From NCBI RefSeq assembly GCF_003268005.1, contig NZ_CP014213.1:1922001-1986000 (forward strand): 64,000 nucleotides of DNA, given 5' to 3'. How positions within the stretch are numbered: position 1 is the stretch's first letter; every line of letters starts with the position of its first letter. Positions 1 through 64,000 of this stretch are shown here, piece after piece. Both the position numbers and the translations under genes were made by a program. Below the pieces are notes generated by a model. The model made no database searches and was not told the DNA's origin. It saw nothing but the letters and a program-made list of their open reading frames with translations. This DNA is from Methanosphaera sp. BMS (GTDB taxonomy: Archaea; Methanobacteriota; Methanobacteria; Methanobacteriales; Methanobacteriaceae).

Positions 1-534
1 ACCGGCTTCAAGTACAGCTTCTTTGCTGCTGCAGTAATACCAGAAATTAACTCCCATTATTCCTTCCATACATCCAAGCTTTTGTTCAATATAAAAGTCA
101 GGTACACATATGGGTACTCTTATCATGGTACGACCATATATTTCCTCTGTCCATTCATATCCATCTCCGCAGTGGCCTACATGTTCGGTTGTATCTATAT
201 AATCAAATGGGTCTATTGATGCATCGAATATCTTAACAAATGGCTTAACCAGTATGTCCTGTCTTATTCTGAAGGACAATTCCTTATCGAATTTTGCCAG
301 GTCCTTGGTGTTATACCAGAACTGTATTAACACCCCCGGCCTGTTATCCGGTGTCTGATCGGGTGATAAAAATTTTTCAACCCCTGACTCTGTTCTTCCT
401 ATAACCGTTCCGGGTGTTGCACATGCATCATATGCTATCTTTTCTATTGTCTTGTCATCTTCTGCCGTTACAATCATCCTTACACAGGTACCAATAAATG
501 CTTCACAATATGTATCTTCTATATCAAAATCCAT
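1..534 (-). CDS. Formylmethanofuran:tetrahydromethanopterin formyltransferase-like protein (Ftr/EhaS family), 3' part beyond window
   Basis: Reading the minus strand from the ATG at 534 gives 178 codons without a stop up to the window edge, so the C-terminal part is missing. The start follows a GGAGT-type SD. The N-terminus ([21 protein letters not shown]), the [19 protein letters not shown] stretch, HCGDGYEW and a terminal EAVLEAG match the layout of Ftr, which transfers the formyl group from formylmethanofuran to tetrahydromethanopterin in the cytoplasm. Immediately upstream lies an EhaR-type gene; in Methanothermobacter an Ftr paralogue sits at the end of the eha hydrogenase cluster beside ehaR, so this may be that paralogue rather than the catabolic Ftr. 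Which of the two it is cannot be settled from the visible half. Confidence 0.8.
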
Positions 535-545
535 AATATCAACTC

Positions 546-1565
546 CTATCCTAAATCTCCAATGTTTTTGCCCCGTATTTTATTACGGGTTATTTTTACC
601 TTGTCATTTAATTTGTCCACATTTTCATCATCAATTATATCTATTGATGCTTTGGTAAGTAGTAATTCCTGGGTGATACTTTCATCAATGGAATAGTCCA
701 GCAATGCTTCCAAGGGATTTTCGTTATATTCATGAATAAAATCATATACCCCGGCGGTCGCCTTGTTATTGAATACATCGGCGATGACTGCCAGTATAAG
801 ATTATTTTCTGATGCTATGCTGATTGACGCCGATTTGATTGAATGAATATTGCCGTTGAATGATATGCTTACTCCACCGTTATCCCGGGCATAGGATAAT
901 GCTTCCTTGTCAGTTATGCTGTCACCGCTGTACATCAGATTTTCAGCTTTATAATCGTTTTTTTCAATTATGTCAATTATTGCCTCATATTTACCTATTC
1001 CACCAATAGGCTTGACGGATTCTATCAGTGAATTAATCTTCATATTACCTATCACATTTGAAAAGAGATTATCGATATTTTCAAAGCTTGAGTCAAACAA
1101 TATGTTTTCACGCATCTCAAGCAGTTTATCCGCTTCTTCTGTGGATAATACATATTCATCCATCTTTAATATTGTAGAGTAGGCATTCTCATAATTGAAT
1201 CCTGTCTTGTCACTTAAAGCCTTTATATACTGGTTATAACTGGTACTTACAATATAAAAGGGCATGATGTTCTGAACATAACTTATCATGGAGTATGCTC
1301 CGTCAATCATGTTAATGTTATCCTGTGAAAATTCCACCAGGTCCTTTTCTGTTAGATTATATGCCTTGAAAAAGGGTAAAATATATTTCAATGTACTTCC
1401 GGTAAAATGAGTATCAGGATACTTTTCTGCTAGCAAATCATCATAATTACTTAAAATACTGAAAAATTCACCGCCTTCTGGTATAAAATAATCAGCTATT
1501 TCATATGCATTATCATTTATTGATAATGGTCCTTCACAATCAGTTACATAAAATTTTTCATTCAT
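546..1565 (-). CDS. ehaR: HAD-family protein, energy-converting hydrogenase A subunit R-like
   Basis: 339 aa from the ATG at 1565, chosen because GAGGAG lies 7-12 nt upstream; a longer frame starting at 1592 lacks this. The N-terminal [14 protein letters not shown] (residues 5-18) is a variant HAD motif I (DxxG instead of DxDxT), and [12 protein letters not shown] towards the C-terminus is the HAD motif IV GDSxxD. This architecture fits EhaR, a HAD-like protein encoded with the Eha membrane hydrogenase of hydrogenotrophic methanogens; its actual role is unknown. It ends 11 bp before the Ftr-like gene, with which it probably forms an operon. No other eha genes are in the window, so they would have to lie to the left or be absent. 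Confidence 0.72.
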
Positions 1566-1666
1566 GAAAAAACTCCTCTTTATATAATCCAAAGAATTAC
1601 TTCGCTATAATTATCTATATAACTAAAAACATAAATAGTAATATACATCAAATTAATGGACTTACT

Positions 1667-2098
1667 ATGAAAAGAATAAATAAAATAATTAAGGCATTGT
1701 TACTTGTAGCCTTAATTGTTGCAATAATCTCTGTAATTTATCTGGTTGTAATACATAATCCCGGAGAGGATTATACGGAATTCTACCTTTTGGATTCCAA
1801 TAACGATACGACGGATTATCCTACAAATGTTACACAGTATTCCATTGAAAAGATAATAATTGGAATAATAAACAAGGAACATAAACAAGTAAATTACACA
1901 GTCAAAGTTAAAAAGGATGGCTATTTACAAGCCGAATACAACTACACATTAGACAATAATGAAAAAATCGAAACACCCTATTATCTCAATAATGCAAATG
2001 TATTAGGAAACGATCAGTTATTAGTAGTGGAATTATATAAAGACGATATTGATGCACCATATAGAACATTGAATCTCAGATACAATGTAGTAAAATAA
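1667..2098 (+). CDS. Single-pass membrane protein with DUF1616-type extracytoplasmic domain
   Basis: 143 aa. One N-terminal membrane segment (residues about 9-28) is followed by a domain with TEFYLLDSNNDTTDYPTN, IIIGIINKEHKQVNYTVKV and a final TLNLRYNVV strand. This is the pattern of the extracytoplasmic part of archaeal DUF1616 proteins, which usually carry several membrane helices and sit in surface-glycan clusters; here only one helix remains. SD is weak. It lies 17 bp upstream of a sugar epimerase and starts the plus-strand glycan locus, so a role at the cell surface is likely; no function can be assigned. Confidence 0.6.
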   Translation: MKRINKIIKALLLVALIVAIISVIYLVVIHNPGEDYTEFYLLDSNNDTTDYPTNVTQYSIEKIIIGIINKEHKQVNYTVKVKKDGYLQAEYNYTLDNNEKIETPYYLNNANVLGNDQLLVVELYKDDIDAPYRTLNLRYNVVK

Positions 2099-2115
2099 TA
2101 CAGGAAATAAAGAAC

Positions 2116-3066
2116 ATGAAGCAAAAAAAATGTATAGTTACCGGAGCAGCCGGATTTATTGGTTCACATATTGCCCAATCGCTCTTGGATGAGGGAGCAA
2201 GTAAAGTAACTATTATAGACAATATGACCACTGGAAACGTTGAAAACTTAAAAGAGTTAGATCATGACAGAATAGAGTTAATATGTGCAGACATAACAGA
2301 AACGGATTTGAACCACGTGTTTGAAGGACATGATTATGTATTTCATGAAGCGGCATTAATAAGTGTTCCCGAAAGTATTCAAAAACCGGATGAAACCAAC
2401 AAAGTTAACATTGAAGGTTCTTTCAAAGTACTCAAGGCCGCATGCCAAAGCAACATCAAAAAGGTTATTTCAGCATCATCAGCCGCAGTCTACGGTGAAA
2501 CAGAAGTACTGCCAAACAGTGAAGATCTTCCGTTGAATCCACTATCACCATATGCAGTATCCAAATCAGCACTGGAGTTATATTCATACACATTTAACCA
2601 GACATATAACCTTCCGACGGCATGTCTAAGATATTTCAACGTATTCGGTCCAAGACAAAACGTTGACTCTGCTTACAGCGGAGTGATTCCAAAGTTTATC
2701 ATGGCACTGCTTAATGATGAAAGGCCAATAATATTCGGTGACGGAGACCAGACAAGAGACTTTATTTACGTTAAAAACATAGCGAAAGCAAATATCCAAA
2801 TAGCAAAAAGTGATGTGACGGGAGTATATAACATAGCACATGGAAAACAAACAAGCATAAATAATTTACTCCACCAGATATGTGATTTGATGGGATATGA
2901 CTTCAACCCAGTATATGAAAAGTCACAAGTCGGTGATATCAGACATTCCGTAGCGGATATTGCGAAAGCAGAAAATGCCTTTGGATTTAAAAGTGAACAT
3001 GACTTTAAAGAAGAACTTAAAGAGACAATCGATTACTTTGTTAAAAAATTCGATGATGACAATTAA
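2116..3066 (+). CDS. NAD-dependent sugar epimerase/dehydratase (UDP-glucose 4-epimerase-like)
   Basis: 316 aa extended-SDR enzyme. The Rossmann motif GAAGFIGS lies at residues 10-17, and the catalytic SSAAVYG serines near 121-122 are followed by YAVSK with Y146 and K150. C-terminal GDGDQTRDFIYV is typical of GalE/WbpP-like enzymes, which interconvert UDP-hexoses in the cytoplasm with bound NAD. It precedes a flippase and UDP-galactopyranose mutase by one and two genes, so supplying UDP-galactose for that mutase is a reasonable guess. Exact substrate (UDP-Glc, UDP-GlcNAc or dTDP sugar) cannot be read from sequence. Confidence 0.85.
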   Translation: MKQKKCIVTGAAGFIGSHIAQSLLDEGASKVTIIDNMTTGNVENLKELDHDRIELICADITETDLNHVFEGHDYVFHEAALISVPESIQKPDETNKVNIEGSFKVLKAACQSNIKKVISASSAAVYGETEVLPNSEDLPLNPLSPYAVSKSALELYSYTFNQTYNLPTACLRYFNVFGPRQNVDSAYSGVIPKFIMALLNDERPIIFGDGDQTRDFIYVKNIAKANIQIAKSDVTGVYNIAHGKQTSINNLLHQICDLMGYDFNPVYEKSQVGDIRHSVADIAKAENAFGFKSEHDFKEELKETIDYFVKKFDDDN

Positions 3067-3108
3067 AAACACCTTTCCTTTTCTATTTTTATTTCGGGGA
3101 TTAATTAT

Positions 3109-4410
3109 ATGATTTCAAGAATTACAGGTTTATTTAAAAGAAATGAGTATAAGACCATTCTCGAAAACATGCTTTCATTAACCGGCCTGCAATTTGCCAG
3201 TTATATCCTGCCACTGATAACTCTACCCTATCTGACGTGGACTTTAGGTCCGGAGTTGTTTGGACTGACACAGTATGCCATCAGCCTGATAACCTACTTC
3301 CAATTCTTTACGGATTACGGCTTTAACCTATCTGCCACAAGGGAACTTGCCATTGTAAAGGAGGATAACGAGAAGGTATCGCGGATATTTAACTCGGTAA
3401 TGTTTATAAAGGTTATGTTGTGTATAATAAGCTTTATGATTACATTGCTGCTTATAACATTCATAGCAAAGTTCAATAAAGATGCCATGATATATCTATT
3501 GACGTTTGGGATGGTTATCGGTTATATCCTATTTCCTACCTGGCTGTTTCAGGGCATGGAGTATATGAAATACACGAGTATCCTGAATATAATTGGAAAG
3601 GTCATATTCACTGTACTGATATTCCTGTTGATACACCAGAAAGAAGATTACATCCTGGTGCCCATCATCAATTCATTTGGACTTATAGTTGTTGGAGCAA
3701 TAGGATTATACATCGCCATTACAAAGTTTGACATCAAATTAAAAATTCCATCAAAGGAGGATATCCTATATCATCTGAAGGAAGGATGGCATGTATTCAT
3801 ATCTACAATAGCAATTAACATGTACACTACAACAAATACATTCCTATTAGGTCTGCTTACAAACAATACCCTGGTGGGTTATTATAGCATTGCCGAAAAG
3901 ATGATACTAGCCGTCAATGGACTTTTAAATCCGATTTCACAGGCATTATATCCATTTATCAGCAGAAGTGTCAATGACGATAAAAAGACAAGCATAATCT
4001 TTATACGAAAACTGACCAAACTTATGGCGGTTGTGGGATTTATATTGAGTCTGGGATTGTTTATATTCTCAAAGATGATAGTCCTGACATTATTCGGCCC
4101 AAGTTATGCCTCATCAACAATACTGCTGCAGATAATGTCAATAATTCCTCTTGCCGTATCACTCAGTACAATATTCGGTATAGAAACCATGCTTACATTC
4201 AACTATAAAAAAGCATTTACCACCATTGTGATGCTTGGAGGATTGCTTGATATTATACTGGGAATAATACTGATATACCTGTTAAAAGAAGTGGGAATAG
4301 CAATTTCATTTACAATTACTGAAATATTCATAACAATAGCAATGTTTATATTCCTACAAAACAAAGGGATTAAAATAATAGGAAAATTAAATAGTAATAA
4401 CAAGGATTAA
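3109..4410 (+). CDS. Wzx-type oligosaccharide flippase (polysaccharide biosynthesis protein)
   Basis: 433 aa, hydrophobic along its whole length with about 12 likely membrane helices. The N-terminal region LPLITLPYLTWTLGPELFGLTQYAISLITYFQFFTDYGFNLSATRELA is characteristic of the MOP/MATE superfamily Wzx flippases that move lipid-linked sugars across the cytoplasmic membrane. Start ATG at 3109 has GGGGATT upstream. It sits between a sugar epimerase and UDP-galactopyranose mutase. A second flippase occurs at 6219, so the locus may export two different glycans. Confidence 0.85.
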   Translation: MISRITGLFKRNEYKTILENMLSLTGLQFASYILPLITLPYLTWTLGPELFGLTQYAISLITYFQFFTDYGFNLSATRELAIVKEDNEKVSRIFNSVMFIKVMLCIISFMITLLLITFIAKFNKDAMIYLLTFGMVIGYILFPTWLFQGMEYMKYTSILNIIGKVIFTVLIFLLIHQKEDYILVPIINSFGLIVVGAIGLYIAITKFDIKLKIPSKEDILYHLKEGWHVFISTIAINMYTTTNTFLLGLLTNNTLVGYYSIAEKMILAVNGLLNPISQALYPFISRSVNDDKKTSIIFIRKLTKLMAVVGFILSLGLFIFSKMIVLTLFGPSYASSTILLQIMSIIPLAVSLSTIFGIETMLTFNYKKAFTTIVMLGGLLDIILGIILIYLLKEVGIAISFTITEIFITIAMFIFLQNKGIKIIGKLNSNNKD

Positions 4411-4435
4411 AAATAAATATAGTGAGGTGGAAGTA

Positions 4436-5605
4436 TTGGCATATGATTTTATTATTGTAGGTGCCGGAATTGCAGGTATAACAATGGCCGAACAAATAGC
4501 AAACATGCTTAATAAGAAGGTCCTGTTAATCGACAAGAGAGACCATATAGGTGGAAACTGCCATGACTACTATAATGATGACGGGATACTTGTACATAAA
4601 TATGGACCGCACATCTTCCATACAAACAGTACAAGAGTATACAACTATCTGTCATTATACACGACATGGATTAGCTACAACCATAAGGTACTGGGCAAAA
4701 TCGGGGACATTCTCGTACCGATACCATTTAACCTGATAAGTATTGACAAATGTCTTCCGGACATATCCAATCACGTTAAAAGTGCCATACTGGATGAATA
4801 TGAAGTAAACCAGAAAGTGCCGATACTTGAAATGAAAAAATCAGATAACCCCTCAATTGCAAAACTGGCACATTATGTCTATGAAAATGTATTCCTACAT
4901 TATACTGAGAAGATGTGGGGATTAAAACCAGAACAACTTGACGAATCCGTAACCGCCAGGGTTCCCGTGCATATATCATATGACTGCAGATACTTCCAGG
5001 ACACATATCAGGGCATTCCGCGTGATGGTTATACGAAGATGTTTGCCAATATGCTATCCAATCACAACATCAACATACTATTGAATAAGGATTATCATGA
5101 AATACTTAGCATTGACTATGAAGAAAAAAAGGTATATCTATATGATGAGGAGTTTACCGGAGAAGTAATCTTTACGGGTATGATTGATGAATTCTTTGAT
5201 TACAGGTATGGACCGCTGCCATATAGAGCCATGGTATTTATGGATGAAACCTCCGATAAGGAAAGATTTCAGGAAAATGCCACCATAAACTATCCCAATG
5301 ACTACCATTTCACAAGAATAACGGAGTACAAATATTTAACGGGACAGGTAAGTGATAAGACCACGGTACAATTTGAATTTCCAGAACAATACGATTACAG
5401 GGATAAGGACGCCAACATACCTTCATATCCAATACCTCAAAAGAAAAATGAGGAATTATATAACAGATATAAGTTACTGGCCGATGAATTTGAACACGTC
5501 ACGTTTCTTGGCAGATTAGCCGAATACAAATATATGAACATGGATGTTGTAGTTGAAAAGGCGTTGAATTTAATTTCCGATAAATTTATGGGTGAAGAAT
5601 TTTGA
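4436..5605 (+). CDS. glf: UDP-galactopyranose mutase
   Basis: 389 aa flavoenzyme converting UDP-galactopyranose to UDP-galactofuranose. The FAD-binding [12 protein letters not shown] motif is at residues 9-20, followed by [10 protein letters not shown] and KYGPHIFHT, both hallmarks of Glf; [12 protein letters not shown] and [10 protein letters not shown] near the C-terminus are also family signatures. I place the start at TTG 4436 because GAGGTGG (4424-4430) lies five bases upstream; a GTG at 4427 lies inside that SD. Its presence implies that the surface glycan contains galactofuranose. The stop overlaps the next start by four bases. Confidence 0.92.
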
Positions 5606-6210
5606 ACATTAAGAAGATTTTGAAAGACAAGGTGGAAAATGATCCGAAATCCTTCATCTCCAAGAGGATATTCCAGGCATTTAGGGTACTTCATGATTTG
5701 AACATCTACCTTATCCACTTAACCGGCAATGTACCCTCCCATAGATTCAGGGAATTCATGTACAGGCACTTGTTTAAGGTAAAGCTTCCCAAGGATTCAA
5801 TCATATACTGGAAGTGCAACTTCTTCAGGCCATCAAACGTACACATAGGACATAACAGCATCATCGGAAATGATGCATTCCTTGACGGTCGCGGGGGATT
5901 ATATATAGGTTCCAACGTTAACATTGCAGGTAACTTTCAGGTATATACCATGGAACATGACATTACAAGCCCCACATTTGAAAGCACATCCGGCGAGGTA
6001 ATTATAGACGATTACGTTTATATAGGTACAAGAGTTATGGTCATGCCCGGAGTACATATACATGAAGGGGCCGTCATAGCATCAGGTGCCGTCGTTACAA
6101 AGGACGTTCCGGCATGGTGCTTGTACGGAGGAGTGCCTGCAAAGTACATTAAAGACAGGCCGGTTGTTAAATATACACTTAATACTAAGATAAAGGACTT
6201 GTTCAGGTAG
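5602..6210 (+). CDS. Hexapeptide-repeat O-acetyltransferase (left-handed beta-helix)
   Basis: 202 aa. The C-terminal half shows hexapeptide repeats ([50 protein letters not shown]) and ends in the loop [16 protein letters not shown], as in WbbJ/maltose O-acetyltransferases that use acetyl-CoA to acetylate sugars. H at EHDITSP is the likely catalytic histidine region. Start is TTG at 5602 in a TTGA overlap with glf, with GGTGA upstream inside glf; translational coupling is likely. It probably acetylates the galactofuranose-containing glycan or a precursor. Residues 1-80 resemble no domain I can name. Confidence 0.85.
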
Positions 6211-6218
6211 GATTAATT

Positions 6219-7664
6219 ATGAGTACTGTTAGAACTTTGGTAAAAAACACGGGAGTATTGTTCTTATCACAACTTGTTGGTTACGTTCTTGCATTCTTTT
6301 ACACTTTATACTCCGCAAGGTATCTTGGAACAACAAACTTTGGAATAATATCATTCGCCACTGCAATATCGGGGCTTTTTGCAATATTTACTGATTTGGG
6401 ATTATCCACCCTTACTATCCGTGAGGTAGCAAGAGACAAGGATAGGACCTACAAGTATATGGGTAACCATGGCAGTATAAAGCTGATACTGTCCATCATT
6501 ACCATGATGATACTCGTGGCCTTTGTAAATATAGGTACATTTGATGAAACAACAAAAATGGTAGTGTATCTTGTAGGTTCATCGGTCATTATAAATGCAT
6601 TCAGCGGAACGTTCACATCAATGTTCCGGGCACATGAACAGATGGAGTATCAGTCAATAGCCGACATCATTAATGCTGTCTGTATGTTTATAGGTGTATT
6701 GTACTGCGTATTTACAAAGCAGTCCGTTATAGCGGTATCCATGGTTTATCTTATATCCTCTCTTGTGATGCTGACATACAGCTTCATCATCTGTACGAGA
6801 AACTATGGCTTAATCCACTTCCAGTTTGACTTTAAATTCTGGAAGTACCTGATATACCATGCATTTCCACTGGCCATTACCAGCATATTCGCATTGATAT
6901 CCTTTAAGATGAATACCATACTGCTTAATATGTTTACAGGTAGTGCCGTGGTGGGAGAGTATACCGCGGCGTTCAACCTGATGCAGGCATTGATATTCAT
7001 ACCGACGGTTTATTCAACCGCCGTCATGCCAATATTTTCCAAGTTCTATGTTGACAGAAAGGACCTGCTTGACTATTCATATAAGAAATCATTGAAATAC
7101 CTGACGCTTCTTAGCATACCTATTGTGTTTGGTACGATGATACTCTCGGATAAGATTATAATGTTTATCTATGGGCCAAGCTATGTTAACACCATAGAAA
7201 TTTTAAGGTTGATTATATGGGCATTACCTGCAATATTCTTAAGTTACATCCTCGGTATCAGCATTGCATCAATCAATAAGCAGCATGAAACCGTAAAGGC
7301 AACATTCATATGCCTGATTTTAAGTACCGTGGGTAATTTAATATTGATTAAACTCTTTGGCGGTATTGGAGCGGCTATGATTACCGTGTTAAATGAGGTG
7401 AGCATGGTGGTCTTCTACCTTCACATAATGCACAAGTATGGATATGACGTACCGTTCAGGGATATCCTCGTAAAACCGTTTATTGCAAGTATCGTGATGA
7501 GTGTTGTGGTTTACTACCTACACATTGACTTGTTTACAAGTGTGGCTGTGGGTATAGTGGTTTATGTAGTGATGATACTGGCCCTTAAAACCTTCGGGGA
7601 AGATGATCTTAAAATAATCAAGCAACTGCTTCCGGAAAGGATTATTAAAATCTTAAAGATATGA
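6219..7664 (+). CDS. Second Wzx-type polysaccharide flippase
   Basis: 481 aa polytopic protein (12-14 likely helices) beginning LFLSQLVGYVLAFFYTLYSARYLGTTNFGIISFATA...FTDLGLSTLTIREVARD, the standard N-terminus of RfbX/Wzx-type flippases. It starts 8 bp after the acyltransferase stop and is the last gene of the first block of the glycan locus. It is not a recent duplicate of the flippase at 3109: lengths and sequences differ clearly. Downstream comes the IS630-type element, which may have separated it from later genes. Confidence 0.85.
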   Translation: MSTVRTLVKNTGVLFLSQLVGYVLAFFYTLYSARYLGTTNFGIISFATAISGLFAIFTDLGLSTLTIREVARDKDRTYKYMGNHGSIKLILSIITMMILVAFVNIGTFDETTKMVVYLVGSSVIINAFSGTFTSMFRAHEQMEYQSIADIINAVCMFIGVLYCVFTKQSVIAVSMVYLISSLVMLTYSFIICTRNYGLIHFQFDFKFWKYLIYHAFPLAITSIFALISFKMNTILLNMFTGSAVVGEYTAAFNLMQALIFIPTVYSTAVMPIFSKFYVDRKDLLDYSYKKSLKYLTLLSIPIVFGTMILSDKIIMFIYGPSYVNTIEILRLIIWALPAIFLSYILGISIASINKQHETVKATFICLILSTVGNLILIKLFGGIGAAMITVLNEVSMVVFYLHIMHKYGYDVPFRDILVKPFIASIVMSVVVYYLHIDLFTSVAVGIVVYVVMILALKTFGEDDLKIIKQLLPERIIKILKI

Positions 7665-7719
7665 TTATATCCTATTTGACCGGGATATCAAATGGAGATA
7701 ATGATTTTCATTAATATAA

Positions 7720-9094
7720 TATAGTTTCTTACCTAAAGTTTATACCATAAAATACTCTGAAAGCCAGTTTTCATAGAAAGTCGTATTATCCACTATTTCA
7801 TAAAATAACCTTTTAAATATGTCAATCAATTCATCCAATGTTTTATAATTGGAATTATATATTTTTCTTTTTATTGTTCTCCATACATCTTCTATAGGAT
7901 TTAAATCAGGACAATAGGGTTCTAAAAAGATTAATTTGAGGTTTAATATGTCACATACCTTTTCTATAATTTTTGCATGATGTATTTTTGCATTGTCAAG
8001 TATTAGGTAAATAGGTTTTTCTTTAGATAATAAATCCTTTATTTCAGTGTTTTGTAAGTTATTTACTATTATTTCTCGTTGTAAATTAGCAATTTTTTGG
8101 GTGTTGTGTATATCCTCTTTTTTACAGATCTTTTGTATTTTTTCTATTGATTTTTGTTTTGAATTTTCATTATATAATTCATCATTTATTTTATTTATTA
8201 AATCCTTAGTTGATAACTGGTTTTGATGTAAATTGATTGTATATTTTCTATTTTTAAATTAGGGTTTGTTATTGCTTGTTTAATTTGTTTTATAACTTGT
8301 TTGTTGTTTGTATTCAGTGCTCTGAAGTTACAAAGTGTTTTTAAAAATGTATATGCATTATTTTTTGTATTTTCTTCCATGTATGAATTACAATTTATTC
8401 CTTGAAAGCCTACAATGTTTATTCCAAATTTTACAGGAGGTTTAATTATAATATTTTTTGTTCCTGGTTTATATAATACTCTTGATGTATTTGGTACATT
8501 TTGTGATCTTGTTTCGTCTAATATTGCGATTTTGTCTGTTTTTGCATTAATGAACTTTGTTTTTTTTAAGTTTTTCTTCTGCATTTTTTGGTCTTGTTGA
8601 ATATTTTAACATTGGTTTTCCATAATTAAGGTTTAATTTTTCTCTTGTTATGATCCAAACTTGTTTATCACTGTATTCTATATCAAATTCATCTTTAATT
8701 AATTTTTTTACTCTTTTTAAGTCATAATTTTCTTCATTTCCTGTAATTTTATCATATAAATATTGTTTTTGTTCATTAGATAATAATGATTTTCTTCCAC
8801 AATTAGAATATTTTGAAGTTAATCCATCAAAACCTGATTCATTATAGTCTTTTATCCATCTTTCACCGGTTTTACGAGATATATTTAAATTATCAGAAGC
8901 TTTAGATATGGTTTCACCTTTGTAAACCATTCTAATTAATAATAAATGTCTGTATATTTCATAGGAGTCTCTATACTCTTTTAATAAGTCATTCATTTCA
9001 TTTAATGATAAATGATTTTTGACTTTTTTATTTTCAGTTTTCATAGAAATATATATGTTCATAAAATGGTATATACTTTTGGTAAAAAACTATA
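7720..9094 (-). mobile_element. IS630-family insertion sequence, degenerate
   Basis: The 1375-bp segment is bounded by imperfect 29-bp inverted repeats at 7720-7748 and 9066-9094, identical at 26 of 29 positions (ends TATAGTTT, then TTACC, then TATACCAT). The repeats start with TA, consistent with the TA target preference of the IS630/Tc1-mariner group. The inner repeat ends coincide with the transposase stop and lie just upstream of its start. The transposase inside is broken by two frameshifts, so the copy cannot move by itself. Confidence 0.85.
7740..9062 (-). pseudogene. IS630-family transposase with two frameshifts
   Basis: Three consecutive minus-strand frames make up one transposase. 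9062 to about 8560 encodes the helix-turn-helix part (GETISKASDNLNISRKTGERWIKDY). About 8560 to 8200 carries the first catalytic aspartate in KIAILDETRSQNVP. About 8215 to 7740 carries LILDNAKIHHAKII and FLEPYCPDLNPIEDVWRTIK, the second D and the E of the DDE triad. The first break is in a run of eight A on the coding strand (near 8560); seven A would restore LKKTKFINAK. The second break lies near 8205-8222 around the codons for YIHQNQLSTKD. Two separate breaks argue for a dead gene rather than programmed frameshifting. Confidence 0.85.
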
Positions 9095-9196
9095 TTTAAA
9101 AATAATATCCCGGGTAACGGCAGTAAAAGTTTAAATTTTTTAAAATAAGTAATAATAAAGGGATTAAAAAAATCCCAAAGAAATAATTTTTTTTGA

Positions 9197-9934
9197 TTAC
9201 AAATCAACCACAAATGTGCATGAATCATCAAATTTTGAGGTACATTCTACTTCTTCAATAAATATTTCTTTTTTAAAGTGTTCTTCTAAAATTCCCTTGA
9301 GAATACCTTTTGTAATATTACATGTAGGTAAGTTATATTGTATATTGAAACATTCCTGGCAAGTATTGTTTTTAAAGATTAACGGATCGGTACTTGATAC
9401 TTTTATTTCACCGATTTTCAATTCTTCAAACTTTTCTCTTATTAACTCCAGTAATTCATCTAATGTTTCATACTTGAAAGAAGAATATAAGTGACTTCCT
9501 ATTTTTTGACCTGTTGCTACTTCTAACGGTTCTAGTTGTAAACCATGAATCAATAATGTTGACTTGAATTGCTTTAACAGTTCAACATACAATTCTTCCC
9601 TAGTATTTATTTCGGATTCGAAATCTGGAGACTTATAGATTATCCTATCAGGATAAATCTCCCCTATATACTCCGCAACTACGTAGAACAGCTTACTTCT
9701 ACGATCCATTGGGTGTGCTTTATAGTTTATAATACCTTCATCTATCAAACTTTTCAAATGAACAGATATAGTTGATTTAGATTTTGCAGTTGTACTGACT
9801 ATTTCAGCTTCGCTGACTTGACCATCCAACATACTTAATATTTGAATCTTTATAGGACTATCTACAATTTTAATTCCTTTGCTTGTAGAATAAATTTTAA
9901 TTTTTATGTCACTATAATTAGTTATAGGCATCAT
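9197..9934 (-). CDS. ArsR-type winged-helix regulator with C-terminal V4R ligand-binding domain
   Basis: 245 aa. Residues about 20-85 form a winged helix (SPIKIQILSMLDGQVSEAEIVSTTAKSKSTISVHLKSLIDEGIINY). The C-terminal half ends with CQECFNIQYNLPTCNITKGILKGILEEHF and VECTSKFDDSCTFVV, the cysteine-bearing pattern of V4R (4-vinyl reductase) domains that bind small hydrophobic or metal-linked ligands. A TATA-like TATATAAAG at 9959-9967 lies only 25-33 bases upstream of the first ATG and no SD is visible, so the mRNA is probably leaderless. It stands alone between the IS element and licD; target and ligand are unknown. Confidence 0.75.
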   Translation of the reverse strand: MMPITNYSDIKIKIYSTSKGIKIVDSPIKIQILSMLDGQVSEAEIVSTTAKSKSTISVHLKSLIDEGIINYKAHPMDRRSKLFYVVAEYIGEIYPDRIIYKSPDFESEINTREELYVELLKQFKSTLLIHGLQLEPLEVATGQKIGSHLYSSFKYETLDELLELIREKFEELKIGEIKVSSTDPLIFKNNTCQECFNIQYNLPTCNITKGILKGILEEHFKKEIFIEEVECTSKFDDSCTFVVDL

Positions 9935-10363
9935 AATTATTTTTATGTTTAATATAACTATATAAAGTTTTTCTATAATAAAAAATAAAAAGATATCATA
10001 ATTATAAAAACAATGGATAAAATTTAAAGGATATTTTACTTTATACTAAATATATAATACTTCATAAATTAAATTAATAGTAATGATAGTTTTTTTTAAA
10101 AACAAAATACTAATGATAATAAAATAATACAAAATAATAATACGTTGGATAGTTTTATTTTGTTAAAAACAATAGAATAGATAGGAGAATTTTATTACAG
10201 CATTCCACCTCGACTATTGATGTTTATCTTAAACTTGCAAAACAAAAGTAATAGCTTCAAAATAATAATCAAAATTACAATTTTAAAAAAAGAGTATCAT
10301 AGATAACATTAAATAATATCCATTACAAATAAGTATAATTAATTAAAGCCTAGGAGCAACAAC
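9935..10363. other. Divergent intergenic region between the V4R regulator and licD
   Basis: 429 bp of very AT-rich DNA. The left end holds the regulator promoter (TATA-like element 9959-9967 on the minus strand). A short less AT-rich patch at about 10195-10245 encodes nothing I can recognise and may be decayed coding sequence. The right end has a GGAG SD for licD. No other repeat or RNA structure was noticed. Confidence 0.5.
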
Positions 10364-11380
10364 ATGGTCTTCATATTATCCAAATTATATGGTCTAATGC
10401 CAAATTTCGTTAAAAACAATTCAAAAGTCATACACATGGTTCAAACATTCAATAACCATAACAAACTCAAGGAACTGGAAACCCATTACAAAATGCTGGA
10501 TTTGATATTCAGCAGCTGTGACATCAAGGCAACCGGCGTTATGAGAGAAATACAACTTTTACTTCTGGAATTGCTCAGATTATTTGACAACATATGTAAA
10601 AAACATGACATTGACTATTGGTTAGACTATGGAACACTGCTTGGTGCAACCAGACATGGAGGCTTTGTACCATGGGACGATGATTTGGACATTGGCATGC
10701 TCAGAGAAGACTATGATAAATTCATAAGGATATTTCCAGAAGAAATAAATAAAATACCCGAAATAAAGGACAATATAATCATATCAAAACTAACAAGGCC
10801 CCATGAAAACTTCCCTGAAGATGCCAATGTGTTGGATATTTTGAATGAAGGTACGTTCATCCTCTTTTTCCAATGTGCCTATAAAAGACCTTACGTTCAC
10901 TTTGACGTATTTCCAAAGGATTACATTGAAGATGAAGGATTAACTGAAAAAAGAAATGAAGTTCAGCAAAAACTGCAGGTAGAACTAAGGGATAAAATAG
11001 CAAGCGGCCAGTGGACATTCGATGAAGGACTGGAAATACAGAGCAAGAAGATGAAATTCACCAGAACTAAGACCAACCAGTTATCCGATGCAATAGATGG
11101 CCTGCACAATAACATATGCAATAGGATATATCCGGCAGATTACATATTCCCATTAGATAAGATCGAATTTGAAGGCTATGAATTTAAATCGCCAAACAAC
11201 GTTGAGGATTACCTGCCATTAATCTATGGACCGGAATACATTCACATTCCCCACATAGCACTGGACCATAATACCACAAACTTCGTCAAAAGCCAATATG
11301 CCAATATGAAGGATTTGAAGGAAGACTTTGAGAAGGAAAGACTGAAACTAAAGACTATTAACGACAACTTCAAGACATAA
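10364..11380 (+). CDS. LicD-family phosphotransferase/nucleotidyltransferase-fold protein
   Basis: 338 aa. The core motif DYWLDYGTLLGATRHGGFVPWDDDLDIGMLREDYDKF spans residues 84-120, with the metal-binding DDDxD at 105-109, the hallmark of LicD/Fukutin proteins. Members attach phosphorylcholine or other phospho-substituents to cell-surface glycans. A C-terminal WTFDEGLEIQSKK and YGPEYIHIPHIALDH segment is also seen in LicD proteins. SD GGAG precedes the ATG. It stands alone, with over 350 bp on either side, so it has its own promoter. The transferred group in this organism is unknown. Confidence 0.85.
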   Translation: MVFILSKLYGLMPNFVKNNSKVIHMVQTFNNHNKLKELETHYKMLDLIFSSCDIKATGVMREIQLLLLELLRLFDNICKKHDIDYWLDYGTLLGATRHGGFVPWDDDLDIGMLREDYDKFIRIFPEEINKIPEIKDNIIISKLTRPHENFPEDANVLDILNEGTFILFFQCAYKRPYVHFDVFPKDYIEDEGLTEKRNEVQQKLQVELRDKIASGQWTFDEGLEIQSKKMKFTRTKTNQLSDAIDGLHNNICNRIYPADYIFPLDKIEFEGYEFKSPNNVEDYLPLIYGPEYIHIPHIALDHNTTNFVKSQYANMKDLKEDFEKERLKLKTINDNFKT

Positions 11381-11743
11381 CACGATACAAGTGGGATTTT
11401 GTATCTTCAAACATTTTAAAAACATTAACTCCCGTGATTTTAGAAGTCAATCTTCTATAATACATTACATTACTTTTTTTATTTCATCATCATAGCGATA
11501 CAGAATATATAAAATTTTGTAACGGCAACCTCATTGATTTAGCCAAAAAATGTATAAACGGTAATTACTCATTTATTTTGAATTTTACACGTATCTTTAT
11601 AATAATATAAGTTACTGCTTTAAAATATTATAGATGCTTTAAAAGCATATATTTTAATATTAGAAAATTTAAATAAGACAAAAAAGAAATATAAATATTA
11701 TATATATTTAAATAAATATAGGGGCAAATAGGAGATTTATAGA
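11381..11743. other. Intergenic region with hairpin and promoter for the downstream epimerase operon
   Basis: A 7-bp stem GATACAA (11384-11390) pairs with TTGTATC (11399-11405) directly after the licD stop and may mark its 3' end. Before the next gene there is a purine-rich stretch followed by TATAAATA-like sequence around 11689-11712, a plausible BRE/TATA element about 35-55 bp upstream of the ATG. The middle is AT-rich and featureless. Confidence 0.4.
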
Positions 11744-12739
11744 ATGGACATAAATAGTGCATATGAAGGAGAAACCATATTAATTACCGGAGGAGCAGGC
11801 TGTGTTGGAAGTAATTTGACTAAAAAATTAGCCGAATATAATCCTAAGAAAATTATTGTTCTTGATAACTTATCATCATCTTATACATGGAATATTCCAA
11901 AACTGGATTGTGTTGAATTTATCAAGGGAGACATTTGTGATGATCAGGTTCTTAAATGGGTATTTAAAAGCAAACCAGATTACATATTCCATCTGGCAGC
12001 TCACTTTGCTAATCAAAACTCAGTTGATAAGCCAGAAAAAGATTTAAAGGTAAACGGTTTGGGGATATTGAAAGTATTGGAATATGCACAGTTGACCGGC
12101 GTTAAAAGATTTGTATATTCTAGCAGCGGATGTGGAGTATACGGCTTAGATTCAAAGATGCCGTTTGAAGAACATGACATCAGCATCAGCTTACACACCC
12201 CATACCAGGTTACCAAACTGCTGGGTGAATTATATACCAATTATTTCCATAACCTGTATGATTTACCGATAAGCAATGCAAGATTCTTCAACGTGTTTGG
12301 TCCTGGAGAAGTACCGGGAAAATACAGAAACGTGATACCTAACTTCATGTATTGGGCCATGAACAATCAGGCCCTTCCAATAACGGGGGACGGAACAGAA
12401 ACTCGTGACTGGACATACATCGATGACATACTTCAGGGATTAACCAGACTGGGTGTTGTTGAAGGTGCAATAGGAGAATCAATCAATCTTGGTTCAGGTA
12501 AAGACCATAGGGTTATAGACATGGCCAATAAGGTAAATCAGTTATGTGGCAACGACGCCGGTATCGAATACAAACAAAGAAGAGACTGGGATGCCAAGAA
12601 CAAATTGTTATCATCAATCGATAAGGCAAAAAGAATACTCAAATACAAACCGCAACATGACTTTGAAGAAGGACTGGAAAATACCCATGAATGGTTTGTA
12701 GAAAACTGGGACAACATACAAAAAAGTGCAGAATTTTAA
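11744..12739 (+). CDS. NAD-dependent sugar epimerase/dehydratase
   Basis: 331 aa extended SDR. Rossmann motif GGAGCVGS at residues 16-23, catalytic SSSGCGVYG near 126-134, YQVTK with Y154 and K158, and the GDGTETRDWTYIDD motif of UDP-sugar epimerases/dehydratases. SD GGAGATTT precedes the ATG. It is clearly diverged from the epimerase at 2116, with unusual CGV instead of AAV before YG, so it likely handles another nucleotide sugar. It is the first gene of a run of sugar-transfer genes extending to 18331. Confidence 0.82.
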   Translation: MDINSAYEGETILITGGAGCVGSNLTKKLAEYNPKKIIVLDNLSSSYTWNIPKLDCVEFIKGDICDDQVLKWVFKSKPDYIFHLAAHFANQNSVDKPEKDLKVNGLGILKVLEYAQLTGVKRFVYSSSGCGVYGLDSKMPFEEHDISISLHTPYQVTKLLGELYTNYFHNLYDLPISNARFFNVFGPGEVPGKYRNVIPNFMYWAMNNQALPITGDGTETRDWTYIDDILQGLTRLGVVEGAIGESINLGSGKDHRVIDMANKVNQLCGNDAGIEYKQRRDWDAKNKLLSSIDKAKRILKYKPQHDFEEGLENTHEWFVENWDNIQKSAEF

Positions 12740-12824
12740 GTAAAAAAATAAATAAGCAAATATTCTTTAAATAAATAAGGATTTAAACATATATAAAATA
12801 CAACATGACATTAATGGTGATAAT

Positions 12825-14051
12825 ATGAGAATACTACTTGTACAGGAATCGGATTGGATCAAAAGAAATCCTCATCAACAACACCATTTAATGGAATTGC
12901 TTGGTAGGAGAGGTCATATCATACACGTAATTGATTATGAAATAGACTGGAATCAGCAAGAAAGCAGTGAATATAGATTTAAATCACCACGAAAAGTATT
13001 TAAAGGGTATAAGAAGGTATACAATACCGATAACATTACAGTAATCAGACCGGAATTAATCAGACTCCCTGTGCTAAACTACGTATCTGTAGTGCATTAT
13101 CATAGAAAAGAAATAAAAAGAGAGATAGAAGAATTCAAGCCGGACATAATCATAGGATTTGGAATATTAAATGCAAATATAGCATCAAGACTGGCAAAAA
13201 AACATAACATTCCATTTGTATACTACTTCATAGATGTTTTATACGAATTAATTCCGGAACCTGCATTCAGAAATCTGGGAAAACAAATAACAAAAAATAC
13301 GATAAAGAAATCATCCTATGTTATGACCATTAACAGAAAGTTACATGAAATAGCCATAGAACTAGGTGCAAATCCACATAAGATGAGCATTATCGGTGCC
13401 GGAATAAACCTTAAACGTTTCAACTATGAAAAGAACAATGGATTTAAGATACGCAGCTATTACCATATAGATCCAAGAGATACCGTTCTGTTCTTCATGG
13501 GATTTTTATATGAATTTGCCGGCCTTAAGGAGTTGGCAAGATATCTTGGTAAAAACAAGGAAAAATATCCACATATAAAACTACTGATTACCGGTGATGG
13601 AGATGCATATGATGAACTGAAGGCAATACGTGATGAATACTCCATGGAAAAACAATTGATACTGACTGGAAGACAAAAATACACGTTGATGCCTGATTTA
13701 ATTGGTGCCAGCAATATATGTATCCTACCTGCATATAAAGATGAAATCATTATGCAAAACATCGTCCCAATCAAGTTATATGAGTACATGGCCATGAAAA
13801 AACCGGTAATAGCAACAAGACTCCCCGGATTAGTTAGTGAATTTGGAGAAAACAATGGTCTGATATACATAGACAGACCGGAAGAGGTAATTAAAGTAGT
13901 TAAAACCTTGTTAAATGATAATCAAAGTATAAACAAGATTGGATGGGCCGGATATAACTTTGTAAAGGATAACGATTGGCGCAAACTTACGGTCAAATTT
14001 GAAACAATCCTTGAAGATTTAATACTGGACATGCTGTTAAAAGAAGTATAA
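12825..14051 (+). CDS. Glycosyltransferase family 4
   Basis: 408 aa, GT-B fold. N-terminal LLVQESDWIKRNPHQQHHLMELLGRRGHIIHVIDYE is the acceptor-side Rossmann domain. The C-terminal domain carries LFFMGFLYEFAGLKELARYL, LLITGDGDAYDEL and ILTGRQKYTLMPDLIGASNICILPAYKDE followed by VPIKLYEYMAMKKPVIAT. The usual EX7E motif is altered, only the second glutamate region (KLYEYMA) being clear. SD GGTGATAAT precedes the ATG. Donor and acceptor are unknown; it acts in the cytoplasm or at the inner membrane face on the surface glycan. Confidence 0.82.
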   Translation: MRILLVQESDWIKRNPHQQHHLMELLGRRGHIIHVIDYEIDWNQQESSEYRFKSPRKVFKGYKKVYNTDNITVIRPELIRLPVLNYVSVVHYHRKEIKREIEEFKPDIIIGFGILNANIASRLAKKHNIPFVYYFIDVLYELIPEPAFRNLGKQITKNTIKKSSYVMTINRKLHEIAIELGANPHKMSIIGAGINLKRFNYEKNNGFKIRSYYHIDPRDTVLFFMGFLYEFAGLKELARYLGKNKEKYPHIKLLITGDGDAYDELKAIRDEYSMEKQLILTGRQKYTLMPDLIGASNICILPAYKDEIIMQNIVPIKLYEYMAMKKPVIATRLPGLVSEFGENNGLIYIDRPEEVIKVVKTLLNDNQSINKIGWAGYNFVKDNDWRKLTVKFETILEDLILDMLLKEV

Positions 14052-14084
14052 CCTCCTCTTTAAACAATTTTTTTTAGTGATATT

Positions 14085-15227
14085 ATGAATATATTACAGG
14101 TAATACCCTACTTCGCATTTGAACGTGGCGGTGACGTAAATGTATGCTATAACCTATCAAAACAATTGATTGACAAAGGTCACACAGTAACGATACTTAC
14201 CACTACCTTTGACTACAATCCAGAGGATACTGATACTATAGAAAAATTAACGATGATTCCCGTTGAATATAAATTCAACCTGGCATTATTTATCTATTCG
14301 CCGAAGATGAACGAGTGGCTGGACAAACACATAGATGAATATGATATAATACACTTGCACGAGCTTAGATCATATCAAAACAACGTTTTAATAAAATATG
14401 CAAAAAAACACAATATCCCATATGTACTTCAGCCACATGCATCCACACCAAAACACGTTGATAAAAGGATTATAAAGGAGACATATGATCTGTTCTATGG
14501 AAACAGAATTATGCAAAACGCTTCATGTACCATTGCCGTATCTAAGGAAGAGGCATACTATGACAGACAGATGAAAGCCAGGAAAGTGGAAGTAGTATAT
14601 AATGGTATGGATTTGGATGAATTTAAAACGCTTCCCGCCAAGGGATGCTTTAAACAAAAATATGATATCGACTCACCATACATACTATATCTTGGCAGAA
14701 TGGATAAATTGAAGGGAATAAACCATGTGATTGAATCATTTGCCAAGCTTCCCGAAAAATATGAGGATTACAAACTAGTCATTATCGGAAAGATAACCGA
14801 CTATAAAAGCAAGTTGGATGACATCATAAGCAAATACAACCTTGAAGATAAGGTGATATTCACCGGATTCATATCAGAAGACGATAAAATCATGGCCTAC
14901 CATGATGCTGAGGTATTTGTTAATCCGGTAAGGTATATGGGTGGAGTTTCAATAACCGTATTTGAATCAATACTATCAGATACACCGGTTGTTGTTACAA
15001 AAGAATCAGGCGAACTGGTTGAAGAAATTGATGGTGGAATAATAGTGGATTATGGAGACATTAATCAGATATGTGGTGCCGTCACGACATTGCTGGAAGA
15101 TAAGGACCTTGCAGATAAGAAAGTGGAAAAGGCTAAAGAATACATTAACTCCAATCTGAGCTGGAGCAAGGTATGCGATAAGATAATAGAAATATACAAT
15201 AAGGCTATTGGAGAGGCAAAATCATGA
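14085..15227 (+). CDS. Glycosyltransferase family 4
   Basis: 380 aa. N-terminal MNILQVIPYFAFERGGDVNVCYNLSKQLIDKGHTVTILTT binds the acceptor side; the donor-binding domain shows ILYLGRMDKLKGINHVIESFAKL, LVIIGKITDYKSKL and VIFTGFISEDDKIMAYHDAEVFVNPVRYMGGVSITVFESILSDTPVVVT, a standard GT4 layout. Its stop overlaps the next gene by four bases, so both are translationally coupled. SD GTGAT precedes the ATG. Confidence 0.85.
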   Translation: MNILQVIPYFAFERGGDVNVCYNLSKQLIDKGHTVTILTTTFDYNPEDTDTIEKLTMIPVEYKFNLALFIYSPKMNEWLDKHIDEYDIIHLHELRSYQNNVLIKYAKKHNIPYVLQPHASTPKHVDKRIIKETYDLFYGNRIMQNASCTIAVSKEEAYYDRQMKARKVEVVYNGMDLDEFKTLPAKGCFKQKYDIDSPYILYLGRMDKLKGINHVIESFAKLPEKYEDYKLVIIGKITDYKSKLDDIISKYNLEDKVIFTGFISEDDKIMAYHDAEVFVNPVRYMGGVSITVFESILSDTPVVVTKESGELVEEIDGGIIVDYGDINQICGAVTTLLEDKDLADKKVEKAKEYINSNLSWSKVCDKIIEIYNKAIGEAKS

Positions 15228-16393
15228 GGATACTAGTACTATGTCATGACATTCCATCGATGAGCGTTGGTGCAACCATACCCATCCACTACATGATAAA
15301 AGAGCTATCAAAAGTGCATCAATTGGATTTAATATCATTCAACTCACATAAATATGACATCAAAGCACTGGAAGGCTACTTGAATAACTATAAAAGTATT
15401 GATATCAAGGAATACCACTCCATCAAAGACCAGCTCATATACACCACAAAAAACATGCTGTCATCAGATAATCTTAAAACAAGAAGTATTCTGAACTATT
15501 ACTATGACAAGAATATGAACAGGCTGATACAGGAGAATATCCAAGACCATGACTTGATAATTGCAGACTTGCCAATGGCATTCTACGTTAAAAATGTCGA
15601 TAAAAAGAAAATCGTATATGCATTTGATGCCGTAAGTGACTATAACTACCAGATGTATAAGAAATCCGACAGCCTCACATCCAGGATATACTGGTACCTG
15701 AATTATCTTAAAATCAATAACTATGAAAAATGCTATGACAAATTTGACAGATGCATAGTCGTAAACAAGAAGGATAAAAAGTTACTTGAAAAGAAATTGA
15801 ATGTCCAGGTAGAAGTGGTTGCCAACGGTGTGGATACAGAGTACTTTACCAACAACAGCAGTGATGAGAACGTTAGGCTGGTATTTCTCGGTGATATGAG
15901 CACTCCCCCCAACAATGATGCAGTCAAATACTTTACGGAGGAGATATATCCACTGGTTCTAGCCGAAAATAACATTGAATTATATATTGTCGGCAGAAAC
16001 CCAACAGAATACGTCAAAGGATTAAACAATGACAATATAATAGTTACCGGTTCTGTTGATGATGTCAGAGATTACCTGACAAAGAATGCCATATTCATCA
16101 CGCCAATGATTTCAGGTACTGGCATTAAAAATAAGATACTTGAGGCCATGAGCATGCAGCTGGCGGTTATATCAACCAGCTGTGGCATTAGTGGAATAGA
16201 TGCAATAAATGAGATTGAATACCTTTGTGCCGACAATAGCATGGACTTTAAGGATGCCATCATTAAACTATGTGATGATGCGGATTATAGACATTATCTT
16301 GCTAAAAATGCACGGATACTCGTTGAAAACAAATACTCATGGAATTCATCAGCAGAAAAAATCAATCGAATAATAGAGGAAATATTCCATTAA
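15224..16393 (+). CDS. Glycosyltransferase family 4
   Basis: 389 aa. MRILVLCHDIPSMSVGATIPIHYMIKELSKVHQLDLISF is the N-terminal domain; VVANGVDTEYF, LVFLGDMSTPPNNDAVKYFTEEIYPLV, LYIVGRNPTEYVKGL and FITPMISGTGIKNKILEAMSMQLAVIST form the donor domain. The arrangement resembles the GT4 subgroup found in exopolysaccharide systems (sugar transferases with the PMxxGxGxKxKxLEAM motif). ATG overlaps the previous stop (ATGA). Confidence 0.85.
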   Translation: MRILVLCHDIPSMSVGATIPIHYMIKELSKVHQLDLISFNSHKYDIKALEGYLNNYKSIDIKEYHSIKDQLIYTTKNMLSSDNLKTRSILNYYYDKNMNRLIQENIQDHDLIIADLPMAFYVKNVDKKKIVYAFDAVSDYNYQMYKKSDSLTSRIYWYLNYLKINNYEKCYDKFDRCIVVNKKDKKLLEKKLNVQVEVVANGVDTEYFTNNSSDENVRLVFLGDMSTPPNNDAVKYFTEEIYPLVLAENNIELYIVGRNPTEYVKGLNNDNIIVTGSVDDVRDYLTKNAIFITPMISGTGIKNKILEAMSMQLAVISTSCGISGIDAINEIEYLCADNSMDFKDAIIKLCDDADYRHYLAKNARILVENKYSWNSSAEKINRIIEEIFH

Positions 16394-16461
16394 AAAGTAA
16401 ATAAGAATAAATACATAAATATATAGTAATTATTGAAAATTATCATAAGGGAATGTGTAAT

Positions 16462-17154
16462 ATGAAAATATCAGTTGTTATACCGGCATTGAATGAAGAA
16501 GGAATTGTGGGAAAAACCATTAGAAGCATACCTGTAGATGAGTTTAAAGAAGCGGGATATGACTATGAGATAATCGTCATAAACAATGACTCCACCGATA
16601 ACACGGCACAAGAGGCCAGTGATGCTGGTGCAACAGTATTTCTTGAAAAAAATCGTGGATACGGTAATGCATATATTCGTGGATTTAAGGAAGCCAGCGG
16701 CGATATCATCATCATGGGGGATGCCGATGGAACATATCCACTGGAGCAGTCCATGGACTTTGTCAATCTGATTGTCAATGAAGACTGTGACTTTGTTATC
16801 GGATCCCGTTTTGATGGGGGTATAGAAGAGGGTGCTATGCCGGCACTGCATCAGTATATTGGAAATCCTATGCTTACAAAGATGCTTAACATATTATTTA
16901 ATGCAAACTACTCTGATACTCATTGTGGTATGAGGGCATTTACAAGAGATGCAATAGACAAACTTGAATTGACGGCACCCGGTATGGAATTTGCTATTGA
17001 GATGGTTATCGAGGCTTCCGAGAAGAACCTGAAAATTAGGGAAGTTCCTATTTATTATAGAAAAAGGGGTGGAGGAGAAGCTAAGCTTAGCTCATTCGGT
17101 GATGGATGGAGACACATAAAGTATATGTTAACCAGAAAATTTATGGGCAAGTAA
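16462..17154 (+). CDS. Glycosyltransferase family 2, dolichol-phosphate sugar synthase-like
   Basis: 230 aa from the ATG at 16462; AAGGGA lies 8-13 bases upstream, too close for the alternative ATG at 16453. [18 protein letters not shown] and [18 protein letters not shown] (DxD as DAD) identify a DPM1-like GT2. [23 protein letters not shown] and [14 protein letters not shown] are also typical. Such enzymes load a hexose from a nucleotide sugar onto a polyprenyl phosphate carrier on the cytoplasmic face. It has no C-terminal membrane helices. It could feed a GT-C enzyme such as the DUF2206 protein at 20880, which is inference. Confidence 0.85.
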
Positions 17155-17176
17155 TTCTTATTCCGGGAGAATTCTT

Positions 17177-18331
17177 ATGAAGATAGCATTTGTATACGAT
17201 ACTGCATTTCCATGGGTTACGGGTGGTGCAGAACGCAGAATATATGAAATAGGTACAAGACTTGCAAAGAGGGGTCATGACGTTCATGTTTACTCGCTTG
17301 GCTACTGGATGCAAAGCGATGAATATAAAGGCCAAGAAGTGATTGAATACGATAATATCACCTATCATAGTGTTGGAGAAGCCAAGAACCTGTATAATGA
17401 GAACAGTACTCGCTCCATTAAGGAGGCACTTTATTTTTCCAGAAAATTATTGTCAAAGGCCGACTTTAAGGATTTTGATATCGTTGACTGCCAGAACTTC
17501 CCATACTTTTCATGTTACACTAGCAAGATAAAGACCATGCGTAACAAGGCCAAGCTGGTAATTACATTGCATGAGGTCTGGAATGACTACTGGTATAAAT
17601 ATATGGGCAAAAAGGGCTTTTTCGGAAAAATAGTTGAAAAGGGAATATTCCATTTAACAGATAATTACATATGTGTATCTAAGTTGACGCAGGATAACCT
17701 AATCAAGAATCACGTCCCAGGTAATGTTAAAATCATAGCAAATGGGGTGAACATTAGAGAAATAACTTATCTTAATCCCAGCGATAATTTCAGCGATGTG
17801 CTGTATGCTGGTCGTCTGATACCTGAAAAGCATGTTGAATTACTCGTTAAGGCCATGAAGGAAGTTACAAAAGTACATCCATTTTCCAAATGTTTCATCG
17901 TTGGTGAGGGCCCATCAAGAATTACGTTGGAACGATTGGTAAGTTCATATGAACTGGAAGAAAATGTCATATTTATGGATTTTCTTGAGAATCAGGAAGA
18001 TTTATATAAGTTAATGAAAAGTTCATCGGTATTTGTACTTCCATCCGAAAGGGAAGGCTTTGGAATAGTTGTTATAGAGGCCAATGCATGTGGTATTCCT
18101 GTTATTACCATGAATAATCCCATGAATGCCGCCAAGGATTTGGTGACGGCAGATAATGGATGTGTCATCAACAACAATTCGGATAATCTGGCCAAAATGA
18201 TTAACTACTACATTGAAGAGGGCTTGAATAAGGACATCAGAAACAATTGCAGGCAATATGCAAGACATTTTGACTGGGATTATATCACCACCGTTACCGA
18301 AAATTATTATTCGGATATTTTGAATATATAA
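17177..18331 (+). CDS. Glycosyltransferase family 4
   Basis: 384 aa. MKIAFVYDTAFPWVTGGAERRIYEIGTRLAKRGHDVHVYSLG is the classic GT4 N-terminus. The donor domain includes VLYAGRLIPEKHVELLVKAM, CFIVGEGPSRITLERL and a full EX7E motif in EREGFGIVVIEANACGIPVIT. SD GGGAGAA precedes the ATG. It ends a block of genes reading from 11744; 137 bp of AT-rich sequence follow. Confidence 0.87.
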   Translation: MKIAFVYDTAFPWVTGGAERRIYEIGTRLAKRGHDVHVYSLGYWMQSDEYKGQEVIEYDNITYHSVGEAKNLYNENSTRSIKEALYFSRKLLSKADFKDFDIVDCQNFPYFSCYTSKIKTMRNKAKLVITLHEVWNDYWYKYMGKKGFFGKIVEKGIFHLTDNYICVSKLTQDNLIKNHVPGNVKIIANGVNIREITYLNPSDNFSDVLYAGRLIPEKHVELLVKAMKEVTKVHPFSKCFIVGEGPSRITLERLVSSYELEENVIFMDFLENQEDLYKLMKSSSVFVLPSEREGFGIVVIEANACGIPVITMNNPMNAAKDLVTADNGCVINNNSDNLAKMINYYIEEGLNKDIRNNCRQYARHFDWDYITTVTENYYSDILNI

Positions 18332-18468
18332 ACTTTAAACTCCCATCCCTTTTTATATTGATATTTTGAAAATAGATAATTATATTCTTTTAAAAGACCA
18401 TATTATATAATAGTAAATCATCAGGTTATAGTGTGTGATGATTAATCAGTTTTATATGAGGTTTTAAT

Positions 18469-19587
18469 TTGAAGATAATTCAGACTCCCGTTAGATTTTA
18501 TCCGTTCATCGGTGGTGTTGAAAAGTATGTTTACTACATTAGCTGTGAATTGGTTAAATATGATGATTGTGAAGTGGAAGTAATTTGTGCAAATGAAGCA
18601 AGTGATGTAGATGAAGAAGTTTATAATGATATAAAAATAAGTAGACTTCCATATACTGGAAAGATTGCCAACACAAATGTATGTTTATCTCTTCCACATC
18701 TTCTTTACAAGAAGGACTTTGATATTATTCACACACATATTCCGACTCCGTGGAGTAGTGACTGGAGCAATATTATATGCAGGATAAAAAACAAGCCCCT
18801 TGTCGTAACATACCACAATGACATTATCGGAAGCGGTGTAGCAGACCTGATAGCAAAAACATACAACAGCACGGCACTCAAATTGCTACTAAACAAGGCA
18901 GACAGGATTATCATAACGCAGGATGATTACATAAACTCCCCACACCTGCAAAACTACAAGGATAAAATCGTCACCATACCCAATGGCGTTGATACCAGCA
19001 TATTCAAAGCATCCGATGAGAAAAAGGAGGAAAAGCAAATATTCTTCCTGAGTGTTCTTGATGCATTCCACAAATACAAGGGACTGGATTATCTTTTAGA
19101 ATCAATAAAAGAAGTTAAAAATACAATACCCGATATAAAACTGATTGTGGGTGGAAAGGGCGAACTGCTGGATTATTACATTGAAAAAAGCAGAAAGCTC
19201 GGCATCGAGGAAAACGTTGAATTCAAAGGATATCTTACAGATGAAGAGGTAATAGATTATTTCGCAAAATCCACACTCTTTGTACTTCCATCAATATCCT
19301 CCCTTCAAGAAGGATTTGGAATAGTAGTACTTGAAGCGTTGGCATGCCAAACACCAATAATAAGTACGGATATTGTCGGAGTAGCAGATGACGTTAAAAA
19401 ACGTGAATGCGGCATAATCATAGAACCAAAAAATACTCAAAAGCTAACGGAATCCATAATTAAAATTATTTCCGACAGGAATCTCCAAGAGGATATGGGA
19501 ATACGTGGCAGACAATTGGTCCAGGAAAAATATGAATGGAAATCCATCGCCAAACGGATACATGATCTATACGAGGAATTACTATGA
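18469..19587 (+). CDS. Glycosyltransferase family 4
   Basis: 372 aa beginning at TTG 18469, supported by GAGG at 18459-18462 and by the immediate start of the GT4 N-terminus (MKIIQTPVRFYPFIGGVEKYVYYIS). IHTHIPTPWSSDW, VTIPNGVDTSIF, LIVGGKGELLDYY and the EX7E motif in LQEGFGIVVLEALACQTPIIST complete the fold. It overlaps the next start by ATGA. Confidence 0.86.
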   Translation: MKIIQTPVRFYPFIGGVEKYVYYISCELVKYDDCEVEVICANEASDVDEEVYNDIKISRLPYTGKIANTNVCLSLPHLLYKKDFDIIHTHIPTPWSSDWSNIICRIKNKPLVVTYHNDIIGSGVADLIAKTYNSTALKLLLNKADRIIITQDDYINSPHLQNYKDKIVTIPNGVDTSIFKASDEKKEEKQIFFLSVLDAFHKYKGLDYLLESIKEVKNTIPDIKLIVGGKGELLDYYIEKSRKLGIEENVEFKGYLTDEEVIDYFAKSTLFVLPSISSLQEGFGIVVLEALACQTPIISTDIVGVADDVKKRECGIIIEPKNTQKLTESIIKIISDRNLQEDMGIRGRQLVQEKYEWKSIAKRIHDLYEELL

Positions 19588-20771
19588 AAATCTGCATGAT
19601 AAGCAACCTATATCCACCAAATGTACTGGGTGGAGCAGAGATAATCGTGGACAAGCTTGTGCGAAAGCTTGCCGATAAAAGGCATGAAGTTGTAGTCATA
19701 ACCTGCAGCGTGGATGATGAGGAAAAAATTCAGAAAGAGGACAACATCACGATATATCACATAAACAAAACGAAACTATACCCCGTATACAGACAGACGG
19801 AAGCAAAGGGATACCTGAAGCCATTATGGCACCTGTTCGACTTATGGAATGGCAACTGTCAAAAGGAAATAATTGAAATACTAAAAAAAGAAAAGTGTGA
19901 CATCATACATATAAATAACTTCAAGGGACTATCATTGTCCTGCTTTGAAGTAGGCAAAAAGTTAAACATACCTGTTGTATTTGAATCACATGACTTTTCA
20001 CTGATATGTCCAAGGGCAAATCTGATAAGGGGAAATAACACATTATGTAAAGACAAAAACGCCATATGTACTGCATATGTGAACATTCAAAGAAAACTAT
20101 TATCGGATAATGTGGATATGATGATAGCTCCATCCAATTTCATGATAGATAAATACAGGGACAATAACTTCTTCAATGACACCACCTGTATAAAAATCCC
20201 ACTGGGAATAGACTTTGAAAGAAAAAAGACAATCAAGGACTATGACTTCATAGACTTTACGTACATAGGAAGTCTTGGAAAGCATAAGGGAGTGGACACC
20301 CTAATAAATGCATTTAAACAGATAGATAATGATGATATACGATTGAATCTTATCGGCAAGGGTTATGATGAGGAGGAATTCAAACAACTGGCCGGTGATG
20401 ATGAAAGAATCATATTTCATGGATTTGTAGATAACAGTAATATTAAAGACTATTATAAGTTATCAAATGTCGTTATTATCCCGTCAATATGCTATGATAA
20501 CTCCCCTCTGGTAATATATGAAAGCTTTACTACGGCAACGCCTGTTATAGGAAGCAATATAGGAGGAATACCTGAGCTGATTGATGATGGAGTTAACGGT
20601 TTTCTTTTTGAAGCGGGTGATGTTAATGACTTGAAAGACAAGCTATTGAAAATAATTGACAACAAGAAATCACTCACTCAACTTGAAGAAAATGCATTTG
20701 AAAGCATACCCGAAAAATCACTTGACATAATGACCGATAAAACAATTGAGGCATACAGGCAATTACTATAA
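19584..20771 (+). CDS. Glycosyltransferase family 4
   Basis: 395 aa. MKICMISNLYPPNVLGGAEIIVDKLVRKLADKRHEVVVIT is the N-terminal domain; a cysteine-rich stretch (SHDFSLICPRANLIRGNNTLC...AICTAY) is common in GT4 enzymes related to WcaI/ExpE7. FTYIGSLGKHKGVDTLINAFKQI, LIGKGYDEEEF and CYDNSPLVIYESFTTATPVIGSNIGGIPELIDDG make up the donor domain. Coupled to the gene before it by a four-base overlap. Confidence 0.86.
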   Translation: MKICMISNLYPPNVLGGAEIIVDKLVRKLADKRHEVVVITCSVDDEEKIQKEDNITIYHINKTKLYPVYRQTEAKGYLKPLWHLFDLWNGNCQKEIIEILKKEKCDIIHINNFKGLSLSCFEVGKKLNIPVVFESHDFSLICPRANLIRGNNTLCKDKNAICTAYVNIQRKLLSDNVDMMIAPSNFMIDKYRDNNFFNDTTCIKIPLGIDFERKKTIKDYDFIDFTYIGSLGKHKGVDTLINAFKQIDNDDIRLNLIGKGYDEEEFKQLAGDDERIIFHGFVDNSNIKDYYKLSNVVIIPSICYDNSPLVIYESFTTATPVIGSNIGGIPELIDDGVNGFLFEAGDVNDLKDKLLKIIDNKKSLTQLEENAFESIPEKSLDIMTDKTIEAYRQLL

Positions 20772-20879
20772 GAAGTGATTGAAAGAAAATATATCATAAA
20801 TCAAGATAATAATTAATAAATAGAATAGGATAAATTAATTTATAAGAAGCTTTAAAAATAAAAGGACAGGGTTGAGAAT

Positions 20880-23267
20880 ATGAAGTTTAATAATGTGTTC
20901 ACATTAAATGACTGGAAATTTAATGAATTTGCAACGGTAATAATAATAATCCAGGTATTGATGTGGATTGTAGGTCTTCTATCATTAAATTCCATCCATA
21001 TACCTGTATTTAATGACATAGTCACATTGCTTTATCTGGGATTTGTTCCGGGAATAATCATACTCAGAATCCTAAAATTGCATGATCTTGGAAATACGTT
21101 TACAACCCTACTGAGTGTAGGCTTGAGTATTGCATCGGTTATGCTGATTGGACTGTTCATGAATCAGGTATATCCCCATTTTCATATAGCCAAGCCAATA
21201 GAACAGATTCCCCTACTGGTAACCTTCACCATATACAATATGGGCATGTTATATCTGGCATATGTTAAAGACAAGGAATATCATATAGAAAGCTCATCCA
21301 AGCTAGGCTTTGAGATAATATCATCCAATCAATTCATATTCCTATGCTTATTGCCGCTTATAGCCATAATAGGAGCATATACCTACCAGTATTATTCAAA
21401 CAACAACATTCAAATATTACTGCTTTTGATTATATGCGGCGTTGTTCTTGCAATGGTGGGAGGATATCTTAAAAAAGAATATTATCACTTTGCAATCTTC
21501 AGCATAGCATTGTCCATCCTATACTATAGCGTTATGATATCAAACCACATATGGGGTTATGACATCTTCTTTGAATACCAGTTTGCAACATATGTCATCA
21601 AAAACGGAATATGGGATCACACCTGGCCTCACGCATATAACGCTATGCTTAGTGTGGTGATGTATGCACCGATATACAGCAAACTGTCGGGCATGACATT
21701 GACATGGGTGTTAAAGTTCATTTATCCGTTCCTGTTTTCACTGATAAGTATTGGATTGTACAAGATATTTGAAAAACATACCGGTCCAAAGATGGCATTT
21801 CTTGCGGCATTCTTCTTTGTGGCATATAATGGATTCAGTTATGGCTGGATGGTACAGATGGCCAGACAGCAGATAGCCGAAATATTCCTGGTACTATTGG
21901 TATGGTTAATGATTGACCGTCAGATACCGCAGAAAAAACGTAAGCTTCTGTATCTGATATTTGGTGTGGGATTGATTCTATCACATTACAGTGTAACATA
22001 CCTGTTCATGTTCACACTTCTTGCCACAATAGTCTCATTAACGCTGATATCCGGTGGATTCGGCAATATCCTGAATAATATCTTGCTTAAGTTTGGTGTT
22101 GATAACAAATACTTCGGAGATTACCTGAAGATTGAAGACCAGACAATCAGCCTGCCGCTGTCGATATTCTTCATTGCATTTATCCTCGTGTATTATTCAC
22201 TGACGGCAGACAGCAAGCCAATTGGATCACTGTTTGATGCTCTTCGTATAGTGGGTAAGAATGTTCAAACGATTGTGCTCGGAGGCCGTATAAGTCCAGT
22301 TATATTATTGGCGGCACTTGGAGTATTGTTGATATTGGCCGTTGTATTATACAAGGCGTATAAGCGATTTTCCAGGGACGTTGATGTGGAAGAGGTTAAG
22401 ACATACCCCTTTATCAAGAATATCGTGACAAAAATCAAACACTTGAGTCTGAAAAGAAAACAGGCCATAATTGTCATTATTCCTATAATAGCCTTTTTAA
22501 GGATTTGGTGGCCATTTTCATTTATGACTATTGTTAGCATTAACGCTCAAAGGGTAATTCTTCTGTCGGTGGCCTTCATATTGATAGGATTCATAATGAA
22601 CCTTCTTAACAGGAGATATTTCCACTTTACAACTGAATATAATGCATTTGCAATATTTAATATGATTATACTTGGTTGTGGATTGTTTATACCAGCCTTC
22701 GAGGGACAATTAAGTCTTCAAAGAATATATGAGGTGACATTTGTAGTGCTTTCACCATTCTGTATTATTGGTATGTATTACATATTCACATCGGCGGTGG
22801 CATTGGTTAAAAACGTTCACCTGAGCAAAAACATCAGGATATCATTCTGGGCTATGGGTATCTTTTTGGTGTTGTTTTTCATATTAAACACCGGATTGAT
22901 TGACCTGTATGCCGGTCAGACTTCAACGTTGCCGCTGGATAATTCGATTGACGCACCGATATTCAGTCAGGGTGAATATGCAGGTGTTGCATGGTTTAAC
23001 GAAAATAGACATGATAACCACACCGTCTATTCGGATGCGTTCAGTAACATATTACTGTACTGGCTAAACGATATACGAACATGTAATCCACATAACATGT
23101 CGGAGATGGCTCCCGGTACATACATGTTCCTGCGGGGCTATAACATAGGCCATGACACCTTCCTGTATGGAAATGGAATATATATCCCTACAAAGGAGGG
23201 CACCAACAAGTCCAGTAAAATCTATGATAACGGTGACAGTCAGATATATAAGCGTGTACTTGAATAA
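20880..23267 (+). CDS. Large multi-spanning membrane protein, DUF2206 type (possible GT-C glycosyltransferase)
   Basis: 795 aa with about 17 hydrophobic segments and a short extracytoplasmic C-terminal domain (about 690-795). HIWGYDIFFEYQFATYVIKNGIWD near residues 222-245 and GPKMAFLAAFFFVAYNGFSYGWMVQMARQQIAEIFLV are features of archaeal DUF2206 proteins. The Y-D-x-x-F-E loop between early helices resembles the acidic loop of GT-C mannosyltransferases using lipid-linked donors. The C-terminal part has YAGVAWFNENRHDNHTVYSDAF, as in many GT-C enzymes. SD GGGTTGA precedes the ATG. A role in adding sugars on the outer membrane face is inference from topology and neighbours. Confidence 0.7.
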   Translation: MKFNNVFTLNDWKFNEFATVIIIIQVLMWIVGLLSLNSIHIPVFNDIVTLLYLGFVPGIIILRILKLHDLGNTFTTLLSVGLSIASVMLIGLFMNQVYPHFHIAKPIEQIPLLVTFTIYNMGMLYLAYVKDKEYHIESSSKLGFEIISSNQFIFLCLLPLIAIIGAYTYQYYSNNNIQILLLLIICGVVLAMVGGYLKKEYYHFAIFSIALSILYYSVMISNHIWGYDIFFEYQFATYVIKNGIWDHTWPHAYNAMLSVVMYAPIYSKLSGMTLTWVLKFIYPFLFSLISIGLYKIFEKHTGPKMAFLAAFFFVAYNGFSYGWMVQMARQQIAEIFLVLLVWLMIDRQIPQKKRKLLYLIFGVGLILSHYSVTYLFMFTLLATIVSLTLISGGFGNILNNILLKFGVDNKYFGDYLKIEDQTISLPLSIFFIAFILVYYSLTADSKPIGSLFDALRIVGKNVQTIVLGGRISPVILLAALGVLLILAVVLYKAYKRFSRDVDVEEVKTYPFIKNIVTKIKHLSLKRKQAIIVIIPIIAFLRIWWPFSFMTIVSINAQRVILLSVAFILIGFIMNLLNRRYFHFTTEYNAFAIFNMIILGCGLFIPAFEGQLSLQRIYEVTFVVLSPFCIIGMYYIFTSAVALVKNVHLSKNIRISFWAMGIFLVLFFILNTGLIDLYAGQTSTLPLDNSIDAPIFSQGEYAGVAWFNENRHDNHTVYSDAFSNILLYWLNDIRTCNPHNMSEMAPGTYMFLRGYNIGHDTFLYGNGIYIPTKEGTNKSSKIYDNGDSQIYKRVLE

Positions 23268-23317
23268 AAATATAAATTGAATTGAAGATGCAAATGGAGA
23301 TTGATGGAGGTTTAACT

Positions 23318-24424
23318 GTGACCAAGATATTATTCATACATAACACTCTCATGTGGTATCGTATGGAATTTTTCAAACTGGTAAATGAAAGATATGACCT
23401 GGAATTGGTCTTCAGCCATATGCAGGTAATAAAAGACATCTATGATGGAAGTGCCGACAGCAATATCCGGTCACTTGAGGATGTGAATGTTGAAATTCTT
23501 GATAACAGACATGGATTTGCCAGGGGATTAATCTCCAAACTCTTTGGCGACTATGATGTGGTTATCGGTGGAAGCTGGGATTCTGTGCAAGAGCTGGTTG
23601 AAAGCCTGTTTATTCTCATCATAGCAAAGCTCAGGCGTAAAAAGTTTATAATATGGAGGGAGGACTGGGATTGGCCAAGAAACTCCTCCATTAAACAGAA
23701 GGTTCTTGACGTGTTTATCAGGTTACTGACAAAAAGTGCCGATGCAATACTTGTTCCGGGTAGCCTTCACAGGGAGTACTTTGAAAAATTCACGGATGAA
23801 GACAGGATATATATAATGCCGAATGTCAGCAATATCTCATCGGACATCAAGAAAATCGACAAAAAGGACAACAGGCAGATACTCTATGTCGGCCGTTTAA
23901 TCAAACGTAAGGGAGTAATCTATCTTATAAAGGCATTCGACTTACTCAAAGAAAAAATAGGTGATGCCAGTCTGATTATCATTGGTGACGGCCAAGAAGA
24001 AGTCAATCTTAAGGAGTATGTGAGAAAAAACAAAATAGAGGATGTCACATTCACCGGTAAGGTGGATAATGATGAACTCAAAAACTATTACATCAACTGC
24101 AATCTTGTTGTAGTACCATCGGTTAACTATCAGATGGGTGATCCATGGGTATTTGTATTGAATGAAGCCATGTACTATAACAATCCCATGATAGTTACCG
24201 ATGCGGTTGGTGCAAGCAAGGATATGATAAGGGATAATGGATTTATTGTAGAAGAAAAAAACGTGAATCAATTGTATGAGGCCATGCTTAGGATAATCGG
24301 CGATTATGATTTGCAGCGTAGCATGAGTGAAAATTCATACAATATAATTAAAGACGAGTACCAGTACTCTAATATGATCAATTCGTTTGTTGAATGTGTT
24401 GAATCGGTAAATAATAAGAAATAG
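23318..24424 (+). CDS. Glycosyltransferase family 4
   Basis: 368 aa from GTG at 23318, chosen because GGAGG (23306-23310) lies seven bases upstream and the GT4 N-terminus (TKILFIHNTLMWYRMEFFKLVNERYDLELVF) begins directly after it; a longer frame begins with TTG at 23282 but has no SD. ILYVGRLIKRKGVIYLIKAFDLL, LIIIGDGQEEVNL and VVVPSVNYQMGDPWVFVLNEAMYYNNPMIVTDAVGASKDMI form the donor domain. Last glycosyltransferase of the first locus; the exonuclease gene follows at once. Confidence 0.85.
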   Translation: MTKILFIHNTLMWYRMEFFKLVNERYDLELVFSHMQVIKDIYDGSADSNIRSLEDVNVEILDNRHGFARGLISKLFGDYDVVIGGSWDSVQELVESLFILIIAKLRRKKFIIWREDWDWPRNSSIKQKVLDVFIRLLTKSADAILVPGSLHREYFEKFTDEDRIYIMPNVSNISSDIKKIDKKDNRQILYVGRLIKRKGVIYLIKAFDLLKEKIGDASLIIIGDGQEEVNLKEYVRKNKIEDVTFTGKVDNDELKNYYINCNLVVVPSVNYQMGDPWVFVLNEAMYYNNPMIVTDAVGASKDMIRDNGFIVEEKNVNQLYEAMLRIIGDYDLQRSMSENSYNIIKDEYQYSNMINSFVECVESVNNKK

Positions 24425-24446
24425 AATGGAAACCTTGGTTGATAGC

Positions 24447-25475
24447 ATGAAGGATTACATAGTATTGGATTTAGAAACTCCTAACCGTTATAGTGATGGG
24501 GCTTCATCGATGGGGATAGTGATTGTTGAAGACGGATGTGCCGTTGAACATAAGTACTCACTGATTAATCCCGAAACACACTTTGATGAATTTAACATAG
24601 CTTTTACAGGTATCGGACCGGAGGATGTTGTGGATGCTCCAACATTTCCGGAGTATTATGATGAGATTAAGGATTTGCTTCAGGACAATATAATCGTTGG
24701 CCAAAACATAACATTTGACTTGAGTGTTATCTCTAAGACATTGACTAGATATGGGATGCCTATACCGTCATTTAAATACTATTGTACATTGAATTCGGCC
24801 AAGCGTAACCTTGATTTGCCATGCAATAAACTGAGTTATATTGTGCATAACGTATTGAACACCACTTATAATGCACATAATGCTATGGCCGATGCAGAAA
24901 TGACCAATGAATTGTTCAAGTTACTTACAAATTATGAAAATCCGAAAAACTACATCCAGACATACTCCTATAGGCCAAACTGCAAGAGGGATTTTGACAG
25001 AAAGCTTGATTATAATTTCAACTACCTATATGGACTGGTACAGAAGGCAAAAATAGATGATGAAATTACGGATAACTACTATGACCTATTATACAGTTGG
25101 TATGTGAACAACAAGTGTTATAATAATCATCCGTTGCTAGAAAATGTACTGTTGAAGCTAGAGTATATACTGGATGAATCGGAGTCATTGAAAAATAGAA
25201 AGGAGGTTGCTGAATCGTTCAGGCAAATAAAAAGATCTCCCAAATATAATGCGAGCCTGTTAAAGCTACAGGTATTCAAGGGAATAATAGACTCCGTTTG
25301 TTGTGAAGATGAATTAAAAGAGGAGGATATTGTCTTTATTGAAAAGTGGATTGATTCAAACAACATCAATGACAAGTCATTCAAGAAATTTAAAAAAGAA
25401 GAGAATAATGATGATGTGGATATGAATGAATGTCTGATGGACTATTCCGACTTTTTAGAGGGATATCTCCAATAG
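24447..25475 (+). CDS. DEDDh-type 3'-5' exonuclease (RNase T/DnaQ fold) with a long C-terminal extension
   Basis: 342 aa. The DEDDh residues are visible: D8 and E10 in IVLDLETP, D91 in GQNITFDLS, H144 and D149 in HNAMADAEMT. That is the proofreading-exonuclease fold used by DnaQ and many repair or RNA-processing nucleases. Residues about 165-342 are an extension rich in charged residues (YSWYVNNKCYNNHPLLENVLLKLEYILDESESL...SPKYNASLLKLQVFKGII) that I cannot assign. ATG 24447 follows a GGTTGAT motif; an in-frame ATG at 24426 is less likely. It is read with the glycosyltransferase before it, although a nuclease does not obviously belong to glycan synthesis. Confidence 0.75.
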   Translation: MKDYIVLDLETPNRYSDGASSMGIVIVEDGCAVEHKYSLINPETHFDEFNIAFTGIGPEDVVDAPTFPEYYDEIKDLLQDNIIVGQNITFDLSVISKTLTRYGMPIPSFKYYCTLNSAKRNLDLPCNKLSYIVHNVLNTTYNAHNAMADAEMTNELFKLLTNYENPKNYIQTYSYRPNCKRDFDRKLDYNFNYLYGLVQKAKIDDEITDNYYDLLYSWYVNNKCYNNHPLLENVLLKLEYILDESESLKNRKEVAESFRQIKRSPKYNASLLKLQVFKGIIDSVCCEDELKEEDIVFIEKWIDSNNINDKSFKKFKKEENNDDVDMNECLMDYSDFLEGYLQ

Positions 25476-25483
25476 GTTACTGT

Positions 25484-26878
25484 TTAAAGATCACCCTTAA
25501 AACCTATTTCATATTCCTTATCATCATAGTATCCTGAATTAATCCTCTCAAGGCTTTCTTTTTTATTGTTTTTAGCAATTTGAACCTGCGTATTAATGTA
25601 ACCCTCCCCTTTGACAAGATTTAATAGTTTACTTGAATATAGGTTTTTTGGATTATCTATCCTGTTTTTGAATGTTTTAAGTTCGTTATCGAATGTCAAA
25701 TTTAGTTTGTCATTTATTGACTTCATATTGTCATAGATTATGTTTAGCCATTGATTAATTGAGACCTTTTTGCCGTCTTTAATCAGTTCCAAGTGTTCTA
25801 TTTGGCCGAATTGTGCCACAAGCTCCTCATTTAGTAATGATTCCTCCTGCCATTTATCATAATCGCTTTCATCAAATATCAGCAGGAATATTATGAATAA
25901 ATGTAGAAAGTTCATATCCTCCTGTGACAATCCGCATATGTCAAATGAGTTAATATCAACCGTTCTTATCTCCAGATAAGATATTCCATCCTCTGATAAT
26001 GATTCCAGTAGGTTATTTGGATTTTTTGACTTCATTCTTATTTGGGTGTATAATTCCTTAGCCTCGGATAGTTTGCCTTCGTCTATGTAACTATTGACGT
26101 CGGATATGAAGTTTTCCAAACTGTCATATCTTGGAAATAGCTTTATCAGATTTTTATATCCGCAACTGGCATTTCTAAAGGATACCCCTTCTGTCGTATA
26201 GTATTCCTCCAGATGTTTTGTATTCATTAACTTGATGCAGTCACAGGTGAATGACTCGTGGCTTGCTATGCTGCAACCGGTTATGTATATGATTACCCAT
26301 TTGTATCTTAGATAATTTCTTACTATTTTAAGGTATAGTTCGTTCTTGAATTGCTTATAGGATTTGTTTGAATTGTTTATTTGATATAATTTTCTTATTG
26401 TGCTTTCCTTGAATGAAAAATTGTAGTGTATGCCTGAAATCAATTGTTTTTTTGTTCCGTATTTTTTAGCAAGTGCCTGTCTGTATTTGTATGATTGTAC
26501 TGATTTTTCATCATTGGCGTATTGAGCTATTGGAATTTCATTGCTTGGGGGCAATATGCATGGTATTGATTGGTTCCATATGTATTCATCGTCGGGTATG
26601 TATTTGTTGACGTAATCTGTCAGGTATAATAGGAAATCATGTGCTTTTTTTGTAGTGTTGAATGTCGGAGTAATCATTTCGACTTGGCTTTCAGAAAAAT
26701 CCGTGGTTATGTTTGGATTTTTTAGTTTATCGCCGAATATTTCGGGATGTTCTGTTAAGGATAACCTTCCATCGGAGTGTACCCGTAGTCCTTCCCTTTC
26801 TAATCCAAAATTGGCCCCTAATATTTCATCACTTGTAAATTGTGATTTGAGTAGTTCAATGTTAAAAAAATCTTTCAT
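25484..26878 (-). CDS. gshA: Glutamate-cysteine ligase, proteobacterial GshA type
   Basis: 464 aa. GLEREGLRVHSDGRLSLTEHPEIFGDKLKNPNITTDFSESQVEMITP (residues 26-72), YIWNQSIPCILPPSNEIPIAQY and KQLISGIHYNFSF are clear signatures of type 1 GshA, which joins glutamate and cysteine with ATP in the first step of glutathione synthesis. No glutathione synthetase domain is fused and none is encoded nearby, so the end product may be gamma-glutamylcysteine. GTATAAA at 26901-26907 (minus strand TATA) lies 23-29 bases before the ATG and no SD is visible, so the mRNA is probably leaderless. Such an enzyme is unexpected in a methanogen and suggests transfer from bacteria. Confidence 0.88.
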   Translation of the reverse strand: MKDFFNIELLKSQFTSDEILGANFGLEREGLRVHSDGRLSLTEHPEIFGDKLKNPNITTDFSESQVEMITPTFNTTKKAHDFLLYLTDYVNKYIPDDEYIWNQSIPCILPPSNEIPIAQYANDEKSVQSYKYRQALAKKYGTKKQLISGIHYNFSFKESTIRKLYQINNSNKSYKQFKNELYLKIVRNYLRYKWVIIYITGCSIASHESFTCDCIKLMNTKHLEEYYTTEGVSFRNASCGYKNLIKLFPRYDSLENFISDVNSYIDEGKLSEAKELYTQIRMKSKNPNNLLESLSEDGISYLEIRTVDINSFDICGLSQEDMNFLHLFIIFLLIFDESDYDKWQEESLLNEELVAQFGQIEHLELIKDGKKVSINQWLNIIYDNMKSINDKLNLTFDNELKTFKNRIDNPKNLYSSKLLNLVKGEGYINTQVQIAKNNKKESLERINSGYYDDKEYEIGFKGDL

Positions 26879-26992
26879 ATTATATTATTTGAATTTGAAA
26901 GTATAAAAAGTTAACATTGTTATAATTAAAAAAAGTTGTACATATATAAAAAAATGACAACAAAATTAAAAAAAATAATAAAAGATTGAAAA

Positions 26993-28759
26993 TTAACTTA
27001 TCGCTTTAATAAATTCATTTACAATCGTGTCCACATTATTAGTGAACGAATACTTGTATCCATGAGACAACAGATAATTTGAAGGATTAGCTATTCCTTT
27101 AAAACTACTAGGACTATAATTATCATCCCATGCCCTTTCAAGCCATGACAAGTTTCTGAAGTCCTTAGACGTTTCGGAATTAAATGCCAAATAAAGCACC
27201 CTGTTTGACTTGGCCCTCATGAAACTTCTAGTAGACATGTCATAGAACATTCCTGAGTCACTACCACCATATATTGACAGTTGAGCCGAATTGATGGTCG
27301 TATTTTTAGCCCATATATTAACATTATGCATATTTGGTCCAATACCTACAATTGTAACCGTGTATCCCTTAGCCTGAAGTTTAGATTTGATACTGTTCAA
27401 AAATGCCATATCCTTAGTCTTGGAGTAAATGTTATCACTAGTTAGGTAAATATGCCTAACCGTGGATTTTGACGGATGCAATGTACTCCATGGATAAACT
27501 ATACAGGACTCAACAAAGTAAGTCTTGGTAGAAACATCCAACACCTTGGACAGACAGTAAATCACGTTATAGTAACCCAAGTTACCACCGGACGTACTGA
27601 CATATGTCGGTGCCTTACCATTATAATCAATATAGTTAATTAACCGAGTACATATTGAATATACATCACTAGGATACATTGTGAACGTTTTTACAGTATC
27701 CACCTGTGTTGACGGTGCCTCACAAGCCTTATAATACAAGGTTGATGAAGCCTTACCATTATAAAGATTAGAAATGGCATTGGCAACAAGATAAAGATAT
27801 TCCTGAATTTGCAGCTTGGATGAACCGATACTGACCTCCTTGATTACCTGATTCTGTTCATAATGATTTCTGACATATACTGCAGCACTGCGAACCTCAT
27901 CAAAGGTATATGAAGGTTTAACCTTAATCGTTAATGTTGCATTGTCACGATATTCAGAGTATAACCTATTAGCCCCATATACCGTTGATATATAATATTT
28001 ACCGGCATGCAAATTACTTGCATCATATGTAATTTGAGCCTTACCACTGTTTATTTTTGCCGTTCCAATTGTCTGACCATTTATTTTAAACAGCAGTGTC
28101 CCGTTTGTTATGTATTTGTTATAGTGTTTATCAACCACTGTAGCCTTAAGAAGCACCTTGGTTTGATATGATGTCACGTTGACCGTGGCTATCTTTACAG
28201 GAAGAGGCAATAACTCAAGTATACCCTCGGAAGTTGTTTTACTTGACGCATACTTTCCTTCACCACCATATGTCGCTGAAATCAGATAAAATCCAGCAGA
28301 CAAATTCTTGGTATTGCATGTATAATATGCCTTTCCATTTTTTAGTGTGGATGATCCCACACTAATTCCGTTTAATTTAAATACTACAAGTCCACCATTA
28401 GCATAAGTGTTTGTCTCTTTATCAGCAACTGTAGCAATCAATTGCACGTTGGTCGTGATGTATCCTGTCCTATCACTTACTGATATTTTTGTTCTATGCT
28501 GTGATTGTGCTTTTACATTAGTTGTATTTGCATCTTTTGTTATGTTTTTTGATGCAGTCACTACATCCTCTGAATTGTCTGTTGCAGTATTTGTATTTAT
28601 ATGTGTTTTTTCTGTATTAATTATCTCATCACTACTTGAGTGAGCAGATAATTGTTGATTACTATCGGCATCACTTATCGTATTATTATCAGAAGCACTT
28701 GCCACCGATAATGACAATAGTATTACTAAAGCCAATAGCAATCCATATTTTACCTTAAT
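26993..28759 (-). CDS. Secreted surface protein with Ig-like and pseudomurein-binding-type repeats
   Basis: 588 aa if started at ATT 28759, the codon five bases after GAGGTG (28765-28770). This gives a normal signal peptide, MKVKYGLLLALVILLSLSVASA; the first ordinary start codon (TTG 28741) has no SD and shortens the charged n-region. A Thr/Ser/Asn-rich linker (about 26-85) precedes two Ig-like repeats (about 88-170 and 180-268; VFKLNG/LFKING and FYLISATYGGEGKY/KYYISTVYGANRLY). Next come segments like pseudomurein-binding repeats (EYLYLVANAISNLYNGKAS, VYSICTRLINYIDYNGKAPTYV). The C-terminal 180 residues (IYLTSDNIYSKTKD, IYGGSDSGMFYDM, RAWDDNYSPSSFKGIANPSNYLLSHGY) form a further domain I cannot name. 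It probably binds pseudomurein at the cell wall. Confidence 0.8.
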   Translation of the reverse strand: MKVKYGLLLALVILLSLSVASASDNNTISDADSNQQLSAHSSSDEIINTEKTHINTNTATDNSEDVVTASKNITKDANTTNVKAQSQHRTKISVSDRTGYITTNVQLIATVADKETNTYANGGLVVFKLNGISVGSSTLKNGKAYYTCNTKNLSAGFYLISATYGGEGKYASSKTTSEGILELLPLPVKIATVNVTSYQTKVLLKATVVDKHYNKYITNGTLLFKINGQTIGTAKINSGKAQITYDASNLHAGKYYISTVYGANRLYSEYRDNATLTIKVKPSYTFDEVRSAAVYVRNHYEQNQVIKEVSIGSSKLQIQEYLYLVANAISNLYNGKASSTLYYKACEAPSTQVDTVKTFTMYPSDVYSICTRLINYIDYNGKAPTYVSTSGGNLGYYNVIYCLSKVLDVSTKTYFVESCIVYPWSTLHPSKSTVRHIYLTSDNIYSKTKDMAFLNSIKSKLQAKGYTVTIVGIGPNMHNVNIWAKNTTINSAQLSIYGGSDSGMFYDMSTRSFMRAKSNRVLYLAFNSETSKDFRNLSWLERAWDDNYSPSSFKGIANPSNYLLSHGYKYSFTNNVDTIVNEFIKAIS

Positions 28760-28779
28760 ATTAACACCTCTGTTTTGAT

Positions 28780-28808
28780 AATAAGAAACTTCAATTATTT
28801 TTCTTATT
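28780..28808 (-). promoter_or_regulatory. Palindrome in the leader of the surface-protein gene
   Basis: AATAAGAAA (28780-28788) and its exact reverse complement TTTCTTATT (28800-28808) are separated by 11 bases. It lies between a TATA-like element near 28832-28845 and the SD at 28765-28770 on the coding strand, so it could be an operator or a leader hairpin. This is a sequence observation; no regulator is known. Confidence 0.35.
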
Positions 28809-29576
28809 AACTACAATAAAAATTTATTGTTGTATATAATATTAGAATGACTTAATATAAAATACTTTATTTTTTTGGTGATTACAAGGACATTCAAATA
28901 ATTAACTTTCATAGTCTTTTAACATGATTTTATCAACATCATGTTTATGATTTTATAATTAATCCACCATTTTGTCCAGTACATATAGTTGAAGCATTAT
29001 ACACTTCAGATGACAAATATATATTATCACATCATAAATTATGTTAAAAAAAATCGATTAACTATCAAACTTTTGTATATATAACCCCTACGGCATTTTC
29101 ACTATGTTTCCGGGTTAAAAATCTTTTTAGATAAAGCCGAATAAAAAAAATAAAATAGAATGTTAATGATTAAATCACTTATTGTATGGATTTAATCATT
29201 CACCCCCCTCAATTATATTTATTTTCATCAAAAAGCGTGCACAACAATTATGAATACTGTGCATACTTGTTATTTGCGGCTTATTTAAATTTGTTATTCT
29301 GTTTTTTTTTTTGAAGTTTTAAATGAACTATATGTTATTATTTCTGGTTAATTACCCTGTTTTTGTACTGGTGTGAGGAGTGTTTGTTGCATTTATATTT
29401 TCCAATCTGATTATAGGGTATTGTCTGTTTTTAGTGTGTATTTCTTGTATGCTAATCAGGATATTATCCTGCTTATCTTTGGATTTTTTTAGGTAACGTC
29501 CGTGTTGATTGTTTTTTTGGGATATTTACGATGTACAAGAATAAAAAATAGGTGGTAAATAGGAGGATGTGGAATT
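28809..29576. other. Long AT-rich intergenic region
   Basis: About 770 bp between two minus-strand genes. The left end holds the probable promoter of the surface-protein gene (TATTATATA-like element near 28832-28845, minus strand). The rest has short poly-T runs (29303-29312) and no open frame, tRNA or clear repeat. It may contain decayed sequence but nothing is recognisable. Confidence 0.4.
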
Positions 29577-30539
29577 TTAATCTGTTAATTTATTTTTTAT
29601 TGCCTTTAAGTATAACACTGCTATCTGGCATAGGTATTTTGGTAGATTCAGATAATAGTTCTTTTTATGTTTTTTGATAAATTGAAGGTTTGTCTTTATA
29701 TGGTTGTATTCTGTTTTTAGCTGGGTGTTCTTGTGTCGGCTCATTCCTACCTTGTGCCATATAATTGAATCTGTTACGGTTACTACCTTATATCCCTTGG
29801 ATTTTACTTGCATTGCCAAATCAACATCTTCACATCCAAAGAAGAAGCTAGTATCCAGGTATCCTACCGGTATTGCTTCCTTTTTTATCAGTAATCCTGC
29901 ACCGGATACCCAGTCGCATTCTATGACTTTTTGTGTTAGATCATAGCTTTCCTCTTCCATGATGCTATGATGACCGGGGAAATGATCCAGGTCCACTACA
30001 CTGCCGATACACCATATCTTATCATGGGCATTGTCATAGTCGTAGTAGTAGAATTTCGGTCCCACTATCCCTATGGATTGGTCATTTGAGGCCACGTTAA
30101 TCATATTTTTCAGGAAGTTGGCATCGACTATTGTATCATTATTCAATAGCAGTACGTAGTCTGGATTATCATACTTTAATGTATAGTCTATTGCTATGTT
30201 ATTTCCCCTTGCAAATCCATAGTTTTCATAATTTTCTATAAGAAGAAGCTTCTTTTTATCGGGAGTACTTGTGTAGTCGACTTTCTTTAATTCATCTTCC
30301 CTTAAACTAGTTAGTTCTATGGGTTTGTTCTCACAATACTTCGTGTATTCTGTTTGAACGTGGATATTGCCCTTTGCGTATTCGGTTATTTTGTCTATGG
30401 AGTCGTTGGTTGAGTGGTTATCTACGACTATGACGTTGTAGCATGGATAATCTATCTGGTATAATGATTCTAATGCCTCCAGTGTATCATCATATCCATT
30501 CCAGTTAAGGAGTATTATTGTTACTAGTTTTTCAGTCAT
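29577..30539 (-). CDS. Glycosyltransferase family 2 (rhamnosyltransferase-like)
   Basis: 320 aa from ATG 30539, chosen because GAGGAAG lies just upstream; a longer frame reaches back to 30557. LVTIILLNWNGYDDTLEALESLYQIDYPCYNVIVVDNHSTNDS is the GT2 A-fold start, and YVLLLNNDTIVDANFLKNMI contains the nucleotide-sugar and metal site (NND in place of DxD, as in WbbL-type enzymes). GCEDVDLAMQVKSKGYKV carries the ED motif of the catalytic base. It overlaps the end of the preceding GT4 gene by eight bases. Confidence 0.87.
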   Translation of the reverse strand: MTEKLVTIILLNWNGYDDTLEALESLYQIDYPCYNVIVVDNHSTNDSIDKITEYAKGNIHVQTEYTKYCENKPIELTSLREDELKKVDYTSTPDKKKLLLIENYENYGFARGNNIAIDYTLKYDNPDYVLLLNNDTIVDANFLKNMINVASNDQSIGIVGPKFYYYDYDNAHDKIWCIGSVVDLDHFPGHHSIMEEESYDLTQKVIECDWVSGAGLLIKKEAIPVGYLDTSFFFGCEDVDLAMQVKSKGYKVVTVTDSIIWHKVGMSRHKNTQLKTEYNHIKTNLQFIKKHKKNYYLNLPKYLCQIAVLYLKAIKNKLTD

Positions 30540-31782
30540 TTTCTTCCTCTTTTTCAAGAATTCTTTCTATGTTTTTTATTAATCTTTTACCTGCATGATC
30601 CAGACTCCAGAAGCAGTCTATGTATTTGATACCTGTTTGTGATAATTTTTCCCATAGTTCTTCATCATCAAACAGCAGTTCTATTGCGGCGGCGAAGTCC
30701 TTTTCATCCCGTTGTGTTAGCAGTCCGGTTTTCTTATGAAGTACTGTTTCTTTTATTCCTCCTTCTTTGACTCCCACTACCGGTGTTCCACATGCCATTG
30801 CTTCCAGTGGCACGTAGCCGAATGGTTCTAGGTATGGTGAATATACTACTGCTGTTGCCTTGTTATATAGTCTTACAAGATCTTCATCCGTTATCATTGT
30901 CTGGATTGTCAGGTCAACGGCGTTTTCATCGGCTAATTTGTTCAGATAGTTTACCCATCCTTCGTCACTGCTGTTTCCTACTATTACCAGTCTTGGTCTT
31001 TTTTCTATTACTATGTGTGATATTGCTCTGATTAGGAAGTCATAGCCCTTTGGGGGGATGCATGTTCCGACGGATAATACATAGTCTTCCCTTTTTAGGT
31101 TGAAGTTCTGGAATTTATCGGTATCCAGTCCAATATATGATACGTATGCATTTTTACCGTATTGTCTTAGTATGGATTCATGGCTGAAGTAGGAGTTTGC
31201 AAGTATGTTGGTGGCATATTCTGCCAGCTGTTTGTCCCTTTCATAGTCTTTTGTTTCAATATAGTTGACAAAGTAATTGGAAAATGGCCTTATTAATGGG
31301 TTGTTGAAAAAGCCTATTTTCTCTTTTTGGTCGTTTACCTTTTTAAGTATTTGATCTGTTCTTACTGGCTGTTGGCAGTAGTATACATTGGTTTTTTTCA
31401 GGTATTTTAATATGACGGGTGTCATGGTATATTGGTCCTGTTCACAGTAGATTATATCATAATCGGAGTTGTTTAGTTCTTCGGCTATTTTCTGTTCTGT
31501 CTTGAATACGTTGCTTACTGATACTCGTTTGATTATTGCGGGTACGTAGCTGAATATTGAGTATAATTTTTCACGCCAGAAGCTTTTTTTCACCTCATAT
31601 ATCTTCACGCTGCTTGCCACTTCCTCCAATGGGAGATATTCCTCATTTGCTGTTTCGGGTATGTATACATCCACTATGTGTCCATGATTTGTCAAGTACT
31701 GTATATATGTGTAGAGTGACCGTTTTGCTCCTCCTGAGGGTAGATTGTGAAATACTGCTATTTTATATTTTTTTTCATCCAT
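30532..31782 (-). CDS. Glycosyltransferase family 4
   Basis: 416 aa. KIAVFHNLPSGGAKRSLYTYIQYLTNHGHIVDVYIPET is the N-terminus; YVLSVGTCIPPKGYDFLIRAISHI, LVIVGNSSDEGWVNYL and YSPYLEPFGYVPLEAMACGTPVVGVKEGGIKETV (EX7E) form the donor domain. GGAG lies 11 bases before the ATG. Coupled to the GT2 gene that follows. Confidence 0.87.
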   Translation of the reverse strand: MDEKKYKIAVFHNLPSGGAKRSLYTYIQYLTNHGHIVDVYIPETANEEYLPLEEVASSVKIYEVKKSFWREKLYSIFSYVPAIIKRVSVSNVFKTEQKIAEELNNSDYDIIYCEQDQYTMTPVILKYLKKTNVYYCQQPVRTDQILKKVNDQKEKIGFFNNPLIRPFSNYFVNYIETKDYERDKQLAEYATNILANSYFSHESILRQYGKNAYVSYIGLDTDKFQNFNLKREDYVLSVGTCIPPKGYDFLIRAISHIVIEKRPRLVIVGNSSDEGWVNYLNKLADENAVDLTIQTMITDEDLVRLYNKATAVVYSPYLEPFGYVPLEAMACGTPVVGVKEGGIKETVLHKKTGLLTQRDEKDFAAAIELLFDDEELWEKLSQTGIKYIDCFWSLDHAGKRLIKNIERILEKEEEND

Positions 31783-31893
31783 AGACTTACAAGCTCCTAT
31801 ATTTTTTTCCTAATTTAATGTATTTGAATTTCTTATTATTAGTGTCTTAGTTATTCAGATATATTATTTATTATCATCTTATCTGCAAAAGTA

Positions 31894-32835
31894 TTATTGT
31901 ACTTTCTTTAGTCCTGCCATCAATCCTTTGATTAGTACTTTTGAATATTGCCTGTTTTTCAATATATTTGTAAGTGATTCCTTGAGTACATACAAGACCA
32001 TGTAAATAATGAATTTATGATACCTATTCCTGTCACTATGCTTCTTCATAAACAATATCCTATTGGCTGTATGATAGTATATGCGAGATAGTGATTTTAT
32101 TGATGAACCTTCCTTATGATATATACATCCATAGTCCGAAACTACCAGATTATAACCTTTTTTATGTGCCACCGTTGACCAGTCCACATCCTCCCAGTAC
32201 ATGAAGTAGTCCGTGCTTATTGGTCCGACCTCCCGTAAAACAGCAATCGGCATGAATACACATGAACCTGTTATGAAGTCATATGTATCATATTGATTTT
32301 TTTGTCTGACTGCCATGCATTCACCGTGTTTCCAGTCAATTATTCCCCCGCCTACCGTTTGAATGCTATTATTGTCATCATAGTAGTAATGGGTGGCACC
32401 TACAAAGGCCACGTTGTCCTCCTGATTGTACTTATCAAAGAGGGCATTTACAAAATCACTGGAAACAACCGTATCATTATTCAACAACAGCACATATTCA
32501 CATACGTCATATTTTATAAGATATTCAAGTGCAACATTGTTTCCACCGGCAAAGCCTGCATTGACATCATTTAATATAAACAGCAAGTCAACATCATCAG
32601 TATAATCATCCAATTTGTTGCTTGTTACCATGGCATGACTATAATAATCCTGATTTTCCAGGTAATCACTTATATATTCAACGGAGTTTCTTTGAGAATT
32701 ATTATCCACAAGATAAATGTTAAAATCACCATAACCAAGATTTTTAAGTGAATTTAAACATTCAACCGTGTCTTCATGACCATTCCAGTTTAAAAGAACA
32801 ATAGATAGCTTTGATTTAATAAGAATCCCCTTCAA
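31894..32835 (-). CDS. Glycosyltransferase family 2
   Basis: 313 aa if started at TTG 32835, directly abutting the stop of the small membrane protein gene. KLSIVLLNWNGHEDTVECLNSLKNLGYGDFNIYLVDNNSQRNS, EYVLLLNNDTVVSSDFVNALF and MYWEDVDWSTVAHKKGY identify the same GT2 subgroup as the gene at 29577. The start is uncertain: AAGGGGAT lies inside the frame, and an ATT at 32820 ten codons from the conserved strand has proper spacing to it; translation could also be coupled to the gene before. Confidence 0.85.
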   Translation of the reverse strand: MKGILIKSKLSIVLLNWNGHEDTVECLNSLKNLGYGDFNIYLVDNNSQRNSVEYISDYLENQDYYSHAMVTSNKLDDYTDDVDLLFILNDVNAGFAGGNNVALEYLIKYDVCEYVLLLNNDTVVSSDFVNALFDKYNQEDNVAFVGATHYYYDDNNSIQTVGGGIIDWKHGECMAVRQKNQYDTYDFITGSCVFMPIAVLREVGPISTDYFMYWEDVDWSTVAHKKGYNLVVSDYGCIYHKEGSSIKSLSRIYYHTANRILFMKKHSDRNRYHKFIIYMVLYVLKESLTNILKNRQYSKVLIKGLMAGLKKVQ

Positions 32836-33042
32836 TCAGTCAGTGTCATCAGTTAAGTCATTTATTTTAACATCAATATATTCCTTCTTGTCAGCAGGTT
32901 TGTTAATCAAATCACGAGTCCTATACCTTATTTGATCAAGGGAATCATCCCCCACAAATGTCTTAATTAAATAACCTACTGCCATTCCACCCAAAAATAA
33001 TAGAATACTTCTTGTCATTTTACCAAAAATACCCTTTGACAT
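32836..33042 (-). CDS. Small single-pass membrane protein
   Basis: 68 aa from the ATG at 33042, preceded by GGTGA at five bases distance. One membrane helix (about 10-27, SILLFLGGMAVGYLIKTFV) is followed by a charged tail ending VKINDLTDDTD. It has no recognisable family. It abuts the GT2 gene with no gap, suggesting operon expression and perhaps a helper role at the membrane. Confidence 0.55.
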   Translation of the reverse strand: MSKGIFGKMTRSILLFLGGMAVGYLIKTFVGDDSLDQIRYRTRDLINKPADKKEYIDVKINDLTDDTD

Positions 33043-33173
33043 ATCTTTCACCACAAATTACATTATATTTTTTAATCATAATAAAAAAAATAATATTTCA
33101 CTATTAACAATTAATTATTATATATGGTTTTTAAAATATATTAAACAGATGACAAAAAAATTGAGGAATTGAC

Positions 33174-33503
33174 ATGAACATCAATGACAAATATCATTAT
33201 AGATTTGAAGATCTTAAGGAAAATAAAGGAATCAGCAAAGTGGAAATAATATTACACGACGATGATGACATGACCATAGAATATAGTGGTAAAAATGGAT
33301 TCAACACGGAAGGATTTGACTATCCCTTATTCAACAGAAAGGAAAAGGATGAAGAGACATCCTGGTTTTTATATCGTGTAGAGGAAATTATAGACATGGA
33401 ATTTGAAATACTCGACCAATTACGTGACCCAATTGAAGCCGATGAAAAACAGATGACACATATAATTAAAAAACAGGTTGAAATATATTGCTATAAGGAA
33501 TAA
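33174..33503 (+). CDS. Unrecognised small acidic protein
   Basis: 109 aa, not recognised. It is acidic with a DDDD stretch at residues 29-32 and predicted alpha/beta composition, with no signal peptide, membrane segment or cysteine pair. SD GAGGAATTG precedes the ATG. Eight bases separate it from the GT4 gene at 33512, so they form an operon divergent from the minus-strand glycosyltransferases. Confidence 0.55.
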   Translation: MNINDKYHYRFEDLKENKGISKVEIILHDDDDMTIEYSGKNGFNTEGFDYPLFNRKEKDEETSWFLYRVEEIIDMEFEILDQLRDPIEADEKQMTHIIKKQVEIYCYKE

Positions 33504-33511
33504 TGGTTTAA

Positions 33512-34612
33512 ATGAAAAACTATACGTGCATATTTCCGGGCTTGTACAACTACAACTTAACAAAGGATGTGGGCATGATTCCCTACACATTATCAGATAG
33601 ATACGATACGCATATAGCCACCTATGATAATGACGAATACTTTTATCTGGAAGACGAACTTAAATCAGATAACTTTAACCTCGAATACCTTGACAATACA
33701 GGTGATGAAAAAGGGGACGTTCTTAAATATTTAAAGGGTAATTCCAAAAATATTGACATCCTACAACTATATCATTTGAAGTATAACCTACTGGCCAGTT
33801 ACATTACAGCATATAAGCTAAGAAACAGGAAGGGTAAAATATACCTGAAACTGGATGCCAACAATGAAATCATTGACTTTTTAATCAAGCGTAGAGGATT
33901 GTTACCCTCCCTCAGACGATTGTATGCAAAAATCATTTTCAGCAAAATAGACCTTATCAGTATAGAAACCAGAAGAAACTACAATCTGCTGAAGGATTTT
34001 ATATCAGAGGACAGATTACTCTACATACCAAACGGCATAACAAAATCAGATATTGGCCTGGAGGATAAAGAAAAGACAATACTGTATGTGGGATATGTTG
34101 AAAAGAAGAACAAATCCATAGATTTGCTCATGGACGCCTTTGGCAAATGCGTTAGTGATGATTGGAAACTGGTATTGATAGGTAAAATAGAGGAGGATAT
34201 GAAAGAATTTTTAAATGATTTCTTCAAAAAGAATCCGCAGTTAAAAGACAGGATAATATTGAAGGGATACATATCAGACAAGAATGTATTGTCAACCGAA
34301 TATGCTAAAAGCAGCATTTACTGCTGTACTTCACGCTCCGAAAGCTTTGGAATCTCCACATTAGAGGCGGCATACTTTGGAAATTACATTATTTCAACGG
34401 ATGTTGGAGCCTCAAAAGACATTATAGAAAAAACAGGTTATGGTCAGATAGTCGAACATGAAAGCGAATCACTCGAAAAGGCCTTGAAAGATACCATGCT
34501 TAATTGGGAGAGCATAACGGAAAATCCATACGCTAAACAGTCCATAGTCTATGATAACTTTAATTGGGAGAGCATATGTGATAAAATAGTGGAAAAAATA
34601 GAAAAGAAATAA
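33512..34612 (+). CDS. Glycosyltransferase family 4
   Basis: 366 aa. The N-terminal domain is less typical (FPGLYNYNLTKDVGMIPYTLSDRYDTHIATY), while the donor domain is clear: IPNGITKSDI, ILYVGYVEKKNKSIDLLMDAFGKC, LVLIGKIEEDMKEF and CCTSRSESFGISTLEAAYFGNYIISTDVGASKDII with EX7E. Ends three bases before the convergent cbiL gene. Confidence 0.85.
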   Translation: MKNYTCIFPGLYNYNLTKDVGMIPYTLSDRYDTHIATYDNDEYFYLEDELKSDNFNLEYLDNTGDEKGDVLKYLKGNSKNIDILQLYHLKYNLLASYITAYKLRNRKGKIYLKLDANNEIIDFLIKRRGLLPSLRRLYAKIIFSKIDLISIETRRNYNLLKDFISEDRLLYIPNGITKSDIGLEDKEKTILYVGYVEKKNKSIDLLMDAFGKCVSDDWKLVLIGKIEEDMKEFLNDFFKKNPQLKDRIILKGYISDKNVLSTEYAKSSIYCCTSRSESFGISTLEAAYFGNYIISTDVGASKDIIEKTGYGQIVEHESESLEKALKDTMLNWESITENPYAKQSIVYDNFNWESICDKIVEKIEKK

Positions 34613-34615
34613 GAT

Positions 34616-35314
34616 TTATTCCTTTTTGAACTTAATGATGCTGGTTGAGAAGTATTTCTTATTGTCTACAAATCCATGGACGATATTCTCATCCTTCATT
34701 GTACAATTCTGTACGGACACTATCTCCTTTTCTCTTGGATCGTTATTTATACATTCCTCCAGTACATCAAGGTGTCTGGATGTTTTCATTGCAACGACAG
34801 TATCCACGTACGGTAATATTTTTGCTAACCTGTCATCCACCTGAGGCACTACCACCATTATATCATCCTGTTCTGTTAGCTGTATTCCGGCCGTTGTGCT
34901 GCAGGCAGTCATGGCTGCAATACCCGGTACCAATACCACCTCTACACCCATCTTCTGTAATCTTTTTGACACGTAGCTGAATGTTGAGAATATTGTCGGA
35001 TCGCCCAAGGTTACAAATACAGCGTTTAATCCCTCGGATAACTTTTCAAACAACATCTCTGCTGCTTCATCCCATGACTTGTCCAATTCCTCTTTATCTT
35101 CGGTCATTGGAAACAATGGTTGAAGTATTTCACATTCTGTTTCTCTTTCATCGATTATTCCCTGTACTATATTTAATGCTACGCTAGGCTTACCATTTCT
35201 TGACTTTGGTGCGAATATGATATCCGTCTCTTTTATGATTCTTGCCGCTTTTATTGTTACTAGTTCTGGGTCTCCCGGTCCTACACCGACTCCATATAAT
35301 TTTCCTATTGCCAT
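34616..35314 (-). CDS. cbiL: Cobalt-factor II C20-methyltransferase (CbiL)
   Basis: 232 aa from ATG 35314, with AGGATGA upstream; an earlier in-frame ATG at 35323 lies within that SD. KLYGVGVGPGDPELVTIKAARII is the SAM-binding N-terminus of CobI/CbiL, and VFVTLGDPTIFSTFSYV plus VPGIAAMTACSTTAGIQL are further precorrin-methylase motifs. It methylates C20 of cobalt-factor II in anaerobic corrinoid synthesis, which the organism needs for methanol- and H4MPT-linked methyltransfer. No other cob/cbi gene is near, as is usual in Methanobacteriales where these genes are scattered. Confidence 0.88.
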   Translation of the reverse strand: MAIGKLYGVGVGPGDPELVTIKAARIIKETDIIFAPKSRNGKPSVALNIVQGIIDERETECEILQPLFPMTEDKEELDKSWDEAAEMLFEKLSEGLNAVFVTLGDPTIFSTFSYVSKRLQKMGVEVVLVPGIAAMTACSTTAGIQLTEQDDIMVVVPQVDDRLAKILPYVDTVVAMKTSRHLDVLEECINNDPREKEIVSVQNCTMKDENIVHGFVDNKKYFSTSIIKFKKE

Positions 35315-35549
35315 ATCTTTCATCCTTTGAATTTTTTTTATAATTAAAAAAGTAACATGATAAGTAAAGTAAATTTTATTATTTATTTAATACCTTTTTA
35401 TACTATTAATATAACCATACACATATATATAATTTTTAAGCTTATGATTAAAGTCACATGAACTTATCTAAAAGTAAGTTTTAATCAATCATGAAAATTA
35501 TCCCCATATCCAAAAGAATAAAAAATAATGAGCGATATATATTATAGTT

Positions 35550-37304
35550 ATGAATACAATATTTTGCCCAACATGTGGAATGATAAAAAACAAGTGCGTA
35601 TGCTCTAAAAAGGCTGATGAGAAAAAACAGTACAGCTCGCTAATAGAAAGGCCAACGGCTGAAGAAAAAGAAAAACTGCAAGCCAAACATCCTGAAATAG
35701 ATGAGGAAATAATTGAAAACTTCCCATTTAAAGAGGCCAGACACAATCAACTGGAACTGATAGAAGAAATCCTGAATGCATTTGACAACGGAAAAAAATA
35801 CATCATACTTGAAGCAGGAACCGGTACTGGTAAATCGGCCATAGCCGCCACTCTAGGTCAAATATTACAGCCGGCATATATCCTTACCATGACAAAACAA
35901 TTGCAACGCCAATATGCCGATGAATTCGGTTATCCACAAGTAAAAGGAAGAAACAACTTCTCATGTCTTGACAGCGGATCCTTAAACAAATGTGATCAGG
36001 GAACCTGTCAAACCATTAGAACAACCGAGGAATTTTCATGTCCATATGGCATTAAAATAGAAAAAAACAATCAAAAGGACATCAACGAATATGACCCGGA
36101 AACATTCTATAATGCACCGTTTACATTCAACTCAACAAATAAATGTCCATACTGGAATCAAAAGGCAATAGCAATCGAAGAGCCTGTAACCCTGCTGAAT
36201 TATGACTATGCATACCTTGAATTCAACTACGTCCAGCACTTCCAGAAAAGAAACCTGATGATACTGGATGAAGCACACAACATAGAAGACAAGATCATGC
36301 ACAAACTGGAATTAAACCTCTACAACAAACAGCTGCAAAAAGACATACAGGAAAGCATACCAAGAGAAATGATGACATACACAGATATAAAGGACTGGAT
36401 TGCATTTTTAGAGGCAATATTTGACTCATATAATTCCATCAATGTCAATAACCTAACCAAACAAAAGGGAGACCGTATCGAGCATACAAAAAGAAAAATC
36501 AAGGAAATAACGGGAAATATCAAGAAAAACCCCTCCGATTGGGTGGTGTCAACCGATGAAAGTTCAGTATCCTTCAAACCGCTCAAAGTGGATAAGTATG
36601 CAGAAGAAACCTTGTTCCAATACGCCGACAAGGTACTTTTCATGAGTGCAACAATACTGGACAAGGACCTGTTCTGCAAATGGCTGGGATTAGACCCCGA
36701 AGAGGTATACTACATTCACAGTGAAAGCCCCTTCAAGAAGGAATATCGGCCAATACACATGAGACTTGTCGGGCCAATGTCCAAAAGGGCACTATGGCAT
36801 ACGGCACCAAAGACCATACCCGTACTTAAGGAGATAATGGACAAACACTTCAATGAAAAGGGACTGGTCCATACAAACAGCTATAAATGCCAGCAGTACA
36901 TCATCCAACACATCAGAGAACAGAGAATACTATCACATGACTCCAAGAATCGTGAACAGATACTGAGGGAATTTGAAAAGTCAAACAATCCATATGTACT
37001 TGTAAGTCCATCAATGAGCGAGGGAGTTGATTTGCCATATGAAAAATGTGAATTCCAGGTAATCTACAAAGTACCATACCCCTACCTCGGTGATAAACAG
37101 ATCAACGAAAGAAAAAACCTTGACCCCGAATGGTATGCATATAAGACCATCATGACATTGATGCAGGCATATGGACGTGGAATGAGGGCTGAAAACGATC
37201 ACTGTGACACATACATTCTGGATAAGAACATTCAGACAATACTGAGAAACAAGATGTACCGCAGACTAATACCTAAGTTCTTCAGAGAAGCAATAACCAC
37301 CTAA
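35550..37304 (+). CDS. XPD/DinG-type superfamily 2 DNA helicase with iron-sulfur cysteines
   Basis: 584 aa. The N-terminus has a zinc-ribbon-like cysteine set (C6, C9, C16, C18). Walker A AGTGTGKS is at 89-96, followed by four cysteines at 139, 148, 153 and 164 in the position of the XPD/DinG Fe-S domain, and DEAH at 240-243. The C-terminal helicase domain shows LVSPSMSEGVDLPYEKCEFQVIYKVPYPYLGD and AYGRGMRAENDHCDTYILD. Such helicases unwind DNA 5'-3' in repair or recombination. It is a single gene, with a poly-T run right after its stop. Confidence 0.85.
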   Translation: MNTIFCPTCGMIKNKCVCSKKADEKKQYSSLIERPTAEEKEKLQAKHPEIDEEIIENFPFKEARHNQLELIEEILNAFDNGKKYIILEAGTGTGKSAIAATLGQILQPAYILTMTKQLQRQYADEFGYPQVKGRNNFSCLDSGSLNKCDQGTCQTIRTTEEFSCPYGIKIEKNNQKDINEYDPETFYNAPFTFNSTNKCPYWNQKAIAIEEPVTLLNYDYAYLEFNYVQHFQKRNLMILDEAHNIEDKIMHKLELNLYNKQLQKDIQESIPREMMTYTDIKDWIAFLEAIFDSYNSINVNNLTKQKGDRIEHTKRKIKEITGNIKKNPSDWVVSTDESSVSFKPLKVDKYAEETLFQYADKVLFMSATILDKDLFCKWLGLDPEEVYYIHSESPFKKEYRPIHMRLVGPMSKRALWHTAPKTIPVLKEIMDKHFNEKGLVHTNSYKCQQYIIQHIREQRILSHDSKNREQILREFEKSNNPYVLVSPSMSEGVDLPYEKCEFQVIYKVPYPYLGDKQINERKNLDPEWYAYKTIMTLMQAYGRGMRAENDHCDTYILDKNIQTILRNKMYRRLIPKFFREAITT

Positions 37305-37309
37305 ATTAT

Positions 37310-37316
37310 TTTTTTA
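37310..37316 (+). terminator. Poly-T terminator candidate after the helicase gene
   Basis: Seven T in a row six bases after the helicase stop. Archaeal RNA polymerase commonly stops at such U-tracts; no stem precedes it. Confidence 0.35.
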
Positions 37317-38011
37317 TTAAAGCAACAAATGAGCCAAATAAAGCTAAATTGTATGTATCCGGATAACTGACCATATAATATGTAATTTTCAACGGATATT
37401 ATAAGTCATATCCATATTCTAATTTTATTTAGTTAAAACAGTTGAAACATGAAAAAATATGAAATTACCCTCCATATGAGACTTGGCCAAAGGTATTTTA
37501 AAACAAAAAAAATTATATATCCGGATGTCTTGGTTATAATTTGATTTTACTTGGAGAGTCTCTCCCACTTACACAATCGTTCAAAATCGAAACCAAGTTT
37601 ACATTTTAAAAATATAGAAATAATCAAAGAAATGAATTACTAATTATGGCAAGATCTTCCACCAACACCAGACATAGAAACAAAAGAAGAACTAGAAGCA
37701 TTTTTAGAATATATTAGTAGAGAACCTACAAAAGAAGAAAAAGAAATGGAAAAACAAGCCAGAAAAATATACAAAAATACCAGACTAAGAAATTAATCTT
37801 TACTAATCAAGGTGAATAGAATATTATAAATCAGATGGAATAACAATGTCAAATAAAATTGTAAATTACGAGTAAAAATATTTTCTGAGCGTGTTTATTC
37901 TTGATTAGTGTTATTTTCAAAATCTTCATCATTTATATTATAAACTTATTATGGAACATATTAATAATTAGAATAGATAAATTAATTATAGATATTTTAT
38001 GGGAGTCAATT
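37317..38011. other. Intergenic region with a small structured element and a gene remnant
   Basis: About 700 bp without an intact gene. 37549-37598 can fold: ACTTGG pairs with CCAAGT at the two ends, with an inner hairpin GGAGA-GTC-TCTCC at 37553-37565. 37644-37797 looks like a decayed small coding sequence (see separate entry). The promoter of the XpaC-like operon must lie in the last 150 bp. No SD-linked ORF precedes the ATG at 38012. Confidence 0.4.
37644..37797 (+). pseudogene. Remnant of an unidentified small protein gene
   Basis: The frame from 37644 reads WQDLPPTPDIETKEELEAFL and continues EYISREPTKEEK. It has protein-like composition but no start codon; a stop lies directly upstream. 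Past a run of six A near 37737-37742 the sensible continuation (EMEKQARKIYKNTRLRN, stop at 37795-37797) is in another frame, implying a one-base change. It resembles the C-terminal part of a small acidic protein, possibly an antitoxin-like protein, but I cannot name it. Confidence 0.3.
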
Positions 38012-38902
38012 ATGAAAAAAGAGAATAACATTATAACAAAAAAGGAGCAGGAGATATTGCGACTGACTACTCCATTAAAATTTGTTGATTCTTCCTTATA
38101 TGATATTGATGGCAATCAGGTCAAATTAACAGAATCACTGACTAAACTAGAGTGCAATTTGGAGCCTGCAAAAGGAATTCTTGATGATAAGGAAATTCTT
38201 AAGTATTCTCCCGATTCACAAAAAGCTTCAATAATCAGGATTAATAACAACATAGCAAACATGAATGACTTTAAAAAGGCATATTATCCCGTTATAGGAA
38301 AAATAATATTATATTATATAATGTGGATAATGTTGATTGTTCCAATAATATTCCTAAATAATAACATTATAATATTAATATTTATCGCGTTATTGTTGCT
38401 TCCAGCCTATAAAATCAGAAAAATTATTAAAGTTAGAAGAGCCATTAAGTTAGATAAAATAAAAACGTATATGAATTCCAAAAACAACGAGTATTCAAAT
38501 ATCAATCCAAAATTTATCGAATATGAACGGCAAATATTAAAACTGAAACAGGAATTTTCGTATAAAAAGAACAAGGCAACCGAACTTATTGAAAAGAGAT
38601 TTGCTCCACCCCAAATAACATATGACAAATTCATTTCAACAGTGGAAAATGTTGACAAGGTATTTGTGAGTGAATCGGAGACTGCACTGGATATGCTTAG
38701 ATATTCAAATGAATACTCAGAAGATATGGATGAACAGATAAAAGTAAGAATTAAGACACTGAAGTTATTAAGTAAACAAATTGATGAGTTGACAAATGAA
38801 CTACTCATCACTATGTCCAAGGACACTAATTCGGATGAAACAATTAAGAATCTGATAGATCAAATGGATAAATTAATAGATTCTGTAAAGGAATATAAAT
38901 AA
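38012..38902 (+). CDS. XpaC-like membrane protein paired with TelA
   Basis: 296 aa from ATG 38012, preceded by GGGAG at six bases. Two adjacent membrane helices lie at about 91-128 (YYIMWIMLIVPIIFL...ILIFIALLLLPAYKI), with soluble, partly coiled-coil regions on both sides. The order (two-helix protein then TelA) matches the XpaC-TelA gene pairs of Firmicutes, named after 5-bromo-4-chloroindolyl phosphate hydrolysis and toxic anion resistance. The assignment rests on architecture and the partner; sequence similarity could not be tested. It lies 17 bp before the TelA gene. Confidence 0.6.
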   Translation: MKKENNIITKKEQEILRLTTPLKFVDSSLYDIDGNQVKLTESLTKLECNLEPAKGILDDKEILKYSPDSQKASIIRINNNIANMNDFKKAYYPVIGKIILYYIMWIMLIVPIIFLNNNIIILIFIALLLLPAYKIRKIIKVRRAIKLDKIKTYMNSKNNEYSNINPKFIEYERQILKLKQEFSYKKNKATELIEKRFAPPQITYDKFISTVENVDKVFVSESETALDMLRYSNEYSEDMDEQIKVRIKTLKLLSKQIDELTNELLITMSKDTNSDETIKNLIDQMDKLIDSVKEYK

Positions 38903-38919
38903 ACAAGTGAGTTGATATT

Positions 38920-40101
38920 ATGGGTGAATTTTCACTTGATGTAGATAGTATAAGAAATGATGTTGAAAAAACACTTAAACAGGAGGAAGAAAAACTACAG
39001 GATTCCCCTCTTAAAAGTCAGGCAGAAACGAATGCAGATGCAATATTTGATTCTGACTTAAATAATCCATATGAAAGAGAAAAAATAATAGAACCAATAG
39101 AAAAATTTGGAATGGCAGATATGGACAAGTCAAGCAAGCAAAATGAACTGTTAAGTCATCGTTTAGCTGATTTTTCAAATGGAGGAGAAGATGCAAATAA
39201 TATTGGAGAGAAAATACTGCAACTGGATAAGCAACTTCAGGAATTAGATCCCGGCCAAGTTGACTTTTCAAAAAAGGGAATTCTAAAGAAATTACAAAAT
39301 CCTGTGAAGAAATACTTCGGCAAGTACCAGAAGGCCGAACCTGTAATAGCGGATATTATTGATTCTCTTGAAAACAGCAGAAAGGTATTGGAAAACGATA
39401 ACGTAACACTTCTTCATGAAGAAAATGCATTAAGAGAAACAACCAATAAATTGATTGCAGATGTTGAACTTGGTAAAATGATGGACAAATCCATTGAATC
39501 ACAAATAACTAAGGCTGAAATGGAGGGAGTAGATTCAGAGAAAGTTGCAATTGTAAAGGAAGAGATATTGTTCCCATTAAGACAAAGGGTAATGGATTTA
39601 CAACAGATGGTTGTGATTAACCAACAGGGAATCATCTCCTTAAACACTATCAGAAAGAACAATAAGGAACTTATTCGTGGAGTAAATCGTGCCAAGAATG
39701 TTACAGTAACTGCTTTAAAAACGGGTGTGATGGCTGCAACGGCATTATATGACCAGAAAATTGTAATGGATAAAATTAACCTATTAAATGATACGACAAG
39801 TGACATTATTATGTCAACTTCACAGATTCTACGTCAACAGGGAAGTCAGATTCAGAAATCAAGTGCTTCAACAATGATTTCTACGGAAGTTCTTCAAGAA
39901 GCATTTGCCGAGGCTATAGCCGCGGTTGAAGAGGTAAGTACATATAAGCAATTGGCACTTCCAAAGATGAAAGAAACAATTGATTCATTTAATCAAATGG
40001 CCATTGAAGGTCAAAAGGTCGTTGAAAGAATTGAAACTGCTGATAAATTAAAAGAGGAGTCCACCGTTGACAATAAAACCAAGGCTTCTTTGAATAAATA
40101 A
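38920..40101 (+). CDS. TelA-family protein (toxic anion resistance)
   Basis: 393 aa, soluble and strongly helical. LQELDPGQVDFSKKGILKKLQNPVKKYFGKYQKAEPVIADIIDSLENSRKVLENDNVTLLHEEN is the TelA core (about 105-170), with further heptad-like regions to residue 370 (VMAATALYDQKIVMDKINLLNDTTSDIIMSTSQIL). TelA proteins were linked to tellurite resistance in bacteria but their mechanism is unclear; many act with membrane partners. SD GTGAGTTGAT precedes the ATG. It lies between the XpaC-like gene and a small membrane protein gene, forming a three-gene operon. Confidence 0.85.
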   Translation: MGEFSLDVDSIRNDVEKTLKQEEEKLQDSPLKSQAETNADAIFDSDLNNPYEREKIIEPIEKFGMADMDKSSKQNELLSHRLADFSNGGEDANNIGEKILQLDKQLQELDPGQVDFSKKGILKKLQNPVKKYFGKYQKAEPVIADIIDSLENSRKVLENDNVTLLHEENALRETTNKLIADVELGKMMDKSIESQITKAEMEGVDSEKVAIVKEEILFPLRQRVMDLQQMVVINQQGIISLNTIRKNNKELIRGVNRAKNVTVTALKTGVMAATALYDQKIVMDKINLLNDTTSDIIMSTSQILRQQGSQIQKSSASTMISTEVLQEAFAEAIAAVEEVSTYKQLALPKMKETIDSFNQMAIEGQKVVERIETADKLKEESTVDNKTKASLNK

Positions 40102-40136
40102 TGCCATTTTCCAATATTATTTTTTTAGGTGAGTAT

Positions 40137-40448
40137 ATGAAAATAACTGATATTATCATTAATTCATTATGGGTCTTGCTTTCATTGATTAACTTTATCA
40201 ATGGTGTGGGTTTTATCTATATGGGTTTTAAAACAAAAAATAATATGTGGCTACTGGAGGGTATTGTATATGAAATGCCATGGATACTGATAATTATCTG
40301 TGGATTATTGATGCCGAATGTTATTGTAATGCTATACCTGGGAACATTTGCCTTTTTACTGCAGGTAATATCAATAATAAGATCAATATGGGTTGATTAT
40401 AAATACATACAATTTATCCATTCCAATGAAAAGTATTTAAACGAATAA
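40137..40448 (+). CDS. Small membrane protein of the TelA operon
   Basis: 103 aa from ATG 40137, which follows GGTGAGTAT; the longer frame from 40101 lacks an SD. Three hydrophobic segments (about 5-25, 42-60 and 62-82) with TKNNMWLLEGIVYEMPWILIIICG between them, and a polar C-terminal tail. No family recognised. It is 35 bp behind telA and is likely co-transcribed. Confidence 0.6.
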   Translation: MKITDIIINSLWVLLSLINFINGVGFIYMGFKTKNNMWLLEGIVYEMPWILIIICGLLMPNVIVMLYLGTFAFLLQVISIIRSIWVDYKYIQFIHSNEKYLNE

Positions 40449-40489
40449 ATCCTTAAAAATTAGTTAAAAAAAAGAATAATAAAGTAGTA

Positions 40490-41656
40490 TTAAGGTAATA
40501 TTTCATCAATTACACATACTACTTTATCCAATTCATCTCTGGTTATTATAAGTGGTGGTACGAATCGTATCACGGTATGATTTGCAACGTTTATAAGTAC
40601 TCCTTTTTCTTGAGCTTTAGCTACCAAATCGTCACATCCATAGTTAACTTCTACTCCGACCATTAAACCATGACCTCTTACATCAACGATACAGTCATGA
40701 TTAGCTTTGAGAGCTTCCAATTTTTCCATGAAGTATAATCCGTTTTCATGGGATTTGTTTACCAAATCCTCTTCTTCATAGATATCCAATACCGTGTTTC
40801 CTGCACAGCATACGAATGGACTTCCACCAAATGTTGTAGCGTGATTTCCTGGCTGGAACGCTTCAGCTATTTTTTCATTAGCCAGTACTGCACCCATTGG
40901 TAATCCACCTGCAATTGCCTTAGCACAGGTTGTTATATCAGGGACTGTGCCTGTTAATTCTGATGCAAACATTTTACCTGTTCTTCCATAACCGGTTTGT
41001 ACTTCATCGAATATTAAAAGGATTCCTTTTTCATCACAGATTTCTCTTAGTGTTGGCAGATAATCATCGTCAGGTACTCTTACACCACTTTCTCCCTGGA
41101 TAGGTTCAACCAGTATAGCAGCAGTATCATCTGTTATGGCCTCTTTTATCTGTTCAATATCATTGTAGTCTACATGTTTGAATCCTGCTGGTAATGGTTC
41201 AAATCCTTTCTGGTATTTAGGCTGGCCTGTAGCTGTTATTGTGGCTAGTGTTCTTCCATGGAATGAGTTCCAAGTTGATATTATTTCACCTTTTCCCGTG
41301 TATTTTCTTGCCAGTTTTATGGCCCCCTCATTTGCTCCTGCTCCACTGTTTGCAAAGAATACTTTGTCATGTGGTGATGCTTCAACCAATCTTTTAGCAA
41401 ATGTTGCCTGTTCTTCGGTATAATACAAGTTAGATACATGTATCATCTTATCTAACTGTTTTGTCAAGTTTTCTGTCATCTTTTTATGAGTATGACCTAT
41501 GTTGTTTACTGCTATTCCTGCAACACAGTCAATATACTCGTTACCTTCACAATCATATACTATGCTTCCATGTGCATGATCTATTACTAAATCATATCTT
41601 CCATAGGTATGCATAACATATTCATCCAAGGTTTCTTTTATGTCATTTGAATTCAT
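40490..41656 (-). CDS. argD: Acetylornithine aminotransferase
   Basis: 388 aa class III PLP aminotransferase. FANSGAGANEGAIKLARKYTG (about 101-121), LIFDEVQTGYGRTG (about 214-227) and TTCAKAIAGGLPMGA with the PLP lysine at K246 are clear. It converts N-acetylglutamate semialdehyde to N-acetylornithine in arginine synthesis. SD GGAGGTT precedes the ATG. argF lies 6 kb away on the same strand. The succinyl-DAP aminotransferase role of some ArgD enzymes in lysine synthesis cannot be excluded. Confidence 0.9.
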   Translation of the reverse strand: MNSNDIKETLDEYVMHTYGRYDLVIDHAHGSIVYDCEGNEYIDCVAGIAVNNIGHTHKKMTENLTKQLDKMIHVSNLYYTEEQATFAKRLVEASPHDKVFFANSGAGANEGAIKLARKYTGKGEIISTWNSFHGRTLATITATGQPKYQKGFEPLPAGFKHVDYNDIEQIKEAITDDTAAILVEPIQGESGVRVPDDDYLPTLREICDEKGILLIFDEVQTGYGRTGKMFASELTGTVPDITTCAKAIAGGLPMGAVLANEKIAEAFQPGNHATTFGGSPFVCCAGNTVLDIYEEEDLVNKSHENGLYFMEKLEALKANHDCIVDVRGHGLMVGVEVNYGCDDLVAKAQEKGVLINVANHTVIRFVPPLIITRDELDKVVCVIDEILP

Positions 41657-42528
41657 ATTTAACCTCCAATTTTTTTTAATGAAATAAATTAAAATGATTA
41701 AAGATATTATACAATATTATTTATATTCATATTCTATGATAAAACTTTCTACATCTTAAAATTATAGGGGAAAATATTAATTAAATATGGTTGAGACTTT
41801 ACATACATTAATTCACAATGAAAAAAGAATATTTCGATAGGGATAAATATGGAAAACAGAGAATTAATAATTAATCCGTTTGATAGAATTTATATAAATC
41901 TTGAATCTGAGTAATTTATACGTTTTAGTAGCATCTTTACAACTTTAATAAGTACTCTTCATTTACCCATTTAAAGACTTTCTTAAATTTTTAATATAAG
42001 TACCATCTTTCACTTTGATAGTTCAATCTTCTCTTGAAGTATATTTTAAATATAATTTCTCATTTTGAAGAATTAAAGAAATATGAAATGCTAAAAAAAA
42101 TATTAATATTAAAATAGTATGTGACAGTGATGAAGAATCCCATAATACAATATGAATCATAGTATGTTGATGTTTGTTGAGATAGATGTTTGATATAACT
42201 TTTTATTAAATATTAATGATGGCATATTACAAACAAATTTATATATTATAATGTAATGTTATTATCAAAAAGTTTGCCTTAAACATCCGCCATAAATTAT
42301 TAATTAATTAATTATCAGGACTTTCAGCAGCAAAATTTACTGCAAGATATATCTACAATTAATACGATAGTATGAGAATTAATCCATGGGAGTCTTGAAA
42401 AGTAATAATTAATCATAAAATAACATAACTCCAAAAAATTATTAAGGATTACAAATAAATAATACTATATACTTTATGTAAACACTCTAATTATAACAAA
42501 TTATAAATTTAATTAAAAGGTGAAATAT
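41657..42528. other. Long AT-rich intergenic region between argD and the cyclophilin gene
   Basis: About 870 bp, divergent promoters at both ends. The right end has a TATA-like TACTATATACTT near 42463-42474 for the cyclophilin gene and an SD at 42519-42523. The middle has only tiny open frames (for example 21 codons from an ATG at about 41849) that I do not support as genes. No repeat family or RNA fold was recognised. Confidence 0.4.
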
Positions 42529-42960
42529 ATGAAAAAAGCTATAATTAAAACTGACAAAGGTGACATTACAATAGAATTATTCCCTAATGAAGCACCGGGA
42601 ACTGTTAAAAACTTTGAAAAACTAGCAAATGAAGGATTTTATAATGGATTGACATTCCATAGAGTTATTCCCGACTTTGTAATTCAAGGCGGATGTCCTA
42701 ATGGAAACGGAACCGGTGGCCCTGGTTATACAATCAAATGTGAAACCGAAGGAAACCCACATAAACATGGTACCGGAGCTTTATCAATGGCACATGCCGG
42801 TAAAGATACCGGTGGAAGCCAGTTCTTTATTACTCACAGCCCTCAACCACACCTTGATGGGGTTCACACCGTTTTTGGTCAGGTAATTGATGGAATGGAT
42901 GTCGTATACGAGATTAGACAAGGCGACAAAATGAATGAAGTAATAATCGAAGATGATTAA
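42529..42960 (+). CDS. Cyclophilin-type peptidyl-prolyl cis-trans isomerase
   Basis: 143 aa from ATG 42529; GGTGA (42519-42523) is its SD, so the GTG at 42520 is not the start. [13 protein letters not shown] (catalytic Arg in FHR), GSQFFITH and [18 protein letters not shown] are the cyclophilin core. It is a short cytoplasmic single-domain form that catalyses prolyl isomerisation in protein folding. Monocistronic. Confidence 0.93.
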
Positions 42961-43453
42961 GTTATTACAAATTGAGTGAAAAATAGCATAATATTATTAA
43001 TAAGAAAAAATAAACTATATATTATAGAATTTATATTATATATTCATTCTACCCTTCACCTCCCAAAATACATTTCTTTTATTTATTTATTTATTAAAAC
43101 TATTTTAATGGCAGTATACAAAATACAGTCCTACTTTCTAGAGATTTAATTATTTCAGGCGGTTTTATTGCAAAAAACGGGCATGATAAATTTTTTCAAG
43201 TGTACTTTCAAGAATTCCAATCACAATCAGGATAACTTGACTGATTAATTAAATAACAGTTAATATATAATTTAATTGATGATTAAATTGTTGTATATTA
43301 TTATATTGTATTTTAACATGTTTTAAATAATAAAAAAAATAAAATAATTCATGGAATAATTTCATATCATTAACAGACACCATAACTCAGAGCATATTTG
43401 GGATACTCCTTACCATGTCCCGAATTAAAAAAATATCTTTTTGAAACTGTGTC
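42961..43453. other. Intergenic region with a short coding remnant
   Basis: About 490 bp between convergent genes, mostly AT-rich. On the minus strand near 43370-43450 a short open stretch ends KRYFFNSGHGKEYPKYALSYGVC before a stop at 43370-43372. It looks like the tail of a decayed protein gene and has no start. Nothing else was recognised. Confidence 0.35.
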
Positions 43454-44665
43454 TTATATTGTTTCATCTTTTAAGAAGTCCATTATATTGATATTTATAA
43501 TACCCTGTTTTGAATAGTCAGTTATGTCTTCAGTAATTATATATTTTGGATAATTGTCTTTAATCTTCATTAAAGGCTTGAATTCTCTTTTTCTAGTTTT
43601 TTCTCCTTTTAATGTTTCTGAAACTTGAACATAAAGCACTTGGTTATTTTTTTTACATACAAAATCGATTTCTAAATCTTGATATATTCCTACGGTAATC
43701 TTATAACCCCTTCTTAATAATTCATTGAAAACTATGTTTTCAAGTTTTTGACCTTCATTATGATTGTTATCTCCGACTAATGCTTTATAAAATCCATGAT
43801 CCATTAGATAATATTTTTCATTAACTGATAGAATTTCCTTACCTTTTAAATCTTCCCTTTTTACTTGTGTGAATAATAATGCATTTCTCAGTAGTTTTAT
43901 ATAATTTAATACTTTTTCAGGATTTGCTTTTCTTTTTTCATGTTTGAAAAACTTGGATATGCTATTGGCTGAAAACATATGCCCCATGTTATCAATTAAG
44001 AAATATATTAATCGTTCAAGAAAATCCAAATCTCGTATATCATAACGTCGAACTACATCTTTTAGTAGTATTGAATCATAAACATTATTAATATAATCCA
44101 TTTTTCCTTTATTTAATTGTTGTAAATAGGGTAATCCCCCATATTCCTTATACTCTTCAAATAATTGCAGTTCTTCAAATCTATTTAATTTCTTATTTTG
44201 AGATTTATAGGTTAAAATTTCATTAAATGAGAAGGGATATATTTTAAATTCAATATACCTGCCGGCAATATATGTTGCTAGTTCTCCTGACAATAAATTA
44301 GAATTAGATCCTGTAATATATAAATCACAGTCTAAATCCACCATGTATGAATTTATACTTTTTTCCCATCCTTTTACATTTTGAATTTCATCAAAAAATA
44401 GGTAGGATTTACCATTGATTTTTTCAGTCAGCTCCCATACAATTTCATCTAATTTTTCTGCATTTTCTATCCATTTGTATTTTGTTGATTCAAAGGATAT
44501 TAAAAAGATGTTATCCTCTGGGATGTGATATTTATTTATTAATTCCTTTATTATTAATTTGAACATAGTTGTTTTTCCACAACGTCTCATTCCTGTTAAT
44601 ACCTTAATTAAATCCGTATCAACAAATTCATTAATCTTGTCCATATAAAAAGGTCTATCAATCAT
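43454..44665 (-). CDS. AAA-type ATPase with C-terminal DUF4143 domain
   Basis: 403 aa. Walker A GMRRCGKTT is at residues 25-33, Walker B-like LFFDEIQNVKGWE at 89-101, and the sensor region YITGSNSNLLSGELATYIAGRYIEFKIYPFSFNEI follows. The C-terminal part (about 200-403) ends with a nuclease-like region containing EIDFVCKKNNQVLYVQVSE, a PD-(D/E)XK-like pattern (D, E..Q). Such ATPases are widespread in mobile and accessory regions of archaea and gut bacteria; their function is unknown. No SD was seen before the ATG. Confidence 0.85.
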   Translation of the reverse strand: MIDRPFYMDKINEFVDTDLIKVLTGMRRCGKTTMFKLIIKELINKYHIPEDNIFLISFESTKYKWIENAEKLDEIVWELTEKINGKSYLFFDEIQNVKGWEKSINSYMVDLDCDLYITGSNSNLLSGELATYIAGRYIEFKIYPFSFNEILTYKSQNKKLNRFEELQLFEEYKEYGGLPYLQQLNKGKMDYINNVYDSILLKDVVRRYDIRDLDFLERLIYFLIDNMGHMFSANSISKFFKHEKRKANPEKVLNYIKLLRNALLFTQVKREDLKGKEILSVNEKYYLMDHGFYKALVGDNNHNEGQKLENIVFNELLRRGYKITVGIYQDLEIDFVCKKNNQVLYVQVSETLKGEKTRKREFKPLMKIKDNYPKYIITEDITDYSKQGIININIMDFLKDETI

Positions 44666-44722
44666 TGATGAGCAACCCCTACATTATAACATTAAAATAT
44701 ACTCGGTATAATAATTTTATAC

Positions 44723-44778
44723 GATATAACTTATAAAATATCTCATAGTAAAATATATATATGATATAACATATAAAA
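44723..44778. repeat. Direct repeat upstream of the DUF4143 ATPase gene
   Basis: GATATAACTTATAAAA at 44723-44738 and GATATAACATATAAAA at 44763-44778 match in 15 of 16 positions, 40 bases apart. They lie 58-113 bases upstream of the ATPase start, where an operator could sit, but such AT-rich sequence could also repeat by chance. Confidence 0.3.
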
Positions 44779-44920
44779 GTTTTTAAAAATAAATAAGGAT
44801 ATACTGATATTTTGCATTTGAAAAGAGGTCATGAAGACATATTTATAGAATAATTATATATAGAATATGTCACATCCTAATCGAAGAGATAAAGTTCACA
44901 TACATTTTCCAAATAATCGA

Positions 44921-45841
44921 TTATTTTTTAAGTTTCTCCATTAATCCGGAGAGTCTTGCATAATTAAACAGATATAATTGAATATAACCGGAATACTTGC
45001 CAAATCTTTCCTGTGCAAATTCCATAATCTTCCTATTAGATAGCTTCTGACCATTAAAATACAGGTAAGTTGTAATCCTATTTATCCATACGTCAACAGG
45101 ATATGCCTCACGCTTATTATATGCATATAACAATATACAATCGGCAACCTTAGGACCTACACCCTCCAATTCAATGATTTTCTCAAAGGATTCCTCATAG
45201 CCCATTTCAAATATATTTTCATGGAAAGCATCCTCCTCCAATATCATCCTAGTGGTATTTAGCATGTATGAGCTTCTATAACCTACACCAAAGGACTTTA
45301 GCTTATCTTCATCTATCTGCACAAAGTCTTTCTCGGATGGAAAAGTAGGGTATTTTTTTCCGTCAAATATGTGTTGATTACCACATGATTTTTTTATATC
45401 ATCAATGGATTTTGTCCATCTTTTTATGGAGTTATTTGCTGAACATATCGATGATATTATGGATTCAAAAGGATATTGAGCCTTATATAATCTTAATCCC
45501 CTGTTGAATTTATACACATCCCTTAATTCTTCATTGGATTCTAAAAAATCATATACTTCAGTAATGTCATAATCCAAATCAAAGATGTAAAAAAGCTTAT
45601 CCTTAACCAATTGACAGTCAACATCACCATCACAGCAGTATGATACGTCAACATCAGCATTTAACTTTTTCTGGCTTATTTTAACAAGCACATCCTCATT
45701 TTGAATAGACAGTATCTCATGATATGTTCCATCAACATTCATCCATGGCGGTTGACTTGTCTGACCGGAGTCCATCGTTAGTTTTAAGTCAAAGTCACCC
45801 ATATAATCATCATATTTTATTACAAAATTCTTAGTAATCAT
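44921..45841 (-). CDS. Ogg1-type 8-oxoguanine DNA glycosylase/AP lyase
   Basis: 306 aa. The helix-hairpin-helix and GPD region LEGVGPKVADCILLYAYNKREAYPVDVWI carries the catalytic lysine K231 and aspartate D250, 19 residues apart as in human OGG1. The N-terminal half is the OGG beta domain (DFDLKLTMDSGQTSQPPW). It excises oxidised guanine and nicks the abasic site. SD GTGATAAT precedes the ATG. Monocistronic. Confidence 0.88.
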   Translation of the reverse strand: MITKNFVIKYDDYMGDFDLKLTMDSGQTSQPPWMNVDGTYHEILSIQNEDVLVKISQKKLNADVDVSYCCDGDVDCQLVKDKLFYIFDLDYDITEVYDFLESNEELRDVYKFNRGLRLYKAQYPFESIISSICSANNSIKRWTKSIDDIKKSCGNQHIFDGKKYPTFPSEKDFVQIDEDKLKSFGVGYRSSYMLNTTRMILEEDAFHENIFEMGYEESFEKIIELEGVGPKVADCILLYAYNKREAYPVDVWINRITTYLYFNGQKLSNRKIMEFAQERFGKYSGYIQLYLFNYARLSGLMEKLKK

Positions 45842-45924
45842 ATTATCACTATGCTGTTCAAATCGTTTAATTAGTAATATAATTTAATTTATTCTCATTT
45901 AGAAAAAATAGTTAAAAAGAGGGT

Positions 45925-46848
45925 TTAAAAGTCTTGGGGATAATGCAATTGTTTTTTATTAATCCAATCCACACCTTCATCAAGTCGTATTACCGCTATG
46001 TCTATTGGCCCGCCGACATTCTGAACATCACCGATGTCCATGTTGATTCCATCAGCATAAGCTTGAATCATCTGTGTTGACTTAATGAGAAATACAGCCA
46101 GGTTAATTGCATCCTGCAGTGTCATTAATCCCCATTGTATATTGTATTCAAGTCCATGCAACTGATTTAACAATTCCTTCTTATGATTGGACATCCTGTC
46201 GAATACCGGCATGTTTAACATTTTTGAATCATATCCCAATATCAACCGGCTTACTACATCTCCCTGACCTACCCATGTACTGCCATATTCTTCAATATCA
46301 CGTTCCAGTGTTATCTCACCGGGACATCTTAGTTCATATGTTTGAGTTGTTCCATTCTTGTTATATCCACTTACAAGAATATCCACTGCCTCAATATCAA
46401 GGTGTCCCTCTTCTATTCTTCCATTTGCCTGTTTTATCTTAAATTCAATGGAATCATCGAGTTTTTCTATGGACAATACCTGTGCACCTTTCTGTTCGGC
46501 TTCAATCTTCAGCTGTTGAGCAGACAAGTCCAACTGCTTTTCCCATGGATACTTCGTATTTATATAATCATGTAACTTATAGGCTATCTCCTTAACGGTC
46601 AAATCATCCAAGTCATTTTCCTTGGAAAAATCAGTGATGTATTTTGAAACATTTGTAGGCATGCCCTTTTCGTTTGGGAAAAATGCAAGACCTGCTGTCC
46701 CAACGATGACCCGGTCATTTATTTGAAATAGCTTATCCGCCGTATTGGTGGATATTCTTGTGATTTGCTTGATGTTTCTTTGGGATTGCCTGCTGTCTGA
46801 TGCCATTATTATTCCATCAGGTGTCGTTACATTTATGATTAATGTCAT
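45925..46848 (-). CDS. Proteasome-like Ntn hydrolase of unknown role
   Basis: 307 aa. After the initiator Met, TLIINVTTPDGIIMASDSRQS is the pattern of proteasome beta-type Ntn hydrolases, with T2 as candidate nucleophile, and DKLFQINDRVIVGTAGLA corresponds to the next two strands. LILGYD and the final DIAVIRLDEGVDW fit the family's C-terminal half. It is longer than a proteasome subunit and has an insert at about 100-160. It is not the core proteasome beta subunit, which has a propeptide and different ends. SD AGGGATAA precedes the ATG; hisF lies eight bases upstream, so they share an operon. Confidence 0.65.
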   Translation of the reverse strand: MTLIINVTTPDGIIMASDSRQSQRNIKQITRISTNTADKLFQINDRVIVGTAGLAFFPNEKGMPTNVSKYITDFSKENDLDDLTVKEIAYKLHDYINTKYPWEKQLDLSAQQLKIEAEQKGAQVLSIEKLDDSIEFKIKQANGRIEEGHLDIEAVDILVSGYNKNGTTQTYELRCPGEITLERDIEEYGSTWVGQGDVVSRLILGYDSKMLNMPVFDRMSNHKKELLNQLHGLEYNIQWGLMTLQDAINLAVFLIKSTQMIQAYADGINMDIGDVQNVGGPIDIAVIRLDEGVDWINKKQLHYPQDF

Positions 46849-46856
46849 TTTTATCC

Positions 46857-47681
46857 CTATATTCTTGTAGCTATGTCCTTTTGTTTAATGTATTTTTTTA
46901 CTTCAGGTATTGGATATTCATCAAAGTGGAATATGCTGGCAGCCAGTGCGGCATCGGCTTGACCCTTGGCAAATGCTTCATATATGTGTTCTGGATTTCC
47001 AACCCCACCAGAGGCTATCACCGGTATTGATACGTTTTGACTTATTGTTTTTGTCAAATCCAAATCATAACCGATTTTGGTTCCATCACGATCCATACTT
47101 GTAAGCAGTATCTCACCGGCACCTCTTTCTTCACATTCTATTGCCCATTTGACTGCATCGATTCCAGTAAACTCACGTCCACCATATATGCTGCAGTCAA
47201 ACCAGCAATATCCATCATCGGTTTCTATAATATAATGGTCATCCTTTTCTGATGGATTTTCAACATATCTTCTTTTTGCATCGATTCCTATTACACATGC
47301 CTGGCTGCCCACATGACTTGAAGCCCTGTTTATCAGGGAAGGATCCTTTATTGCCGCCGTGTTTGTTGAACACTTATCAGCTCCTGCCTTAAGCATGTTA
47401 ACATAATCCTTTACTTCACGTATTCCACCACCGACACATATGGGACAGAATACATTTTCAACCGTTTTTTTAATTACATCGGCCATTGTTGATCTGCGTT
47501 CATGAGAAGCGGTAATGTCCAGGAATACTATTTCATCGGCTCCATCCTCATAGTATTTTGTTGCCAATTCCACCGGATTTCCGGCATAGCGTATCTGCTT
47601 GAATTCTACTCCTTTAACTACTCTTCCTTCAGGTACTTGTAAGTCACAGTCCAAACATGGAATTATTCTTTTTGATAACAT
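46857..47681 (-). CDS. hisF: Imidazole glycerol phosphate synthase, cyclase subunit
   Basis: 274 aa TIM barrel from ATG 47681 (SD GTGAT); a longer frame to 47786 runs into argF and lacks homology. [16 protein letters not shown] has the catalytic D11; [45 protein letters not shown] and [33 protein letters not shown] are the phosphate-binding parts. With HisH it makes imidazole glycerol phosphate in histidine synthesis. Slightly longer than the usual 250-260 aa because of an insert near residues 150-165. Confidence 0.94.
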
Positions 47682-47725
47682 GGTATCACTTTTATAACAA
47701 TTTTGGGGAAAGGGTGTTTTATAAT

Positions 47726-48625
47726 TTATAGTAACTTGTACATTATTGCTTTTTGAGCGTGTAGACGATTTTCTGCCTGGTCCCATATGGCTGAATGTGA
47801 GGACAGCATTACCTCATCGGTTATTTCCTGGTCTCTTATGGCAGGTAGACAATGCATTACTATCACATCTTCTTTTGCCTTGTTTACCAGATTCATATTT
47901 ATTTGATAATCCTTGAATATTCTTTCCCTTTCTTCTTTTTCTTCTTCATCACCCATACTGACCCATACATCGGTGTAGAGAATATCCGCATCCTTTACTG
48001 CTGTGTATACGTCATGTTCGATTTTTATGATGGAACCGGTTTTTTTGGCTTCTTTTTTGGCTAATTCATATATGTCTTTATCTGGTTCATATCCCTCAGG
48101 ACATGCTACCGTTACATCCATTCCGGTGTATGCTCCGGCTAGAAGTAATGAATTGCATACGTTGTTTCCATCACCAATAAATACCAGTTTTCTGTTAAAA
48201 TCACCCTTGTATTCCTTTATGGTAAGTAAATCGGCAAATATTTGACATGGATGTTCCATGTCGGTTAATCCACTTATAACAGGTATTGTTGAGTATTTTG
48301 CCAATTCTTCCACATTGGAGTGTTTTTTGGCCCTTATCATTATTCCGTCAAGATATCTGGACAATACCCTTGCGGTATCTGCTATTGTTTCTCCCCTGCC
48401 TAACTGCATGTCATCACTAGACAGGTATAAAGCCTGTCCTCCCAACTGGTACATTCCAACTTCAAATGATACCCTTGTACGTGTTGATGATTTTTCAAAT
48501 ATCATTCCCAATGACTTAGCTTCTAATGGTTTATCAGTTATTTTTCCACTTTTTAAGTCTTCTGCAAGTTCAATTATTTCAAAAACTTGATCTTTTACAT
48601 CAGACATTGATAATAAATGTTGCAT
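47726..48625 (-). CDS. argF: Ornithine carbamoyltransferase
   Basis: 299 aa. The carbamoyl phosphate loop SSTRTR is at 46-51, HPCQIFADL follows, DVWVSMGDE is the SMG loop and VMHCLPA carries the ornithine-site cysteine. It makes citrulline from ornithine and carbamoyl phosphate. SD AAGGGAT precedes the ATG. Forty-four bases separate it from hisF, so argF, hisF and the Ntn hydrolase gene probably form one operon. Confidence 0.94.
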
Positions 48626-49160
48626 ATTTATCCCTTTCCCATAATACCCTTAAATTAAAAATATATAATAAATCATATTTTAACAATAAATAATATATTG
48701 ATTTGTATTTTGTAATTTAAAAAATTTTGTATTGTAAGTCGATGTTATCAAGTTAAGAAAATATTTATATTAACTTTCCTAATTTTTTATTTAATCCTTT
48801 GATTTGCTTTAATTTAGATTATTAATCATTATCATATAATTATAATGAATATTAAAGGTATTTATTTATATTTTTTTAATGGATTAACTATTTAATTTAT
48901 TATTCAGATGCAATTGCATATGACTTAGGAATATGTTATTATTAAAGTTTATATATAACTTATTCTAAACCTTTTTAATATAATAAAAATGAAAAAAAAT
49001 ACATAATCAATAGAAAACATGAAAATGGGGTGATTATAATCCTAAATTAATATTTAATAAATGAAAATATTTTAACAGATTATAATAATGCATCCTATTA
49101 CAAAGTGTGAATATTGAAAAAACCAGGAAAAATTTAATAGTATTATGGGAGATAAAAAAA
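48626..49160. other. AT-rich intergenic region between argF and the Ser-rich surface protein
   Basis: About 535 bp with divergent promoters; no gene, repeat or RNA fold was recognised. GGGAGAT at about 49147-49153 is the SD of the following gene. Confidence 0.4.
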
Positions 49161-50213
49161 ATGAGAACTTCAAGTGCTGTAATATTAATGGGTGGATTAA
49201 TATTATTAGTATTAATAGGAGTAGTTGTAGCTGAAGACTTCATCATGCCTCAGGATTTTGAGGAGGAAGTTTCTGTATTGTCAACCAACAACAGTACAAA
49301 CAATACAACTACTGGAACTGTAAGTGTTAAAAAACACGTCCCACCTAGAGGTATAATGCAAAAATTTGTCGTAATCTTTTGGAATCCTTGGGCTACTGCA
49401 CCAACATACAATGGATTCGTAGTTTATAAAAATTACATATACAACCGTTTATCAAATAATATGTGGACCAGTGTTGCATCGGTTGATAAGAACAACCAGA
49501 TTGTTAACATAACCGCGTCTGATCAAAGTATTGTGGATAAACTGAATGAAACTTTCAACATAACCCCCAATGCAACAATAACAATGACAGAAACACCATC
49601 AACTAGCATTACAAATGAAGGAAATAGTACAAATACCAATGAAAATAGTACAAATACCAATGAAACAAGCACCACACAAAACAATACGGAAAAAATTGGT
49701 ACAAGCATTAATTTAAATGATCAAACTCTTGAAAACGGTACCTCTTCAACAATAACAGGTACTTTAGTTGATGAAAACGGTACTGGAATTGCCGATGCCG
49801 AAGTAACCATTACAATAAATGGTGAAACTACTACACAGACCACAGACTCCAATGGACAATTTAGTTATCAATACACCAGTGATTCTAACTTAGATGTTGG
49901 AGAATATAGCATGGATGTGAGTTATCAGGGAAATGATACTTATCAGGAATCTTCCAAGTCAATAACAGTTACCATTAAAGCTTCGGCTGATGAAAATCCT
50001 GAAGAGAATACGACTGCAGATGAATATAGCAGTGCAAATGAAAAACAGTCAAGTAATTATAATAATGATAATTCGTACAGATCATCATCCTCTTCATCAT
50101 CACACAAATCATCAAGCAGCGATTCATCAAGCTCATCAAGCAGTTCCTCTGGTAGATCATCTTATGATAGTTATTCCAATGAAGAGAATTATGCTAGTTC
50201 AGAGTCCTATTAG
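49161..50213 (+). CDS. N-terminally anchored surface protein with Ig-like domain and Ser-rich tail
   Basis: 350 aa from ATG 49161 (SD GGGAGAT); the longer frame from 49107 lacks an SD. A hydrophobic segment (about 5-24, SAVILMGGLILLVLIGVVVA) is a signal peptide or anchor. It is followed by an Asn/Thr-rich linker, a domain with WNPWATAPTYNGFVVYKNYIYNRLSNNMWTSV, and two copies of NSTNTNE. One Ig-like domain spans about 190-275 (LVDENGTGIADAEVTITING, VSYQGNDTY). The last 60 residues are almost only Ser, with some His, Tyr and Asp. Many N-x-T/S sites suggest glycosylation. Likely a wall-associated protein. Confidence 0.75.
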   Translation: MRTSSAVILMGGLILLVLIGVVVAEDFIMPQDFEEEVSVLSTNNSTNNTTTGTVSVKKHVPPRGIMQKFVVIFWNPWATAPTYNGFVVYKNYIYNRLSNNMWTSVASVDKNNQIVNITASDQSIVDKLNETFNITPNATITMTETPSTSITNEGNSTNTNENSTNTNETSTTQNNTEKIGTSINLNDQTLENGTSSTITGTLVDENGTGIADAEVTITINGETTTQTTDSNGQFSYQYTSDSNLDVGEYSMDVSYQGNDTYQESSKSITVTIKASADENPEENTTADEYSSANEKQSSNYNNDNSYRSSSSSSSHKSSSSDSSSSSSSSSGRSSYDSYSNEENYASSESY

Positions 50214-50247
50214 ATAATTTAAAGAATATTAATTTATTCTTAAAACT

Positions 50248-50257
50248 ATTTTTTTTA
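50248..50257 (+). terminator. Poly-T terminator candidate after the Ser-rich protein gene
   Basis: An eight-T run about 35 bases after the stop; typical of archaeal U-tract termination. Confidence 0.35.
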
Positions 50258-50416
50258 TATATTTGAGGGTGTGCGACAACTCTCATTGAAGACTAAACAT
50301 TTTTATTATTTTCACGTATATTTATTTTATTAGGGTATTTTTTTCTGTTTTTTCTCACGGTTTTTGTTTTCAAGTTTAATAGATTTTTTAGTTTATTATT
50401 ATGTGTATATTACTAA

Positions 50417-50781
50417 TACAAGCAAACAACTAGCATCGCATCAAATAAGATCTCTTACGAAGATAACATCAACAAATATCAAACAACAATAAATAATGTG
50501 GATTTTCAAAAACACAACAGGATATATGATGAAGAAAAAACACTGATATGTCTGTACAGAAAAACAAAGAATACCCATCAACAAGTCTACCCTGGAAAAT
50601 GCAACGACAGAATAATATACTACACACATAAATGCAGTAAATGCCCTTCAAAAAACATATGTCTAACCAATAAACTGACAGGAAAAGTACTCACAGACTA
50701 CACCAGCCAAGCCAAAGAATTACTGGCCTATAGGTTTGAAACACCACATGGACAAAAACAATACAAAAAACGAATGCCAAT
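50417..50781 (+). pseudogene. IS1182-like transposase remnant, left part
   Basis: The open frame begins after a stop at 50414-50416 and has no start or N-terminal part. It reads YRKTKNTHQQVYPGK..., then CSKCPSKNICLTNKLTGKVLTD and ETPHGQKQYKKRMP, the zinc-finger-like CxxCxxKxxC region that precedes the last catalytic residue in IS1182/DDE_Tnp_1_6 transposases. It is cut at 50781 by the IS4-type element; the frame resumes at 52450. Roughly the first two thirds of the transposase are missing, so it was a remnant apart from the insertion. Confidence 0.8.
50773..50781. repeat. Target site duplication, left copy
   Basis: AATGCCAAT, identical to 52441-52449; the two copies flank the IS4-type element exactly and lie in the transposase remnant's coding frame. 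Confidence 0.9.
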
Positions 50782-52440
50782 CAATGCTGTCAAGTTAAGA
50801 TAGTTTTTATGTGAAATTTTTTTGTAGTGTGTTTTTTTTAGAATGATCTTTTGTTGTTGTCGTTGAATTTGTGTCCGTAGTCTACTGGTTCTCGGGTTGT
50901 TGTTTTTGTTTCTTCTTTTATGGGTATTAGGTTTTTTTGTAGTATTTTGAATATTTTTTGTATTGCTTGTTGTTGTTTTTCTTCATCAGGAGTTAGTAAG
51001 TTGAGTAATTCTTTTTTTACTAGTCCTACTGCTATGTTGAAGTTTGTTGAGTATTCTTTGTATTGGTGTTTGTTGTTTTTTTGGGGTTGTCGTGTTATTT
51101 GTTGGTTTGCGTCGTGTTTGATTACTGTTGCTATGTTAAATACGTATACGTCTGAGTAGAAGTCTTGTTCTATGATTATTTTTCTGCGGCCCGAGAAGTT
51201 TTCTGTTTCTAATTTGTTTTTTAGTTTGTCGTAGTTGGTTTCTATTGTCCATCTTTTGTTGTATATTTCTTTAAAATCTTGTATTGTCATTGTTTTATCG
51301 AATACATTGGTTGCTAGTGTTTCTATTTCTCCGGTTGGTAATTTTATGTTTATTATTCTTATTTTGAGTTTTTGTTCTTTGTTTGCATAGTTTCTTAATT
51401 TTTCGTCTTGTATTGTTTTTATGAATGATTTAGTTAGTGGTACTTCAATTATTTCATCATCAGTAGTCATTTTATATCTTTGATCTATGAATGTGTCTTT
51501 TTTTAGCCGTATTACGAAATATGAATTTAGTTGCATTATTTTTAACATTAGTTTTTTTGAACCATAACCTCTATCACATATTGATATTGTTTTTTGAAGG
51601 TTAATCTTATTTTTAACATCTTCTAAATGGTCAATGGCAAGATCAGGTTCACTGGACTTTCTGCTGGTAATGGTAGAACTTAAAATAAATTCATTTAGTA
51701 CATCAACCATTGTAGATACTCTGGCAGTAGCCGTATGTTTGGAATGATCAATATTATCTTCAATACCAAAATCTTCACGGATAGTAGGATAATTCGGCAA
51801 ATCAAATATAGAACCATCATGAGCTGCTAAATAATAACCTTTAAATGTTTTTAATTCGGGTTCCGTATATATTCTTTTTAATAAATCACCATTCATATCA
51901 ATATATGCCTGTGGGTCAATAATCATCCTTCTTTCAGAAATAGCCTGTTTAGACACATCCATATCCATTTCACCCCAAAATTCTTCCATAAAATACAAGG
52001 CCTCTAATGCAGTTGTACGTCCACGATTCCATGGAACATATTTCATAATACATTCCTGAGGCAACTTACGATTACGAACAAAATTATTTTCTCCTAATAT
52101 ATATTTTTCACAAACATAATTATTAAAATTTCCTAAATTATCCAACAAATGATTACATAAAAACATAATTACCACCAAAATACTATTACTCAAATCCACA
52201 CAAAACAATAATAAAAAACAAATATAAACACAATGTGAATTTACTAAATAATAATATATAATAAGTAATATATAAATTAAACTATAATTTATTCTTAAAA
52301 TAAGCTCAAATAAAATAAACACTTATAATATTTAATATAATTAAATATGCTATGGAATTAAGTAAAATTAAAGTAAATATTGGTTAGAATAAGTAAACTA
52401 AGGTATAAAAATAAGTAAAAATCTTAACTTGACAGCATTG
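50782..52440 (-). mobile_element. Complete IS4-family insertion sequence
   Basis: 1659 bp, bounded by perfect 20-bp inverted repeats CAATGCTGTCAAGTTAAGAT (50782-50801) and its complement (52421-52440), and by 9-bp direct repeats AATGCCAAT (50773-50781, 52441-52449). It carries one intact transposase gene on the minus strand. The perfect ends and intact duplication suggest recent movement. It disrupts an older IS1182-like transposase remnant. Confidence 0.95.
50838..52166 (-). CDS. IS4-family transposase
   Basis: 442 aa from ATG 52166, which follows GGTGGTAATT; an N-terminal extension to 52322 would be hydrophobic and without SD. The DDE residues fit: D in AAHDGSIFDLP, D in ISICDRGYGSKK, and E in YNKRWTIETNYDKLK, which shows the IS4 signature Y-(2)-R-(3)-E-(6)-K. 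The middle carries LKKDTFIDQRY and the C-terminal EYSTNFNIAVGLVKKELLNLL. Apparently complete, so the element may still be active. Confidence 0.93.
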   Translation of the reverse strand: MFLCNHLLDNLGNFNNYVCEKYILGENNFVRNRKLPQECIMKYVPWNRGRTTALEALYFMEEFWGEMDMDVSKQAISERRMIIDPQAYIDMNGDLLKRIYTEPELKTFKGYYLAAHDGSIFDLPNYPTIREDFGIEDNIDHSKHTATARVSTMVDVLNEFILSSTITSRKSSEPDLAIDHLEDVKNKINLQKTISICDRGYGSKKLMLKIMQLNSYFVIRLKKDTFIDQRYKMTTDDEIIEVPLTKSFIKTIQDEKLRNYANKEQKLKIRIINIKLPTGEIETLATNVFDKTMTIQDFKEIYNKRWTIETNYDKLKNKLETENFSGRRKIIIEQDFYSDVYVFNIATVIKHDANQQITRQPQKNNKHQYKEYSTNFNIAVGLVKKELLNLLTPDEEKQQQAIQKIFKILQKNLIPIKEETKTTTREPVDYGHKFNDNNKRSF

Positions 52441-52449
52441 AATGCCAAT
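52441..52449. repeat. Target site duplication, right copy
   Basis: AATGCCAAT, second copy of the duplication at 50773-50781. Confidence 0.9.
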
Positions 52450-52579
52450 GGTAAAACCACGATTCGCATACAACAAATACACCCTGAAATACAGACAATA
52501 TCATATATTGGGCCTTGAAAATGCAAAAATGCAACAAACACTCATGGCAACAGCACAAAAACATAGTGAAAATACATAA
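52450..52579 (+). pseudogene. IS1182-like transposase remnant, right part
   Basis: If the IS4-type element and one copy of the duplication are removed, the left part (KKRMP) runs in frame into MVKPRFAYNKYTLKYRQYHI and on to LGLENAKMQQTLMATAQK, with the stop at 52577-52579. This is the C-terminal helix with the E/GLEKxxxExxLxxxAxN-like end of IS1182 transposases. K replaces the expected catalytic E in VEP-F, another sign of decay. Confidence 0.8.
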
Positions 52580-52733
52580 TTTAGAACTAAAAGAACAAAC
52601 AAAAAATAAAAATTTAATTGATTTAACTTGAAGATATTCCATTTATGTTTTGAAAATTATTCAGTTATTTAAAATCAGTAAATGTATCATTTGTCATATT
52701 ACTTTATAAAACACCAAAAAAAATAATGGGGGA

Positions 52734-54050
52734 TTAGGATTTAACTTCCTTCATGTGTTCTAATTTTTCATTTAATAATTCTTCGGTAGCAACGTCACAT
52801 CTATGATATACTTCTCCGTTGACATATTTTATTGCCTCTTCACAGACTTCTTCTGCCTCTTTTATGCTATCACGTACGGCAAGTACTGCTATGGCCCGTG
52901 ATGAAGTTAAGCGTATGTCCTCGTTTTCATCCTCATATACTGCGGCGTAGTATACCTGTGCATCCATTTGATTGATTTTTTCTTCATCCACTTCCACTAT
53001 TGTGTCGGCTGCTTTTGTGTCAGGATACTTATCCGGTACAATGTATTTGCATACTGATGCCTTGTTTTCAAACAATGCCTTATCAAGAGTGCCGTCGACT
53101 ATTTGTTTGGATATTTCTGCCAGGTCATAGTCGAATACTGCCAGTACGTTCATTGACTCCGGATCGCCAAATCTTGCATTGTATTCTATGATTTTTGGTC
53201 CTTCTTTTGTAAGCATGAATTGACCGTAGAGTATTCCCTTGTATGGTGATGCCTCTTTTTTTATTGCATCTATTGTTTCTTTCATTATTTCAACAGACTG
53301 GTCATATTCTTCCTGGCTTAAAAATGGAAGTAAATGATTTTTATCGGAGTATGAACCCATTCCACCGGTTATTGGTCCTTTGTTTCCTACGAATGCGTGT
53401 GGATGATCCTGTGCTGCTGGCATTGGGATGAGGTGTGTTCCATCTACGAATGCCTGAATGGTATATTCTTCTCCTATGAGCAATTCCTCTATTACCACTC
53501 CTTCGAATCCGCCCATTTTCTGTTCGAATATTTCCTTGACATATTCCTTAGCTTCTTCATTATCTGCAAGCTGATCACCTACAATTTTAACTCCTTTTCC
53601 ACCTGTTAATCCTATGGGTTTTACTACGACAGGTTCGTTAAAATTATCGATAAATTCATATGCTTCTTCAAGTGTGTAGAATGTTCCATATTTTATTGAA
53701 CCGGATATATCATAGTCTTCAAAAAGTTTTCTCATGAATGCCTTGTTTGTTTCAATTTGGGCTGCATCCTTATTTGGTCCAACAGACTTAATTCCAACTT
53801 TTTCCAATTCATCAACTATGCCCTTTTCAAGTGGTGCTTCAGGTCCGATGAATGCTATTTCAATTTCATTATCCTGTGCAAACTTTATAATGTTTTCAAA
53901 GTCGGATTCATCTGCTACTTCATATTCTTTTGACAATCTTGCTAGTCCAGGATTTTTACGTCCCATATATGTAAATACATCGGCGGTTTTGGCAAGGGAC
54001 TTTGCTATTGCATGTTCTCTTGCTCCACTACCTACTACTAATATATTCAT
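52734..54050 (-). CDS. purD: Phosphoribosylamine-glycine ligase (GAR synthetase)
   Basis: 438 aa, ATP-grasp enzyme. MNILVVGSGAREHAIAKSL is the N-terminal domain; PVVVKPIGLTGGKGVKIV, VIEELLIGEEYTIQAFVDG, DHPHAFVGNKGPITGGMGSYSD and IIEYNARFGDPESMNVL are PurD signatures. It catalyses the second step of purine synthesis, joining glycine to phosphoribosylamine with ATP. SD GGAAGTG precedes the ATG. The GARS C-terminal domain is present, so the length is normal. Confidence 0.95.
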   Translation of the reverse strand: MNILVVGSGAREHAIAKSLAKTADVFTYMGRKNPGLARLSKEYEVADESDFENIIKFAQDNEIEIAFIGPEAPLEKGIVDELEKVGIKSVGPNKDAAQIETNKAFMRKLFEDYDISGSIKYGTFYTLEEAYEFIDNFNEPVVVKPIGLTGGKGVKIVGDQLADNEEAKEYVKEIFEQKMGGFEGVVIEELLIGEEYTIQAFVDGTHLIPMPAAQDHPHAFVGNKGPITGGMGSYSDKNHLLPFLSQEEYDQSVEIMKETIDAIKKEASPYKGILYGQFMLTKEGPKIIEYNARFGDPESMNVLAVFDYDLAEISKQIVDGTLDKALFENKASVCKYIVPDKYPDTKAADTIVEVDEEKINQMDAQVYYAAVYEDENEDIRLTSSRAIAVLAVRDSIKEAEEVCEEAIKYVNGEVYHRCDVATEELLNEKLEHMKEVKS

Positions 54051-54173
54051 TATTTAAACACTTCCTATTAAAATGAAAAATTTTATTATTATATATTTAT
54101 GTCATAATTTCTATTTAGATTTTTACTTTTTAACCAATGTGAAATGAGATATCTTTCTGCAAGAAGTTTACTG

Positions 54174-54278
54174 TTAATACATTTTAGTGCTTTTTTCATG
54201 GATTTGTAATACAAAACAAAGTATTTATAATACAAACAATATAATTTAAATTAATAATATACATTACAATAGTAATAC
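54174..54278. promoter_or_regulatory. Cluster of GTAATAC-like boxes between purD and the GNAT gene
   Basis: Boxes: TTAATAC 54174-54180, GTAATAC 54206-54212, ATAATAC 54227-54233, GTAATAC 54272-54278. The first two are 32 bases apart, the same spacing as in the box pairs before the ABC importer at 60.1-60.3 kb, and both first boxes are followed by ATTTTA. GTAATA 54206-54211 is followed after 16 bases by TAATAC, one base off a GTAATA-N16-TATTAC palindrome. Also ATTAC-N4-GTAAT at 54263-54276. It could control the GNAT gene, purD or both. Confidence 0.5.
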
Positions 54279-54321
54279 AAATGTGTGTTAAATCAGGCAA
54301 AAAGTAATAACGTGAGTAAAT

Positions 54322-54888
54322 ATGAATCTTGAAATAATAGAACTAAAAGAAAAACACCTATCAGAATACCAAGTAGAAGACTTCATTTTTAAAATGATAA
54401 AGGAAAGCTACGGTTTAGATTACGTGCCGGAATATCATTTTGATGTGATTGACTTGAAAAACTATTATATAAATCCATCAAAAAATAACCTATTCATGGT
54501 AATAGATAAAGACAACAATCAATTAATTGCTACAGCCGCGGTAAGAGGTTATGACAGAAACGACAACATAAAAAACAGAAACTATAACCTAAACAGCACG
54601 GCCAGCATCTACAGATTATTCGTTAAAAAAGAATACAGACACAATAAAATCGCTACAAGACTACTTAGAAAAATAGAAGATTTCTGCAGAGAAAAAGAAT
54701 ATAATGAAATATATTTACACACACAAAAAGACAGTTATGGTGCATTGGCATTCTGGCTACATCAAGAATATGAAATAGTAGATGACACACACGATTCAAT
54801 GGGAACAATACACATGGAAAAGGTATTGAATAAAAATGTATACAAGTTAACCTCCATAAATGAAGTAGAAGACAAGATAGAATCATAA
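54322..54888 (+). CDS. GNAT-family N-acetyltransferase
   Basis: 188 aa. YRLFVKKEYRHNKIATRLLRKIEDFCREKEYNEIYLHT is the acetyl-CoA binding motif A (the Q/RxxGxG/A loop here as RHNKIA), followed by ALAFWLHQEYEIV. Central strands begin LFMVIDKDNNQLIATAAVRGY. It transfers an acetyl group to an amine; the substrate is unknown. SD GTGAG precedes the ATG. The box cluster upstream links it to the ABC importer next door, so a role in metal or peptide handling is possible. Confidence 0.8.
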   Translation: MNLEIIELKEKHLSEYQVEDFIFKMIKESYGLDYVPEYHFDVIDLKNYYINPSKNNLFMVIDKDNNQLIATAAVRGYDRNDNIKNRNYNLNSTASIYRLFVKKEYRHNKIATRLLRKIEDFCREKEYNEIYLHTQKDSYGALAFWLHQEYEIVDDTHDSMGTIHMEKVLNKNVYKLTSINEVEDKIES

Positions 54889-54986
54889 TTCTATTTTTCT
54901 AATTTTTAATATTAAATAAGCTATTTTTTCAAATAATTTAACTTTAAAGACAAAAATAAAAAAAAGTGTAAGGTTAAATGTTAACC

Positions 54987-55592
54987 TTAATCTGTAATAT
55001 CCCGTAAATAGATTATATCATCACATATACGATTTAATAACTTTTTATCGTGACTGACTACAAGTACACCCACCTTGTTTTTACGAGCCACAGTCAACAG
55101 GCTTTTCCATATTTGTACCTGTGTAACAGCATCAAGCATAGTACTAATCTCATCGGCTATTATAAACTGTGTCTTTGGATTTAACGCTCTTAATATGCTA
55201 AAACGCTGCAGTTCTCCACCGGATAGCTCTGAAGGATATCTGTCAAACCATTCCTTTTTGATACCGAATTCATCCAGTATATTATCGTCAGGCATCCACG
55301 ACTCCTCAAGTACGTCCTTCATCTTCCAGCGAGGATTCATAACCTTTTCAGGATGTTGATAAATCAACTGAATAGGATTATATCCTTTTTTATATTTTTG
55401 GTCATTGACCGTGACACTGCCTTCATAATCCTTTATAAATCCAGTCAATACCTTACAGAGAGTACTTTTTCCAGAACCGCTGTCACCGAACAACCCTATT
55501 ACCTGCTCGTTATTCATCTCAAAATTCAGATTCTTGAGAATTTGATGTGAACCATAACCGAAACTAACATTTTCCGCTTTCAATACATTCAT
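54987..55592 (-). CDS. Nickel/oligopeptide-type ABC importer, second ATPase (operon A)
   Basis: 201 aa. Walker A GLFGDSGSGKST at about 34-45, Q-loop QLIYQHPEKVMNP, signature LSGGELQRFSILRAL and Walker B FIIADEISTMLDAVTQ. Short ATPase without the usual Opp C-terminal domain, of the NikE/CntF kind. SD GGTGATT precedes the ATG. Last gene of the five-gene operon A; pairs with the ATPase at 55595. The paralogue in operon B is at 60311. Confidence 0.9.
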   Translation of the reverse strand: MNVLKAENVSFGYGSHQILKNLNFEMNNEQVIGLFGDSGSGKSTLCKVLTGFIKDYEGSVTVNDQKYKKGYNPIQLIYQHPEKVMNPRWKMKDVLEESWMPDDNILDEFGIKKEWFDRYPSELSGGELQRFSILRALNPKTQFIIADEISTMLDAVTQVQIWKSLLTVARKNKVGVLVVSHDKKLLNRICDDIIYLRDITD

Positions 55593-55594
55593 AT

Positions 55595-56545
55595 CTAATC
55601 ACCATCCACCAATGGATTGAAACAACGGATAACCGTTCCATTTACCTCTCTAAGTTCGGGAATTTCATAGTGACACTCCCTTACCTGATGAGGACAGTTT
55701 TCATGATATGGACATCCCTTCGGTATATGCAAATAGGAAGGCTGATGACCCTCGGTCAGTTCAAACTCGGTTTCCGGAAGAGCCCTGTAAAGAGACCTTG
55801 TATATGGATGAAGTAATTTTTCACCATTTCCGGAGAAGTTTTTGGTATCCGTAATCTCTATAACATAACCCAAGTATAATATTGCTATTCTATCACTGGT
55901 TTTTATAGCAGTATATATGTCATGGGTAATGAGTATCATACCAATACCCCTTTCCTTTAGCTCTATGAGATTGTTGATTGTTTCTTCAACCGCATGTTCA
56001 TCAAGACCGGGCGTCGGTTCATCGGCTATTATTATTTCAGGATCATTAAGCAATGCAGTTGATATTAAAACCTTACGTGCCATTCCACCCGACAACTGGA
56101 AGGGATACATTTCATCAACTTCGTCGGATAAATTATATTGATTGAAAATTTCTCTCTGCTTTTTAAGTACTTCCTCTTTTTTATCCTCATCATCAATATA
56201 ACCTATTGCCTGCTCCTTAACTTTCATCAAGGGATTTAAGTTATTTACTGATTGTGGAATAAAACTTATCTTATTACCCCTTAGTTCTTGCTTAAATTCA
56301 TCATCCATTTCTTTGCCCTTATACCGTATACTACCCGATACTTTGGCATTTGTTGGCAATATGCCTAGGATTGCATGTGCAAGCAAACTTTTTCCAGAAC
56401 CACTACTTCCAAGAACAGCCAATATTTCATGATCATCAACATCCATCGTCAAATCAGATAATACCTTTAGTTCTCTCTGCTGGAGACCTTTGAAGTATTG
56501 TGAGAAAGAAATTGATAACTTTTCTACTTCCAATAATTTACTCAT
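55595..56545 (-). CDS. Nickel/oligopeptide-type ABC importer, first ATPase (operon A)
   Basis: 316 aa from ATG 56545 (SD AGGTG). Walker A AVLGSSGSGKSLLAHAIL, signature LSGGMARKVLIS, Walker B IIADEPTPGLDEHAVEETI. The C-terminal extension carries the oligopeptide-transporter cysteine pattern CPYHENCPHQVREC...C, which in DppD/OppF-like proteins can bind an Fe-S cluster. It powers import together with the ATPase at 54987. Two bases separate the genes. Confidence 0.92.
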   Translation of the reverse strand: MSKLLEVEKLSISFSQYFKGLQQRELKVLSDLTMDVDDHEILAVLGSSGSGKSLLAHAILGILPTNAKVSGSIRYKGKEMDDEFKQELRGNKISFIPQSVNNLNPLMKVKEQAIGYIDDEDKKEEVLKKQREIFNQYNLSDEVDEMYPFQLSGGMARKVLISTALLNDPEIIIADEPTPGLDEHAVEETINNLIELKERGIGMILITHDIYTAIKTSDRIAILYLGYVIEITDTKNFSGNGEKLLHPYTRSLYRALPETEFELTEGHQPSYLHIPKGCPYHENCPHQVRECHYEIPELREVNGTVIRCFNPLVDGD

Positions 56546-56554
56546 TCTAAACAC

Positions 56555-57418
56555 CTACTCTTGTGCACTTTGCGGATCCAATAATTTATGCACATTTTCA
56601 CCTATTAAGTCAAACAACAGTACCAGGAATAATAATGCTAAACCCGGATAGAAGGCTAGCCACCAATATCCCATACTAAGATATTTCATTGATTCCGATA
56701 GGATAATACCAATGGCCGGTTCATGAGCCGGCAATCCAAAACCTAAGAATGAAATACTTGCTTCGTGCATAATTGCATGAGGGAACATCAATATTACCCC
56801 TACAATAATTTGTGATATTATAAGTGGGAATATGTGTTTTTTAGCTATCCACATTTTAGATTTTCCGAATTCATTTGATAGTTTGATGTATTCACTGGTA
56901 TTGATTTTCTTAATTTCTGCTCTGAGTACCCTGGCAAGCGGGGTCCAGTGGGTTAAACCTACGGCCATAATAACACCATAATAACCTCCACCAAATGCAA
57001 GAGATACCAATATTATTAACAGTATGTGAGGAATTGAACCGAACAAGTCAATTACTGCAGTTACCAATTCATCAACCAAGGTATTGACGCTGGAGAATAC
57101 GCCTAAGATTATTGCAACTATGGTACTTATTACTGATGCAAATGCTCCCACACCTATACTTATTCCAAGACCAAGTAATGTACGCATGAACATATCCCTT
57201 CCCATCCAATCGGTACCAAACCAATGCTCAAAGGATGGTGGTTGATTTATATTATAGAAATTACTTGTAAGTACGGCGGTATGATCAATAAAGTAATTAC
57301 TTATAAATACTGAAAATAGTATAATAAATGCAATGACTATTATAAGTAGAGTTTTTGTTCTTAAATTAAGATTTAAGATTCCTTTTTGTTTTTCTTTACT
57401 GTCTGTCAAGGTTCTCAT
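56555..57418 (-). CDS. Nickel/oligopeptide-type ABC importer, second permease (operon A)
   Basis: 287 aa from ATG 57418, overlapping the end of the first permease gene by 23 bases; GGGAG lies very close, so a slightly later TTG is also possible. Five to six membrane helices; FEHWFGTDWMGRDMFMRTLLGLGISIGVG and the EAA loop HEASISFLGFGLPAHEPAIGIILSES are typical of DppC/NikC. It forms the channel with the DppB-type permease. Confidence 0.9.
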   Translation of the reverse strand: MRTLTDSKEKQKGILNLNLRTKTLLIIVIAFIILFSVFISNYFIDHTAVLTSNFYNINQPPSFEHWFGTDWMGRDMFMRTLLGLGISIGVGAFASVISTIVAIILGVFSSVNTLVDELVTAVIDLFGSIPHILLIILVSLAFGGGYYGVIMAVGLTHWTPLARVLRAEIKKINTSEYIKLSNEFGKSKMWIAKKHIFPLIISQIIVGVILMFPHAIMHEASISFLGFGLPAHEPAIGIILSESMKYLSMGYWWLAFYPGLALLFLVLLFDLIGENVHKLLDPQSAQE

Positions 57419-58388
57419 TCTCCCTAATTCTTGGATCAACAAAGTAGTACATTATATCCGCCAGTAGATTTCCTACAAATACAAATACTGCACTTATCAA
57501 TACGATACCCAAGAGTAACGTAACATCACTTTGTAGTCCTGCAGCTACAGCCGTTTGTCCTATTCCAGGATAAGAAAATACCTGTTCTACTAGTACTGCT
57601 CCACCAAATAGTTCTGCAAAGTTCTGGAACTGTAATGTCAATGCAGGTAAGAGCACATTTCTTAATGCTTGTCTCTCAATCAATGGCCAGCCACTTTCTC
57701 CTCTAGCTCTGGCAAACAAGATATAATCTGAGGACAATACATTTACCAATTCATTTCTGGTATACATTGCAATAGGAGCTACTCCAACCAAACTTAAAGT
57801 CAACGTCGGCAGTACCAGCCGTGCAAGCCACTGCCATATTGTAGCATCCGAGCTAACCGTTCCTATGGCAACACTCATCCCTATAGGGAACCATCCCAGC
57901 TCTACCGAGAATATGATTAAAATAACCAATCCTATCCAGAATGAAGGTGCTGACTGTAGGATATAACAGTATAGTTTTACCAGTTTATCTATCCAGCTAC
58001 CCTTATTTTTTCCGGCAACTATTCCCAATCCAAATCCAAGCAATCCGCTAAGTACCCATGAAATTGCCATTAAGACAAAAGATGCCATGAATCTTTCTTT
58101 AATAACATCTATAACTGGTATACGATATATTAAAGAGTTTCCAAGGTTTCCCTGTAATAAGTTACATAGCCAACCCCAGACTTTAGTAATCAGTGGCTGA
58201 TTCACGCCCCAGTACTGTTCTAGAACAATCCTTTGTTCCGGGCTGATTACGGCTTGTTTAAGATAAGCATTTACGGGATCTATAGGAGATAATTCAAGTA
58301 ATATAAAACTAAAAATAGCTACTGCAAACATTAAGACTATGAAATGAATTGCTTTATTTCTAATAAATTTTTTTGTTTTATTATTCAA
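57396..58388 (-). CDS. Nickel/oligopeptide-type ABC importer, first permease (operon A)
   Basis: 330 aa, TTG start at 58388 after AGGAGG. Six membrane helices with the DppB/NikB N-terminal PIDPVNAYLKQAVISPEQRIVLEQYWGVNQPL and C-terminal ELFGGAVLVEQVFSYPGIGQTAVAAGLQSD. ends FVDPRIRENENLDRQ. Confidence 0.9.
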   Translation of the reverse strand: MNNKTKKFIRNKAIHFIVLMFAVAIFSFILLELSPIDPVNAYLKQAVISPEQRIVLEQYWGVNQPLITKVWGWLCNLLQGNLGNSLIYRIPVIDVIKERFMASFVLMAISWVLSGLLGFGLGIVAGKNKGSWIDKLVKLYCYILQSAPSFWIGLVILIIFSVELGWFPIGMSVAIGTVSSDATIWQWLARLVLPTLTLSLVGVAPIAMYTRNELVNVLSSDYILFARARGESGWPLIERQALRNVLLPALTLQFQNFAELFGGAVLVEQVFSYPGIGQTAVAAGLQSDVTLLLGIVLISAVFVFVGNLLADIMYYFVDPRIRENENLDRQ

Positions 58389-58472
58389 AAATAAAAGCCT
58401 CCTAATAAAAAAAATGATAATTAAAAGTATGGTGATACCTTTAATTATCTTGTTAAAGTTTTTTTTATATGA

Positions 58473-60092
58473 TTATTTACGTTTCCAGTCAAGGATATTA
58501 CAGTAATAATCCTGACCTAATTTGGATAATGTTCCCATGTCAACATTGTCTTTTACGAAGTATCCGAAGTGGTTGTCTGCTGCCCATAGCCATGGTGCAT
58601 CACCATTAGGACCGAATCCTCCACTTCCTGTGTATGCTGCCTTACTCCAGTATTGATTTGCATCTTCTAGGCTTCCGGCCTGCATACCCTGTTCGAGGAT
58701 TGCATCCACTTCTGAATTGTTATATGCGTTAGGGTTTCTGTAATCGGATTCCAGGTATCCTTCCTTATCCTTACTTAGGTATTGTTGATATACTGCTGAG
58801 TATGGGTTATCTGAGGATTGTTGCATTACTACTGCCTGTGAATACATTTTGGTGTAAATTGTATCCCAGTCGGCTGATTTAAGTACTACTTCAATACCCA
58901 GATCTTTAGCCTGTTCGGATATGATTGTTGCAAGGGATTGTCTGTCTTCTTTGTTAGGTGGATAATATACTTCAAATGATGCTTTTACACCATCTTTTTC
59001 TCTTATTCCATCACCATCGGTATCTTTCCATCCGGCTTCTTCCAATATTTTTTTAGCTTCATCCGGCTTGTTGTCTGTTACTTTAGCTTGTTCATTGGCA
59101 AATGGCAGTGAGTCTACTCCGGTATATTCTGCTTTTCCAAATCCTTTATATACTGATTCTACTATAGCTTCACGATTTATTCCTATGTTTAATGCTTTTC
59201 TTATTGCTGGATCTGAGGTTACGTTGTTACCTACAGGGTTTCCATTGTCTGTCTTGAGTCCGGTATCAGGTAGGTATGGTAATGAGAATCCTTGTGCCCT
59301 TGGACTTTCGAATTCTACCAGTTTGTATCCTTCTACTGTTTCGTTGTATGCTGAAATTGGTGCTTCAGCCACATCGATTTGACCTGATTTTACCATTTGT
59401 AAGACATTGTCCTCTTCAGGGAAGACCATGGTAATCTGTTTGAAGTATGGTTCCTTACCGTAGTATTGGTCGTTGTATTCAAATATTGCCTGTTGACCTT
59501 TATCCCATTGTTTGAGTTTATATGGTCCTGAACCTATTGGGTTTGCACCATATGATTCGTTATTATAGTCTTTTTCAGGTACTATACCAACATATCTCAA
59601 ATCATAAATGAATGTGGATTGTGGTTTTTTAAGCTTAAATTCAACAGTAGTATCATTGACTGCTTTTGCTTCCTCCAAATTGGTAAGGTCAAGTTCCCCG
59701 TCACTTACTTTTGCTTCGTTGAAGGTGAAGGCAACATCTTTTGCCGTCAATGTTTCGTTGTTCGTGAATTTTACATCATCTCTAATGTTTACCGTCCAAG
59801 TTAACCTATCCTCACTGATAGTGTAATTTGTCGCTAAGTCATTAACAAAACTACCATTTTCATCTGAACCGAATAATGTACTTTGAACTAATGGATTGAA
59901 GTTCAAGTGTCCATTACCCCACCCTGTCAGTGGGTTGAATCCTGTTTCAGGCTCTCCTGTATGTCCAGGTACCGTTATGACGATGTGAGTTGGATCATCG
60001 TCTGTACTGTTACCCAGCATTGAAGAAGCTGCAATAATAGCTATGATAATAACTGCTAATGCTATAATAGCATATTTTATCTTATTATCCAT
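58473..60092 (-). CDS. Nickel/oligopeptide-type ABC importer, substrate-binding protein (operon A)
   Basis: 539 aa, SBP family 5. N-terminal hydrophobic segment (about 7-27) acts as signal peptide or anchor; no lipobox cysteine is seen. GFNPLTGWGNGHLNFNPLVQSTLF, LTWTVNIRDDVKFTNNETLTAKDVAFTFN and GSGPYKLKQWDKGQQAIFEYNDQYYG match the OppA/NikA fold. Such proteins bind peptides, nickel chelates or opine metallophores outside the cell. A nickel role fits the need of methanogens for F430 and hydrogenases and the NikR-like operator upstream, but peptide import is not excluded. SD GGAGAAAT precedes the ATG. Confidence 0.88.
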   Translation of the reverse strand: MDNKIKYAIIALAVIIIAIIAASSMLGNSTDDDPTHIVITVPGHTGEPETGFNPLTGWGNGHLNFNPLVQSTLFGSDENGSFVNDLATNYTISEDRLTWTVNIRDDVKFTNNETLTAKDVAFTFNEAKVSDGELDLTNLEEAKAVNDTTVEFKLKKPQSTFIYDLRYVGIVPEKDYNNESYGANPIGSGPYKLKQWDKGQQAIFEYNDQYYGKEPYFKQITMVFPEEDNVLQMVKSGQIDVAEAPISAYNETVEGYKLVEFESPRAQGFSLPYLPDTGLKTDNGNPVGNNVTSDPAIRKALNIGINREAIVESVYKGFGKAEYTGVDSLPFANEQAKVTDNKPDEAKKILEEAGWKDTDGDGIREKDGVKASFEVYYPPNKEDRQSLATIISEQAKDLGIEVVLKSADWDTIYTKMYSQAVVMQQSSDNPYSAVYQQYLSKDKEGYLESDYRNPNAYNNSEVDAILEQGMQAGSLEDANQYWSKAAYTGSGGFGPNGDAPWLWAADNHFGYFVKDNVDMGTLSKLGQDYYCNILDWKRK

Positions 60093-60138
60093 AGTTATTT
60101 CTCCTACTAATAAATATAATAAAGAATTTATTCAGGAA

Positions 60139-60289
60139 GTAATACATTTTACCCAAAATGGACTAAAAAAGTAATACATGTCATAAATTAATTATTACAT
60201 ATGTTTAGTTTAATTAAACTTGTATTTAAATATTACTTTAATAAGATAAAGTAATACGATTAGGGCAAAAATCAATTAAAAAGTAATAC
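60139..60289 (-). promoter_or_regulatory. Four GTAATAC boxes upstream of ABC operon A
   Basis: GTAATAC on the plus strand at 60139-60145, 60171-60177, 60251-60257 and 60283-60289. The boxes form two pairs with 32-base spacing; the sequence between the boxes of the two pairs is also partly alike (AAGTAATAC, then TTA, CAAAA, TAAAAA, GTAATAC), so the pair may have arisen by duplication. 32 bases is three helix turns, which would suit cooperative binding on one face. The first boxes lie within 100 bases of the SBP start. Confidence 0.65.
60171..60198. promoter_or_regulatory. NikR-like palindrome GTAATA-N16-TATTAC
   Basis: GTAATA at 60171-60176 and TATTAC at 60193-60198 are perfect inverted half-sites with 16 bases between them, 28 bp in total. 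The E. coli NikR operator is GTATGA-N16-TCATAC, the same geometry with a related half-site. It overlaps the likely TATA region (AATTAATTTATGA on the minus strand), as expected for a nickel-dependent repressor. That NikR binds here is inference. Confidence 0.55.
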
Positions 60290-60310
60290 GTTCAAAAAAA
60301 GAGAAAAAAA

Positions 60311-60922
60311 TTATATCTGATTTATTTCATTGAACAAAACAATGTCATCAGATATAACTTCCAACAAATCCTTATCGTGACTTACTGCAAGTATGCCTAT
60401 GTCGTTTTTCATACAGTAGTCAATCAAGGAATCCCATATCTGTACTTGCGTAACGGCGTCAAGCATCGTGGTTATTTCATCGGCAATAATAAATTTGGTC
60501 TTTGGATTCAATGCCCTGAGAATACTGAATCTCTGCAGTTCTCCACCGGAGAGTTCACTGGGCCATCTTGTCATCCAACTGTCCTTCAAACCGAAAGTTT
60601 CCTTCAGTTGGTCGGGAGGATTCCAGGACTCTCTAAGTACCTTATTCATTTTCCATTTAGGATTCATGGTTTTTTCAGGGTGCTGGAATATCAGCTGAAC
60701 CGGACAATAGCCTTTCTTATCTATGGCCTTTTCATCCAATGTAACAGTTCCGCTATAATTATCTATATACCCAGCAATTATCTTGCATAAGGTACTTTTT
60801 CCACTACCGCTATCGCCCATCAAACCAATGACCTTATCGTGACTTACCGAAATAGATAGATTTTTTAATATTGGCTTGTTCTTCTTATATGCAAACGAAA
60901 TGTTTTCAGCCTTGAGAGTCAT
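60311..60922 (-). CDS. Nickel/oligopeptide-type ABC importer, second ATPase (operon B)
   Basis: 203 aa, close paralogue of the ATPase at 54987 (shared QLIFQHPEKTMNPKWKM, LSGGELQRFSILRALNPKTKFIIADEITTMLDAVTQVQIW). Walker A GLMGDSGSGKST. SD GGAGG precedes the ATG, inside the end of the first ATPase gene, which it overlaps by 17 bases. Last gene of operon B; its stop is 219 bases before the SBP start of operon A, in front of the GTAATAC boxes. Confidence 0.9.
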   Translation of the reverse strand: MTLKAENISFAYKKNKPILKNLSISVSHDKVIGLMGDSGSGKSTLCKIIAGYIDNYSGTVTLDEKAIDKKGYCPVQLIFQHPEKTMNPKWKMNKVLRESWNPPDQLKETFGLKDSWMTRWPSELSGGELQRFSILRALNPKTKFIIADEITTMLDAVTQVQIWDSLIDYCMKNDIGILAVSHDKDLLEVISDDIVLFNEINQI

Positions 60923-61862
60923 CTTCTACCTCCTTGCTATAGTTATGACAACGTATCATTACACCATCGACATCTATAAGCTCCGGTTTAACGTTTTGAC
61001 AAATGTCTTTTCTTACAGGGCAATTTTCATAGTAAACGCATCCTTGAACTTCTTCCAATGGCTGCACACCCTTTGTTAATTTAAAACCGTTCTTAGGTAG
61101 AGCTTCCATTAATGATTTCGTATAAGGATGCAGCAGCTTATTGACATCCCTGAAGTTTTCCGTATTATTAATCTCGATTACGTATCCGGAATAAAATATG
61201 GCTATTCTGTCGGCGGTCTCCAAGGCCACCTTTATATCATGGGTAATCAATAGAACGCCTTTTCCTTCATCCTTTAAAGCTTTGATATCCTTAACGGTCT
61301 CCTCAACACTTTTTTCATCCAAACCCGGCGTCGGTTCATCTGCTATCAATAAGTCCGGATTGTCCAGCAATGCCGTGGACAAGAGTACCTTTCTTGCCAT
61401 CCCCCCGGACAGTTCAAATGGATACAAATCATCAACGCTTTCGTCCAATCCATATTTGGCGAATACTTCCCTTTGATGAAGCTTCTTCCTATCGTATTCA
61501 TCCTCATCTTCACATTCTCCAATTGCTTGCTGAGAAACTTTCATTAATGGATCTAAAAAATTAACGGACTGTGGAATCAGACAAATCTCCTTACCGCGTA
61601 TCTCTTCCTTTAAATTTTGATCCAATACTTTTCCTTTATATTTTATTTCTCCTATAACATTAGCATTATAAGGTAAAATTCCTAGAATTGAATGGGCTAA
61701 AAGACTTTTACCTGAACCGCTTGAACCTAATACTGCAACAATTTCATGTTCATCAACATCAATAGTTAAGTCAGATATTACTTTAAGTTCATGACGATTC
61801 AAACCTTGAACATATTGAGTAAAGGATATTGATAAATTATTTACTTCTAATAATTTTTCCAT
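60906..61862 (-). CDS. Nickel/oligopeptide-type ABC importer, first ATPase (operon B)
   Basis: 318 aa from ATG 61862 (SD GGTGG). Walker A AVLGSSGSGKSLLAHSIL, signature LSGGMARKVLLS, Walker B LIADEPTPGLDEKSVEETV; C-terminal cysteines CVYYENCPVRKDIC...RCHN. Paralogue of 55595, with the same order of domains. Confidence 0.92.
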   Translation of the reverse strand: MEKLLEVNNLSISFTQYVQGLNRHELKVISDLTIDVDEHEIVAVLGSSGSGKSLLAHSILGILPYNANVIGEIKYKGKVLDQNLKEEIRGKEICLIPQSVNFLDPLMKVSQQAIGECEDEDEYDRKKLHQREVFAKYGLDESVDDLYPFELSGGMARKVLLSTALLDNPDLLIADEPTPGLDEKSVEETVKDIKALKDEGKGVLLITHDIKVALETADRIAIFYSGYVIEINNTENFRDVNKLLHPYTKSLMEALPKNGFKLTKGVQPLEEVQGCVYYENCPVRKDICQNVKPELIDVDGVMIRCHNYSKEVEDDSQG

Positions 61863-61876
61863 GAAAACCACCAAAC

Positions 61877-62728
61877 CTAGTTATTCGCTTCTGAAGGATC
61901 CAATAACCGTTTAAGGTTATCACCTATAATGTCAAACAATAATACAACTATTAATAATGCAATTCCTGGGAAGAATGCTAACCACCAGGCGCCCATTGCA
62001 AGATAAGACATTGATTCTGACAATATTATACCAATAGCAGGTTCATGTGGTGATAAACCAAATCCTAAGAAAGTAACACTTGATTCATGCATAATTGCAT
62101 GAGGAAATACCAATAAAGTACCTACAAATACTTGAGATAATACTAAAGGCAGTATATGTTCTTTTGCTATCCATAACTTACTTTTACCAAATTTTCCTGA
62201 TAAGGCAACATATTCAGATGTGTTAATTTGCATTATCTCCGCTCTCAACACTCTTGTTAAATTAATCCAGTGCGAAAATGCCACTGCCATTGTGACTCCA
62301 AAAGCACCCTTTCCTAATGCGATAGATATCATCATTATTAATAAGATATGAGGTATTGATGCGAACAAATCAATTAACCATGCAACTACTTCGTCAGAAA
62401 GTCTGTTTATACTTGAAATGAATGCCAGTATAACTGCAATAATACTGCTTATTATAGAAGCACCCAATCCAATGATTATACTTAAACTTAAACCTTTTAC
62501 CGTTCTTATGAACATGTCCCTACCCATCCAGTCAGTACCAAAAATATGCTCAAAGGATGGGGGTTGCATTTTTATAGCAAAATTTGTGGGTAAATTTGCA
62601 TCAATCATTAAACCCGATACAAAAATTATTAATAAAGCGAAAGCTGTAAGTCCTATGGTTAATAATGTTTTTTGTCTTAGATTTAATGAGCTGAATAAAC
62701 CTTTATTATACCATGGCAGTTCAGTCAT
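61877..62728 (-). CDS. Nickel/oligopeptide-type ABC importer, second permease (operon B)
   Basis: 283 aa from ATG 62728, with AAGGAG upstream; the ATGACTGA overlap with the previous gene shows coupling. FEHIFGTDWMGRDMFIRTVKGLSLSIIIG and HESSVTFLGFGLSPHEPAIGIILSES are the DppC/NikC motifs, close to the operon A copy. Confidence 0.9.
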   Translation of the reverse strand: MTELPWYNKGLFSSLNLRQKTLLTIGLTAFALLIIFVSGLMIDANLPTNFAIKMQPPSFEHIFGTDWMGRDMFIRTVKGLSLSIIIGLGASIISSIIAVILAFISSINRLSDEVVAWLIDLFASIPHILLIMMISIALGKGAFGVTMAVAFSHWINLTRVLRAEIMQINTSEYVALSGKFGKSKLWIAKEHILPLVLSQVFVGTLLVFPHAIMHESSVTFLGFGLSPHEPAIGIILSESMSYLAMGAWWLAFFPGIALLIVVLLFDIIGDNLKRLLDPSEANN

Positions 62729-63716
62729 CGTCAACACTCCTTATTCTTGGATCAACATACTGATAAATTATATCAGCAATAAAGTTTCCCACATATACAA
62801 AAATTGTACTGACTATTACAATTCCCAATAATAAGGGTACATCTGATCTTAATCCTGCCGCTACAGTTGCCTGACCTATTCCAGGGTATGCAAATACCTG
62901 TTCAACAAGGATTGTTCCACCAAATAATTCATTAAATGATAGGAATTGCAAGGTAATGGCCGGAAGCAATACATTTCTAATTCCATGATTTTTTATCATT
63001 CCCCAAAAGCTTTCACCTCTGGCTTGAGCAAATAGGAAATAATCACTTTTCTTAACGTTGATAAGTTTATCCCGGGTATACATGGTAATGGAAGCAATTC
63101 CTACAACACTTAATGTTATTGCAGGCAATATTAATCTGTATAACCATTGCCAGAAAGTTACAGTATCTGATAATTGTCCGATAGGAACCGATAGACCTAT
63201 AGGGAACCAGCCTAAATATACCGAGAAGACCATTAAAAATACAAGTCCTATCCAAAAGGTTGGTGATGCCTGTAATATGTAACAATATGTTTTAATTATT
63301 TTATCTGTCAATGTACCTTCCTTTGCTCCGGCAAGTATACCTAACCCAAAACCAACTACTGCAGATATTAACCAGGATGTAACCATAAGTGTTAATGAAG
63401 CTGTGAATTTTTGCATGATTACTTCTGTAACGGGTACTCTGAATATTAATGAAAAACCCATACTTCCGGAAGCCAGTGTCTTTAACCATCCTAATACTCT
63501 TTCAGATAAAGTTAAATCTGTACCCCAATAATGTCCAATGATAGCTAATTGCTCTTGACTAACTATCCTTTGACCAAGATATGCTTTAACAGGATCTATT
63601 GGAGATAATTGAATCATAATAAAACTAATAGAAGCTATAACTATCAGTAAAATGATTAATCGTACAATTTTAAATCCTAAAAATTTAGCTAATTTTTTGT
63701 TATTAATTTTAATCAT
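62721..63716 (-). CDS. Nickel/oligopeptide-type ABC importer, first permease (operon B)
   Basis: 331 aa. PIDPVKAYLGQRIVSQEQLAIIGHYWGTD and ELFGGTILVEQVFAYPGIGQATVAAGLRSD are DppB/NikB motifs, with six likely membrane helices. SD is weak (AAGAG). It follows the SBP gene of operon B after a hairpin with a U-tract. Confidence 0.9.
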   Translation of the reverse strand: MIKINNKKLAKFLGFKIVRLIILLIVIASISFIMIQLSPIDPVKAYLGQRIVSQEQLAIIGHYWGTDLTLSERVLGWLKTLASGSMGFSLIFRVPVTEVIMQKFTASLTLMVTSWLISAVVGFGLGILAGAKEGTLTDKIIKTYCYILQASPTFWIGLVFLMVFSVYLGWFPIGLSVPIGQLSDTVTFWQWLYRLILPAITLSVVGIASITMYTRDKLINVKKSDYFLFAQARGESFWGMIKNHGIRNVLLPAITLQFLSFNELFGGTILVEQVFAYPGIGQATVAAGLRSDVPLLLGIVIVSTIFVYVGNFIADIIYQYVDPRIRSVDDD

Positions 63717-63754
63717 CTCTTAAAATCTATTTAAAAAAAGTATTTGAAATAGTG

Positions 63755-63789
63755 AAAAAAAATGATGATTTATTTATAAAATAAATCAT
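63755..63789 (-). terminator. Intra-operon hairpin with U-tract between the SBP and permease genes of operon B
   Basis: Perfect 11-bp stem ATGATTTATTT (63765-63775) with AAATAAATCAT (63779-63789), three-base loop. On the minus strand the stem is followed by C-A and eight T (63755-63762). Its position right after the SBP stop suggests partial termination or mRNA protection, so that more SBP than permease is made. Confidence 0.6.
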
Positions 63790-63811
63790 TAAAATATTTT
63801 TTTAACTATTA

Positions 63812-64000
63812 TTATGTAGTTGCATTTACACGTTTCCAATCGTAGATGTTACCCCATATGTCTCCACCGTGTGGATAAATAAGGTGTGTGTCAGGGGATA
63901 TATCTAATGAATCATCTACAAAGTATGTGTAATCCATTGTAGCAATCCATAAATATGGATAATTAGTGTTAGCTTGTTGTGAGGCTTGACTCCAAGTACC
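63812..64000 (-). CDS. Nickel/oligopeptide-type ABC importer, substrate-binding protein (operon B), C-terminal end only
   Basis: 62 codons plus stop; the start is beyond the right edge. The visible part (WSQASQQANTNYPYLWIATM, YTYFVDDSLDI, NIYDWKRV) lines up with the C-terminus of the operon A protein (YWSKAAYTG...PWLWAADNHFGYFVKDNV...NILDWKRK), so it is the SBP family 5 protein of the second importer. Confidence 0.85.
   Translation of the reverse strand, partial: GTWSQASQQANTNYPYLWIATMDYTYFVDDSLDISPDTHLIYPHGGDIWGNIYDWKRVNATT

Follow-up and report, generated by a model that had tools for sequence, protein, structure and literature searches.

A GTAWTAC box array upstream of a nickel/peptide-type importer gene in Methanosphaera sp. 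BMS as a probable composite operator of the repressor NikR

Importer genes and box arrays in the window

We analyzed a stretch of 64,000 nucleotides of the Methanosphaera sp. BMS genome (the window), which contains two tandem paralogous importers of the nickel/peptide type, each with a box array (54987-60092; 60311-63716, together with L043 1313-2920). The nikA1 gene (58473-60092, minus strand) encodes, according to its NCBIfam matches, a substrate-binding protein of the nickel/peptide importer family. The matches to nickel_nikA (E 3e-44) and to the CntA-type model (E 1e-30) were both under the curated cut-offs, and with a nickel_nikA score of 151 bits against a cut-off of 393 the protein falls outside the equivalog of the nickel ABC importer NikABCDE; it is from regulation alone that we infer nickel specificity for this importer. 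The permease and ATPase genes of the nikA1 importer (nikB, C, D and E-like) occupy 54987-58388, and the second importer (nikE, D, C and B-like) 60311-63716, all on the minus strand. The substrate-binding protein gene of the second importer (nikA2) begins outside the window and carries boxes of its own, GTATTAC and GTAATAC, at a spacing of 31 bp.

Upstream of nikA1 (60139-60289), GTAATAC starts at plus-strand positions 60139, 60171, 60251 and 60283, forming two pairs with a spacing of 32 bp in each, as the earlier note had described. The first pair (module A, 60251-60289) lies upstream of the nikA1 core promoter, whose probable TATA box, TTTAAATA (60223-60230, minus strand), was read from the sequence and is matched by a GTAATATTTAAATA-type element kept in close relatives. 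The second pair (module B, 60139-60177) lies in the 5' leader of nikA1. Two weak, one-mismatch boxes stand between the modules: TTATTAC (60192-60198), 21 bp from the 60171 box, and its mirror image ATATTAC (60230-60236), 21 bp from the 60251 box. The former is the other half of a perfect GTAATA-N16-TATTAC palindrome (60171-60198), which had likewise been noted before and is indeed present. The six boxes thus show mirror symmetry, with steps of 32-21-38-21-32, and the steps before the orthologous gene are 32, 21, 39, 21 and 32 in G116 and G117, and 32, 21, 39, 21 and 31 in G126. These three genomes keep the 32-bp spacing of module A and have GTAATAT at the position equivalent to the 60230 box; module B is kept at about -85/-53 relative to nikA orthologues, and GTATTAA is the counterpart in relatives of the weak box 21 bp from it.

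The boxes had been described as direct repeats, a reading that proved to be wrong. GTATTAC and GTAATAC are reverse complements of each other, which makes the box symmetric (GTAWTAC), and it is best read as the symmetric 9-mer A-GTAWTAC-T, in which "direct" and "inverted" differ by the central A/T alone. All four central A/T orientations were found in box pairs upstream of cbiM/nikM and nikA, so the pairing is not directional.

A second operator array of the same plan (54174-54310) is located upstream of a GNAT acetyltransferase gene (54322-54888, plus strand). It consists of TTAATAC at 54174, GTAATAC 32 bp further at 54206 and ATAATAC 21 bp further at 54227, followed by GTAATAC at 54272 and, after 32 bp, GTAATAA at 54304. 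The probable TATA element of this gene, TTTATA (54224-54229, plus strand), lies 11 nt after the 54206 box and follows a family-wide rule, in which TTTATA was found 10-11 nt after a box in 47 cases compared with about 1.6 expected per offset. A purine (purD) operator was considered for this array and rejected, since the array goes with GNAT, including GNAT orthologues that carry it without purD. GNAT orthologues adjoin nikA1 or nicotianamine synthase and have boxes in common with them; in G123, which we take to be M. stadtmanae, nikA1 and GNAT are divergent around an array with an exact 21-32 triple.

Conservation of the box pairs in Methanobacteriales

In 139 Methanobacteriaceae genomes, the exact pattern GTAWTAC-N25-GTAWTAC occurred 463 times versus 5 for the reversed pattern (hand sums from the per-genome table), and 125 of the 139 genomes had such a pair. 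For an unbiased test, 64 regions were picked solely as upstream of cbiM/nikM orthologues. They held 251 exact boxes (1 in the reversed control), with at least one box in 62 of them, and the pair spacings were 32 (56 pairs) and 33 bp (27 pairs), then 43 and 11 bp; no exact 21-bp pair was found in these 64 regions. The 30 nikA upstream regions held 79 boxes versus 1 in the control, with 24 pairs at 32 bp and two exact pairs at 21 bp. No boxes were present at the second cbiM paralogues (n=6). The other two Methanobacteriales families mostly have TTATTAC-N26-GTAATAC (33-bp spacing) just before the cbiM TATA element, and the cbiM promoter of Methanothermobacter probably belongs to this type. In Candidatus Methanovirga, a termite-gut genus, the boxes at cbiM have been lost (L329, L330 and L331), which may be regarded as a natural loss; most of its genomes keep NikR, a point against regulation by NikR, and some have no NikR match.

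In the host genome (2.87 Mb, single contig), whose cbiM is 84% identical to its nearest named counterpart, that of Methanosphaera sp. RGIG2546, a search for 32-bp pairs, as the earlier note had suggested, gave five exact pairs. The sites include nikA1, nikA2 (31 bp), cbiM (33 bp) and the cfbA/CbiX chelatase gene, all of which fit nickel targets; however, sites also lie before ilvB, pelota and surface protein genes, with no evident nickel link. Allowing one mismatch, 15 pairs were found versus just 5 in the reversed control, and both this small excess and the pairs before non-nickel genes count against regulation by NikR. The exact pair before ilvB (acetolactate synthase) is at L043 6752-6790, and that between pelota and a small unknown gene at L240 2520-2558. 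The CfbA/CbiX chelatase (L235 1669-2562; G000:C1 about 857968-858861) has a long His-rich loop, HSHSHSHSHEHGHHHHHHH; one 32-bp pair overlaps the start of its gene and another lies just upstream.

Among relatives, 72 genes face a pair, and 61 of them fall into nine recurrent families: cbiM, nikA, GNAT, cbiQ, nikD, a 4Fe-4S protein divergent from nikA, nicotianamine synthase, and a P-type metal ATPase and an EamA exporter that each have a His-rich tail. We regard all nine as metal-uptake or metallophore families. The targets in relatives are therefore those expected of a NikR operator, namely nickel uptake and use, and the proposal that a nickel importer is the target is borne out by boxes that precede a nickel ECF transporter and importers across the family. 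In two genomes, a 32-bp pair is also found about 420 bp upstream of a gene for a 179-aa protein (L091 1940-2479 and L104 1940-2479), whose L091 copy had no Pfam match.

NikR as the probable regulator

The earlier note had named NikR as the binding protein and counted the lack of a homologue in the genome as a refutation; a homologue was found (E 2.7e-30; PF08753, 106 bits). It has the RHH domain and the NikR_C domain with the H, HxH, C ligand pattern of the family; its closest solved relative is Pyrococcus NikR (E 1e-35), and in the alignment with 2bj1 the segments QHDY, LHIHM and C are conserved. NikR is present in 76 of 78 good family genomes, and its DNA-binding segment (MRISMSLPxKLLxxFDEVLxxRGYQSRSKGIRDAL) hardly varies within the family. 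Being near-universal, NikR cannot be singled out by co-occurrence. Only one box was found in 13 kb of nikR upstream regions, and autoregulation of nikR was rejected, as nikR has no upstream boxes, which also counts against the NikR reading.

The strongest evidence came from 70 cbiM/nikM loci outside Methanobacteriales (Methanomicrobiales, Methanosarcinales, Methanocellales, Pyrohabitans, Archaeoglobaceae and others, some of them bacterial). Here, 22 pairs of GTAWTAC/GTGTTAC-type boxes were found at a spacing of 21 bp, whereas 200 shuffles averaged 0.05 pairs per spacing and never gave more than 2 at 21 bp. Single pairs mix GTAWTAC with GTGTTAC/GTAACAC, five loci have a third box at 31 bp, and none of the 70 has a pair at 32 or 33 bp. 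The published NikR signal of delta-proteobacteria is GTGTTAC-N13/14-GTAACAC (PMC545781), from whose half-site GTAWTAC differs by one base. The outgroup archaea also have its arrangement of two half-sites two turns apart (7-13/14-7), whereas the dominant pair in our family is 7-25/26-7. Because the outgroup boxes sit at the published NikR spacing, the GTAWTAC half-site is very probably that of NikR, and the nikA1 site very probably a NikR operator in which one helical turn has been added to the dominant pair. The same can be said of Methanobacteriales, whose main operator is very probably a pair one turn longer than the outgroup form. The earlier suggestions that NikR is the binder and that the three-turn spacing is unusual are both supported.

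On these sequence comparisons, it is likely that the array serves as a composite operator of the nickel-responsive repressor NikR, with two units flanking the nikA1 core promoter. Each A-GTAWTAC-T box would be the half-site for one two-fold symmetric ribbon-helix-helix dimer. The main unit would be a box pair three helical turns apart (32-33 bp), to which a weaker third box is often added at a distance of two turns (21 bp). With plentiful nickel, both flanking units would be occupied by Ni-NikR, which would block the assembly of TBP, TFB and RNA polymerase; when nickel is scarce, NikR would leave, and the importer and, in relatives, also the metallophore genes would be made. Binding and repression by NikR are thus predicted for the array, as is one tetramer, or a compact assembly, that would span the 32-bp pair on bent DNA. 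We put forward only tentatively, with less than even confidence, the fuller form of this model, in which a single NikR tetramer or fixed higher-order assembly would hold half-sites three turns apart on DNA bent by phased A/T and would run a nickel-metallophore regulon including nicotianamine synthase. If true, this three-turn grip would give NikR a second DNA-binding mode, derived in evolution from the two-turn one that other archaea still use. The dominant spacing of 32-33 bp counts against a NikR model in that it is not the known NikR footprint.

Alternative arrangements and regulators

The geometry of the complex is the point on which an alternative fares best. It is possible, though we rather doubt it, that NikR binds without any single tetramer reaching across 32 bp; two tetramers would then lie side by side, each making a specific contact at one half-site and a second contact that is weak or non-specific, and 32 bp would reflect cooperative packing on the same face of the helix. 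Pair spacings do fall near helical multiples (11, 21, 32 and 43 bp), at nikA the inner strong box repeatedly has a weak box 21 bp from it, and triples of 21+31 bp occur in Methanosarcinales and Methanocellales; these weak boxes and triples leave room for side-by-side tetramers. However, a 21-bp partner box is lacking at most cbiM pairs, and inside the 32-bp pairs there are no residual half-sites at +11 or +21, for which reason interleaved tetramers at these positions were rejected as well. The spacers of 121 non-redundant 32-bp pairs point the same way: G+C is a few per cent beside the boxes, about 20-29% at positions of about 12-15 and 23-26, and low near the dyad. Such A/T content phased with the helix suggests bent DNA, and the symmetry of the phasing about a G+C-poor centre points to a single symmetric complex. 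AAATTT at the dyad was dropped as a discrete motif, and our claim is restricted to the G+C phasing, since its total was hardly above that of shuffled spacers. Spacer symmetry and the absence of half-sites inside the pairs tend to favour one complex per 32-bp pair.

It is unlikely that a metal-responsive regulator other than NikR binds the three-turn GTAWTAC pairs of Methanobacteriales. Such a factor would account for a spacing unlike the known NikR operator, cbiM could also be regulated by cobalt, and NikR is, as noted, too widespread for its co-occurrence to be informative; but in outgroup archaea the orthologous gene is preceded by the identical half-site at the canonical NikR spacing, conservation of the NikR DNA-binding segment matches that of the box, and a symmetric 7-bp box fits an RHH dimer. 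Slightly less probable still is that the boxes are activator sites, at which apo-NikR or another factor would recruit TFB/TBP at low nickel. One box commonly lies 10-11 nt upstream of TATA, immediately beyond the BRE, a position at which archaeal activators can bind. However, the second module is usually downstream of TATA, as at nikA, where the second box pair lies in the leader, where a repressor would be expected; the known action of NikR on nickel uptake genes is repression, and boxes on both sides of the nikA core promoter would make a repressor layout, in which occupancy is expected to exclude TBP/TFB and polymerase.

The earlier note had given weight to the 6-16-6 palindrome as a NikR site. 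This element is real and matches the E. coli NikR geometry exactly (the E. coli operator is GTATGA-N16-TCATAC), but it is a weaker, secondary pairing. GTAATA-N16-TATTAC occurs at five places in the host genome, one of them before cbiM, and the others include in-gene matches. We take the 32-bp pair to be the core because the second half of the 6-16-6 element (TTATTAC) is degenerate and exact 21-bp pairs are nearly absent from the cbiM and nikA regions of the family. With the 32-bp pairs as the conserved unit (463 versus 5), the palindrome alone was rejected as the operator, and it is very improbable that the outer boxes are incidental AT-rich matches. Finally, chance clustering of boxes in AT-rich intergenic DNA can be dismissed. 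The window has no marked excess of exact GTAATAC (13 boxes versus 10.5 expected), but the nikA1 array supplies the only exact 32-bp pairs among these 13 boxes, and neither four exact boxes nor two 32-bp pairs came up in any of 100,000 first-order Markov runs simulating the 220-bp intergenic region; the controlled family counts already refute chance clustering.

Nickel-metallophore genes and comparison with known systems

Nickel is the limiting metal of methanogens, which need it for F430 and [NiFe]-hydrogenases. The composite NikR operator proposed here resembles bacterial NikR operators in its close seven-base half-sites (GTATTAC versus GTGTTAC), two-fold symmetric pairing, nickel transporter targets and a NikR encoded in the genome. 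It differs from them in that the dominant spacing in Methanobacteriaceae is 32-33 bp (three turns) rather than 21-22 bp, the 21-bp partner is weak or missing, the half-site is fully symmetric (AGTAWTACT) and several modules flank one promoter. H. pylori NikR, which acts on imperfect repeats at many promoters, likewise has a multi-target regulon beyond one importer, whereas the half-sites here are strictly conserved and their spacing is fixed. As cited in PMC10617489, Rodionov 2006 predicted NikR as regulator of nikMNQO in methanogens, with the same target gene family and the same named regulator as here. A search of the accessible literature for the box sequence returned nothing relevant. With a defined operator, a family-wide regulon and a natural contrast of two and three turns between archaeal orders, the conformation of NikR on DNA becomes directly testable.

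The box regulon further links the archaeal nicotianamine synthase with the acquisition of nickel by gut methanogens. This enzyme was identified by PF03059 (E 1.6e-22), and boxes lie upstream at 13 of 30 loci; no exact box was found close upstream of the host's own NAS gene, which counts against the NikR reading. Nicotianamine synthase and GNAT genes are neighbours, often divergent with common boxes and often adjoining nikA-nikE (L077 549-2185; L205 1959-3597; L212; L217; L282 8392-10101; L287 976-2527). Such a locus is likely an archaeal nickel-metallophore locus, at which GNAT may modify the metallophore. As in the staphylopine/Cnt system, a nicotianamine synthase-like enzyme, an importer with a peptide/nickel-type substrate-binding protein and an EamA-type exporter appear under common control, here in relatives; the present system differs in being archaeal and in having a GNAT gene as recurrent partner. 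The P-type metal ATPase (L210 2873-4999) and the EamA transporter (L215 2723-3835) have His-rich C-terminal tails and boxes recurrently upstream, and they possibly export nickel or the metallophore. In G042, probably Methanobrevibacter smithii, the homology to nicotianamine synthase is split into two pieces about 1.4 kb apart (L286 1067-3268), so that the gene looks interrupted, and the boxes and GNAT remain.
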